DNA of 38,834 nucleotides, taken from assembly GCA_020435335.1 (NCBI GenBank), contig JAGQZT010000115.1, forward strand, positions 1 to 38,834, written 5' to 3'. The translations under genes and the position numbers were made by a program. Within the stretch, counting starts at the first letter, position 1. The number at the start of each line of letters is the position of its first letter. Below, in pieces: positions 1-38,834 of this stretch. The notes beneath the pieces were generated by a model. It ran no database searches, had not been told where the DNA came from, and was given only the letters and a program-made list of their open reading frames with translations. This stretch comes from Flavobacteriales bacterium. Its GTDB lineage: Bacteria; Bacteroidota; Bacteroidia; Flavobacteriales_E; Vicingaceae.

Positions 1-19
1 CAATTACTAGGGCGGCGAG

Positions 20-1273
20 TTGCATACAACCGATACGCTTTTCCATTTCAACAACGACCTGTTGTGTTTCGATTTTCCGACCAACAGCAGCAAACTTACC
101 AATGAGTACCTGATCTATTATTTCTCGCAGAAGACAGCCCGATGTCCGACGCTGTTCAGCTTACTGAAATACTATGAACCAACCCTCGAAAGCGAATTGA
201 AACAACAGCAACTCCCCCGTCAATTGATGTTTATTCCCGTTGTTTGTTCCGCTTTTGACCCCAATGCTGAAAACGGTTTGGGAGGTACTGGATACTGGCA
301 TCTCAACTATCCGCAAGCTGTAAAATACGGCCTTACCGTGAATGAATACATCGATGAACGGAAGGATTTTAATAAATCGACCCGTGCAGCCGCTGCCTAT
401 CTCCATGATCTTCAACAACAGTTCGACGATTGGGAGCTAACCCTGGCGGCATACTCTTCGGGTGTGGTTAACGTCAAAAAACTGATGAAACGCCATCACA
501 CCAACAGCTACAAAGACATTGCCACTTACTTACCCGAAGAAACCAAAGATTTTGTTCAGGCTTTTGTTGCCATGATTTTCATCCACAGTTACGATCGCTA
601 CGGCGCCGTTCAACTCCAACCGGTTCTGGAGGCTGACACCGTAAAAACCGACCGCAAGCTCCACGTGAAGGCTGTCCGGGACGTGATCGGCACCAAGGAA
701 AACGATCTGCAATTTCTAAACCCGGTGCTGGTCGGCAATTGGTTACCCGCCGGTTACGAAGTATTGCTTCCTGCAGGAGATGGAGCCAAATTCCTGACCA
801 TGAAAGACAGTATTTACGACTATCAGGACTCCGTTTTACTCAAACCTGAACCAGAAGAACCTGAAATCGTGATCCCGAAAGACGGAGAGACCATGACCTA
901 CATCGTGAAATCGGGTGACGTGCTCGGCCTCATCGCACAACGTTTTAATGTGAAGGTTTCCCAACTTCAGGCCTGGAACAACCTGGACGGCACCCGCATC
1001 AATGTCGGACAAAAACTGATGATCTACGGTAAGCCTCAAAAAAAGCCATTCATCAGCAACACGAAACCGAAAGACGAAGAGCCTGAAGAAACCACCAAAC
1101 CGGAGCTAAAATTCAGTAGCGACAAATACACCACCTACACCGTGAAATCGGGCGACAACCTCTGGCTGATCGCCAAGAAATATCCGGGAATCTCCCCTGA
1201 CAACATCATGGACTTCAATGGCATTGATGCCGATTTAACGGTCGGACAGGTACTGAAAATCCCAAAACAGTAA
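20..1273 (+). CDS. LysM protein with degenerate lytic transglycosylase (MltD/SLT-like) domain
   Basis: The central part (residues ~65-190) follows the MltD/SLT pattern: YGLTVNEYIDER, STRAAAAYL, the F-DW-LTLAAYSSG segment and a YLPEET motif. Two LysM peptidoglycan-binding domains follow (residues ~291-337 and ~370-417). Where the family has its catalytic Glu (usually V-E-S-x-F-x-P), this protein has V-C-S-A-F-D-P, so the residue is Cys76 (codon TGT, 245-247). The usual GLWQF is GYWHL. It is probably a peptidoglycan- or glycan-binding scaffold and not an active lyase. The start is uncertain: an in-frame TAG at 8-10 is followed by TTG at 20, no ATG lies before residue 70, and no signal peptide is visible. 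The true 5' end could be disturbed by a frameshift or lie beyond the window edge. It is followed directly by the SGNH genes. Confidence 0.8.
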   Translation: MHTTDTLFHFNNDLLCFDFPTNSSKLTNEYLIYYFSQKTARCPTLFSLLKYYEPTLESELKQQQLPRQLMFIPVVCSAFDPNAENGLGGTGYWHLNYPQAVKYGLTVNEYIDERKDFNKSTRAAAAYLHDLQQQFDDWELTLAAYSSGVVNVKKLMKRHHTNSYKDIATYLPEETKDFVQAFVAMIFIHSYDRYGAVQLQPVLEADTVKTDRKLHVKAVRDVIGTKENDLQFLNPVLVGNWLPAGYEVLLPAGDGAKFLTMKDSIYDYQDSVLLKPEPEEPEIVIPKDGETMTYIVKSGDVLGLIAQRFNVKVSQLQAWNNLDGTRINVGQKLMIYGKPQKKPFISNTKPKDEEPEETTKPELKFSSDKYTTYTVKSGDNLWLIAKKYPGISPDNIMDFNGIDADLTVGQVLKIPKQ

Positions 1274-2848
1274 ATGGAAGAGCAACAATTATATAACAAC
1301 ACAGAGAGAACGGTCAGCCCGATGGTGACCTTCCTTTCTTTCCTCGGAGTGTGCGTGCTCCTGGTTTTGATTATGCTGCTGTTCCCGAAAGACGGGATCA
1401 AGATCGGAAACTCGACGATCCAGTTCCTGACCTTCAACGAATTTTTCCTGCCGGAACAATCCGACAGTGTAGCCAGTATCGAAGAAGATTTGGCAATCCT
1501 TTTTGATTCCAATGTGGTTGTTAGTGAAATCGATTCCACCATCATCAAGCACCGCCTCGATTCACTCAAGGATTTCCGGGCCAGCATCCAAACCAATGCC
1601 AAAGGGAAGGCTTCCATCAACGATTTTTTTGCCGCTCTGGAAAATGCGAATAACAAGAAAGTCCGGATCATGCATTACGGCGATTCGCAGATTGAAGCAG
1701 ACCGGATCACCGCTTATCTTCGGAATGAATTGCAGATCAAATTCGGTGGCTACGGCCCCGGCCTCTTCCCCGTAATCCCGGTAGCCAGAAAAATGAGCGT
1801 AAACACCGAGTATTCCGAAAACTGGAAACGTTATGCCGGATTCGGAGTGAAAGATAGCAGTGTAACGCATAAAAAATACGGTGCCCTCATGGCATTCTGC
1901 CGCTATGCTCCCATCCCGAAAACCACCGTTTTAAGCGACAGCCTGTCGTACGAAGGCTGGATCAAAATCCACAAACCAAAAGGGTCTTACGGAAGGACCA
2001 GATCTTACCAGCAACTCAGGATCTTCCTCAGCAATTCTTTAACGGAGGTTAAATACCGCATTACGGCCGACGGTGTGGATGTGAATATGGGAACGATTGC
2101 AAGTAACACGCCTTTCAAAACCATTACCACGCTGTTTGAGAAAACGCCGGAAGAAATCACCATCACGTTCAGTGGTAAGGACAGTCCGGATATTTACGGA
2201 CTCTCCCTGGAAGGAAATACCGGTGTGGTTATGGATAACATTCCATTGCGAGGTTCTTCCGGTACGGTCTTTACGAAACAGGATGCCGGGCAACTCGGTA
2301 ACATGTATGCCAGCCTCTCTCCCAGCCTGATTATCATGGAGTTCGGCGGAAACACCATCCCCTACACCAAATCGGTTAAAGATGCGAAAGCCTATGGTAG
2401 CTGGTTCCAGTCGCAGATCAACTTCATGAAACGCCTGAATCCCGGAGCAGCCATTATCGTGATCGGCCCGAGCGATATGTCGGTAAAAGAAAAAACCGAA
2501 TACGTCACCTACGAATACCTGGAAGCCGTAAGAGATGCGATGAAGGAGGCTGCACTTAACACCGGTTCCCTGTTCTGGGACATGTATGAAGTAATGGGTG
2601 GCAAGAATACCATGCCGAAATGGGTGGAAGCCGATCCTCCTCTCGCGGCACCGGATTACATTCACTTCAGCCCGAAAGGTGCTAAGAAAATGGCCGAGGA
2701 ATTCAGCACCAAACTGTTCGACCTGTACAACTTATACAAAGATCCTAATTACAAATCGAAAGAACCTGAAACGAAACAGGACGAAAAAAAGCAAGATGAA
2801 ACGGCCCAGAAAACGGAAAAAGCAACCCTTCATGACAGTATTCAATAG
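1274..2848 (+). CDS. Membrane-anchored SGNH/GDSL-family hydrolase or acyl esterase/transferase
   Basis: This 524-residue protein has one N-terminal membrane helix (residues ~17-36), which would place the rest outside the cytoplasm. SGNH blocks are readable: block I HYGDSQIEAD with the nucleophile at Ser138, block III FGGN with Asn360, and block V DYIHFSPKGA with Asp461 and His464. The catalytic set is therefore complete. SGNH proteins beside MBOAT genes commonly add or remove acyl groups on envelope polysaccharides; that role is inferred here. The C-terminus is a charged Lys/Glu/Gln-rich tail. The ATG follows the preceding stop with no gap, and the 3' end overlaps the next gene by 17 bp, indicating one operon. 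It is a paralogue of the next gene; both share the block I context, a WDM-x-x-VMGG segment and block V. Confidence 0.85.
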   Translation: MEEQQLYNNTERTVSPMVTFLSFLGVCVLLVLIMLLFPKDGIKIGNSTIQFLTFNEFFLPEQSDSVASIEEDLAILFDSNVVVSEIDSTIIKHRLDSLKDFRASIQTNAKGKASINDFFAALENANNKKVRIMHYGDSQIEADRITAYLRNELQIKFGGYGPGLFPVIPVARKMSVNTEYSENWKRYAGFGVKDSSVTHKKYGALMAFCRYAPIPKTTVLSDSLSYEGWIKIHKPKGSYGRTRSYQQLRIFLSNSLTEVKYRITADGVDVNMGTIASNTPFKTITTLFEKTPEEITITFSGKDSPDIYGLSLEGNTGVVMDNIPLRGSSGTVFTKQDAGQLGNMYASLSPSLIIMEFGGNTIPYTKSVKDAKAYGSWFQSQINFMKRLNPGAAIIVIGPSDMSVKEKTEYVTYEYLEAVRDAMKEAALNTGSLFWDMYEVMGGKNTMPKWVEADPPLAAPDYIHFSPKGAKKMAEEFSTKLFDLYNLYKDPNYKSKEPETKQDEKKQDETAQKTEKATLHDSIQ

Positions 2849-4082
2849 ACCTATACTCCTCCTCATCGCACTGGCTTCTTTCTGCTCCGTAAAAGGCCAG
2901 AACAATCCGCATGCACTGCCTGAGCATAGTTTTGTAACGTATGATTCCAGTTACATTCATTTCTACAACGACAGCAGTAACTTCGAGCGTTTTTTCAGCA
3001 AATTGGATACCCTGATCTTTGAAGGAGAAGGAAAAGTACGGGTGATGCAGATCGGAGGATCTCATATCCAGGCCGATATCTGGAGTGACCGGATGCGAAC
3101 CAATTTCCAAAAACTCTCCCCCAACCTGAACGGAGGGCGAGGCTTCCTCTTCCCTTACCGGGTGGCACACACCAACAATCCGTATTATTACAAGATGGTG
3201 AGTACCGGCGAATGGGAAGGCTTCCGCAATTCGGTGATGAAACACAAAGCCACCTGGGGTGTTTCGGGTGTTACGGCAGCAACCAGGGACAGTGCGGCAA
3301 CGCTGAAGTTCTACTTCCGGGGAGACGATACTCCATACTACGATTTTAACAGCATCAAAATCTTCCATGATGTGGATTCTACCAACTACTGCCTCGAAAT
3401 CACATCCGACACGGCTCAGCTGGTGATGGTGAATTATGAGGAAGGCTATACGGAATTCTTTTTCGACCACTACCTCGATACCTTCGAACTGAACATCTAC
3501 CGCGAGGATACGGTCTCATCGCAATTCAATCTGTACGGAGTTGCTATCGACAACGACGATCCCGGCGTGGTTTACACCAACGTGGGCGTGAACGGTGCCA
3601 GTACGCACAGTTACATGCGTTGCGACTTGTTTACCAAACACCTGCAGTCCATTCCGCCCGATCTGGTGATCTTCTGCATCGGCATCAACGACGCTTATGA
3701 CCCCGATTTTTGTGAATACTGCTACGAAAAGAATTACGATACCCTTGTAAGTTGGATCCGTTCGGTGAACCCGAACTGCGACTTCCTGTTCGTAACCAAT
3801 AACGACAGCTATTACAAGAAACGATACCCGAACGAACGCGCCAAAATTGCCCGCGATGTGATGATCAACCTCGCGAAAAAACACCATGGCGGCATGTGGG
3901 ATATGTTTAATGTGATGGGCGGACTCGGATCCATCAAAACCTGGGTGAAACACGGCTATGCGAAAACCGATAAAATTCACCTCACGACTGAGGGGTACAA
4001 CCTGATGGGTGACCTGATGTTCTCCGCATTGATGAAAAGCTATGATGACCACTTAAAGAAAAAGGCTCATGAAATGGATTAA
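2832..4082 (+). CDS. Secreted SGNH/GDSL-family hydrolase, paralogue of the preceding gene
   Basis: The reading frame is open from 2598, but the ATG at 2832 is preferred because it gives a signal peptide (MTVFNRPILLLIALASFCSV, cut near KGQ) and a mature protein of about 395 residues. SGNH features: block I reads QIGGSHIQAD, so the usual GDS is GGS with Ser77 retained; block III is CIGIND with Asn286; block V is DKIHLTTEGY with Asp380 and His383. It is therefore probably catalytic despite the Asp-to-Gly change beside the nucleophile. The segment WDMFNVMGG matches WDMYEVMGG upstream, supporting tandem duplication. It overlaps both neighbours (17 bp and 14 bp). Likely substrate is an acylated envelope glycan, by context only. 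Confidence 0.85.
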   Translation: MTVFNRPILLLIALASFCSVKGQNNPHALPEHSFVTYDSSYIHFYNDSSNFERFFSKLDTLIFEGEGKVRVMQIGGSHIQADIWSDRMRTNFQKLSPNLNGGRGFLFPYRVAHTNNPYYYKMVSTGEWEGFRNSVMKHKATWGVSGVTAATRDSAATLKFYFRGDDTPYYDFNSIKIFHDVDSTNYCLEITSDTAQLVMVNYEEGYTEFFFDHYLDTFELNIYREDTVSSQFNLYGVAIDNDDPGVVYTNVGVNGASTHSYMRCDLFTKHLQSIPPDLVIFCIGINDAYDPDFCEYCYEKNYDTLVSWIRSVNPNCDFLFVTNNDSYYKKRYPNERAKIARDVMINLAKKHHGGMWDMFNVMGGLGSIKTWVKHGYAKTDKIHLTTEGYNLMGDLMFSALMKSYDDHLKKKAHEMD

Positions 4083-4464
4083 AACTACCCTGTTGCCCGT
4101 TCTGGCCGCCACGATCTGGATCAGTGTTTCGGAATTTGTCCGCAACGAACTGATGCTGAAATCCCACTGGGTAAAACACTATGAGACCCTTGGGCTGGTA
4201 TTCCCTTCCGAACCCGTTAACGGTGCCGTTTGGGGGATCTGGTCGTTGTTGTTTGCCATAGCCATTTACATCATCGCAGAGAAATTCAGCCTGATGGCGA
4301 CAACGCTCCTGAGCTGGCTCGTGGGGTTTGTGATGATGTGGGTTGTGATCGGCAACATGATGGTTTTGCCCACATCGATCCTGATTTATGCAATCCCGTT
4401 AAGCCTCCTTGAAGCATTCCTGGCGGCATTTATCATTCATATATTAAACCGGAAAGTTGAATAA
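4069..4464 (+). CDS. Small four-helix membrane protein of unknown function
   Basis: The product is 131 residues with four hydrophobic segments (about residues 5-22, 50-70, 75-98 and 103-126) and short polar loops. I do not recognise a family or catalytic motif. The ATG lies inside the end of the second SGNH gene (14-bp overlap), and the 3' end overlaps the next gene's TTG start by 8 bp, so it is translated as part of the operon. Its position between SGNH hydrolases and the MBOAT gene makes a membrane partner of the acylation module plausible, but nothing in the sequence shows this. Confidence 0.75.
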   Translation: MKWIKTTLLPVLAATIWISVSEFVRNELMLKSHWVKHYETLGLVFPSEPVNGAVWGIWSLLFAIAIYIIAEKFSLMATTLLSWLVGFVMMWVVIGNMMVLPTSILIYAIPLSLLEAFLAAFIIHILNRKVE

Positions 4465-5104
4465 GGCTGTTATATACGATATGGATGGAGTGATCATCAA
4501 CTCCGAACCGCTCTGGAGAGAAGCGTTGATTCACTGTTTCAACCAGGTAGGATTCGATTTTAATCAGCAAAAATGCCGCATAACGCAAGGCATGCGCCTG
4601 ATGGAAGTGGTGGAATACTGGTACGCCGAGCAGCCTTGGGGCCACAAATCCCTTGAAGAAGTGGAACAGAATATCCTTCAAAAAGTAACCGAACTGATTC
4701 TCGAAAAAGGAATGGCAATGGACGGTGTTCAGGAATCCATCAATCATTTTAAATCCAAGGGGTACAAGCTTGCCCTCGCCTCTTCATCGGCTAATTCCCT
4801 GATCAACGCCGTACTGGAAAAAATCGGCCTAACCACCACCTTCGAAGTGGTCAATTCTGCCGAGCACTTGCCTTACGGAAAACCACATCCCGATATTTTT
4901 ATCCGGACGGCTAAGGCACTGGACGTTCTTCCGAAAAATTGCATCGTGATCGAAGACTCTTTTCACGGTGTTTTGGCCGGAAAAGCCGCCATCATGAAAG
5001 TGATCGCCATCCCGGACGATGAGCACCGCGGTGAAGCCCGCTTTGCCATCGCGGATTATCAACTGAATTCATTACATGAGATTTTAGAGCTAGGCATTGA
5101 ATAA
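4457..5104 (+). CDS. HAD-superfamily sugar-phosphate phosphatase (HxpB/YniC-like)
   Basis: The 215-residue protein has HAD motif I YDMDGV (Asp8 nucleophile, Asp10), motif II in LALASSSA, motif III Lys in YGKPHPDIF, and motif IV VIEDSFHG. The cap region, including INSEPLWREA and YWYAEQPWG, closely matches E. coli YniC/HxpB, a hexitol- and 2-deoxyglucose-6-phosphatase; beta-phosphoglucomutase is the next nearest family. The expected reaction is cytoplasmic dephosphorylation of a sugar phosphate. The start must be TTG at 4457, because the first in-frame ATG lies inside motif I. It overlaps the previous stop in the 8-bp string TTGAATAA and is overlapped identically by the MBOAT gene. Why it sits in an acylation operon is unknown. 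Confidence 0.88.
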   Translation: MNKAVIYDMDGVIINSEPLWREALIHCFNQVGFDFNQQKCRITQGMRLMEVVEYWYAEQPWGHKSLEEVEQNILQKVTELILEKGMAMDGVQESINHFKSKGYKLALASSSANSLINAVLEKIGLTTTFEVVNSAEHLPYGKPHPDIFIRTAKALDVLPKNCIVIEDSFHGVLAGKAAIMKVIAIPDDEHRGEARFAIADYQLNSLHEILELGIE

Positions 5105-6800
5105 CATCACAAACATAGGGGACTGGTTCAGCTGGTTTTTTAGCGCCGCGAACATGAAAGACATCTTTCTGTACAACAACACGGAACCATTAATCTTTAC
5201 GGCCTGGTTCTTCTGGGGCTTTTTCGGCGTAGTACTCTTCATCTATTCGATGATCCACAAGCGTCAGGGATTGCGAAATGCGTTCCTGTTTCTGGTCAGC
5301 ATGTTCTTTTACTACAAGACCAGCGGACTGTTTATCAGCATCCTCCTCTTCTCCACCCTCACCGACTACTTTATCGGAAAGGCCATACATGCTTCTGCAC
5401 TGAAGTGGAAGAAACAAATATGGGTGGCTCTTAGTGTTACCATCAACCTGTCGGTACTGGCCTATTTCAAGTATGCGTACTTCTTTACGGATTCATGCAA
5501 TGCCTTGTTCCATACGGATTATGAGGTGTTTAATCACTTTGCCATGTGGACCAACGAATGGGCAGGAACCAGCTTTAAAGTGAACCAGATCCTGCTTCCT
5601 GTGGGAATTTCCTTCTTCACCTTCCAGACCATCAGCTACAGCATCGATGTGTATCGCGGCCATGTAAAACCCGTAAAAAACATCCTCGATTTCGGTTTCT
5701 ACGTTTCCTTCTTCCCGCAGTTGGTTGCCGGGCCGATCGTCCGGGCGGCAGAGTTTATTCCGCAGCTTTACCAACCTTATCGTTTACGGCAATATGAATT
5801 CGGACTGGCACTCTTCTGGATTCTGAAGGGATTGACCAAGAAGGTGATCATCGGCGATTACATTGCCGTGAATTTCATTGACCGCATCTTTGCCAACCCG
5901 ACCATGTACACCGGTTTCGAGAACCTGATGGCTCTTTACGGTTATTCGTTGCAGGTTTACGCCGATTTCTCGGGATATACCGACATTGCCATCGGAGTAG
6001 CGTTGTTGATGGGCTTTACCCTCCCTACGAACTTTAACTCGCCGTATAAGGCTAAGAACGTGGCCGAGTTCTGGAAACGCTGGCACATGAGTTTATCGTC
6101 GTGGTTAAAGGACTACCTCTACATTCCGCTGGGCGGGAACCGGGGCGGCAGCATCGGTACCTGGATAGCCGCGGTTTTTATCCTGGCCTTTATCGCCTTG
6201 CTGGCCGGCGACCTGCTCGTGATCGAGATCATCATCTTTGCTTCACTGGCTTTATCGGTAGTGGCCATTACGGTAAAACGTTTCCGCGAATGGCTCACCA
6301 CCAACATCAACCTACTCATTACCATGCTGTTAGGCGGGCTATGGCACGGGGCCAGCTGGCAGTTCGTGATCTGGGGCGGACTCAACGGCATGGGGTTAAT
6401 GGTGTACAAGCTGTGGCGCAAGATCAGTCCGTACGAGAAGTTCAACAACTTGGCGGTGCTGATGCTGAAGGTGTTCATTACGTTTAACTTCATTACGTTT
6501 ACGCGGATCTGGTTCCGCGCAGAGAACATGGAAAGTACCTGGCAGATCATCGATCAGATCGGCAATAATTTCAGTCCGCAGCTGGCCGGGCAGATCCTGT
6601 TCAGCTACAGCAATGTGTTCCTTATGATGGCGATCGGCTTCATCATTCACTGGCTGCCTACCCGCGTGAAGGATTGGTACACCGAGGCTTTCATCCGCCT
6701 ACCGCTGGTCGTGAAAATCCTGGTGAGTGCCCTCACGGTGTTCTTCGTTTACCAGGCCATGAGCTCCGAACTGCAGGCGTTTATTTATTTTCAGTTTTAG
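5097..6800 (+). CDS. MBOAT family O-acyltransferase (AlgI/PatA-like)
   Basis: This is a polytopic membrane protein of 567 residues with roughly 11-12 hydrophobic segments. It carries the AlgI-type signature WKRWHMSLSSWLKDYLYIPLGG (His330 within it) and the MBOAT catalytic-His motif GGLWHGASWQFVIWGG (His417). Such enzymes move acetyl or other acyl groups across the inner membrane onto exopolysaccharide or peptidoglycan. The start may be TTG at 5097, in the same TTGAATAA overlap as the gene before, or ATG at 5154 (MKDIFLYNNTEP), which also fits the family. The two SGNH genes upstream would supply the extracytoplasmic transfer or esterase step, as in PatA/PatB or AlgI/J/X systems; that pairing is inference. 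Confidence 0.92.
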   Translation: MNNITNIGDWFSWFFSAANMKDIFLYNNTEPLIFTAWFFWGFFGVVLFIYSMIHKRQGLRNAFLFLVSMFFYYKTSGLFISILLFSTLTDYFIGKAIHASALKWKKQIWVALSVTINLSVLAYFKYAYFFTDSCNALFHTDYEVFNHFAMWTNEWAGTSFKVNQILLPVGISFFTFQTISYSIDVYRGHVKPVKNILDFGFYVSFFPQLVAGPIVRAAEFIPQLYQPYRLRQYEFGLALFWILKGLTKKVIIGDYIAVNFIDRIFANPTMYTGFENLMALYGYSLQVYADFSGYTDIAIGVALLMGFTLPTNFNSPYKAKNVAEFWKRWHMSLSSWLKDYLYIPLGGNRGGSIGTWIAAVFILAFIALLAGDLLVIEIIIFASLALSVVAITVKRFREWLTTNINLLITMLLGGLWHGASWQFVIWGGLNGMGLMVYKLWRKISPYEKFNNLAVLMLKVFITFNFITFTRIWFRAENMESTWQIIDQIGNNFSPQLAGQILFSYSNVFLMMAIGFIIHWLPTRVKDWYTEAFIRLPLVVKILVSALTVFFVYQAMSSELQAFIYFQF

Positions 6801-7382
6801 ATGAACAAGGTTCTGCTCATACTTTTACTGCCGATTGCTTTTGTTCGTTGTGCGCAAGACGAAGCCCATTCCGTTGAAGCTACAGTTCAACCCGAAGTAC
6901 CGGTCGCAGAAGCCGATACAACCACCATACCAGTTAAAGAAGACCATCTCATTGAAACAATCGATACACTCATTGCACCACAAGCACTCATAGAAAATGG
7001 GAACACGGCTGATTTTATCCTCGAATGTGCGGATGAAGTGAAGGCCAACGCCATGCTCGATATTGACTATTACCGTGAAGAATGGAAAGACGTACCAAAT
7101 CCGTTGATCGCGACATACCGGGGTAATGACTTTGGTGATTACTTCCACATCCAGTTTGAAGATGAATCCGGTGCCACCTATGATTTTGGTTTTGGCAACA
7201 ACACCTATGGAGACGTCAAACTATTCTTGGATGAAACCGATTTCCAGGACAACCCGAAGGCCCTGAACAAAACCTATCAGGTCTACTGGGCCTGGAAAAT
7301 CTCCACCTATCCGTGCTGCCAGGGAGGTTATGAGACGGTCAAAGCCTACCACCCTTCCATACTGAAGTTGGAGTTGGAATAA
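6801..7382 (+). CDS. Small exported protein, possible lipoprotein, unknown function
   Basis: The 193-residue product starts immediately after the MBOAT stop codon. The N-terminus (MNKVLLILLLPIAFVRCAQD) is a signal sequence; Cys17 could be lipidated, but Arg at position -1 is not a good lipobox. Residues ~25-65 are a low-complexity Pro/Glu/Thr/Val linker, and residues ~70-193 form a compact domain with conserved-looking aromatic residues and a CCQGGYE segment near the end. No family recognised. It ends the acylation operon: the next gene is 475 bp away. Confidence 0.7.
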   Translation: MNKVLLILLLPIAFVRCAQDEAHSVEATVQPEVPVAEADTTTIPVKEDHLIETIDTLIAPQALIENGNTADFILECADEVKANAMLDIDYYREEWKDVPNPLIATYRGNDFGDYFHIQFEDESGATYDFGFGNNTYGDVKLFLDETDFQDNPKALNKTYQVYWAWKISTYPCCQGGYETVKAYHPSILKLELE

Positions 7383-7424
7383 TTTGCTGGAGTGAGTTTA
7401 CTGTTCACCTCATTTAAGCACTCC

Positions 7425-7522
7425 GTCATGCTGAACTTAGGCCAGCATCTGTTCGCAACAGATTCCGAAACAAGTCCGGAATAACAACTCCTTCGATCAC
7501 CCTTCGATTAACTCAGGGTGAC
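7425..7522. repeat. Hairpin-rich intergenic element with imperfect terminal inverted repeats (REP/MITE-like)
   Basis: The ends GTCATGCTGA (7425-7434) and TCAGGGTGAC (7513-7522) are inverted repeats with 8 of 10 pairs. Inside are three short perfect stems: ATGCTG/CAGCAT (7428-7433 with 7443-7448), ATCTGTT/AACAGAT (7447-7453 with 7457-7463, 3-base loop) and ATTCCG/CGGAAT (7462-7467 with 7477-7482). No coding potential is seen. The terminal words (GTCATGCTGAACTT and CTTCG...CTCAGGGTGACA) resemble repeats I know to be widely scattered between bacterial genes. Only one full copy is in this window, so dispersal itself cannot be shown here. Confidence 0.6.
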
Positions 7523-7641
7523 ATAATTCAGAGGAATTCCTGATCTTCACCCGATTGCTATCGGAATTCGTCAGAAAAGACAATAATCCCCGCAGTCAGG
7601 GAGGTAACGAAAAAGCCAAATCCGCCATTGATTGAGCCTGT

Positions 7642-7673
7642 TTTGTTGAGTCCATAAAAAAACTCTATATTTG
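7642..7673 (+). promoter_or_regulatory. Bacteroidota-type promoter for the DUF3857 operon
   Basis: A -33 TTTG (7642-7645) and a -7 TATATTTG (7666-7673) fit TTTG-N19-TAnnTTTG with a 20-base spacer. Transcription would start near 7679, leaving a leader of about 178 nt before the ATG at 7858. I see no leader peptide or strong hairpin in that leader; it is AT-rich with a run of C at 7691-7696. The stretch 7523-7641 shows no gene. Confidence 0.55.
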
Positions 7674-7857
7674 GTACAACAAATACAATCCCCCCCTAAA
7701 CTTTTTTGTTTAATTAATGGCACGCCAAGTATGCTAAAACATCCTGATTATTACCATTTGATAAAAAAACCTGACCACTGGATAAAATCTGGCTCTCCTA
7801 ATCCCCTTAACCCGTAAATTTATTCTAAATCAATAATTATAAACCTAAACGATTAAC

Positions 7858-8823
7858 ATGAAAAAGATCAACCAAACCACTTTATCATTACTCGTAATGA
7901 TGCTCTTTTCGACAATCGGTTTCAGCCAGATGGCACCGGTTAAAAAATTCGATTACTCAATTCTTGAGAAGAAAAAACTCTACATTCCCACTTTCGAGGC
8001 GAATGAGAAATTTATCCAGAAAATGAGTAAGAAAGGAAAATACGATAAAATTGCCGATGCCAAGGAAAAGGCCGCTTACTACAACAAAATATGGAAGGAA
8101 GCCATGGCCGAATCGTCTTACGACGCGACAGACTACGAAATCAGAGCTTTTGATAGAAAACAACTGGTAAAATCAAAAGACAAAGAAGCCATCCTCATGT
8201 ATTTTGTTTTTGATGATTATGGCAACGGACAGGTATCTCTTTTAGTTACAGGCCCTAAACAACAGATTATTGCCAGTTCGATCATCAATGGATTGGATCT
8301 GGGAGAGAAAAACGATATTCGCTTGATGATGAACATGTTGAACGAATCCCTCAATACGGCCAGTGAACTGAACGAGGAAGGAAGTAAAACGAACATGAAA
8401 GGAATGCGCAGTAAATACAAAGAAGGAGTTGTTGAATTTTACGACAACATTGGTGATAAGACTTTTTTGGTTCCGAAAAGCGAGCATAAAAACGAAAAAA
8501 AAGCAGCCGAACGTAATGCTGATTTAAAAGAAGCCTTAAAAACCTGGAAACTAAGTAAATATGAGTTCACTACAGAAGAGGAAATTGAAAACAAGCGGAT
8601 TGAAGGAGACCCCGACTACTATTATTGGAGGGATTTCCCGATTTATTCTGCCATTAACGGTGTTCGAATCACGTATCATTTCAATGTGATCATTTCTGCT
8701 GATAGCGATGATGTCCTGTTTTCCTTTATGGGTAAAAAAAGGCTAAAACCGGAAACACTGGAGCAGATTCAAAGTAAAATTGTTACCAAGGCAAACCGTT
8801 ACAAAAAACAACTTGGTAAATAA
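7858..8823 (+). CDS. Exported protein of unknown function, first gene of the DUF3857 operon
   Basis: The 321-residue protein has a clear signal peptide (MKKINQTTLSLLVMMLFSTI, cut near GFSQ) and a hydrophilic, Lys/Glu-rich mature part with no membrane segment. I do not recognise a domain. The C-terminal third contains YYYWRDFPIYSAINGVRITYHFNVIIS. Its 3' end overlaps the next gene's likely TTG start at 8813, so it is co-translated with the DUF3857/transglutaminase pair. A shared envelope role is a reasonable inference; the activity is unknown. Confidence 0.8.
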   Translation: MKKINQTTLSLLVMMLFSTIGFSQMAPVKKFDYSILEKKKLYIPTFEANEKFIQKMSKKGKYDKIADAKEKAAYYNKIWKEAMAESSYDATDYEIRAFDRKQLVKSKDKEAILMYFVFDDYGNGQVSLLVTGPKQQIIASSIINGLDLGEKNDIRLMMNMLNESLNTASELNEEGSKTNMKGMRSKYKEGVVEFYDNIGDKTFLVPKSEHKNEKKAAERNADLKEALKTWKLSKYEFTTEEEIENKRIEGDPDYYYWRDFPIYSAINGVRITYHFNVIISADSDDVLFSFMGKKRLKPETLEQIQSKIVTKANRYKKQLGK

Positions 8824-10708
8824 ACAACCATATTTTATCCTTATTATTCTCTTTGTCCTGCTAAGCCGGAGCTTAGCAGGACAAATTGATGTTGACGGTA
8901 CTGAAAAGCAATTCGGTGAGGGTGAAACCAGTTTTAAAAAGAAAATAACCATTTCGTTTGTTTACAATGAGTCCGACAGGACTTATCATGCCAAAGTTTC
9001 GCATCGCTATGAGAAACTTTATATCGACGAAAACAGGTCAAAAGGACTCGTACAGGTGCCATTTAACACCTTTCAGGAAGTAGAATTACAAACGGCCAAG
9101 TATTTTAAAATTGATTCGTCAGGCACAAAACGGCTTATTGAGAATGTGAAGGTGAAATATGCCGACGTGAAGGATTACTTTATCCAGAATATCTTCTATG
9201 CCGATCTGAAAGTAAAACAGTTCAACTGTTCGGTTGAACTCCCCAAAAATTATTTTATCAGCTATTCCTACGATGTGATCTACAACGATCTGAAGTTCCT
9301 GACTGCGTTCTACCTGCAAGATGTGAATGAAGCTGTAAAGGAAGTTGAAATAGCTATTAAGAAAGATGTAAATGTGGATCTTGCCGTCTTCGAATTCAAT
9401 TTTGGTGATAAGATTACCCGGGAAGAAGATGACAGTTACATTAAATTCAATGGAAAAAATTTAAAGCGTATGGTACCGGCCGACCATTCCGTAGGTGGAA
9501 GCTACTACCTGCCACACATCATCATCTCCGTAAAATCGACGGAAACCACAGAAAAATCGAGTGAAATCCTAAAATCCACCGCCAACCTTTATAACTGGTA
9601 CCACTCTTTAATTTCGGAACTGACACCTGATGAGAACTACATAAAAACCCTTTCGAACTCAATCATTGAAGGAGCTGCAACCGATCAGGAAAAAATAGAC
9701 CGCATCTTCAGGTGGATCCAAAACAATGTACAATATGTAGCTTTCGAAAACGGCATTGCCGGATTTAAACCGGCCGAAGCGAAAGAAGTGGCTCAAACAA
9801 AATATGGCGACTGTAAAGGTATGGCCAACCTATTAGTGAACCTGCTTCAATCACAAGGATTTGACGCCCGCCATGCCTGGATAGGTACCAGAAGCAACAA
9901 CTACAATTATTCCATCCCTTCATTGGTGGTGGATAACCACATGATCTGTGCCCTGAACTATGATAACACCCTCTACTTTCTGGACGGAACCAGCAAGTCG
10001 GCAAAATGGAACATCGCTCCGGCGCACCTGGAAGGCAAAGAAGTCATGGTTGCAAATGGCAGTGAATTTATAATCGAAACCATCAAAAAATCAGCCCCTG
10101 AAAAAAACACCATAAACATCAACGGGAGTATTGACCTGAAAGACACCCGCCCGAAAATTAAACTGTCGGTGGAGCTAGCCGGACATTTTAAACGGGACTT
10201 TATCAGTTATACGACCCACTCGCCTTTAAAAAGCATAAAAAATATTCCATACTATTTCATGTACGATTACCTGGATGGAATTAAAGTAGAAGACATTTCG
10301 GAGCCTGTTATTACACCGGATAAAATTACATTCGAGCTTTCCGGATACTACATGAACATGGCACTGAGCCAAAACACAGCGACCCTCTTTCCTTTCCTGT
10401 CTATCTTTAAATACGGGAACACCACGAAGAAAAATCCTCCGGTGTACATTGACTATCCTCAAACCATTAATGTTACGATGGCAGTTCATACTGCGGGAAA
10501 AACACCCAGGGAACAATATGCCAATACCACAATAGGCCAACCTGATTTTCATGTTAACTATTATACGTCGGCAGAAAGTGGTAAAACCGTCGTTCACCAA
10601 CAGCTTTATCTAAATGTATTGCATTCTCCACTTACCGATAAGGAGCAATGGAATGATTTCGTTAACCAGGTAAAAGCTTTTAATAATTACCCTTTACGTT
10701 ATGAATAA
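8813..10708 (+). CDS. DUF3857 domain transglutaminase-like protein, catalytic triad intact
   Basis: An N-terminal DUF3857 beta-rich domain (residues ~30-215) is followed by a transglutaminase-like papain-fold core. The triad is readable: Cys334 in YGDCKGMANLL, His376 in VVDNHMI and Asp391 in FLDGTSK. The remainder is a DUF3858-like beta domain. The frame is open from TTG at 8780, but TTG at 8813 (MVNKQPYFILIILFVLLSRS, cut near LAGQ) gives a better signal peptide and overlaps the preceding stop. The protein is therefore periplasmic or outer-membrane exposed; family members are assumed to be cysteine proteases or transamidases, with unknown substrates. It overlaps the next gene by 8 bp. Confidence 0.85.
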   Translation: MVNKQPYFILIILFVLLSRSLAGQIDVDGTEKQFGEGETSFKKKITISFVYNESDRTYHAKVSHRYEKLYIDENRSKGLVQVPFNTFQEVELQTAKYFKIDSSGTKRLIENVKVKYADVKDYFIQNIFYADLKVKQFNCSVELPKNYFISYSYDVIYNDLKFLTAFYLQDVNEAVKEVEIAIKKDVNVDLAVFEFNFGDKITREEDDSYIKFNGKNLKRMVPADHSVGGSYYLPHIIISVKSTETTEKSSEILKSTANLYNWYHSLISELTPDENYIKTLSNSIIEGAATDQEKIDRIFRWIQNNVQYVAFENGIAGFKPAEAKEVAQTKYGDCKGMANLLVNLLQSQGFDARHAWIGTRSNNYNYSIPSLVVDNHMICALNYDNTLYFLDGTSKSAKWNIAPAHLEGKEVMVANGSEFIIETIKKSAPEKNTININGSIDLKDTRPKIKLSVELAGHFKRDFISYTTHSPLKSIKNIPYYFMYDYLDGIKVEDISEPVITPDKITFELSGYYMNMALSQNTATLFPFLSIFKYGNTTKKNPPVYIDYPQTINVTMAVHTAGKTPREQYANTTIGQPDFHVNYYTSAESGKTVVHQQLYLNVLHSPLTDKEQWNDFVNQVKAFNNYPLRYE

Positions 10709-12671
10709 GGCTTGTACAACCATATTGTTCCTGATTCTGACCGTTTCCTTGTCCGGACAACTGAACAACGAAGCCTGGGAAAATTATGAAAAATCGGTTT
10801 ATGAAGACGTAAACGACTCACAGCATCAAAGTGATGTTACCATCATCTTCGACAGGTTGTATTATACAACCATATCTCATAAGGAAAGTATGGAGTTGCT
10901 CACTACGGTACACCGGAAAATCAAGATCAATTCACTTTATGGTCTCGAACAGTTCAACAAACTCTACATTCCGACCCTGAACGAATTTGACCGAAAGCTG
11001 GAATTTGTGGATTGCAAAGCCAAGACCCTGAAAAAGGGAAAACCCGCCGTAATAACCGATACCTCTACCTTTGTAACCACAACACTTCCGGCCAATGCAC
11101 CTACTTTTTACAAAATGAAGGGGAACGTAAAAATGCTGGCGTTAAACGATATCAACATAGGCGATGAAATTGAATACGTATACTCCATTAAATTCTTCTT
11201 CAATTACGCGCCCGAAAATTATTACCGGACCGAACGCATCTTGTTTAAAGATGACCACTTCTGTCTGGAGAGAAGTGTTTACTTTGATGCGCAAGGATTT
11301 AATGTCCGGATATGGCCATACAACTTCCCTGACGGCAGGGACCGGAACGCTGATTTCAGCTATAAAACCGGCAAAAAAGTAGGGCTGAGCCGACTCGAAG
11401 CCGCACCGGACGAGCTTTATTCCATCACCTCACTGAATGAGCCCTTTATTTATTATATTATCGACAACAGCATGGTGGTGAAAGAGGATACCTGGGAAGA
11501 CTTTGCCCAGAATTTTAAGCCCCATCGAAGCGAAACGAAAAAAAATTCCATCTTTAACGGGGAAAAATTAGTAGAAACTTTGAGGGATATCGGTAAGATA
11601 TCAGGTATAAAAAATAAGTATCAAGCCATCCTTGAAAAAATCAATAAGCCCATTGAAGATCATTTCGATTTATACCACGAGGTGCGTAATGATGTGGATG
11701 TGGCCTGGAGCTATGCCAAGATTATTTCCAAAACGGTAAAATCGCTCAACCTGCCAATCGATTTTCATTTTGTAGTGAGCAAACATCGGGATGTTATCGA
11801 TAAAACCTATGTTTCCCTTTATCAGTTTGACAACATCATCACCTCCTTTCAGGATGAAGAAGGCACCACTTATTATATGCCTTTACTGGAGCCTTATTCT
11901 TCTTTCAACGATGTCCGCAGCGAATTCCAAGGTACAGAATGCTTTACGATTAGTCAGGACGCAACGGGAAAACGAAGTTTTTCGTTCAATAAAATCCCTG
12001 ATTTCAACAACGAAAGCTTCTACAGCAAAGAAATAACGATAACCCTGGCGCGCGACACCAAACCGGACACCTTGAGCTTATCGGTTACCGAAACGTTGAA
12101 ATATACCGGAGATGTTTTTACCGACATCAAACCTCTGATCGCTCAAATCATTAAAGATTCGGCCAACACCATCGATAATTTCAAGCGTTTCATAAACCGG
12201 CAAGTGGTTCAATACGATAACATCGACTCTGTTTATAATATCAACTACCATCAGGATAAAAATGGATTTGATATCAGCTATTGTTACGAACTGCATGAAA
12301 AGCTTTCTGAACAGAATAAAATCATCAACCTGAAACCTTCTAAGTTTATTGACAACCCATACTACACTCCTTTCCATCTCCGGAAAAACAGGATAAGCCG
12401 GGGGTATTTATATGACGAATACCATGTGGAATACCGTATAAATATCAACCTGAATGGTTATCAGTGGATGGAAAATAACCTGCTCCAGCAAGAATACAGC
12501 AATCCTTTTGGAAAGATCACCTCCGGATATTCAACCGAAAACGGGGTCAGCACCTACTTTAAAATGGAATTGCTTCAGGAACAATTTGAACCATCCGGTT
12601 GGAATGACATTTTAAAACTACGTGATCTGGCTTTTAACTATTTGGATGCCAATTTTTACCTAAAAAAATAA
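10701..12671 (+). CDS. DUF3857 family protein with degenerate, probably inactive transglutaminase core
   Basis: This 656-residue protein with signal peptide (MNKACTTILFLILTVSLSGQ) has the same architecture as its upstream neighbour: a DUF3857 region (~residues 40-220), a transglutaminase-like region (~300-410) and a C-terminal beta domain. The catalytic residues are not kept. The position of DCKG reads as part of HEVRNDVDVAWSYAKII, the expected N-H pair reads QFDNII, and the final Asp position reads YYMPLLEP. It therefore looks like a non-catalytic partner of the intact paralogue. The ATG at 10701 lies in the overlap ATGAATAA with the previous stop. It is the last gene of the operon; 118 bp separate it from slyD. 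Confidence 0.8.
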   Translation: MNKACTTILFLILTVSLSGQLNNEAWENYEKSVYEDVNDSQHQSDVTIIFDRLYYTTISHKESMELLTTVHRKIKINSLYGLEQFNKLYIPTLNEFDRKLEFVDCKAKTLKKGKPAVITDTSTFVTTTLPANAPTFYKMKGNVKMLALNDINIGDEIEYVYSIKFFFNYAPENYYRTERILFKDDHFCLERSVYFDAQGFNVRIWPYNFPDGRDRNADFSYKTGKKVGLSRLEAAPDELYSITSLNEPFIYYIIDNSMVVKEDTWEDFAQNFKPHRSETKKNSIFNGEKLVETLRDIGKISGIKNKYQAILEKINKPIEDHFDLYHEVRNDVDVAWSYAKIISKTVKSLNLPIDFHFVVSKHRDVIDKTYVSLYQFDNIITSFQDEEGTTYYMPLLEPYSSFNDVRSEFQGTECFTISQDATGKRSFSFNKIPDFNNESFYSKEITITLARDTKPDTLSLSVTETLKYTGDVFTDIKPLIAQIIKDSANTIDNFKRFINRQVVQYDNIDSVYNINYHQDKNGFDISYCYELHEKLSEQNKIINLKPSKFIDNPYYTPFHLRKNRISRGYLYDEYHVEYRININLNGYQWMENNLLQQEYSNPFGKITSGYSTENGVSTYFKMELLQEQFEPSGWNDILKLRDLAFNYLDANFYLKK

Positions 12672-12789
12672 CCGGATATCCTTTCTTTTCGAAACACTTC
12701 ACGAACCAAATGCAGTAAATACCTTTTATTTTTGTCCACCCCTGATATTAATCCTAACTTCGTAGCTCATTTAACATTAAACACAAATT

Positions 12790-13284
12790 ATGAGTAACAA
12801 AGTAATATCATTGAGCTATACCTTAACCAAAGACACGGCTGAAGGTGAGTTAATCGAATCGACAGAAGGCAAAGATCCGTTGGTGTTTTTATCAGGTGTA
12901 GGACAAATGATCCCTGATTTCGAAGCCAATGTGGTTGACCTGGGTGTTGGTGAAGCATTTTCATTCGGCATTAAAGCTGCTGCTGCTTACGGCGAGCGTA
13001 GCGACGATGCCATCATCGAACTGGAAAAAGACATGTTTATGGACGGCGACAAGCTGGCCGACGGCATTGAAGAAGATAAGATCGTTCCTCTGCAGGATCA
13101 GCACGGACGTGTAGTTCCTGCCAAAGTGGTAAAAATCAATGAAGCCACCGTAACCATGGATGTGAACCATCCGCTGGCCGGTCAAGACCTTCACTTTACC
13201 GGAACCATCATCGAAGTACGTCCTGCGACGGAAGATGAGATTTCTCACGGACACGTACACGGTCCGGGTGGACATCACCACTAA
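12790..13284 (+). CDS. slyD: FKBP-type peptidyl-prolyl isomerase, SlyD-like
   Basis: The 164-residue protein matches SlyD: an N-terminal FKBP half (SLSYTLT, then LSGVGQMIPDFEANVVDLGVGE), an inserted insert-in-flap chaperone region (residues ~70-130), and VNHPLAGQDLHFTGTIIEV returning to the FKBP fold. The tail HGHVHGPGGHHH is the His-rich nickel/zinc-binding end typical of SlyD. Expected role: cytoplasmic proline isomerisation and chaperoning, possibly metal handling. It appears monocistronic, with a terminator 8 bp downstream. A -7-like TATTTTTG lies at 12727-12734, but no matching -33 is seen. Confidence 0.92.
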   Translation: MSNKVISLSYTLTKDTAEGELIESTEGKDPLVFLSGVGQMIPDFEANVVDLGVGEAFSFGIKAAAAYGERSDDAIIELEKDMFMDGDKLADGIEEDKIVPLQDQHGRVVPAKVVKINEATVTMDVNHPLAGQDLHFTGTIIEVRPATEDEISHGHVHGPGGHHH

Positions 13285-13291
13285 GATTTTC

Positions 13292-13319
13292 AAAAGCCTC
13301 ACGTTGTGAGGCTTTTTTT
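13292..13319 (+). terminator. Rho-independent terminator after slyD
   Basis: Stem GCCTCAC (13296-13302), loop GTT, GTGAGGC (13306-13312), followed by seven T (13313-13319); flanking A/T pairs lengthen the stem. It separates slyD from the his leader. Confidence 0.9.
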
Positions 13320-13383
13320 ATGCTTTTTACACACTTAATAACACATTAAAAATCGTTGTTATTTAAAATTTTTAAAAATTAAA

Positions 13384-13414
13384 TTTGGCGACTAAAATTT
13401 TCTTCCTAGATTTG
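13384..13414 (+). promoter_or_regulatory. Histidine operon promoter
   Basis: TTTG at 13384-13387 and TAGATTTG at 13407-13414 are separated by exactly 19 bases, a perfect match to the Bacteroidota consensus TTTG-N19-TAnnTTTG. The predicted start is near 13418-13421, about 15 nt before the leader-peptide ATG at 13435. Confidence 0.85.
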
Positions 13415-13434
13415 CCGACGAATATTTGGAAAAA

Positions 13435-13491
13435 ATGAATTTCAATACATTACATCAACATCATGTTCATTCTTGGCCTCAGGCGAAGTGA
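13435..13491 (+). CDS. hisL: His operon leader peptide
   Basis: This is an 18-codon ORF encoding MNFNTLHQHHVHSWPQAK, with four His codons within six positions (CAT at 13453, 13459, 13462 and 13468). It starts about 15 nt after the predicted transcription start, and its stop codon is followed by overlapping antiterminator and terminator stems before hisG. This is the layout of a ribosome-stalling attenuation peptide: low charged tRNA-His stalls the ribosome on the His codons. Confidence 0.9.
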   Translation: MNFNTLHQHHVHSWPQAK

Positions 13492-13551
13492 TCGTGATAT
13501 GCTGTAAATTAAAATATCAAGAACCGCCTGAGTAAATCAGGCGGTTTTTTT
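13478..13551 (+). promoter_or_regulatory. His attenuator: mutually exclusive antiterminator and terminator stems
   Basis: Terminator: AACCGCCTGA (13522-13531), loop GTAAA, TCAGGCGGTT (13537-13546), with a run of seven T at 13545-13551. Antiterminator: CTCAGGCG (13478-13485), inside the end of the leader ORF, is perfectly complementary to CGCCTGAG (13525-13532), the 5' arm of the terminator. A ribosome stalled on the His codons leaves 13478-13485 free, so the antiterminator forms and hisG is transcribed. A ribosome that reaches the stop at 13489-13491 covers it, and the terminator forms. A small stem TGATAT/ATATCA (13495-13500 with 13514-13519) lies between. Confidence 0.88.
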
Positions 13552-13592
13552 ATTCCTACCCTTCGGTTTACTCAGGCATAAACAATAAAACA

Positions 13593-14450
13593 ATGAGTAA
13601 ACTAAAAATAGCCGTACAAAAAAGCGGAAGGTTAAATGAAGATTCCCTGCAGTTGTTAAAAGACTGTGGCATTGCTATCAATAACGGGAAAGACCAGTTG
13701 AAAGTGGTGGTCGATAATTTTCCGATGGAAATCCTCTACCTCCGGAATTCCGACATCCCGCAATATTTGGAGGATGGAACCGTAGATATTGCCATAGTCG
13801 GTGAAAACCTGTTGGTAGAAAAACAAAAACAAGTGGCATTGGTTGAGCGTCTCGGCTTTTCCAGGTGCCGAGTTTCATTAGCCGTACCTAAAGATGTAGA
13901 AGATGATTCATTGAGCTATTTCGAAGGTAAAAAAATTGCCACGTCCTACCCTTTTACTTTACAACAGTTTTTGGATAAGAATAAAATCCAGGCAGAAATT
14001 CACACCATTTCAGGTTCGGTAGAGATTGCACCTAATATTGGTCTGGCCGATGGTATTTGTGATATTGTCAGTTCCGGAAGCACCCTCTTTAAAAACGGTC
14101 TTCGGGAAACACAAGTCATCCTGCAATCTGAAGCTGTTCTAGTCAAATCACTACAACTGAACCCGGAACAGGAAACAAATCTGGAAAAGCTGGTATTCCG
14201 GATGAAAGCTGTATTGAAAGCGAAAAAAAATAAATACATCCTGCTTAACGTACCGAATGAAAAAATTGAGGCTGTTACGTCCATCCTGCCGGTTTTAAAA
14301 AGTCCGACGGTACTGCCTTTAGCTGAGCCCGGCTGGAGTTCCTTACACTCAGTGATTCGGGAAGATCAATTCTGGGAGGTAATTGATGAACTCAAGACTG
14401 CCGGAGCAGAAGATATTTTAATTGTACCCATCGATAAAATGGTAAGCTGA
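13593..14450 (+). CDS. hisG: ATP phosphoribosyltransferase, long form
   Basis: First step of histidine synthesis: ATP plus PRPP gives phosphoribosyl-ATP. The 285-residue protein begins with the family start KIAVQKSGRL and contains the VDIAIVGENLL and GLADGICDIVSSGSTL (PRPP-binding) motifs. The C-terminal ~75 residues match the regulatory domain of the long HisG form, which binds histidine for feedback inhibition, so no HisZ partner is needed. It is the first structural gene after the attenuator. Its TGA shares one base with the hisD ATG. Confidence 0.96.
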   Translation: MSKLKIAVQKSGRLNEDSLQLLKDCGIAINNGKDQLKVVVDNFPMEILYLRNSDIPQYLEDGTVDIAIVGENLLVEKQKQVALVERLGFSRCRVSLAVPKDVEDDSLSYFEGKKIATSYPFTLQQFLDKNKIQAEIHTISGSVEIAPNIGLADGICDIVSSGSTLFKNGLRETQVILQSEAVLVKSLQLNPEQETNLEKLVFRMKAVLKAKKNKYILLNVPNEKIEAVTSILPVLKSPTVLPLAEPGWSSLHSVIREDQFWEVIDELKTAGAEDILIVPIDKMVS

Positions 14451-15724
14451 TGAAATTAATTGACAAACCAAGCCAAACAAGCTGGTCGGCATTGATGCAA
14501 CGACCAAAAATTGAACAGTTGATCCTCGAAAAAACGGTTGGAGATGTATTAAAAACCGTGCAACAAAAAGGCGACCAGGCACTTATGCAATACACGCGAG
14601 AGTTCGATGGTATTGAATTGACGAATCTGACTGCGTCATCAGACGAATTGAATGCTGGCTCGGAACAGGTTTCGACAGAACTGAAAGAGGCTATTGAAGT
14701 AGCATACGCCAACATCTATGCATTTCACAAGTCACAGCAATTAGCAGAATCAGTTGTAGAAACAAGTACAGGTGTGGTATGCTGGCGCAAGTCACTCCCT
14801 ATCGAAAAAGTCGGGTTGTATATTCCGGGCGGGAGTGCTCCGCTGTTCTCTACCATACTCATGCTAGGTATTCCGGCTCAGATTGCCGGTTGCAAAGAGC
14901 TTATTCTTTGTACACCACCCGATAAAAATGGTAACATTAATCCGGCAATATGTTATGCTGCCCAACGGGTTGGCATCCGAAATGTGTTTAAAATTGGTGG
15001 CGCTCAGGCTATCGCTGCTATGGCATACGGTACAGAAACCATCCCGCAGGTATACAAGATCTTCGGTCCTGGAAACCAATATGTGACCAAAGCGAAGGAA
15101 CTCATTCAACAAAACGGTATAGCCATAGATATGCCTGCAGGTCCGAGTGAAGTACTTATAATCGCAGACGAATCTTGCCGTCCTGACTTTGTAGCAGCCG
15201 ACCTACTCTCACAAGCTGAACACGGCGCAGACAGTCAGGTGATCTTGTTAACAGACTCACTAGATGTCGCCATGGCTTGCATGCTAAAAATAGAAACCCA
15301 GCTTGAAGAATTACCTCGTAAAGCACTGGCATTAAAAGCTTTAAACAACAGCAAAACCATCGTTTTAAACAACCTGGATGAATGCATGGAATTCAGTAAT
15401 GCCTATGCACCTGAGCACTTGATCCTCGCGACCAAAAATGCCCGAGAACTGGCTGAAAGCGTGATGAACGCCGGATCCGTTTTCATTGGGAATTACAGTT
15501 GTGAGTCTGCCGGCGACTATGCCAGCGGCACTAACCACACCTTGCCTACCAATGGTTTTGCAAAAAGCTACAGCGGGGTTTCACTCGATAGTTTCGTGAA
15601 GAAAATCACGTTTCAGGAACTGACCCAGGAAGGATTGAACCAAATCGGACAGGCCATTGAAACCATGGCAGAAGCCGAACAACTTTTTGCTCACAGAAAT
15701 GCAGTAACTGTACGATTAAAATGA
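14450..15724 (+). CDS. hisD: Histidinol dehydrogenase
   Basis: Catalyses the last two oxidations, from L-histidinol to L-histidine, with NAD and zinc. The 424-residue length is normal. Family motifs seen: GLYIPGGSAPLFST, GGAQAIAAMAYGT, GPGNQYVTKAK, MPAGPSEVLIIAD, the zinc-site SQAEHGADSQ, catalytic Glu322-His323 in APEHLILAT, and GDYASGTNHTLPT. The start overlaps the hisG stop by one base; hisC follows after 6 bp. Confidence 0.97.
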   Translation: MKLIDKPSQTSWSALMQRPKIEQLILEKTVGDVLKTVQQKGDQALMQYTREFDGIELTNLTASSDELNAGSEQVSTELKEAIEVAYANIYAFHKSQQLAESVVETSTGVVCWRKSLPIEKVGLYIPGGSAPLFSTILMLGIPAQIAGCKELILCTPPDKNGNINPAICYAAQRVGIRNVFKIGGAQAIAAMAYGTETIPQVYKIFGPGNQYVTKAKELIQQNGIAIDMPAGPSEVLIIADESCRPDFVAADLLSQAEHGADSQVILLTDSLDVAMACMLKIETQLEELPRKALALKALNNSKTIVLNNLDECMEFSNAYAPEHLILATKNARELAESVMNAGSVFIGNYSCESAGDYASGTNHTLPTNGFAKSYSGVSLDSFVKKITFQELTQEGLNQIGQAIETMAEAEQLFAHRNAVTVRLK

Positions 15725-15730
15725 AAAGAA

Positions 15731-16759
15731 ATGATTGATTTAAATAGCATAATACGTCCAAACATCCGGCAATTGAAACCTTACTCCAGCGCTCGTGATG
15801 AGTTTTCCGGAACAGAAGGGATCTTTCTGGATGCCAATGAAAATCCCTTTGGTACACTTAACCGTTATCCTGATCCTTACCAACAGGAGCTGAAAGCCCA
15901 AATAGCCGATCTTAAGGGCCTGAATACCGATTCCATTTTCATCGGCAACGGCAGCGATGAAGTGATCGACCTCGTTTTCAGGATCTGCTGTGAGCCGGGT
16001 AAAGACAAAGCGCTCACATTTACACCCACTTACGGCATGTATGAAGTGGCTGCAAATATTAATAACGCAGAGTTGATCCATATCCCGTTGGATGACCAAT
16101 TTCAGATCGACCTGAAAACCGTTCAACCTTATCTAAGCGATCCAAAACTCAAACTCATCCTGATCTGTTCTCCCAACAACCCCACAGGGAACCTGATGGA
16201 ACGAGAAAAGATCGAATACATATTGGCTAATTTTGAAGGGCTGGTGTTGGTAGATGAAGCTTATGTGGATTTTGCAGATGAAGAATCATTAATTGGTCTC
16301 CTGAGTAAATACAACAACCTGATCGTTAGCCAAACTTTTAGTAAAGCCTGGGGATTAGCCGCAGCACGGGTGGGAACGGCCTACGCTTCTCAAGAAATGA
16401 TCGGCTGGTTCAATAAAGTGAAACCACCCTACAATGTGAGCACCCCCAATCAACAAGCTGTTCTGAATGCGCTGAAAAACTATAAGGAATACAGCAAGCA
16501 AGTGGAGATGATCCGTCAGGAAAAAGAACAATTGATCAACGCTTTAGGTAAAATCGCTAGCGTAAAAAGGATCTATCCGTCAGATGCTAATTTCATCCTG
16601 CTCGAAGTCGATGATGCCAATGCGCTTTATGCGGTGTTATCCGAGCAAAAAATCATCGTTCGGAACAGGAACACCGTGATTCCGAATGGTATTCGAATCA
16701 GCATCGGAACACCTGAAGAAAACAACCTATTAATTAATACTCTAACTCAAATAGCATGA
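15731..16759 (+). CDS. hisC: Histidinol-phosphate aminotransferase
   Basis: PLP enzyme converting imidazole-acetol phosphate to histidinol phosphate with glutamate. The 342 residues show [49 protein letters not shown] and the PLP-lysine motif [16 protein letters not shown] (Lys205). It overlaps the hisB start by 4 bp (ATGA). Confidence 0.97.
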
Positions 16760-17844
16760 AAAAAGTTTTATTCATCGACCGCGACGGTACCCTGGTGATC
16801 GAACCTCCTGTAGACTATCAACTCGACAGCCTCGAAAAACTGGAATTCTATCCTGGCGTATTTCAATGGTTATCACGCATTGTGAAAGAACTCGATTACG
16901 AACTGGTTATGGTAACCAATCAGGATGGTCTGGGTACCGACTCCTTTCCGGAAGATACCTTCTGGCCTGCTCAAAACAAGATTATTCAAGCTTTTAAAAA
17001 TGAAGGGATTACCTTTAATGAAATACTGATCGATAAAAGTTTTCCGGAAGAACAGGCTCCTACCCGAAAACCTGGCACTGCCCTGCTGAATGCATACATC
17101 TACGGCGATTATGATCTGGCCAACTCCTATGTGATCGGCGACCGGGAAACGGATATCCAGCTGGCCAAAAACCTGAACGCTCAGGGAATTTTTATTGGTG
17201 ATCAAAATGATAATGCCGTGCTCAGTACCACCAGTTGGGAAAGCATTTACCGGTTTTTAAAAATGAAACCTCGACAGGCAACCGTTCAGCGAACTACGAA
17301 TGAAACCGATATTACGGTTACCCTTAACCTCGACGGAAGCGGGAAATCAAATTTGAATACAGGTATAGGTTTCTTTGATCACATGCTGGAGCAAATTGCC
17401 AGACACGGTAATCTCGATCTCGAAATCAGCGTGAAGGGCGACCTGAAAATTGATGAACACCACTCCATAGAAGATGTTGCCATTACCCTGGGAGAAGCCT
17501 TCCTGAAAGCCTTAGGGAGCAAAAAAGGAATCGAACGTTATGGATTCCTTTTACCGATGGATGATTGTCTGGCTCAGGTTACCATTGATTTTGGCGGCAG
17601 ACCGTGGTTGGTTTGGGAGGCCGGATTTTCCCGGGAAATGATCGGAGAAATGCCGACAGAAATGTTTATGCACTTCTTTAAATCATTTAGTGATGCTGCT
17701 CGATGCAACCTCAACATCAAAGCCGAAGGCAACAATGAACACCACAAGATCGAAGCTGTCTTTAAAGCTTTTGCAAAAGCTTTAAAAATGGCTGTGAGTA
17801 AAACTGAGAATTATAACATACCAAGTACAAAAGGAATCTTATGA
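16756..17844 (+). CDS. hisB: Bifunctional histidinol-phosphatase / imidazoleglycerol-phosphate dehydratase
   Basis: The N-terminal HAD phosphatase (residues 1-~165; IDRDGTL with Asp8 and Asp10, [21 protein letters not shown]) is fused to the C-terminal dehydratase (from ~residue 172; [58 protein letters not shown]). It performs the dehydratase and phosphatase steps. In E. coli HisB the phosphatase binds zinc through a C-x-H-x5-C-x-C loop. Here that loop reads [15 protein letters not shown] without Cys or His, which I believe is common in Bacteroidota HisB. It overlaps hisC and hisH by 4 bp each. Confidence 0.96.
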
Positions 17845-18419
17845 TTGCACTCGTAAAATACAATGCCGGAAACATCGCTTCGGTGCAAAATGCCCTGAAC
17901 CGATTAGGAGCAGAAAGTATCCTAACGGATGATCCAAACCTGATCAGGACTGCCGATAAGGTAATCTTTCCCGGTGTGGGAGAAGCCGGAACAGCCATGA
18001 ATTACCTTAAACAGCAGAGATTGGATGAAGTGATTCTTTCTCTGAACAAGCCTTTCCTGGGGATTTGCCTGGGTCTCCAGCTAATGTGTAAGTCATCTGA
18101 AGAAGGAAATACATCTTGTTTGGGGATATTCGATACACAGGTACGTTGCTTTCCTCCGCAAGATAAGGTTCCTCACATGGGCTGGAATAATTGTATCAAC
18201 CAGAAAGGACCATTGTTCGGAGGTATAGAAACAACCGACGACATGTACTATGTTCACAGTTTTTATGCAGAACCTTGTCTCCAAACAGTTGCAACATGTG
18301 ATTACATTTTACCTTTCAGTGCGGCTTTACAGCAAGATAATTACTACGCTGTTCAATTTCATCCGGAAAAATCGGGTACGGTTGGACAACAAATGTTACA
18401 AAACTTTTTAAACCTATGA
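17841..18419 (+). CDS. hisH: Imidazole glycerol phosphate synthase, glutaminase subunit
   Basis: Class I glutamine amidotransferase that passes ammonia to HisF. The 192 residues contain FPGVGEAG, the nucleophile elbow [10 protein letters not shown] (Cys76), GWNN, and the His174-x-Glu176 pair in QFHPEKS. ATGA overlaps link it to hisB and hisA. Confidence 0.96.
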
Positions 18420-19129
18420 GAATCATACCTGCCATAGACATCATCAACGGAAAATGTGTACGCCTTTCCAAAGGGGACTACACCACGATGAAAATTTATA
18501 ACGAAGATCCGCTGGAAGTGGCAAAAGCTTTTGAAGATCATGGCATCGAGTACTTACACGTGGTGGATTTGGACGGTGCAAAATCACAACACATTGTGAA
18601 CTACCCTGTATTGGAGCGCATCTGCAATCAAACCAGTTTACAAGTAGATTTTGGTGGCGGACTGAAGTCGAACGAAGACCTAAGAATTGCATTTGAATGT
18701 GGTGCGGGACAAATAACAGGAGGCAGTATTGCCGTTAAAGATCCCAATTGTTTCCTTACCTGGCTGAATCAATACGGAAGTAATCGGATTATCCTTGGAG
18801 CAGATTGTTACGATCGAAAAATTGCCACATCCGGTTGGCTGGAAAGCTCAGAACTCGATGTGGTTGATTTTATTAGCAACTGGGGCAATCAGGGTGTTCA
18901 ATATGTGATTTGTACCGACATTTCGAAGGACGGCATGCTGGAAGGAAGTTCAAACAATCTTTATCAGGAAATACTGGAAACATGCAATGTAAAACTGATT
19001 GCCAGCGGAGGTGTTTCCGGAGTGAACGATTTACTGGAACTTCAGAAAATCGGCTGTGACGGTGCCATTATCGGAAAAGCGATTTATGAAGGAAAAATAA
19101 CCCTAAAAGAATTGAGTCAATTATGTTAA
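18416..19129 (+). CDS. hisA: Phosphoribosylformimino-AICAR ribotide isomerase (ProFAR isomerase)
   Basis: A (beta/alpha)8-barrel isomerase of 237 residues. The N-terminal catalytic Asp is Asp8 in [11 protein letters not shown] and the second is Asp168 in [12 protein letters not shown]. The phosphate-binding turns VDFGGGLKS and ASGGVSG are present. It overlaps the start of hisF by 7 bp. The alternating hisA-hisF order is usual for this paralogous pair. Confidence 0.95.
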
Positions 19130-19875
19130 AAAAGAGAATTATTCCCTGCCTCGACATCCAAAACGGACGTACGGTAAAAGGGATCAATTTTGTGGATATC
19201 CGGGACGCAGGTGATCCCATCGAATTAGCAAAACTTTACGCCGATCAGGGAGCCGATGAGTTGGTTTTCCTGGACATTACAGCTACCGTGGAGAACCGAA
19301 AAACCTGGATCGAACTGGTTAAACGAATTGCCCGGGAAATCAACATTCCCTTCACAGTAGGCGGTGGAATTTCGAGTGTTGAAACCGTAAGAGAATTGGT
19401 TCAAGCCGGTGCTGATAAGGTCAGTATCAATTCTGCTGCAGTATCACGCCCTGAACTCATCCGGGAAATTTCTGCCGAATTTGGTAATCAATGCGTGGTT
19501 GCAGCTGTAGATACCAACCTACTTGACGGAGCATGGATGGTCTATACACACGGTGGACGAAACCCAACAGCGCTAAAAACCCTCGATTGGGTAAAACAAC
19601 TGGAATTGCTTGGTGCCGGTGAAATCTTGTTAACTTCAATGAACACCGACGGAACCAAACGCGGCTTTGACCTAAACATTACCGAACAGGTTTGCCGTAC
19701 GGTGAATATCCCGGTCATTGCATCCGGTGGCGCGGGTTCTGTGGAAGATTTCAAACAAGTCTTTACGAAAACCCAAGCAACAGGTGGTTTAGCCGCCAGT
19801 ATTTTTCACTTCGGCGAAATCCCCGTACCAGCTTTAAAAAACTATTTAAAAAACGAAAAAATTGACATACGATGA
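19123..19875 (+). CDS. hisF: Imidazole glycerol phosphate synthase, cyclase subunit
   Basis: The 250-residue barrel begins [18 protein letters not shown] with catalytic Asp11; the second catalytic residue is Asp130 in VAAVDTN. Phosphate-binding motifs FTVGGGISS and IASGGAGS are present. With HisH it makes imidazole glycerol phosphate and AICAR. It overlaps hisIE by 4 bp. Confidence 0.96.
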
Positions 19876-20468
19876 ACCCATTAGATTTAGATTTTGATAA
19901 AGGAAATGGATTGATTCCGGTGGTAATCCAACAGAACCACACATTACAAGTTCTTATGCTCGGTTATATGAATGAAGAAGCGTACCGTAAAACCAACGTG
20001 GAAAAACGGGTAACCTTCTTCAGCAGAAGCAAGAACAGACTTTGGACCAAAGGTGAAACGTCAGGCAATTTCCTAGAAGTGGTTGATATTCAAAAGGATT
20101 GTGACAACGACAGTTTGCTGATTAAAGTAAATCCAACGGGAGCAACGTGCCACACCGGGAGCACCAGTTGTTTTCAGGAAGAAACAGCCAAAGGTTTTAT
20201 CTATGACTTACAAAATACGATCCAACAGCGTTTGGATTCCGATAGTAGCGATTCGTATACAAACTCACTGGTAAAGCAAGGCATCAATAAAGTAGCCCAG
20301 AAAGTAGGTGAAGAAGCTGTAGAACTGGTGATCGAAGCCATGGATAATAACCTAACTTTCTTCAAAAATGAAGCGGCCGACCTGCTCTTCCACTATTTGG
20401 TATTGCTGAAAGCCAAAGGAACTGACCTGGAAGAGATCGAGAAAATATTGCAAGAAAGAGCTAGCTAA
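19872..20468 (+). CDS. hisIE: Bifunctional phosphoribosyl-AMP cyclohydrolase / phosphoribosyl-ATP pyrophosphatase
   Basis: The HisI part (residues ~1-110) has TFFSRSKNRLWTKGETSGN and the metal-site DCDNDSLLIKV followed by GATCHTGSTSCF. The HisE part (~115-198) has KVAQKVGEEAVELVIEA and AADLLFHYLVLL. Together they carry out steps two and three of the pathway. The operon ends here; its last 8 bp overlap, tail to tail, the small minus-strand gene ending at 20461. Confidence 0.96.
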   Translation: MNPLDLDFDKGNGLIPVVIQQNHTLQVLMLGYMNEEAYRKTNVEKRVTFFSRSKNRLWTKGETSGNFLEVVDIQKDCDNDSLLIKVNPTGATCHTGSTSCFQEETAKGFIYDLQNTIQQRLDSDSSDSYTNSLVKQGINKVAQKVGEEAVELVIEAMDNNLTFFKNEAADLLFHYLVLLKAKGTDLEEIEKILQERAS

Positions 20469-20619
20469 ATGCTTTGTAAGCCAACAGAGCCAACCCTGTT
20501 AGTCCGATCAAAGCGCCAATAAAGGACTTGGAAAATGAATACCCTTGCGATTGTTGATACTTGCCGATGATATACGACAAAATGAGGATGGCGGTGGTTA
20601 TGAGAAACCCGTTACTCAC
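20461..20619 (-). CDS. 52-residue membrane protein, last gene of the porin/FMN cluster
   Basis: Reading the minus strand gives a GTG-started 52-codon ORF (MSNGFLITTAILILSYIIGK at the N-terminus, ending LALLAYKAFS). It has two hydrophobic segments (about residues 5-19 and 33-50) separated by a short polar stretch. Its GTG overlaps the upstream gene's TGA in GTGA (20616-20619), a classic coupled junction, which supports it being real despite its size. No family recognised; probably an accessory subunit of the neighbouring four-helix protein. Its 3' end overlaps the end of hisIE by 8 bp. Confidence 0.68.
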   Translation of the reverse strand: MSNGFLITTAILILSYIIGKYQQSQGYSFSKSFIGALIGLTGLALLAYKAFS

Positions 20620-21107
20620 GTGGATCGTTTAAACAACTGTACCAGAATGAGCAACACCGACAACGCAAAGGTAACGGTCAATGCCATACCCGAAATCATG
20701 ACAATGTACTTGAACCACAACACGCCTTCCCACAACAGCCAAATTCCGCCGAAAGTCAGCAGGATGGAAACAAACGGTTCCACAATCAGAACCTTTTTGA
20801 GCTTGCTGTTCAGTGAAGTGGTGAGTAAAATGGCACCCAAAGCCAGGAAGATCAGCGACATGCTGATGACGTGATTGTGTATGGTGGTGATGATCTCTTT
20901 GTCTGATTTCCTGAACTTCATGATTTCGGCATCCTCATCCTGTTCGTTGCCCAGGTAATGCTCTTCCACCCCCTGCACCGTCATTTGGGTATTCTCCCTG
21001 ATGAATAACAGTCCGGTGAAATACCCAAAACTCAGTGTGATCACAAAACAGCCGATCAGCAATTTAGCCAATCCCGGCAGCCTGTGTATTTTCCCGTGTA
21101 ACTCCAT
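20616..21107 (-). CDS. Four-helix integral membrane protein coupled to an FMN-binding protein
   Basis: The 163 residues contain four hydrophobic helices (about 14-36, 78-98, 104-126 and 132-158). A polar, acidic loop (~40-75) lies between the first two. His residues sit near the start of helix 1 (HGKIHRLPG) and helix 2 (TTIHNHVISM), positions that could bind heme, although no cytochrome signature is clear. It starts one base after the FMN-binding gene's stop and overlaps the 52-residue gene by 4 bp. By context it may be the membrane redox partner of the flavoprotein; this is inferred from arrangement only. Confidence 0.75.
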   Translation of the reverse strand: MELHGKIHRLPGLAKLLIGCFVITLSFGYFTGLLFIRENTQMTVQGVEEHYLGNEQDEDAEIMKFRKSDKEIITTIHNHVISMSLIFLALGAILLTTSLNSKLKKVLIVEPFVSILLTFGGIWLLWEGVLWFKYIVMISGMALTVTFALSVLLILVQLFKRST

Positions 21108-21638
21108 TTATATCACTCCTTTTTGTTTGAGTTCAACGATCTGCCGGATAGTCTTTTGCACATCGGTGGTCAGGCTACGCGCCGAAATTGTGGCTCCGGA
21201 AATCCCCTGAACATCATCACCAAACCGAATGGTTTTCGGATCGGTTTTCCCTTCGAATTGTTTCAACCAGCGTTTGCTGCCGATCTCTCCGCCGTATTCT
21301 TCCCGGTAAACCAACACCTTCACCTTCAGGATGGCCAGCTTGCTATCAAACACCACCAGGTAATCGAAATAGCTGGTCTTACTCGGTGCCTGAGCCAGGT
21401 ACATATAAGCTACGGGCTGTTTATCTTTTAACACCCGAAACAAGGTATTTTCGGCTAGTTTAAAGGATAATTGTTTGGATCCCTGCATAACGGCCTCCCT
21501 AGAAACCGGCTGTTCCGGCCACAACTCCTCGAGGGTCTTATCCATCTTCTTCACAGTAGATTTGGACAGATTGACCTGACCGTTTTTGGCTGACCAGAAC
21601 AGGACTGAAATAAAGGCTATAATCCAAATTTTATTCAT
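21108..21638 (-). CDS. Exported FMN-binding domain protein, likely covalently flavinylated
   Basis: A 176-residue protein with a signal peptide or N-terminal anchor (MNKIWIIAFISVLFWS). Its C-terminal half is an FMN_bind domain as in NqrC/RnfG. The flavinylation motif is D-x2-G-I-S-G-A-T-I-S (around residues 142-152); Thr150 is the expected FMN-attachment residue, used by the ApbE flavin transferase. Such proteins shuttle electrons outside the cytoplasmic membrane. No apbE gene is in this window. It directly precedes the four-helix membrane gene and follows the porin after 66 bp that contain a hairpin terminator. Confidence 0.85.
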   Translation of the reverse strand: MNKIWIIAFISVLFWSAKNGQVNLSKSTVKKMDKTLEELWPEQPVSREAVMQGSKQLSFKLAENTLFRVLKDKQPVAYMYLAQAPSKTSYFDYLVVFDSKLAILKVKVLVYREEYGGEIGSKRWLKQFEGKTDPKTIRFGDDVQGISGATISARSLTTDVQKTIRQIVELKQKGVI

Positions 21639-21650
21639 ATTCCTTTAACG

Positions 21651-21678
21651 TAAAAAGGTCTGCCGTATCCGGCAGACC
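21651..21678 (-). terminator. Intercistronic terminator-like hairpin between porin and FMN-binding genes
   Basis: On the minus strand a perfect 9-bp stem GGTCTGCCG/CGGCAGACC with a 4-base loop (21657-21678) is followed by TTTTTA (down to 21651). It lies 27 bp after the porin stop and just 12 bp before the FMN-binding ATG, so it probably causes partial termination within the operon. Confidence 0.75.
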
Positions 21679-21704
21679 GTAAAATTAACATTATTAACTG
21701 TTAA

Positions 21705-22910
21705 CTAAAACCAAAATGCAACTCCTAAATTCAATTGATTGTACGGGTCACTTCCCTTCGCGTTATTGTCCCTGATCTGAAAATCGCCTTTCAGGGCGGC
21801 TCCGTTGGCAATGTGATAGGTTAACCCCATCGTAATATCGGTACGCGCATAAGCATCGTTCTTCACCAGGTCTCCGGCTACGGAATTATGCGTATCGTAG
21901 AATTCGTAGCGACCGAAGAGTACCAGGCGCTGTTTGGCTTTCTTGTTGAAAATACTAACCAGATCGTACCCCATTTCTCCGTAGTAACCCATCATGGAAG
22001 ATCCCACATCACTTCCCGTAAGCTTATTGTATTCGTCTGAATTCGAAAGCGTTGCATGGATAAATTGCGCCCGGGCTTCGAATGCTTTGTATTGATAGCG
22101 GGCATCCAACCCAAGCATGGAAACACCGATCACCGAAGAATCGGCCATGGCTCCCAGGTTCAGTGTGTCGCTGGACGGCAGGTCATCGTACAGGGTCGAT
22201 TGTGAATTTCCGAAGTATCCTGCCGCACCTAATTTCAACCCTTTAATGCCATAGAAATCAACCTTTGCTGCCAGATTGGGAGAGCTCATGGTCGATTCCG
22301 CGCCTTTTTGTCTTCCTTTACGTAACCCGTCGCTTCCGCGGAAAGCACCAGCACCGTTATACCCGAGGAATCCGTTTACGGCATACACCTGATATTTTAA
22401 GGAGATGTTATCGATATTCCCGGCAAAACCGGCTCCCATCTCCCGCCAGGTGGATGGAACAATTTTACTGTCGAGCTCGGGCCGTTCTACACCATTATAA
22501 GTAGTCGACTCGTGGTATTCGTTTACAATTCCCATCGGAATGAGCATCAAACCGGCCCTCAGGTTAAATCCTTTGGTAATGTTGTAATTGATAAAAGCCT
22601 GCTCCACGCCTACTTCAAAAACGTGTTCGAACTCGATCTCCGTTACGAACTGAACCTTCTCACTGAAACGATACCCGAAAAACAGAACCAGTCGATGCAC
22701 ATCGAGGTTGCCGTTGGAACGCACGTCCTGCTTCATTTCCTGATTATAATCGATCTGGCCGTAACCTCCGATGCTGATGGTTTTATCACTATTAATGATG
22801 TTTTGCGCCGAATTCAACGCCTGATTGGTTGTGGTGTCGGTTGTGATAACTTGGGCAAAAGCCGAAGCACTTGCCAACAACACACTTAACCCTAATACTA
22901 TTCTATTCAT
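21705..22910 (-). CDS. Outer-membrane porin, phosphate-selective-porin (OprO/OprP)-like
   Basis: The 401-residue protein has a signal peptide (MNRIVLGLSVLLASASAFAQ) and alternating-residue beta-strand patterns throughout, ending in the outer-membrane C-terminal signal LGVAFWF. Segments such as SIGGYGQIDYNQEM, DVHRLVLFFGYRFSEKVQFV and GLMLIPMGIVNEYHE are characteristic of Bacteroidota porins related to OprO/OprP; the substrate cannot be read. It is transcribed from a consensus promoter whose start region carries a 21-bp Fur-like palindrome, shared with the upstream regulator gene. That argues for metal- or redox-responsive control, not phosphate. Confidence 0.82.
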   Translation of the reverse strand: MNRIVLGLSVLLASASAFAQVITTDTTTNQALNSAQNIINSDKTISIGGYGQIDYNQEMKQDVRSNGNLDVHRLVLFFGYRFSEKVQFVTEIEFEHVFEVGVEQAFINYNITKGFNLRAGLMLIPMGIVNEYHESTTYNGVERPELDSKIVPSTWREMGAGFAGNIDNISLKYQVYAVNGFLGYNGAGAFRGSDGLRKGRQKGAESTMSSPNLAAKVDFYGIKGLKLGAAGYFGNSQSTLYDDLPSSDTLNLGAMADSSVIGVSMLGLDARYQYKAFEARAQFIHATLSNSDEYNKLTGSDVGSSMMGYYGEMGYDLVSIFNKKAKQRLVLFGRYEFYDTHNSVAGDLVKNDAYARTDITMGLTYHIANGAALKGDFQIRDNNAKGSDPYNQLNLGVAFWF

Positions 22911-22917
22911 ACCTTCT

Positions 22918-22938
22918 TATTTAGAATCATTTTAAATA
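22918..22938. promoter_or_regulatory. Fur-superfamily-like operator at the porin promoter
   Basis: TATTTAGAA-TCA-TTTTAAATA is an imperfect palindrome (8 of 9 arm pairs) and contains a 7-1-7 pattern resembling PerR/Fur boxes (TTAGAAT-N-ATTCTAA). It is 19/21 identical to the site at 23650-23670. It begins 6 bp downstream of the -7 element and so covers the transcription start; a bound repressor would block initiation. The cognate regulator is not in this window. Confidence 0.65.
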
Positions 22939-22944
22939 ACAAGG

Positions 22945-22952
22945 CAAATCTA
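22945..22952 (-). promoter_or_regulatory. -7 element of the porin promoter
   Basis: TAGATTTG on the minus strand matches TAnnTTTG exactly; a weak -33 (TTGC, or ATTG with a 20-base spacer) lies at the right distance. The predicted start is near 22940, giving a leader of about 30 nt. Confidence 0.65.
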
Positions 22953-23013
22953 TCATTGCAAAAAGGGATAGGCAATACCACATTTGTGGTATTTTACAAA
23001 AAAGATCGGAAAA

Positions 23014-23646
23014 TCAGGCTTTGATGATGTTTTCTTTCACGGCATAGATCACAATACCTGCCGTATTCTTGATGCCGAGTTTACTCATGATGTTCTTACG
23101 GTGGGTATTGACGGTGTGTGTACTCAGAAAGAGCTGATCGGCAATTTCTTTGTTGGTACAACCGTCGGAGATCAGCTTGATGATCTCGATCTCGCGTTCG
23201 GAGAGGGAAATACCGGAGCAGCCATGAGCCTCCTCACTATTCTTGTCAGAAAGGATATCGATCACGAGACCGCAATAGAACTGCTTTCCCTCGTAGGTAT
23301 CGGCAATGGCCTCCATGATTTCCGGCTTTTCACAATCGGACAACAAATAACTGTCAACCCCGTTTTTCAGGGCCGTATGAATGGTTGACGAAGGAAGGGC
23401 ATCGGTAATCGCCAGAATCCTGGAGTCGCGGTAAATCTGCTTGATGGCTTTGATCGCAGGAAGGCCAAATGCATCATGCTGAAAATCGATCACCACAATA
23501 TCCGGAAAGTAACGCTTGGACTGCTGCTTCAATTCGTCGATGGAATTGACGATCCCCAGCACCCTATTCCCCAGCTTGGATTGCAGAATGGTGCGGAGCC
23601 CTTCTCCGGCGATCTGGTTGTTATTTGCGATCAGAATGTCTATCAT
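23014..23646 (-). CDS. LuxR/NarL-family regulator with degenerate receiver domain
   Basis: The 210-residue protein combines a receiver-like domain (1-~120) and a LuxR-type helix-turn-helix (~147-205; LSEREIEIIKLISDGCTNKEIADQLFLSTHTVNTHRKNI). The phosphoacceptor Asp54 (VVIDF) and Thr81 are kept. The acidic metal-binding pair is replaced by Asn (IANNNQ, residues 8-10), and the conserved Lys is Ser103 (YLLSDC). Ordinary Mg-dependent phosphorylation is therefore unlikely; activity may depend on expression level. No sensor kinase is adjacent. It shares operator and promoter architecture with the porin gene downstream, which it may control. Confidence 0.88.
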   Translation of the reverse strand: MIDILIANNNQIAGEGLRTILQSKLGNRVLGIVNSIDELKQQSKRYFPDIVVIDFQHDAFGLPAIKAIKQIYRDSRILAITDALPSSTIHTALKNGVDSYLLSDCEKPEIMEAIADTYEGKQFYCGLVIDILSDKNSEEAHGCSGISLSEREIEIIKLISDGCTNKEIADQLFLSTHTVNTHRKNIMSKLGIKNTAGIVIYAVKENIIKA

Positions 23647-23649
23647 AAT

Positions 23650-23670
23650 TATTTAGATTCATTCTAAATA
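23650..23670. promoter_or_regulatory. Fur-superfamily-like operator at the regulator promoter
   Basis: A perfect palindrome TATTTAGA-TTCAT-TCTAAATA with 8-bp arms. It lies 3 bp upstream of the regulator ATG and 5 bp downstream of the -7 element, overlapping the transcription start. Compare the sister site at 22918-22938. Confidence 0.7.
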
Positions 23671-23675
23671 AAAAT

Positions 23676-23683
23676 CAAAAGTA
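23676..23683 (-). promoter_or_regulatory. -7 element of the regulator promoter
   Basis: TACTTTTG on the minus strand fits TAnnTTTG, with a TTGC/CTTG -33 at 19-20 bases, the same arrangement as the porin promoter. The predicted start is near 23671. Confidence 0.6.
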
Positions 23684-23740
23684 AGGACAAATAACCAATC
23701 TGGCAAGTATATTTTTTTGGAGATTATCAACAAAATGAAT

Positions 23741-23771
23741 TTTGCGGGAAAAGCTTTTATCTGTAAATTTA
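23741..23771 (+). promoter_or_regulatory. Promoter of the T9SS surface-protein operon
   Basis: TTTG (23741-23744), a 19-base spacer, and TAAATTTA (23764-23771), one mismatch from TAnnTTTG. The predicted start lies at about 23775-23778, essentially at the ATG (23779), which suggests a leaderless or near-leaderless mRNA. Confidence 0.55.
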
Positions 23772-23778
23772 CATAACT

Positions 23779-26700
23779 ATGAAACGCCTGACCGTTATCC
23801 TATTGATCCTGCTGGTTCCCGTGGCTTTGACAAAAGCCGGAAATACCGGCATCCGTTTTACCCCCAACCTTGGCCAATGGGAGGAGCCCTTCCTGTTTAA
23901 AGCCAATCTGGGCAATGGTGCCCTGTTCGTGGAGAAACACAACTTCACTTACAATTTCTACAATTCGAACGAATACCATTTTCACAATTTCAAACTCGCG
24001 GATCACGCCGAGAAATTACGTTTCCATGCCTTTAAGGTGCATTTCCGGAATGCCAATCCGAACCCGGCCATCGAAAACAAAGATGCATTCAGTGATTACA
24101 CCAACTTTTACCTGGGAAAAGATCCCAATCGCTGGAAAAGTTTTGTCCGGTCCTATCAAACCGTTTTCTACCAGAACCTGTATCCGTTCATCGACCTGGC
24201 GCTATACAGCCTGGGCGACCAATTGAAATACGACGTAATCGTAAACCCGGGAGGAAATCCCAAATCGGTTCAACTGGAATATGAAGGACTGGATGAGTTG
24301 TACATCGACGCTGAAGGTAACCTGCACATCAAAACTTCCGTGAATGAGATCATCGAACAGAAACCTTACGCTTACCAAACCATTGATGGGCAAAAGGTTG
24401 AAGTCCCTTGTAAATTTGTCCTGAATGGTAGCACACTTTCGTTTAAACTGCTCAAATCTTATAAAAAGAACCTGCCGCTTGTTATTGATCCGGTACTGGT
24501 CTTTGCCAGCTATTCGGGCTCGTTTGCCGATAATTTCGGCATGACCGCCACCTATGGCTACGACGGAAGTTTGTTTGCCGGCGGAACGGCCTTTAACGTA
24601 GGTTATCCGACCACTGTCGGTGCTTTTGACACGAGTTTCAACGGTTCTCCGGCTTCGGGAATTACCGACGTTGTGATTACCCGCTACGACTCAACCGGTT
24701 CCAACCTCACCTATTCTACCTACATCGGTGGAGCTCAGGCCGAAACGGTTCATAGTTTGATTGCCAACGAAAGCAACGAGCTGTTTTTGTACGGAGTAAC
24801 CAGTTCGCTCGATTTTCCCGTTACTTCCAATGCCTACGATACGACCTTCAACGGCGGCGTATTTTCCAATTTCCCGAACAACGGAACCACCTTCAACAAC
24901 GGAACCGATATTTACGTAGCCAAGTTCAATGCCAACGGAACCGTACTGATGGGTTGTACCTACATCGGCGGATCCAACAACGACGGGATCAACCATAAAT
25001 TTACACTAACCGGTAACGCTGCTCTGGATTACGATTCGCTGATGAACAACTACGGTGATCAGTACCGCGGAGAAATTATGCTCGACCGGGACGGTGATTG
25101 CTACATCGCTTCATCAACCAAATCAAATGATTTTCCGGCTGTAAACGGATTTGACAATACACTCGACGGGCATCAGGACGCCGTAGTCTTTAAATTCAGC
25201 AGCGACCTGAGCAACCTGATCTGGAGTAACTACCTCGGCGGAAGCAGTGCCGATGCCGGGTTCTCTTTAAAAGTAGATACCAACAAAAATGTTTATGTCT
25301 GCGGTGGAACCGGATCTGCTGATTTTCCGTTCACTCCGGGTGTGATCAACACCAATCACCAGGGCGGGAAAGCAGACGGTTACATCACCAAGATCGATAG
25401 CAGCGGATCGAGCATTCTGGCATCCACTTTCATTGGAACCAACAACTACGATCAATGTTATTTTGTTGAGATTGACCGGTTTGGAAGTATCTATGCGGTA
25501 GGTCAAACCAAAGGGGTCTTCCCGATCATCAACGCCGTATATTCCAATCCGGGAAGCGGTCAGTTCATTATGCGCATGAACAACAACCTGACAACCATAG
25601 ATTATTCCACCCTCTTCGGAAACGGTAACATCAATACGCAATTCTCTCCCTCCGCCTTTCTGGTCGACCGATGTGAGAACGTATACGTAAGCGGCTGGGG
25701 CGGAAACATCCTGAACGGAACGGCCATGACCAACATGCCAACCACGGCGAATGCACCGCAACCCAACTCCGGCGACGGATTCAATTTCTACCTCTTTGTT
25801 CTGGAACGCAACGCACAATCCCAATTATTCGGTACGTATTTCGGCGGAAACCAAAGCTCCGAACACGTAGACGGCGGAACCAGCCGGTTCGATAAGAACG
25901 GGATCGTGTATCAGTCCGTATGCGCAGGATGCTGGAACAACGACGACTTCCCCACCACACCCGGAGCCTGGTCGCAAGTAAACAACAGCACCGGATGCAA
26001 CAACGGCATCTTTAAGTTCGATTTCGAAATCATCCCCAAAGCACAATTCAGCGTAGATAATTTTCAGGGATGCGCACCGTTAACGGTAACCTTCACCAAT
26101 TCGAGCGGCTCCAGCGACAGTTACCTGTGGGATTTCGGCGGTGGCGACACCACGTCCCAGATTTTCAATCCGGTAAAAACATATACTAACCCCGGAACAT
26201 ACAACGTAACCCTGCTGATCACCGATTCCATCTGCAACACCGTAGATACGGCTTTCCAAACCATCGTAGTAGCTCCCCCGATTACCGTTTTCGGCGGCGA
26301 TACCATCGGCACCTGTGACACCACTACCCTTTCGGTAAATACCACCGGAAACCCGAGTTTCTTCATCTGGTCATCCAACAACCAGTTTACCGACACCCTG
26401 AACAGCAGCTTAACGGACTCCTCACTTTTCGTGACAGTCGGAGATACAACCTGGTTCTACGTTATGGCAAGCAACGGGCCGTGTTCAGCCATCGACAGCT
26501 TCCGGGTAGATTGGCTCGGTTTTGATATTCAGGCGAATGATGCCGCCATTTGTTCAGGAGAACAAGTTCAGATCACCACATCCACCAATTCTCCGACATC
26601 ACTAACCTATAGCTGGACTCCCTCCGCTTCTATCGTGAGTGGCGGCACGACCGGCACACCGACAGTGAATCCGGCCGTAACAACCACCTATACCGTTACC

Positions 26701-27297
26701 GCCCAGAACGCTAACGGCTGCTTCGCCTCGGATACGGCCCAGGTGATCGTCTCCGGATTTAACGCCAATAACATCAATTTGTGGGCCGACAACGACTCCA
26801 TCTACGGCAGCGGCGGAACCTACCTGCACGTAACTCCGGGTTCCGGATTTACCTACGTTTGGGTCCCTCCTTTCAATCTGGACAACCCGACTTCTCCGAA
26901 CCCATATTTTACCCCGACCTTCCCTTCCACGACTACCTTTACCCTAACCATGACGGAAGACGGAAGCGGATGCAGCTATTCCCGAACCATTACCATCTAT
27001 GCCTTCGATGTAGTTTGCGGCGAGCCTGACATCTTCATTCCGAATGCCTTTACACCAAACAACGACAATGAAAACGATGTGCTGTACGTGCGCGGCAGAA
27101 ATGTAGGCGACATGGTACTTAAGATTTATAACCGCTGGGGAGAACTCGTATTCGAAACACAACAACAACGAAATGGCTGGGATGGAACTTTTAAGGGAGA
27201 ACTGGTCGATCCCGGCGTATTTGTGTACTACCTGACCGTTACCTGTGTAGACGGACAGGAATACTTTAAAAAAGGAAACATCACCGTTATTCGATAA
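23779..27297 (+). CDS. Large T9SS-secreted surface protein with SBBP, PKD and CHU_C-type domains
   Basis: The 1172-residue protein has a signal peptide (MKRLTVILLILLVPVALTKA) and an N-terminal DUF7948-like domain (NLGQWEEPFLFKANLGNGAL). A long region (~240-750) of SBBP-type beta-propeller repeats follows, with recurring STYIGG/NYLGGSSAD and DFP motifs. Next come a PKD domain (~755-835; GCAPLTVTFTNSS, YLWDFGGG, PGTYNVTLLI) and Ig-like segments (~850-1080). The C-terminal ~85 residues (FIPNAFTPNNDNENDVL, YNRWGELVFE, GWDGTFKG, GVFVYYLTV) are the gliding-motility-associated CHU_C, type B sorting domain. It is therefore exported by the type IX system to the cell surface, probably as an adhesin. 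The next gene, porP/sprF, overlaps its stop by one base. Confidence 0.92.
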   Translation: MKRLTVILLILLVPVALTKAGNTGIRFTPNLGQWEEPFLFKANLGNGALFVEKHNFTYNFYNSNEYHFHNFKLADHAEKLRFHAFKVHFRNANPNPAIENKDAFSDYTNFYLGKDPNRWKSFVRSYQTVFYQNLYPFIDLALYSLGDQLKYDVIVNPGGNPKSVQLEYEGLDELYIDAEGNLHIKTSVNEIIEQKPYAYQTIDGQKVEVPCKFVLNGSTLSFKLLKSYKKNLPLVIDPVLVFASYSGSFADNFGMTATYGYDGSLFAGGTAFNVGYPTTVGAFDTSFNGSPASGITDVVITRYDSTGSNLTYSTYIGGAQAETVHSLIANESNELFLYGVTSSLDFPVTSNAYDTTFNGGVFSNFPNNGTTFNNGTDIYVAKFNANGTVLMGCTYIGGSNNDGINHKFTLTGNAALDYDSLMNNYGDQYRGEIMLDRDGDCYIASSTKSNDFPAVNGFDNTLDGHQDAVVFKFSSDLSNLIWSNYLGGSSADAGFSLKVDTNKNVYVCGGTGSADFPFTPGVINTNHQGGKADGYITKIDSSGSSILASTFIGTNNYDQCYFVEIDRFGSIYAVGQTKGVFPIINAVYSNPGSGQFIMRMNNNLTTIDYSTLFGNGNINTQFSPSAFLVDRCENVYVSGWGGNILNGTAMTNMPTTANAPQPNSGDGFNFYLFVLERNAQSQLFGTYFGGNQSSEHVDGGTSRFDKNGIVYQSVCAGCWNNDDFPTTPGAWSQVNNSTGCNNGIFKFDFEIIPKAQFSVDNFQGCAPLTVTFTNSSGSSDSYLWDFGGGDTTSQIFNPVKTYTNPGTYNVTLLITDSICNTVDTAFQTIVVAPPITVFGGDTIGTCDTTTLSVNTTGNPSFFIWSSNNQFTDTLNSSLTDSSLFVTVGDTTWFYVMASNGPCSAIDSFRVDWLGFDIQANDAAICSGEQVQITTSTNSPTSLTYSWTPSASIVSGGTTGTPTVNPAVTTTYTVTAQNANGCFASDTAQVIVSGFNANNINLWADNDSIYGSGGTYLHVTPGSGFTYVWVPPFNLDNPTSPNPYFTPTFPSTTTFTLTMTEDGSGCSYSRTITIYAFDVVCGEPDIFIPNAFTPNNDNENDVLYVRGRNVGDMVLKIYNRWGELVFETQQQRNGWDGTFKGELVDPGVFVYYLTVTCVDGQEYFKKGNITVIR

Positions 27298-28298
27298 TGA
27301 GGAAAAGGATAGCAAATATAATTCTCCTTTCAGGGTTTATTTTCCTAGCTTCCGGTCTGTTCGGACAAGATATCCATTTTTCTCAGTTTTACAACTCCCC
27401 CCTCAACCTGAATCCGGGTATGATCGGGGTCTTTAACGGCGACTTTCGTTTTGTTGCCAATCAGCGAACACAGTGGAGTTCGGTAACAACACCTTATTCC
27501 ACATTCGGGATCAGTGCCGACGCCAACAGCTTGTTCGGTTCTCCTTTCGGGGCAGGACTTTCCGTATACAACGACAAAGCCGGTGATTCGGAATTCGGAA
27601 CCCTGCAAATCGCCCTCGGTGCATCCTACCGCCTTCAACTGGATAGCACACAAAGCCTGATTTTCAGCGCCCAACCCGCTTTTACTCAACGTAGCATCAA
27701 TTACACCAAACTGCAATTCGACAATCAGTACAACGGATTCTACTACGACGAAAACTTAGGGAACGGGGAGACTTTTCAAAATAACGGAGGCACCTACTTC
27801 AACCTGCATGGAGGATTGAGCTGGAACAAGAAAATTGCCCAGCGCAAGGAGGTCTCTGCCGGATTTGCCCTGCATAACATCCTTAAACCGGAACAAACCT
27901 TTTTCAACGCCAACATCCCTTTACATCAACGGATCACGCTTCATGCTGGCGGATTATTTGCCGTGAGCGACAAAGTGGATGTTCTTCCGGCCATTCAGTT
28001 CCAGAAACAGCACAATTACAAGGAGATCATTTTCGGAGGGCAAGGGAAATACCACCTGAACAATGGCAATTACAAGGCCCTTTACGGAGGAATCTGGTAC
28101 CGGAATGCCGATGCCACCTATTTTTCGGTAGGCATGGATTACGCCGATTTTCACTTTGGAATCAGCTACGACCTCAATTTATCTTCACTGGAAGTTGCCA
28201 GTAACCACCGGGGCGGATTCGAATTCGCCATCATCTACATCATTTCCAGGTACAAACCCGACATTAAACGATATAAAGCTTGCCCGGATTATATATGA
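27297..28298 (+). CDS. PorP/SprF family type IX secretion outer-membrane protein
   Basis: The 333 residues include a signal peptide (cut near GLFGQ) and the family start DIHFSQFYNSPLNLNPGMIG, followed by a predicted beta-barrel (FRFVANQRTQW, GAGLSVYNDKAGD, LGASYRLQL). PorP/SprF proteins work with CHU_C-bearing cargo, as SprF does with SprB, so pairing with the upstream protein is expected. The start overlaps the upstream stop by one base, and ATGA links it to the next gene. Confidence 0.92.
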   Translation: MRKRIANIILLSGFIFLASGLFGQDIHFSQFYNSPLNLNPGMIGVFNGDFRFVANQRTQWSSVTTPYSTFGISADANSLFGSPFGAGLSVYNDKAGDSEFGTLQIALGASYRLQLDSTQSLIFSAQPAFTQRSINYTKLQFDNQYNGFYYDENLGNGETFQNNGGTYFNLHGGLSWNKKIAQRKEVSAGFALHNILKPEQTFFNANIPLHQRITLHAGGLFAVSDKVDVLPAIQFQKQHNYKEIIFGGQGKYHLNNGNYKALYGGIWYRNADATYFSVGMDYADFHFGISYDLNLSSLEVASNHRGGFEFAIIYIISRYKPDIKRYKACPDYI

Positions 28299-30613
28299 GT
28301 TGGAAAGATGAAAGTGAAACGTTAAACATCGGGAAGTTTCTTAATAACGGTTTATTAAGTAAGCGCTCCGGAAAAACAGGCCTCCTGTTATTCATGTTAC
28401 TGTTTACAGTCAACTATTCCCTGTTTTCCCAAAACCAGAAACAGTTGGTGAAAGTCGGCGACCAGCTCACTGAAGATGGCGATCATTACGGTGCCTCGCT
28501 CTGGTACAAAAAAGCACTCGATCTGGATTCGACTTACATCGACATCGTATACAAGTATGCCGAATCCCTCCGGCAATACAACGATTACAAGAAAGCCGAA
28601 TCCAAGTACTACTACATCTACAAGAAAGACATGGGCAGAAATTACCCGCTTGCCCCTTTCTGGTATGCCATGATGCAAAAATACAATGGCAAATATTCGG
28701 AAGCTAAAAAGTCCTTTAAACGGGCCAAAAGGTTCTTTACCCGCGACCGCAACGGCTACCACTACCAGAAAGTGATGCAGGAGATCAAAGCTTGTGACGT
28801 GGCTCAACAGATCATGCAGGATTCCGTTCCTGTTCACATCAAAAACATGGGCGAATCGATCAACACCTACAGCAGCGAACTCGGAGGTACCTTGCTGGAT
28901 GATTCGACCGTCATCTTCTCTTCGCTTCGGGACGAAAAAATGAAAGAGGATAACGTGGTGATGGACACTTCACTGTACCTGGTTCGCTTGTTTAAAGGCA
29001 GCAAACAGGGCGATGTGTGGATGAGCGATGAGAAGCTGAACGAAAAGATCAACGAACCCAATTACCACATTGCCAACGGCAGCCTGGATCCGGAAGGAAA
29101 GACCTTTTACTACACCAAATGCGACCGGAGCTTTCATTGTAAAATCTATGCCATCGAATACGCCGAAGGTGACTGGGGAATTCCCTACGAAATTAAGGAA
29201 GTAAACATCGATGGCGCTACCACCACCCATCCTTCCATCGCTAAAGTTGAAGGGAAGGACGTGTTGTTCTTTTCATCGGATCGCCCGGGCGGACAAGGCG
29301 GAAAGGACATTTGGTTCTCCCGGAAAAACGACCAGGGAAAATTCATGGCCCCGGCCAATGCCGGCAAGGAGATCAACAGCCTGGAGGATGAGATCACTCC
29401 TTTTTATAACGAGAAAGACACCAACCTCTACTTCAGTTCCAACTGGCATGCGGGTTTAGGCGGTTTCGACATCTTTAAATCCCGAACCGATCTGATCACT
29501 TTCGGAAAGCCTGAAAATATGGGTTTCCCGATCAACACCAGTACCAACGATTTCTATTACAACATCAGAAATAAGACCGCACTGATCACCTCCAACCGCA
29601 AAGGATCACACACCAAAAAAGGAGAAACCTGCTGCAACGACATCTGGGAATATGAAATCCCGGACACAACAGAGATCATTTACACCACGCTGGAGGAACT
29701 GAACCGCTACCTGCCGGTACGTCTCTATTTCCACAACGACTGCCCGAACCCACGAAGTCGTGATACTCTAACCACACTAAATTACATGACCACCTACAAG
29801 GATTACACGAGGCTCTACAACGAATACCGCCGTGAATACAGCAACGGACTGAAGGGAGAAGAAAAAGACGATGCCATGCTCGACATTGAGGATCTGTTCA
29901 GTGAAAACATCGACAAGGGAGCCAAAGACCTGGAACTATTCACTCCGCTCTTGCTGAAAGAGCTGGAGGCCGGCAAAACCGTTACCCTTACCATCAAAGG
30001 CTTTGCGAGTCCCTTATCCAAATCCGACTACAACGTAAACCTGACCCTGAGAAGGGTTTCCAGTCTGATCAACTACCTGAGTGAATATGAGAACGGTAAG
30101 ATACTACCTTACATCAACGGAACCGCCGAAAACGGCGCCAAACTGGCTTTCATTAAGGTTCCTTTCGGGGAATATCAATCCGTAAAAGGGATCAGCGACG
30201 ACCTGGCCGACAAACGGAATTCCGTATATAGTCCCGGAGCTGCTCTGGAACGGAAAATTGAGATTATCGCCATACAGGCCGATGATACGAATCAGGTTGC
30301 TCTGGATGGCAGTGAGCTGGAGAAACTGCCGTTACTGACCTTCCGGGATTCCGTCATTAAAATGACCGTAGGCGAACACGAAAAACAGATCAAGATCATC
30401 AATAACGGTGAGGCTCCGCTTAAAATCTTCTCCGCCACGTTCAGCTGCGACGGTTTTACCATTGATTTACCGGCGAAGGAAATTCCAAGAATGGAACCGC
30501 TCATGCTGAACATGACCTATAATCCGACAGAGGATGTACCGAAAAAGTGTACGGTAGAATTCTTAACGAATACCATTCCCAATAAGATTAAGAAAGAGAT
30601 TTGGATCGAATGA
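28295..30613 (+). CDS. PorE-like envelope protein: TPR, PD40 propeller, OmpA-like domain, C-terminal Ig-like domain
   Basis: The frame opens at TTG 28280, but ATG 28295, in an ATGA overlap with porP/sprF, is preferred. Hydrophobic residues ~28-45 (LLLFMLLFTVNYSLFSQ) act as signal sequence. Domains: TPR repeats (~47-150), a PD40/WD40-like propeller (~190-450; VIFSSLRDE, VLFFSSDRPGGQGGKDIWFS, LYFSSNWHAGLGGFDIF), and an OmpA-like segment (TIKGFASPLSKSDYNVNLTLRRVSSLINYL, ~570-600). A C-terminal DUF1573/ASH-type Ig-like domain follows (~680-772; KIINNGEAPLKIF). PorE-type proteins tie the T9SS to peptidoglycan; here the usual ligand-binding Asp of the OmpA motif is not evident. Confidence 0.85.
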   Translation: MSWKDESETLNIGKFLNNGLLSKRSGKTGLLLFMLLFTVNYSLFSQNQKQLVKVGDQLTEDGDHYGASLWYKKALDLDSTYIDIVYKYAESLRQYNDYKKAESKYYYIYKKDMGRNYPLAPFWYAMMQKYNGKYSEAKKSFKRAKRFFTRDRNGYHYQKVMQEIKACDVAQQIMQDSVPVHIKNMGESINTYSSELGGTLLDDSTVIFSSLRDEKMKEDNVVMDTSLYLVRLFKGSKQGDVWMSDEKLNEKINEPNYHIANGSLDPEGKTFYYTKCDRSFHCKIYAIEYAEGDWGIPYEIKEVNIDGATTTHPSIAKVEGKDVLFFSSDRPGGQGGKDIWFSRKNDQGKFMAPANAGKEINSLEDEITPFYNEKDTNLYFSSNWHAGLGGFDIFKSRTDLITFGKPENMGFPINTSTNDFYYNIRNKTALITSNRKGSHTKKGETCCNDIWEYEIPDTTEIIYTTLEELNRYLPVRLYFHNDCPNPRSRDTLTTLNYMTTYKDYTRLYNEYRREYSNGLKGEEKDDAMLDIEDLFSENIDKGAKDLELFTPLLLKELEAGKTVTLTIKGFASPLSKSDYNVNLTLRRVSSLINYLSEYENGKILPYINGTAENGAKLAFIKVPFGEYQSVKGISDDLADKRNSVYSPGAALERKIEIIAIQADDTNQVALDGSELEKLPLLTFRDSVIKMTVGEHEKQIKIINNGEAPLKIFSATFSCDGFTIDLPAKEIPRMEPLMLNMTYNPTEDVPKKCTVEFLTNTIPNKIKKEIWIE

Positions 30614-30666
30614 TCAAACCAAGATAAATAAGTCCCGTTTCTCTATCTTTAACATTAATTTAGCCT

Positions 30667-31134
30667 ATGAAATTTATTACCTTGTTGACGACCCTGTTCT
30701 GCATTTCAAGTCTAATGCATGCACAGGAACCCATTTTAAGACCCGGTGGAGGTGCTTTAGGCGCAGGAAGCTCACCCTATTCGATCGATCACGCTTTAAA
30801 TGCCTCCGATCAAAGGAGCAACAGCACCTTGACAGATGATTCACAACAGACTTACGAGATATTGGTAGTTACAGGAATGGAAAAAACAACCATCAAACTG
30901 AGCATGGCCACCTATCCTGCTCCGAATTCAGGCATTCTGTACTTAACCATTGCCCAACCTGTTTCTGACCAATTCAGCTATCAACTTGTTCATGATACTG
31001 AACTAATCGAAGAGCAACCGATAGCCACGGCAACCACCGCCATCAACATACAGGAACTTCCTGAGGCAAATTATTTATTAAGAGTCTTAAAAAAAGAAAC
31101 CGTTCAAAAAACATTTCAAATCAACAAGAACTGA
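30667..31134 (+). CDS. Small secreted protein with T9SS type A-like C-terminal domain
   Basis: The 155-residue protein has a signal peptide (MKFITLLTTLFCISSLMHAQ), a short Gly/Ser-rich region and a C-terminal ~75-residue segment. That segment (YPAPNSGILYLTIAQP, ELPEANYLLRVLKKE, KTFQINKN) follows the type A sorting-domain pattern (YPNP-x-SG-x-L ... L-x-G-x-Y ... K). It is probably cargo of the type IX system, though the mature part is tiny. A -7-like TATCTTTA lies at 30644-30651 without a clear -33. Confidence 0.7.
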   Translation: MKFITLLTTLFCISSLMHAQEPILRPGGGALGAGSSPYSIDHALNASDQRSNSTLTDDSQQTYEILVVTGMEKTTIKLSMATYPAPNSGILYLTIAQPVSDQFSYQLVHDTELIEEQPIATATTAINIQELPEANYLLRVLKKETVQKTFQINKN

Positions 31135-31163
31135 GCTACAAGAATGGGATTGGGATTGAATAA

Positions 31164-32072
31164 TCAGTGCTGAATGTTCTCCAGGATTTGATCGCGCACA
31201 CTGCCCACAACGCTGCGCATCTTCTTTTTGTTGATCGGATTGACCGTGTTGCTCAGCTCATAAGCCTGGGTCTTGTCATTGAAACTTACCTCCATGCCTT
31301 CAAAAGCTGTATTCAGCTCCGTAAGCAAACCGTAAACCACAGCCACTTCACTATCAATCTGGTAAGGTTTTAGCAACATCAGGAAATTATCCAGAAACTG
31401 TTTTTGTTGTACGATCATGCTGGTGTATTCTTCGGTCCATTGAAAGGCTACATTCGAGTGAATGGCAAAATAAAAGCCCTCAATGTACGCTCCGGTCAGG
31501 ATCAGCAGCCCTATCCCCTCGTTTTCGGTCTCCGTAATGTATTGATTAGCATCGTTGTACCCCTGCAGAATGATCCGGCTTAACGAATCCCTGTTCTGCA
31601 AATTATCCTGAAAACGTTTACTAAATCCTTCATTCACATAATAAGCAATCGGCAATTCTTCCATAATGGCCTGCACGTCTTTGGCATAATCCATCCCCTT
31701 TTGAGGATGACTGTAAACGGTAACATAGCCCATATCGGCCATATACATACCCAAAGCCAGAGAGAGATCGATATCCGATTTGGAACGAACCATGCCGTGC
31801 GGAAGCAACAACTGGTCGTTATAACTCACCCCCATAAAATTCAATGCCGAAGCGACCTGCACCGGCGTTGGCATGGTAAATAGTTTGGCCTGACCGCTAT
31901 CGATCCCCAATTCCGACGCCAGGTCGATGCTATCAATCGTTGTGGTCGTTTGAGTAAGATCTTCTGTTTGATGTGACTCCTCATCCCCGCAGGAATAGAG
32001 CAAACTCCCCAGAGCAACACACAGGAAAAGCCTTGTAACGGGTAACGTCATGAATAATTTTGGATGCTTCAA
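31164..32072 (-). CDS. Predicted lipoprotein of unknown function
   Basis: The product has a lipoprotein signal ending in the lipobox LLYSC followed by GDEES, then an acidic/Thr linker and an all-alpha-looking domain of ~250 residues (LDLGMYMADMGYVTVYSHP-like helices). No family is confidently recognised. The start is either TTG at 32072 (MKHPKLFMTLPV), directly after the upstream gene's stop, or ATG at 32051 (MTLPVTRLF); both keep the signal. It is co-directional with the T9SS-tailed gene at 32073-33074 and contiguous with it. Confidence 0.75.
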   Translation of the reverse strand: MKHPKLFMTLPVTRLFLCVALGSLLYSCGDEESHQTEDLTQTTTTIDSIDLASELGIDSGQAKLFTMPTPVQVASALNFMGVSYNDQLLLPHGMVRSKSDIDLSLALGMYMADMGYVTVYSHPQKGMDYAKDVQAIMEELPIAYYVNEGFSKRFQDNLQNRDSLSRIILQGYNDANQYITETENEGIGLLILTGAYIEGFYFAIHSNVAFQWTEEYTSMIVQQKQFLDNFLMLLKPYQIDSEVAVVYGLLTELNTAFEGMEVSFNDKTQAYELSNTVNPINKKKMRSVVGSVRDQILENIQH

Positions 32073-33074
32073 TTACTTAACAATTACTTTATTCGACTGG
32101 CTTTTACCGTTGGTAGTTGATTTTACAATGTAGATTCCGGGAGATAGGTTATTATTGGCATTTAAGTGGAAGGAAATATCCTGATCCTTGCTTTTCGGGG
32201 TAATTCTGTTTACAATTTTCTTCCCCATGGTGTCGTAGAGCTCCACATCTACCTGTGAATCAGCCAACGGGCAATCTTTCAGGTCGATGGTGCAGGTTCC
32301 AACGCAGGGGTTCGGGTATACTTTCAGGGTGCAGATCCCGTCATCATTCATATCGTATTGAACGGCAATCAGTTCGGAGTATTCATACTTCCCGTCAAAA
32401 TCGGTTTGTTTCAGACGGTAATAAGACGTTCCGAATTCAGGAGCATCGTCATTAAAATCATATTCTTTCAAGGTATTGCTGTTTCCGCTTCCGGGCACGT
32501 TGCCGAGGGCTTCGAAATCGATTCCGTTCGTGCTTCTCTCTACGGTAAAGAAGTCATTATTCACTTCCGTTTCAGTAACCCACATTAATTTCACCGATGT
32601 ATTATCGATCTCGGCGGTAAACAGGATCAGCTTAACCGGCAATGGTGAACCGAAGATCATCGGACCGAACTGGTCGCCATCCGATTTTTTCCAAACCACG
32701 GTACTGCAAATCTCCAGGAAATTGGCACTTCCTCCTCCACCTGACCCGGAAGCCGTTAATGACCCTCCCGCATTCAGGATGACACCCGAATTACAGGGCA
32801 ATCTCAATTTGGGACCATTTACCGGAAAATCCAGTGTTCCATCTACGACAATAAACATCGGAGAACCGCAACCCGAATAATCTTGCTGCACTTCAATGGT
32901 TATCACATCGCCGGCCAGAATGTAAACGGTATCTCCGCAAGCTGGTGGACCTGCAGGACTCCAGGATGCCGGCGAACCCCAGGCACCTCCCCCGGTTCCG
33001 TTGCTATTATACGTAGCTGAAAAAACAAAATTAACAGCAATACTTAGCAGTATAGTCAGTATTAGTTTTTGCAT
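32073..33074 (-). CDS. Secreted protein with T9SS type A sorting domain
   Basis: The 333-residue protein has a signal peptide (MQKLILTILLSIAVNFVFSA). An N-terminal region, starting SNGTGGGAWGSPASWSP, resembles the right-handed beta domain seen in many Bacteroidota secreted proteins. An FnIII-like module (~150-240; VKLMWVTETEVNNDFFTVER, FGTSYYRLKQTDFDGKYEYS) follows, and then a type A sorting domain (VYPNPCVGTCTIDL, ELYDTMGKKIVN, LSPGIYIVKS, KVIVK). It should be exported by the type IX system. The ligand is unknown. Confidence 0.85.
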   Translation of the reverse strand: MQKLILTILLSIAVNFVFSATYNSNGTGGGAWGSPASWSPAGPPACGDTVYILAGDVITIEVQQDYSGCGSPMFIVVDGTLDFPVNGPKLRLPCNSGVILNAGGSLTASGSGGGGSANFLEICSTVVWKKSDGDQFGPMIFGSPLPVKLILFTAEIDNTSVKLMWVTETEVNNDFFTVERSTNGIDFEALGNVPGSGNSNTLKEYDFNDDAPEFGTSYYRLKQTDFDGKYEYSELIAVQYDMNDDGICTLKVYPNPCVGTCTIDLKDCPLADSQVDVELYDTMGKKIVNRITPKSKDQDISFHLNANNNLSPGIYIVKSTTNGKSQSNKVIVK

Positions 33075-33156
33075 GAATTAGGTTTTTTTATCGACGTAAG
33101 TACGTATTTACACCCACGAAGGTTGTAAATATACTGGAAAAGATTTCTAAAAACAA

Positions 33157-33184
33157 CAAAAGCCCACGATGTCGTGGGCTTTTG
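33157..33184. terminator. Terminator between the M16 pair and the secreted-protein genes
   Basis: A 13-bp inverted repeat CAAAAGCCCACGA/TCGTGGGCTTTTG around TG. The flanking A and T runs allow termination on either strand; its natural role is to end the minus-strand M16 transcript, 24 bp after the stop at 33209. Confidence 0.85.
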
Positions 33185-33208
33185 TGAAATATTTAACGTG
33201 GTGTTTAC

Positions 33209-35311
33209 TTACTGTTGGAAAACGTCGTCTCCCAACTTGGTATTCACTTCGATAGATGTTACTTCCATGTCTAAGGTCTGTGGACCAAAACTTTGTTTGA
33301 TCTTATGAGCATAATTCACCCCGTTTACCACTTTGTAATCGGAGAACAGGGATTCTACGGTGATGGCTCCACCGGCTTCTTCTCCGGCATCTCTCACCAT
33401 CATGGATTTTACCTGCAGGTGACTGGCTACATCGTACCATTCGCTGGACTTTTCTCCACTCGGATCGGTTACTTCGATCTTGTAGGCTTCTTTTCCTTCG
33501 ATCGGTTCAACGCCTAACAGCGCGTACTTATTACCCGAATCTTTATAGTAAACATCACCATGCATTTTAGAGCTTTGTTTTAACTCTTCCAGTTCTTCTC
33601 CTTCGAGTGTTTTATTCCCCTGCATACCACTTAACTTACCAACTGTTCCGTCGAAAGTTTGCTTCTGGATCACCATCGGGCCCATTCCCATCACCATGGC
33701 AAATTTATTCGGCGCTTTGCTGTAACGTGTTACGCTGATGGTTTGTCCCTGAATACTGGCATTCATCTTAACGGTTACGTCTTTGATCTTACTCAGTTTT
33801 TTGGTTAACGCTTTACCGGCAGGCATACCATATTTGGCTTCAATAAACTGATCCAGCACATCCTCAGCGGTCATTCCTTCCGGGGCCGGTTTCAGGGCCT
33901 CCACGTAGTCGTTTCCGAAAGCATCGTAGAAATCAACCTCATTACTTGCCGCAAACGGTTTCAGGTTATCCGCAACCTCTTTGTTACCCACCACTACGAT
34001 GTATGCATTCTCCGGTTTGATGTATTTTTTAGCCATTTCCTGGATGTCTTCCACGGTAACAGCAGCTACATTTTTCAGGTAGTTGGCATAGTAATCTTCG
34101 GGCAGGCTGTATTTCTCCGTGTTGATCGCAAAACGGGCAATGGTTTGAGGATCTTGCAGCGTATAGGCAAATGTACCGGTCAGGTAATTTTTCACACTTT
34201 GCAATTCTTCTTCCGTTACTTTTTCGGCAACAATGCGTTTCAATTCGACCATGAACTGGATCACCGCACTGTCGGTCACTTCGTTTCTTACCTTAGCACT
34301 CGCATTGAACGATCCGATCAATTTGTCCGGATCTAACGAAGAATAAGCACCGTAAGTGTACCCGTGGCCCTCACGCAGATTCATGAATAATCTACCGGAC
34401 ATACCACCACCTAAAATGGTGTTCATTAACCTGGATTTGATCACATCCGGGCTGTTTTGTTTCAAATTAACCGGATAGGTAATATTGATAACCGACTGAA
34501 CAGCTCCTTCTTTGTGTACAAAGGCCACCTTGTTTTGCTCGGGCTGCATCGGTGTTCTGTATTTATGAACCGGCACTTCACCCTGCTCCCAGGTACCGAA
34601 ATACTTTTCGATCATCGGCTTTACTTCAGCCAGGGTCACATCACCAACTACGGCTAAATAAGCCACATTCGGTTTAAAGTAGGTTTTGTAGTACTCTTTA
34701 CATTTTTCGAGGGTAATTGCTTCTACAGTCTCTTCGGTAGGCACTTCTCCGTAAGGGTGATTCTTACCATACAACATGGCATCTCTCACGTTTCCGGCAA
34801 TAGCATCCGGGTCATCTTTTTGAGACGTGATCCCTGAAATCGTTTGTTTCTTGATCTTATCCAGCTCTTCTTGCTTAAAGTCAGCATGGTACAGTACATC
34901 GGTCATGATATCCAGCAACTTCTCCTGGTGTTTTTTTAGTGAAGAGGCATAAATACCGTTGGCACTGGTGCTTAAACGCGCCCCGATAAAATCCACTTCC
35001 TGATCCAGTTGTTCTTTGGTTCTGTTGGTCGTTCCTCTTTCCATTAACTGTCCGGCCGCGCTTACGTATCCGGCCATGTCACCTTCCAGGATCGGGTCAA
35101 CATCCAGTTGCAGGGAAAAGGAAACTTTAGGCAACTTGTGGTTTTCAACAACGAACACCTTTAATCCGTTGGGCAATGTAAATTTCTCTGTTTTACCTAA
35201 TTTGATCTCAGGTGCAGAACCTGCTGCCGGCCTGATGCTTCTGTCGAGCTTTTGAGCCGAAGCAGTAAAAGCTACAGCGGCAATTATTAGGGTTGATACT
35301 ATCTTTTTCAT
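33209..35311 (-). CDS. M16 family peptidase, non-catalytic (R/Y) subunit with extra C-terminal domain
   Basis: The 700-residue protein has a signal peptide (MKKIVSTLIIAAVAFTASAQ) and two M16 domains (~45-250 and ~250-450). The position of the zinc motif HxxEH reads GYVSAAGQLMERGT, so it cannot bind zinc there. The second domain keeps the substrate-binding Arg/Tyr motif (LREGHGYTYGAYSS). About 230 residues at the C-terminus form an extra beta-rich domain. This is the usual inactive partner of a heterodimeric periplasmic M16 protease. The active partner lies 32 bp upstream in the same operon. Confidence 0.9.
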   Translation of the reverse strand: MKKIVSTLIIAAVAFTASAQKLDRSIRPAAGSAPEIKLGKTEKFTLPNGLKVFVVENHKLPKVSFSLQLDVDPILEGDMAGYVSAAGQLMERGTTNRTKEQLDQEVDFIGARLSTSANGIYASSLKKHQEKLLDIMTDVLYHADFKQEELDKIKKQTISGITSQKDDPDAIAGNVRDAMLYGKNHPYGEVPTEETVEAITLEKCKEYYKTYFKPNVAYLAVVGDVTLAEVKPMIEKYFGTWEQGEVPVHKYRTPMQPEQNKVAFVHKEGAVQSVINITYPVNLKQNSPDVIKSRLMNTILGGGMSGRLFMNLREGHGYTYGAYSSLDPDKLIGSFNASAKVRNEVTDSAVIQFMVELKRIVAEKVTEEELQSVKNYLTGTFAYTLQDPQTIARFAINTEKYSLPEDYYANYLKNVAAVTVEDIQEMAKKYIKPENAYIVVVGNKEVADNLKPFAASNEVDFYDAFGNDYVEALKPAPEGMTAEDVLDQFIEAKYGMPAGKALTKKLSKIKDVTVKMNASIQGQTISVTRYSKAPNKFAMVMGMGPMVIQKQTFDGTVGKLSGMQGNKTLEGEELEELKQSSKMHGDVYYKDSGNKYALLGVEPIEGKEAYKIEVTDPSGEKSSEWYDVASHLQVKSMMVRDAGEEAGGAITVESLFSDYKVVNGVNYAHKIKQSFGPQTLDMEVTSIEVNTKLGDDVFQQ

Positions 35312-35343
35312 ATCTATGATCTATTGAAAATTCGTAATTCGAC

Positions 35344-36693
35344 TTATTTTTTCTCCTCTTTCATTTCCGGTTGCTTCGGAGCATCAGCTTTCTTCGGCAC
35401 ATAGTGCAACACCACCCTGTTCTCTTTCACGAAGTACTTTTTAGCGGCATTCATGATGTCTTCACGGGTAACCTTCATGTAGCGATCCATTTCGGTATTG
35501 ATGAGATTGGCATCTCCGTAGTACACGAAATAGTTGGCCAGGCTCTCGGCAATTCCTTCAATCTTGGAATTTTGAGAAATCATATCGTTTTCAATCTGGT
35601 TTTGTAGTTTCTGGAACTCCTCTTCGGAGATCAGCTCGGTTTGCAGTCTTTCCACTTCTTTATCGATGGCCTGCTCCAGGTCTTCAACCGACACCCCCAT
35701 GTTGGTGATCCCGAACATCAGCGACATACCCGGATCTTCGGTCGGGAATGGAAAAGCTCCCACAAAAAGCGCTTTTTGCTGCTCATCTACAATGCTTTTC
35801 TGCATTCTGGAGCTGTTCCCCTGAGAAAGAATCTGCGCCAGCATATCTACCGCATAAGCATCTTTGGTGCCCTGAGCCGGTGTATGGTAACCCATCATCA
35901 CGGCAGGCAATTGAATGTTATCTTCGATTACATCTCTGATCTCGGCCGTTTTAGCAGGCTCCACAACGTTCGGACGAACAATCTCCTTTCCTTTCGGAAT
36001 GTCGGAGAAATACTTGTCGATCCACTTCTTCAATTGTTTCTTATCAAAATCTCCGGCAATGGACAACGTTGCATTGTTCGGAATGTAAAAGGTTTTATAG
36101 AATTCTCTGAACTCATCGATCTTGGCGGCATTCAAATGCTCCAGCGATCCGATCGGCACCCATTGGTACGGATGTTTTTCGAACGCTCTGCTGAACATCT
36201 CCGGCAGAAAAGTTCCATAAGGGGAATTCTCATAGCGCTGACGGTACTCTTCTTTCACCACTTCTCGCTGTGTTTCCACACCTTCTTCATCGATCTTGGC
36301 ATGCATCATTCGTTCCGATTCCAGCCACAATCCCAACTCCAATTGGTTGGAAGGTAAAATTTCAAAGTAAAATGTTCTGTCGAATGTTGTATTCGCATTC
36401 AGAATCCCACCGTTGCTTTGCACTAACTTACTGTACTCGCCACGCCCGATATTTTCGGAGCCTTCAAACAACAAGTGCTCAAAAAAGTGAGCAAAACCGG
36501 TTCTGTTCGGATCTTCATTTTTTGACCCGACATGGTACAATACCGTAACGGCAACAATCGGTGTGGAATGATCTTCATGCAGAATAACATTCAACCCGTT
36601 ATTTAATTTATACTGCTCAAACTCGATCTTATTCTGCGCACTCAGGCTGAATAATCCAAACGAACATGCAGCTACCAGGAAAATTCTTTTCAT
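35344..36693 (-). CDS. M16 family zinc peptidase, catalytic subunit
   Basis: The 449-residue protein has a signal peptide (MKRIFLVAACSFGLFSLSAQ) and the inverted zinc motif H69-F-F-E72-H73 in GFAHFFEHLLFEGSEN. The third ligand Glu falls in TQREVVKEEYRQ (~Glu148/149). The second M16 domain lacks the Arg/Tyr pair, as expected for the active half of a two-gene M16 enzyme. It probably degrades peptides in the periplasm together with the downstream gene. The C-terminus is a short Lys/Glu tail. It is divergent from the TonB receptor gene. Confidence 0.93.
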   Translation of the reverse strand: MKRIFLVAACSFGLFSLSAQNKIEFEQYKLNNGLNVILHEDHSTPIVAVTVLYHVGSKNEDPNRTGFAHFFEHLLFEGSENIGRGEYSKLVQSNGGILNANTTFDRTFYFEILPSNQLELGLWLESERMMHAKIDEEGVETQREVVKEEYRQRYENSPYGTFLPEMFSRAFEKHPYQWVPIGSLEHLNAAKIDEFREFYKTFYIPNNATLSIAGDFDKKQLKKWIDKYFSDIPKGKEIVRPNVVEPAKTAEIRDVIEDNIQLPAVMMGYHTPAQGTKDAYAVDMLAQILSQGNSSRMQKSIVDEQQKALFVGAFPFPTEDPGMSLMFGITNMGVSVEDLEQAIDKEVERLQTELISEEEFQKLQNQIENDMISQNSKIEGIAESLANYFVYYGDANLINTEMDRYMKVTREDIMNAAKKYFVKENRVVLHYVPKKADAPKQPEMKEEKK

Positions 36694-36783
36694 ATTCTTT
36701 GATTTTAAAACTTCACGAAAATAACCATATTCACAATCCCCTGCAACCGCTAATTACATAAATGGTTAAATAGGGCGATTAAT

Positions 36784-36880
36784 GGTTGTTAAGTTGATCA
36801 GTTGGTTAGTTGGAATTAAAAAACTTAACAACCCAAAAACTTAACAACTCAAAAACTTAACAACTCAAAAACTTAACCAC
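36784..36880. repeat. 16-bp tandem repeat with upstream inverted copy
   Basis: Units of AAAAACTTAACAACTC start at 36819, 36835, 36851 and 36867, the first with CC for TC and the last truncated and altered (about 3.9 copies). GGTTGTTAAGTT at 36784-36795 is the exact reverse complement of 36822-36833, so the transcript can fold into a 12-bp stem with any unit. It sits between the divergent M16 and TonB-receptor genes. Confidence 0.85.
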
Positions 36881-36934
36881 AATAATCTGCCACAATTTTA
36901 GTTACTTTGAAACCCAAATCCATGCACACGCGGA

Positions 36935-38834
36935 GTGGCCTTTAATAAATTCATCTACATATGCATCTTCCTGCTGACCGGCTTTTCGCTGAGTGCTCAG
37001 CAAACAGCTACCGTTAAAGGTATTCTGAAGAACAACAAGGGGGAAGCTTTAGAGAACGCCAACATCGCCATCATCGGAACCACTACGGGAACGAAATCGG
37101 ATAACACGGGGCGGTTTTCCCTGAAAATCCCGGCGAATGAGGACGTACAAATCGGGATCAGCTACCTCGGCTACACCACCCAAACGAAAGTCTTTAACCT
37201 CTCTCCCGGAGCAACGGCCGATTTTTCTCCGAAAATGATGAATTCCGTGCAGAACCTGGGCGAATTCCAGCATGAAGTGGAAGGAAACCGAACAGGAACC
37301 ATGACCAAGATCGAACCGAAACTCGTTACCGAATTCACCAGTGCATCAGGGAGCTTCGAAGCCATCCTGAAGACCTTACCGGGTGTTTCCTCCAACAACG
37401 AACTGAGTTCGCAGTATTCCGTTCGTGGCGGGAACTTCGATGAGAACCTCGTGTACGTAAACGACATCCAGATCTACCGGACCTTCCTGATCCGCTCAGG
37501 CCGCCAGGAAGGGCTTAGCTTCATCAACTCCGACATGGTTTCCGACATCAATTTCTCAGCCGGAGGGTTCGGTGCCCGATACGGTGATAAGATGTCGTCC
37601 GTACTTGATGTCACCTACAAAGAACCCGACGATTTCGGAGGTTCCTTCACCGCCAGCTTACAGGGCGCCGCTTTTCATCTCGAAGGTGCGAGCAAAAACC
37701 ACCGCTTTACCCACTTAACCGGAATCCGCTACAAGACCAATCAGTACGTGCTGCAAAGCCTCGATACCGACGGTGATTATAAACCTTCTTTCCTGGATGC
37801 ACAGACCTACCTCACCTACGACATGAACGAAAAATGGGAAATCGGATTCCTCGGAAACATTGCCCGCAACAAATACTACTTCATTCCGGATACCCGCCAA
37901 ACGGATTTCGGAACCATCAATGAAGCGCTTCAGTTAACGGTTTATTTCGACGGACAGGAAATCGATCAGTTCCAGACCTACTTCGGTGCATTCAGCTCTA
38001 CGCATACACCTAAAGATGGTGTGGAACTCAAATTCATCACCTCCGCTTTCCGTTCGCTCGAAGATGAAGAGTTCGACATTGAAGGGGGTTACCGCATCGA
38101 TGAACTCGAACGCGACCTGAGTCAGGACGATTTCGGCGATGTGAAGTTCAACCGCGGCATCGGAACCTTTATGGACCACTCCCGAAACACCCTCGACGCT
38201 ACGGTGGCCAACATCGCCCACAAAGGAAAAGTGATTAAAAAGAACCACACCACCTACTGGGGAACGACATTGCAATTCGAAAACATTGTAGACCGCATCA
38301 GCGAATGGGGCTACATCGATTCGGCAGGCTATTTCATTCCGCATCCGAAAGACTCGATCGGCTACACCACGCCATCCGCTCAGGGAGAACAATTGCTCGA
38401 GCTCAACGAAGTCCTGAAATCACAGGTCGATATCAGCAGCTTCCGCTACAGCGCCTACCTGCAACGCATCTGGAACTGGGAAAAAGACAGCGTGAATTAT
38501 TCCTTTAGTTTAGGAACCCGCGGAGCTTACTGGGACCTGAACAACGAGTTTATTTTCAGTCCGCGGGGCTCTTTCTCCTTCCAGCCTAACTGGAAACGGG
38601 ATTACCTCTTCCGCCTTTCGGGTGGGGTATACTACCAGCCTCCCTTCTACCGCGAGATGCGCGACTTCGACGGCAACATCAACAAGGACATCAGGTCGCA
38701 ACTTTCCTATCAGGCTGTCGCCGGACTGGACTACAACTTTAAGGCCTGGGAACGTCCGTTTAAGTTTACGACCGACGTGTACTACAAACACATGAAAAAT
38801 GTGATCCCTTATGAGGTGGACAACGTGCGCATCC
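36935..38834 (+). CDS. TonB-dependent outer-membrane receptor with CarboxypepD_reg-like domain (3' end outside the window)
   Basis: A single open frame runs from an in-frame TGA at 36908 to the window end with no stop. GTG at 36935 is the only good start, giving MAFNKFIYICIFLLTGFSLS as signal peptide, cut before AQQ. Residues ~27-95 are a CarboxypepD_reg-like domain (VKGILKNNKGEALENANIAI, SDNTGRFSLKI, ISYLGYTT). The plug follows (~120-235; ILKTLPGVSSNNELSSQYSV, RGGNFDENLVYVNDI, GGFGARYGDKMSSVLDV), then the beta-barrel. 633 residues are visible; perhaps 100-250 are missing. The transported ligand is unknown, and no SusD partner is visible in the window. Confidence 0.88.
   Translation, partial: MAFNKFIYICIFLLTGFSLSAQQTATVKGILKNNKGEALENANIAIIGTTTGTKSDNTGRFSLKIPANEDVQIGISYLGYTTQTKVFNLSPGATADFSPKMMNSVQNLGEFQHEVEGNRTGTMTKIEPKLVTEFTSASGSFEAILKTLPGVSSNNELSSQYSVRGGNFDENLVYVNDIQIYRTFLIRSGRQEGLSFINSDMVSDINFSAGGFGARYGDKMSSVLDVTYKEPDDFGGSFTASLQGAAFHLEGASKNHRFTHLTGIRYKTNQYVLQSLDTDGDYKPSFLDAQTYLTYDMNEKWEIGFLGNIARNKYYFIPDTRQTDFGTINEALQLTVYFDGQEIDQFQTYFGAFSSTHTPKDGVELKFITSAFRSLEDEEFDIEGGYRIDELERDLSQDDFGDVKFNRGIGTFMDHSRNTLDATVANIAHKGKVIKKNHTTYWGTTLQFENIVDRISEWGYIDSAGYFIPHPKDSIGYTTPSAQGEQLLELNEVLKSQVDISSFRYSAYLQRIWNWEKDSVNYSFSLGTRGAYWDLNNEFIFSPRGSFSFQPNWKRDYLFRLSGGVYYQPPFYREMRDFDGNINKDIRSQLSYQAVAGLDYNFKAWERPFKFTTDVYYKHMKNVIPYEVDNVRI

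What the first reader, a model, noticed from the sequence alone, without database searches (positions are those of the whole stretch)
13384..13592. Complete histidine attenuator readable in a Bacteroidota genome
A perfect TTTG-N19-TAnnTTTG promoter, an 18-residue leader peptide with four His in six residues, a terminator (13522-13551) and an 8-bp antiterminator (13478-13485 with 13525-13532) precede hisG. The antiterminator strand lies within the last codons of the leader ORF, so ribosome position directly chooses the fold. The logic matches the enterobacterial his attenuator, but it is much more compact and sits behind a Bacteroidota promoter.
Basis: partly seen in the sequence, partly recalled or inferred. 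Interest (0 to 1): 0.75.

Follow-up and report, generated by a model that had tools for sequence, protein, structure and literature searches.

The report
Histidine attenuator with start-codon latch
In front of its histidine genes this bacterium carries a short histidine-rich reading frame and RNA strands that can pair in rival ways, which likely let a stalled ribosome switch the genes on, and an extra conserved strand is predicted to also close the first gene's start codon on messages that slip past the off-switch.

Summary
It is not chance: 214 of 229 hisG upstream regions from Bacteroidota have a His-rich short ORF (61 of 1145 shuffles), 201 of 229 also a terminator, and the rival helices covary. 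Folding with a ribosome footprint gives the antiterminator in 192 of 201 with the ribosome at the first His codon and 2 of 201 at the stop. So it is likely a ribosome-sensing his attenuator, widespread in the phylum; transcriptome papers had hinted at such leaders. New here is strand d (13565-13577), 15 bases before hisG. It is complementary to the terminator's 5' arm and loop and also to the hisG start (TGAGTAAAC); the terminator arm repeats that start. Both pairings show covariation (83 and 45 double-change cells, shuffles 16.6 and 16.8), mainly in Flavobacteriales. Predicted mechanism: if the terminator hairpin stands, d closes the hisG start; if the antiterminator formed, d is handed to the terminator arm and the start stays open. 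One ribosome decision would thus set transcription and translation. Untested at the bench.

The parts
13384..13414 (+). Bacteroidota-type promoter, TTTG-N19-TAGATTTG
   Evidence: TAnnTTTG before the leader in 142 of 201; consensus name recalled
13435..13491 (+). leader ORF MNFNTLHQHHVHSWPQAK, His codons between 13453 and 13470
   Evidence: His-rich ORF in 214 of 229 upstreams
13450..13507 (+). arms 1 and 2 (TTACA 13450-13454 with TGTAA 13503-13507, ATCATG 13460-13465 with CGTGAT 13493-13498): hairpin between His codons and post-stop RNA that encloses the antiterminator strand
   Evidence: fold; weak in this window, better than shuffles (p<=0.033) in 51 of 201
13478..13485 (+). strand a, CTCAGGCG, antiterminator 5' strand inside the last leader codons
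   Evidence: complement of 13525-13532; shuffle test 129 of 201
13522..13536 (+). strand 3 and loop: terminator 5' arm AACCGCCTGA and loop GTAAA; contains TGAGTAAA (13529-13536), a repeat of the hisG start
13537..13551 (+). strand 4 and T run: terminator 3' arm TCAGGCGGTT and following T
13565..13577 (+). strand d, GGTTTACTCAGGC: complementary to 13526-13538 (13 pairs, one G-T) and, by GTTTACTCA 13566-13574, to the hisG start 13594-13602 (9 pairs)
13593..13602 (+). S: hisG start ATGAGTAAAC, partner of d
13593..14450 (+). hisG (285 aa), first gene of the his operon

Best explanation
This leader of about 220 bases is likely a ribosome-sensing histidine attenuator in which one RNA strand (3, the terminator's 5' arm) can pair with three partners and is thereby predicted to set both transcription of the his operon and translation of hisG. 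Shown by sequence and comparison: the His-rich leader ORF; strand a in its last codons; terminator 3:4; strand d before hisG, complementary to 3 plus loop and to the hisG start S. Inferred: with enough charged His-tRNA the ribosome reaches the leader stop and covers a, 3 pairs with 4, RNA polymerase stops. On messages that leak through, 3 stays in 3:4, d is free and closes S. When His-tRNA is short the ribosome stalls on the His codons, a:3 forms, polymerase passes; d then invades 3 from the loop side, displaces a and is held there, so S stays open. Calculated barriers agree: a:3 to d:3 5.7, a:3 to 3:4 10.1, 3:4 to d:3 22.1 kcal/mol. The attenuator part I hold at about 0.95, the latch at about 0.6.
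For: Attenuator: His-rich ORF in 214 of 229 upstreams, terminator too in 201; a:3 better than shuffles (p<=0.033) in 129 of 201, cognate a x 3 mean -13.6 against -8.9 kcal/mol for swapped pairs; helix 3:4 96.6% paired, 70 double-change cells vs 23.4 shuffled; a:3 85.0%, 23 vs 12.5, each reached by 0 of 500 shuffles. Footprint folding. Latch: 3:d at p<=0.02 in 87 of 192 and, retested without selection, in 81 of 117 Flavobacteriales; on 85 aligned leaders 8 of 13 pairs change on both sides, 83 cells vs 16.6, and sliding drops pairing from 89.2% to 20.7-41.1%. d was picked by its fit to 3 alone, yet fits S over 7 or more bases in 72 of 85, against 10 of 84 without d; d:S 89.2% paired, 45 double-change cells vs 16.8, 0 of 500. 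At one position d's G/A follows a C/T in hisG codon 4 (mostly silent, Leu): 17, 4, 2, 32, Fisher 1.2e-8. Terminator arm plus loop and gene start share 7 or more bases in 58 of 85, against 2 of 84. Start region unpaired 0.34 with 3:4 kept, 0.49 with linker shuffled, 0.60 with d:3 forced; window 0.29, 0.54, 0.88; leaders without d 0.56 and 0.57. Barrier a:3 to d:3 lower than a:3 to 3:4 in 83 of 85. In F. johnsoniae initiation is tuned by structure at -20 to +20 (PMC6847099, abstract and passages).
Against: No expression data. With a ribosome at the first His codon the 3:4 state is still the most stable in 75 of 85, so the open state must be held by kinetics. A plain shuffle test of linker against hisG start reaches p<=0.02 in only 23 of 145; both are AT-rich. 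For d:S the number of pairs with both-side changes (5; 108 of 500 shuffles as high) and of pair types (287 of 500) do not exceed shuffles; for a:3 likewise (2 pairs, 247 of 500). On a HisG tree d and S go the same way in 4.5 of 6 independent contrasts on average, median p 0.125. The 85 leaders were picked for 3:d fit, which favours. 36 of 117 tested Flavobacteriales show no significant 3:d; L005 of the window's genus was 0.06. No such strand was seen in pheA or trpE leaders, by eye. Ser2 of hisG is AGT in 75 of 76 leaders with d but also in 13 of 16 without. Where hisG does not start with MS the d:S match often shifts or fails. In the window hairpin 1:2 is weak: without a ribosome a:3 is predicted at 0.88.
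Confidence: 0.66

Rival explanations
1. Plain leader-peptide transcription attenuator; strand d pairs with 3 and S but serves something else, such as message stability or shielding from Rho, and does not gate hisG translation.
For: All attenuator evidence; 3:4 is the most stable state in 75 of 85; 3:d is kept in some species where d:S is lost, such as L067, L178, L212, L219.
Against: d fits the hisG start over 7 or more bases in 72 of 85 and tracks a codon-4 change; predicted start accessibility is lower than with shuffled linkers in 66 of 85, against 20 of 84 without d.
Confidence: 0.24
2. The terminated leader RNA acts in trans on d of full-length his messages.
For: d is complementary to the terminator loop, a possible kissing site.
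Against: Strand 3 would be locked in 3:4 in the terminated RNA and the same strand is present in cis; d:3 would open, not close, the start (inference).
Confidence: 0.05
3. The inverted repeat TGAGTAAA...TTTACTCA is a DNA operator for a protein, not an RNA element.
For: 3 and d form an inverted repeat in DNA.
Against: Spacing between 4 and d varies from 10 to 48 bases over 86 leaders and the loop bases covary by pairing, not towards one consensus.
Confidence: 0.02
4. A constitutive terminator with a chance His-rich ORF, not regulated by ribosome position.
For: No expression data exist here.
Against: His-rich ORF and terminator recur together in 201 of 229 upstreams, with antiterminator pairing.
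Confidence: 0.03

Closest known systems
his operon attenuator of E. coli K-12 (hisL; Rfam RF00514)
   Same: His-rich leader ORF, competing strands, intrinsic terminator, hisG next; ribosome position as the signal (recalled)
   Different: In E. coli GATCTTCC, which can pair with the terminator's GGAAGATC, lies well after the leader stop (by eye); here strand a is inside the last codons. No strand like d: best match of linker to terminator arm 5 bases, shuffle p 0.605. No RF00514 row for the window even at E 10
hisG 5' element noted in Flavobacterium psychrophilum (PMC9723704; section 19 read whole)
   Same: Very probably this element in another family: the paper reports strong clues for leader-peptide attenuation before amino-acid operons and a structured hisG 5' element present in other Flavobacteriaceae, without Rfam hit
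   Different: That section gives no arms, no strand d and no spread beyond the family; the rest was seen by term search only and its supplements could not be read here
Leader-like sORFs in Bacteroides thetaiotaomicron long 5' UTRs (PMC7366714, passages)
   Same: Same phylum; [quoted passage not shown]
   Different: Example given is a hypothetical protein gene; the word histidine does not occur in its main text
His-leader attenuators of Firmicutes lineages (PMC9413887, passages)
   Same: Leaders with three to five His codons and alternative hairpins, found by comparison
   Different: Other phylum; the paper says that some attenuators replace the terminator with a structure that closes the RBS: one output or the other, while here both are predicted in one leader
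TRAP control of the B. subtilis trp operon (recalled; search listing only)
   Same: One leader controls both transcription termination and trpE translation
   Different: Signal is a tryptophan-binding protein and the Shine-Dalgarno is closed; here a ribosome and, with no Shine-Dalgarno, the start codon itself

Membership tests
leader-peptide (ribosome-mediated) transcription attenuator | short ORF with a run of codons for the operon's own product | tested here: met
   214 of 229; window four His in six codons
leader-peptide (ribosome-mediated) transcription attenuator | intrinsic terminator between ORF and first gene | tested here: met
leader-peptide (ribosome-mediated) transcription attenuator | antiterminator exclusive with the terminator, conserved in pairing | tested here: met
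   weaker than 3:4: 129 of 201 by shuffles, 2 of 8 pairs with both-side changes (247 of 500 shuffles as high), double-change cells 23 vs 12.5
leader-peptide (ribosome-mediated) transcription attenuator | ribosome at sensing codons frees, at stop blocks, the antiterminator | tested here: met
   by folding with a fixed footprint; no experiment
leader-peptide (ribosome-mediated) transcription attenuator | readthrough depends on charging of the cognate tRNA | not testable with these tools
   needs Term-seq or reporters with and without histidine limitation
Rfam RF00514 His_leader | match to the covariance model at the gathering score | tested here: not met
   no RF00514 row for the window; of 12 relatives scanned, L225 alone, 31.1 bits, gathering 49
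translational (start-sequestering) leader | a strand complementary to the start region, conserved in pairing | tested here: met
   two of five measures do not exceed shuffles and independent contrasts are underpowered
translational (start-sequestering) leader | switching of gene translation by that strand | not testable with these tools
   only predicted accessibilities and barriers

The most novel reading that the evidence does not exclude
A two-output ribosome attenuator with memory: the position of one ribosome on an 18-codon leader decides termination, and the outcome is handed by strand d to the start codon of hisG, so that messages which merely leak past the terminator stay untranslated. 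The terminator's 5' arm has evolved as a decoy copy of the gene start, a way to gate translation in a phylum without Shine-Dalgarno sequences.
Probability: 0.55. Interest if true: 0.82.

Novelty: new variant of a known kind. Interest (0 to 1): 0.64.

Why it matters
Leader-peptide attenuation is textbook for enterobacteria; here it stands before hisG in 214 of 229 Bacteroidota upstreams examined (201 with a terminator found), where I found only brief hints in print. That bears on an open question, whether transcription and translation are coupled tightly enough in Bacteroidota for a ribosome to steer polymerase. The latch, if real, is a leader-peptide switch that controls termination and start-codon access with the same strand, and it would explain how leaky termination is kept from making enzyme in bacteria without Shine-Dalgarno sequences. 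It is testable in a laboratory strain such as Flavobacterium johnsoniae.

Tried and rejected
Strand d as an equilibrium competitor of the terminator was rejected: d:3 is the more stable in only 2 of 86. d as a blocker of the -20 to +10 region through free folding also failed: mean accessibility did not change when 3 was blocked (0.58 and 0.58); the answer came from asking what d pairs with when 3 is taken. d as a DNA operator was set aside because spacing varies. I looked at 9 pheA, 8 leuA and 17 trpE loci of relatives: leaders with at least 3 Phe in 8 codons before pheA in 7 of 9 (one, L235, doubtful), with 3 Trp before trpE in 13 of 17, nothing convincing before leuA; no d was seen by eye, which was not scored. 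A search for a second a...3 pair found none: 9 of 60 genomes match, 8 at hisG and G004 at a His-rich leader whose contig ends in the terminator. The shuffle test of linker against hisG start is weak. Protein structure prediction, the protein database search and a covariance model were not used.

Literature: eight searches of the open-access library showed, in their listings and the passages I opened, no description of strand d or of a phylum-wide his attenuator. PMC8305728, on his genes of this superphylum, names attenuation only for enterobacteria in the passages found and has no word 'leader'. Subscription papers and the supplements of PMC9723704 were not seen.

Full report
The sequence. Window 13384-13602 holds, in order, a TTTG-N19-TAGATTTG promoter, a leader ORF of 18 codons (13435-13491, MNFNTLHQHHVHSWPQAK), a terminator (stem 13522-13531 with 13537-13546, then T), and the start of hisG at 13593. 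CTCAGGCG (13478-13485, strand a) in the last codons is the exact complement of CGCCTGAG (13525-13532, in strand 3). The operon hisG-D-C-B-H-A-F-I/E follows to 20468 with at most 6 bases between genes (names recalled). No Rfam family reaches its cut-off in the window.

Spread. HisG was found in 24 of 60 genomes searched as relatives, own included, and in 325 of 392 genomes of the phylum. I examined 229 different upstream regions: 22 (the window's own among them), 28, 100 fetched named genomes. 214 of 229 have a short ORF with at least three His in eight codons; shuffles give 61 of 1145. 201 of 229 also have a terminator by my criteria; 28 do not: 15 fail the His criterion, 13 have the leader but no terminator called. 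The choice leans to closer HisG relatives, since better-scoring matches were fetched first.

The switch. a:3 is better than shuffles at p<=0.033 in 129 of 201, and the cognate pair is stronger than swapped pairs (mean -13.6 against -8.9 kcal/mol; within the best 5% of swaps in 53%). On an alignment of 85 leaders, 3:4 is 96.6% paired with 70 double-change cells (23.4 shuffled) and a:3 85.0% with 23 (12.5 shuffled); for a:3 the number of pairs with both-side changes, 2 of 8, is not above shuffles. With a ribosome footprint at the first His codon P(a:3) exceeds 0.5 in 192 of 201, at the last His codon in 167, at the stop in 2, and with no ribosome in 66. The last number reflects hairpin 1:2, which encloses strand a but beats shuffles in only 51 of 201 and is weak in the window itself (window: 0.99 at the first His, 0.00 at stop, 0.88 without ribosome). 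The result at the stop follows from geometry: a lies within the covered stretch.

The extra strand. Downstream of the terminator, GGTTTACTCAGGC (13565-13577, strand d) is complementary over 13 bases to 13526-13538, that is terminator arm, loop and the next two bases. Such a strand is significant (p<=0.02 against 100 shuffles) in 87 of 192 leaders. In an unselected retest it is so in 85 of 145: 81 of 117 Flavobacteriales (10 of 10 tested of the window's family; one of these, L005, had 0.06), 1 of 23 other unnamed Bacteroidota and 3 of 5 other named ones. Own arms fit better than the mean of arms with other loops in 87 of 87 (these were chosen for fit). On the alignment 8 of 13 pairs change on both sides, loop positions included. 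In 86 leaders its distance to the gene start is 13-34 bases, median 16, and its distance to the terminator 10-48.

What d does. When 3 is not available, d is predicted to be mostly paired (unpaired 0.29), with the hisG start. In the window GTTTACTCA (13566-13574) meets TGAGTAAAC (13594-13602). Of 85 leaders with d, 72 match the start over 7 or more bases; of 84 without d, 10 (169 of the 192, those with an ATG in place). hisG starts with Met-Ser in 76 of the 85 and 16 of the 84; Ser is AGT in 75 of 76 and 13 of 16. d:S has 45 double-change cells against 16.8, but its count of changed pairs and of pair types is not above shuffles. In 20 of 85 rows, the named ones Flavobacterium, strand 3, d and gene start carry C, G, C where most others have A, T, A. 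At column 217/272 d's G or A follows C or T of hisG codon 4 (mostly Leu CTA/TTA) in 49 of 55 informative rows, Fisher 1.2e-8, while strand 3 has T in 41 of these 55. This ignores kinship; on a HisG tree of 50 rows the two co-switch in 4.5 of 6 supported independent contrasts, 0.3 against, median p 0.125. The terminator arm plus loop shares 7 or more bases with the first 13 bases of hisG in 58 of 85 leaders with d and 2 of 84 without; with the next 13 bases of hisG in 1 of 85.

Mechanism. Keeping 3:4 leaves the start region (-2 to +8) 0.34 unpaired, shuffling the linker 0.49, forcing d:3 0.60; d:3 raises it by more than 0.1 in 72 of 85 and lowers it by as much in 2; leaders without d show 0.56 and, shuffled, 0.57. 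Direct-path barriers average 5.7 kcal/mol for a:3 to d:3, 10.1 for a:3 to 3:4, 22.1 for 3:4 to d:3 and 17.4 for d:3 to 3:4; a:3 to d:3 is lower than a:3 to 3:4 in 83 of 85. These figures use bare helices and nearest-neighbour energies. They suggest that an antiterminated message hands strand 3 from a to d and keeps the start open, while a message with the terminator hairpin closes it. With a ribosome at the first His codon the 3:4 state is still the most stable in 75 of 85, so the proposal rests on kinetics. In F. johnsoniae, initiation lacks Shine-Dalgarno sequences and is tuned by structure around the start (PMC6847099, abstract and passages), which makes a start-codon latch sensible.

Known or new. 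PMC9723704 (section 19 read) reports strong clues for leader-peptide attenuation before amino-acid operons of F. psychrophilum and a hisG 5' element kept in Flavobacteriaceae without Rfam hit; PMC7366714 (passages) mentions leader-like sORFs in Bacteroides. So the attenuator itself is a new member of a known kind, already hinted at. It differs from the E. coli one in topology and in strand d, which E. coli K-12 lacks. The latch makes it a new variant.

Noticed in passing
L234-L242 and L269-L285 (upstream of pheA and trpE in relatives): Phe-rich leaders (e.g. MTYFFFYFFNPN) before pheA and Trp-run leaders (e.g. MITTKNTNWWWFRFNSKA) before trpE, most followed by a terminator: leader-peptide attenuation looks common for amino-acid operons here.
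   Followed up: partly
L047 upstream of hisG: A leader with strand a, terminator and a d-like strand in place but its His codons worn down to one (MTFIQNYHRFYNCSQAI), while genus mates L041, L043 and L044 have four to six His: a sensor eroding before its RNA switch.
   Followed up: partly
L308 (E. coli K-12 his leader) and L051, L054 (Flavobacterium-type): TCAGGCGATGTGT, 13 bases, occurs just after the His run in both, though by eye in E. coli it can pair with the leader end and here part of it pairs with the terminator arm. Convergence, chance or deep kinship is open.
   Followed up: no
L159, L174 (Saprospiraceae MAGs), L040 (other class): Flavobacteriales-type his leaders with strand d (weaker in L174, p 0.04) in other lineages, with HisG 76% (L159) and 74% (L174) identical to the query: gene transfer or misbinning.
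   Followed up: no
family of the window (f1): hisG is patchy: 24 of 60 genomes searched have it, and 12 of the 16 genera sampled in the window's own family show none, many of those genomes over 95% complete.
   Followed up: no
12790-13316: Upstream gene is an FKBP/SlyD-like protein with a His-rich tail (GHVHGPGGHHH), followed by its own terminator-like hairpin at 13292-13316 (naming recalled).
   Followed up: no
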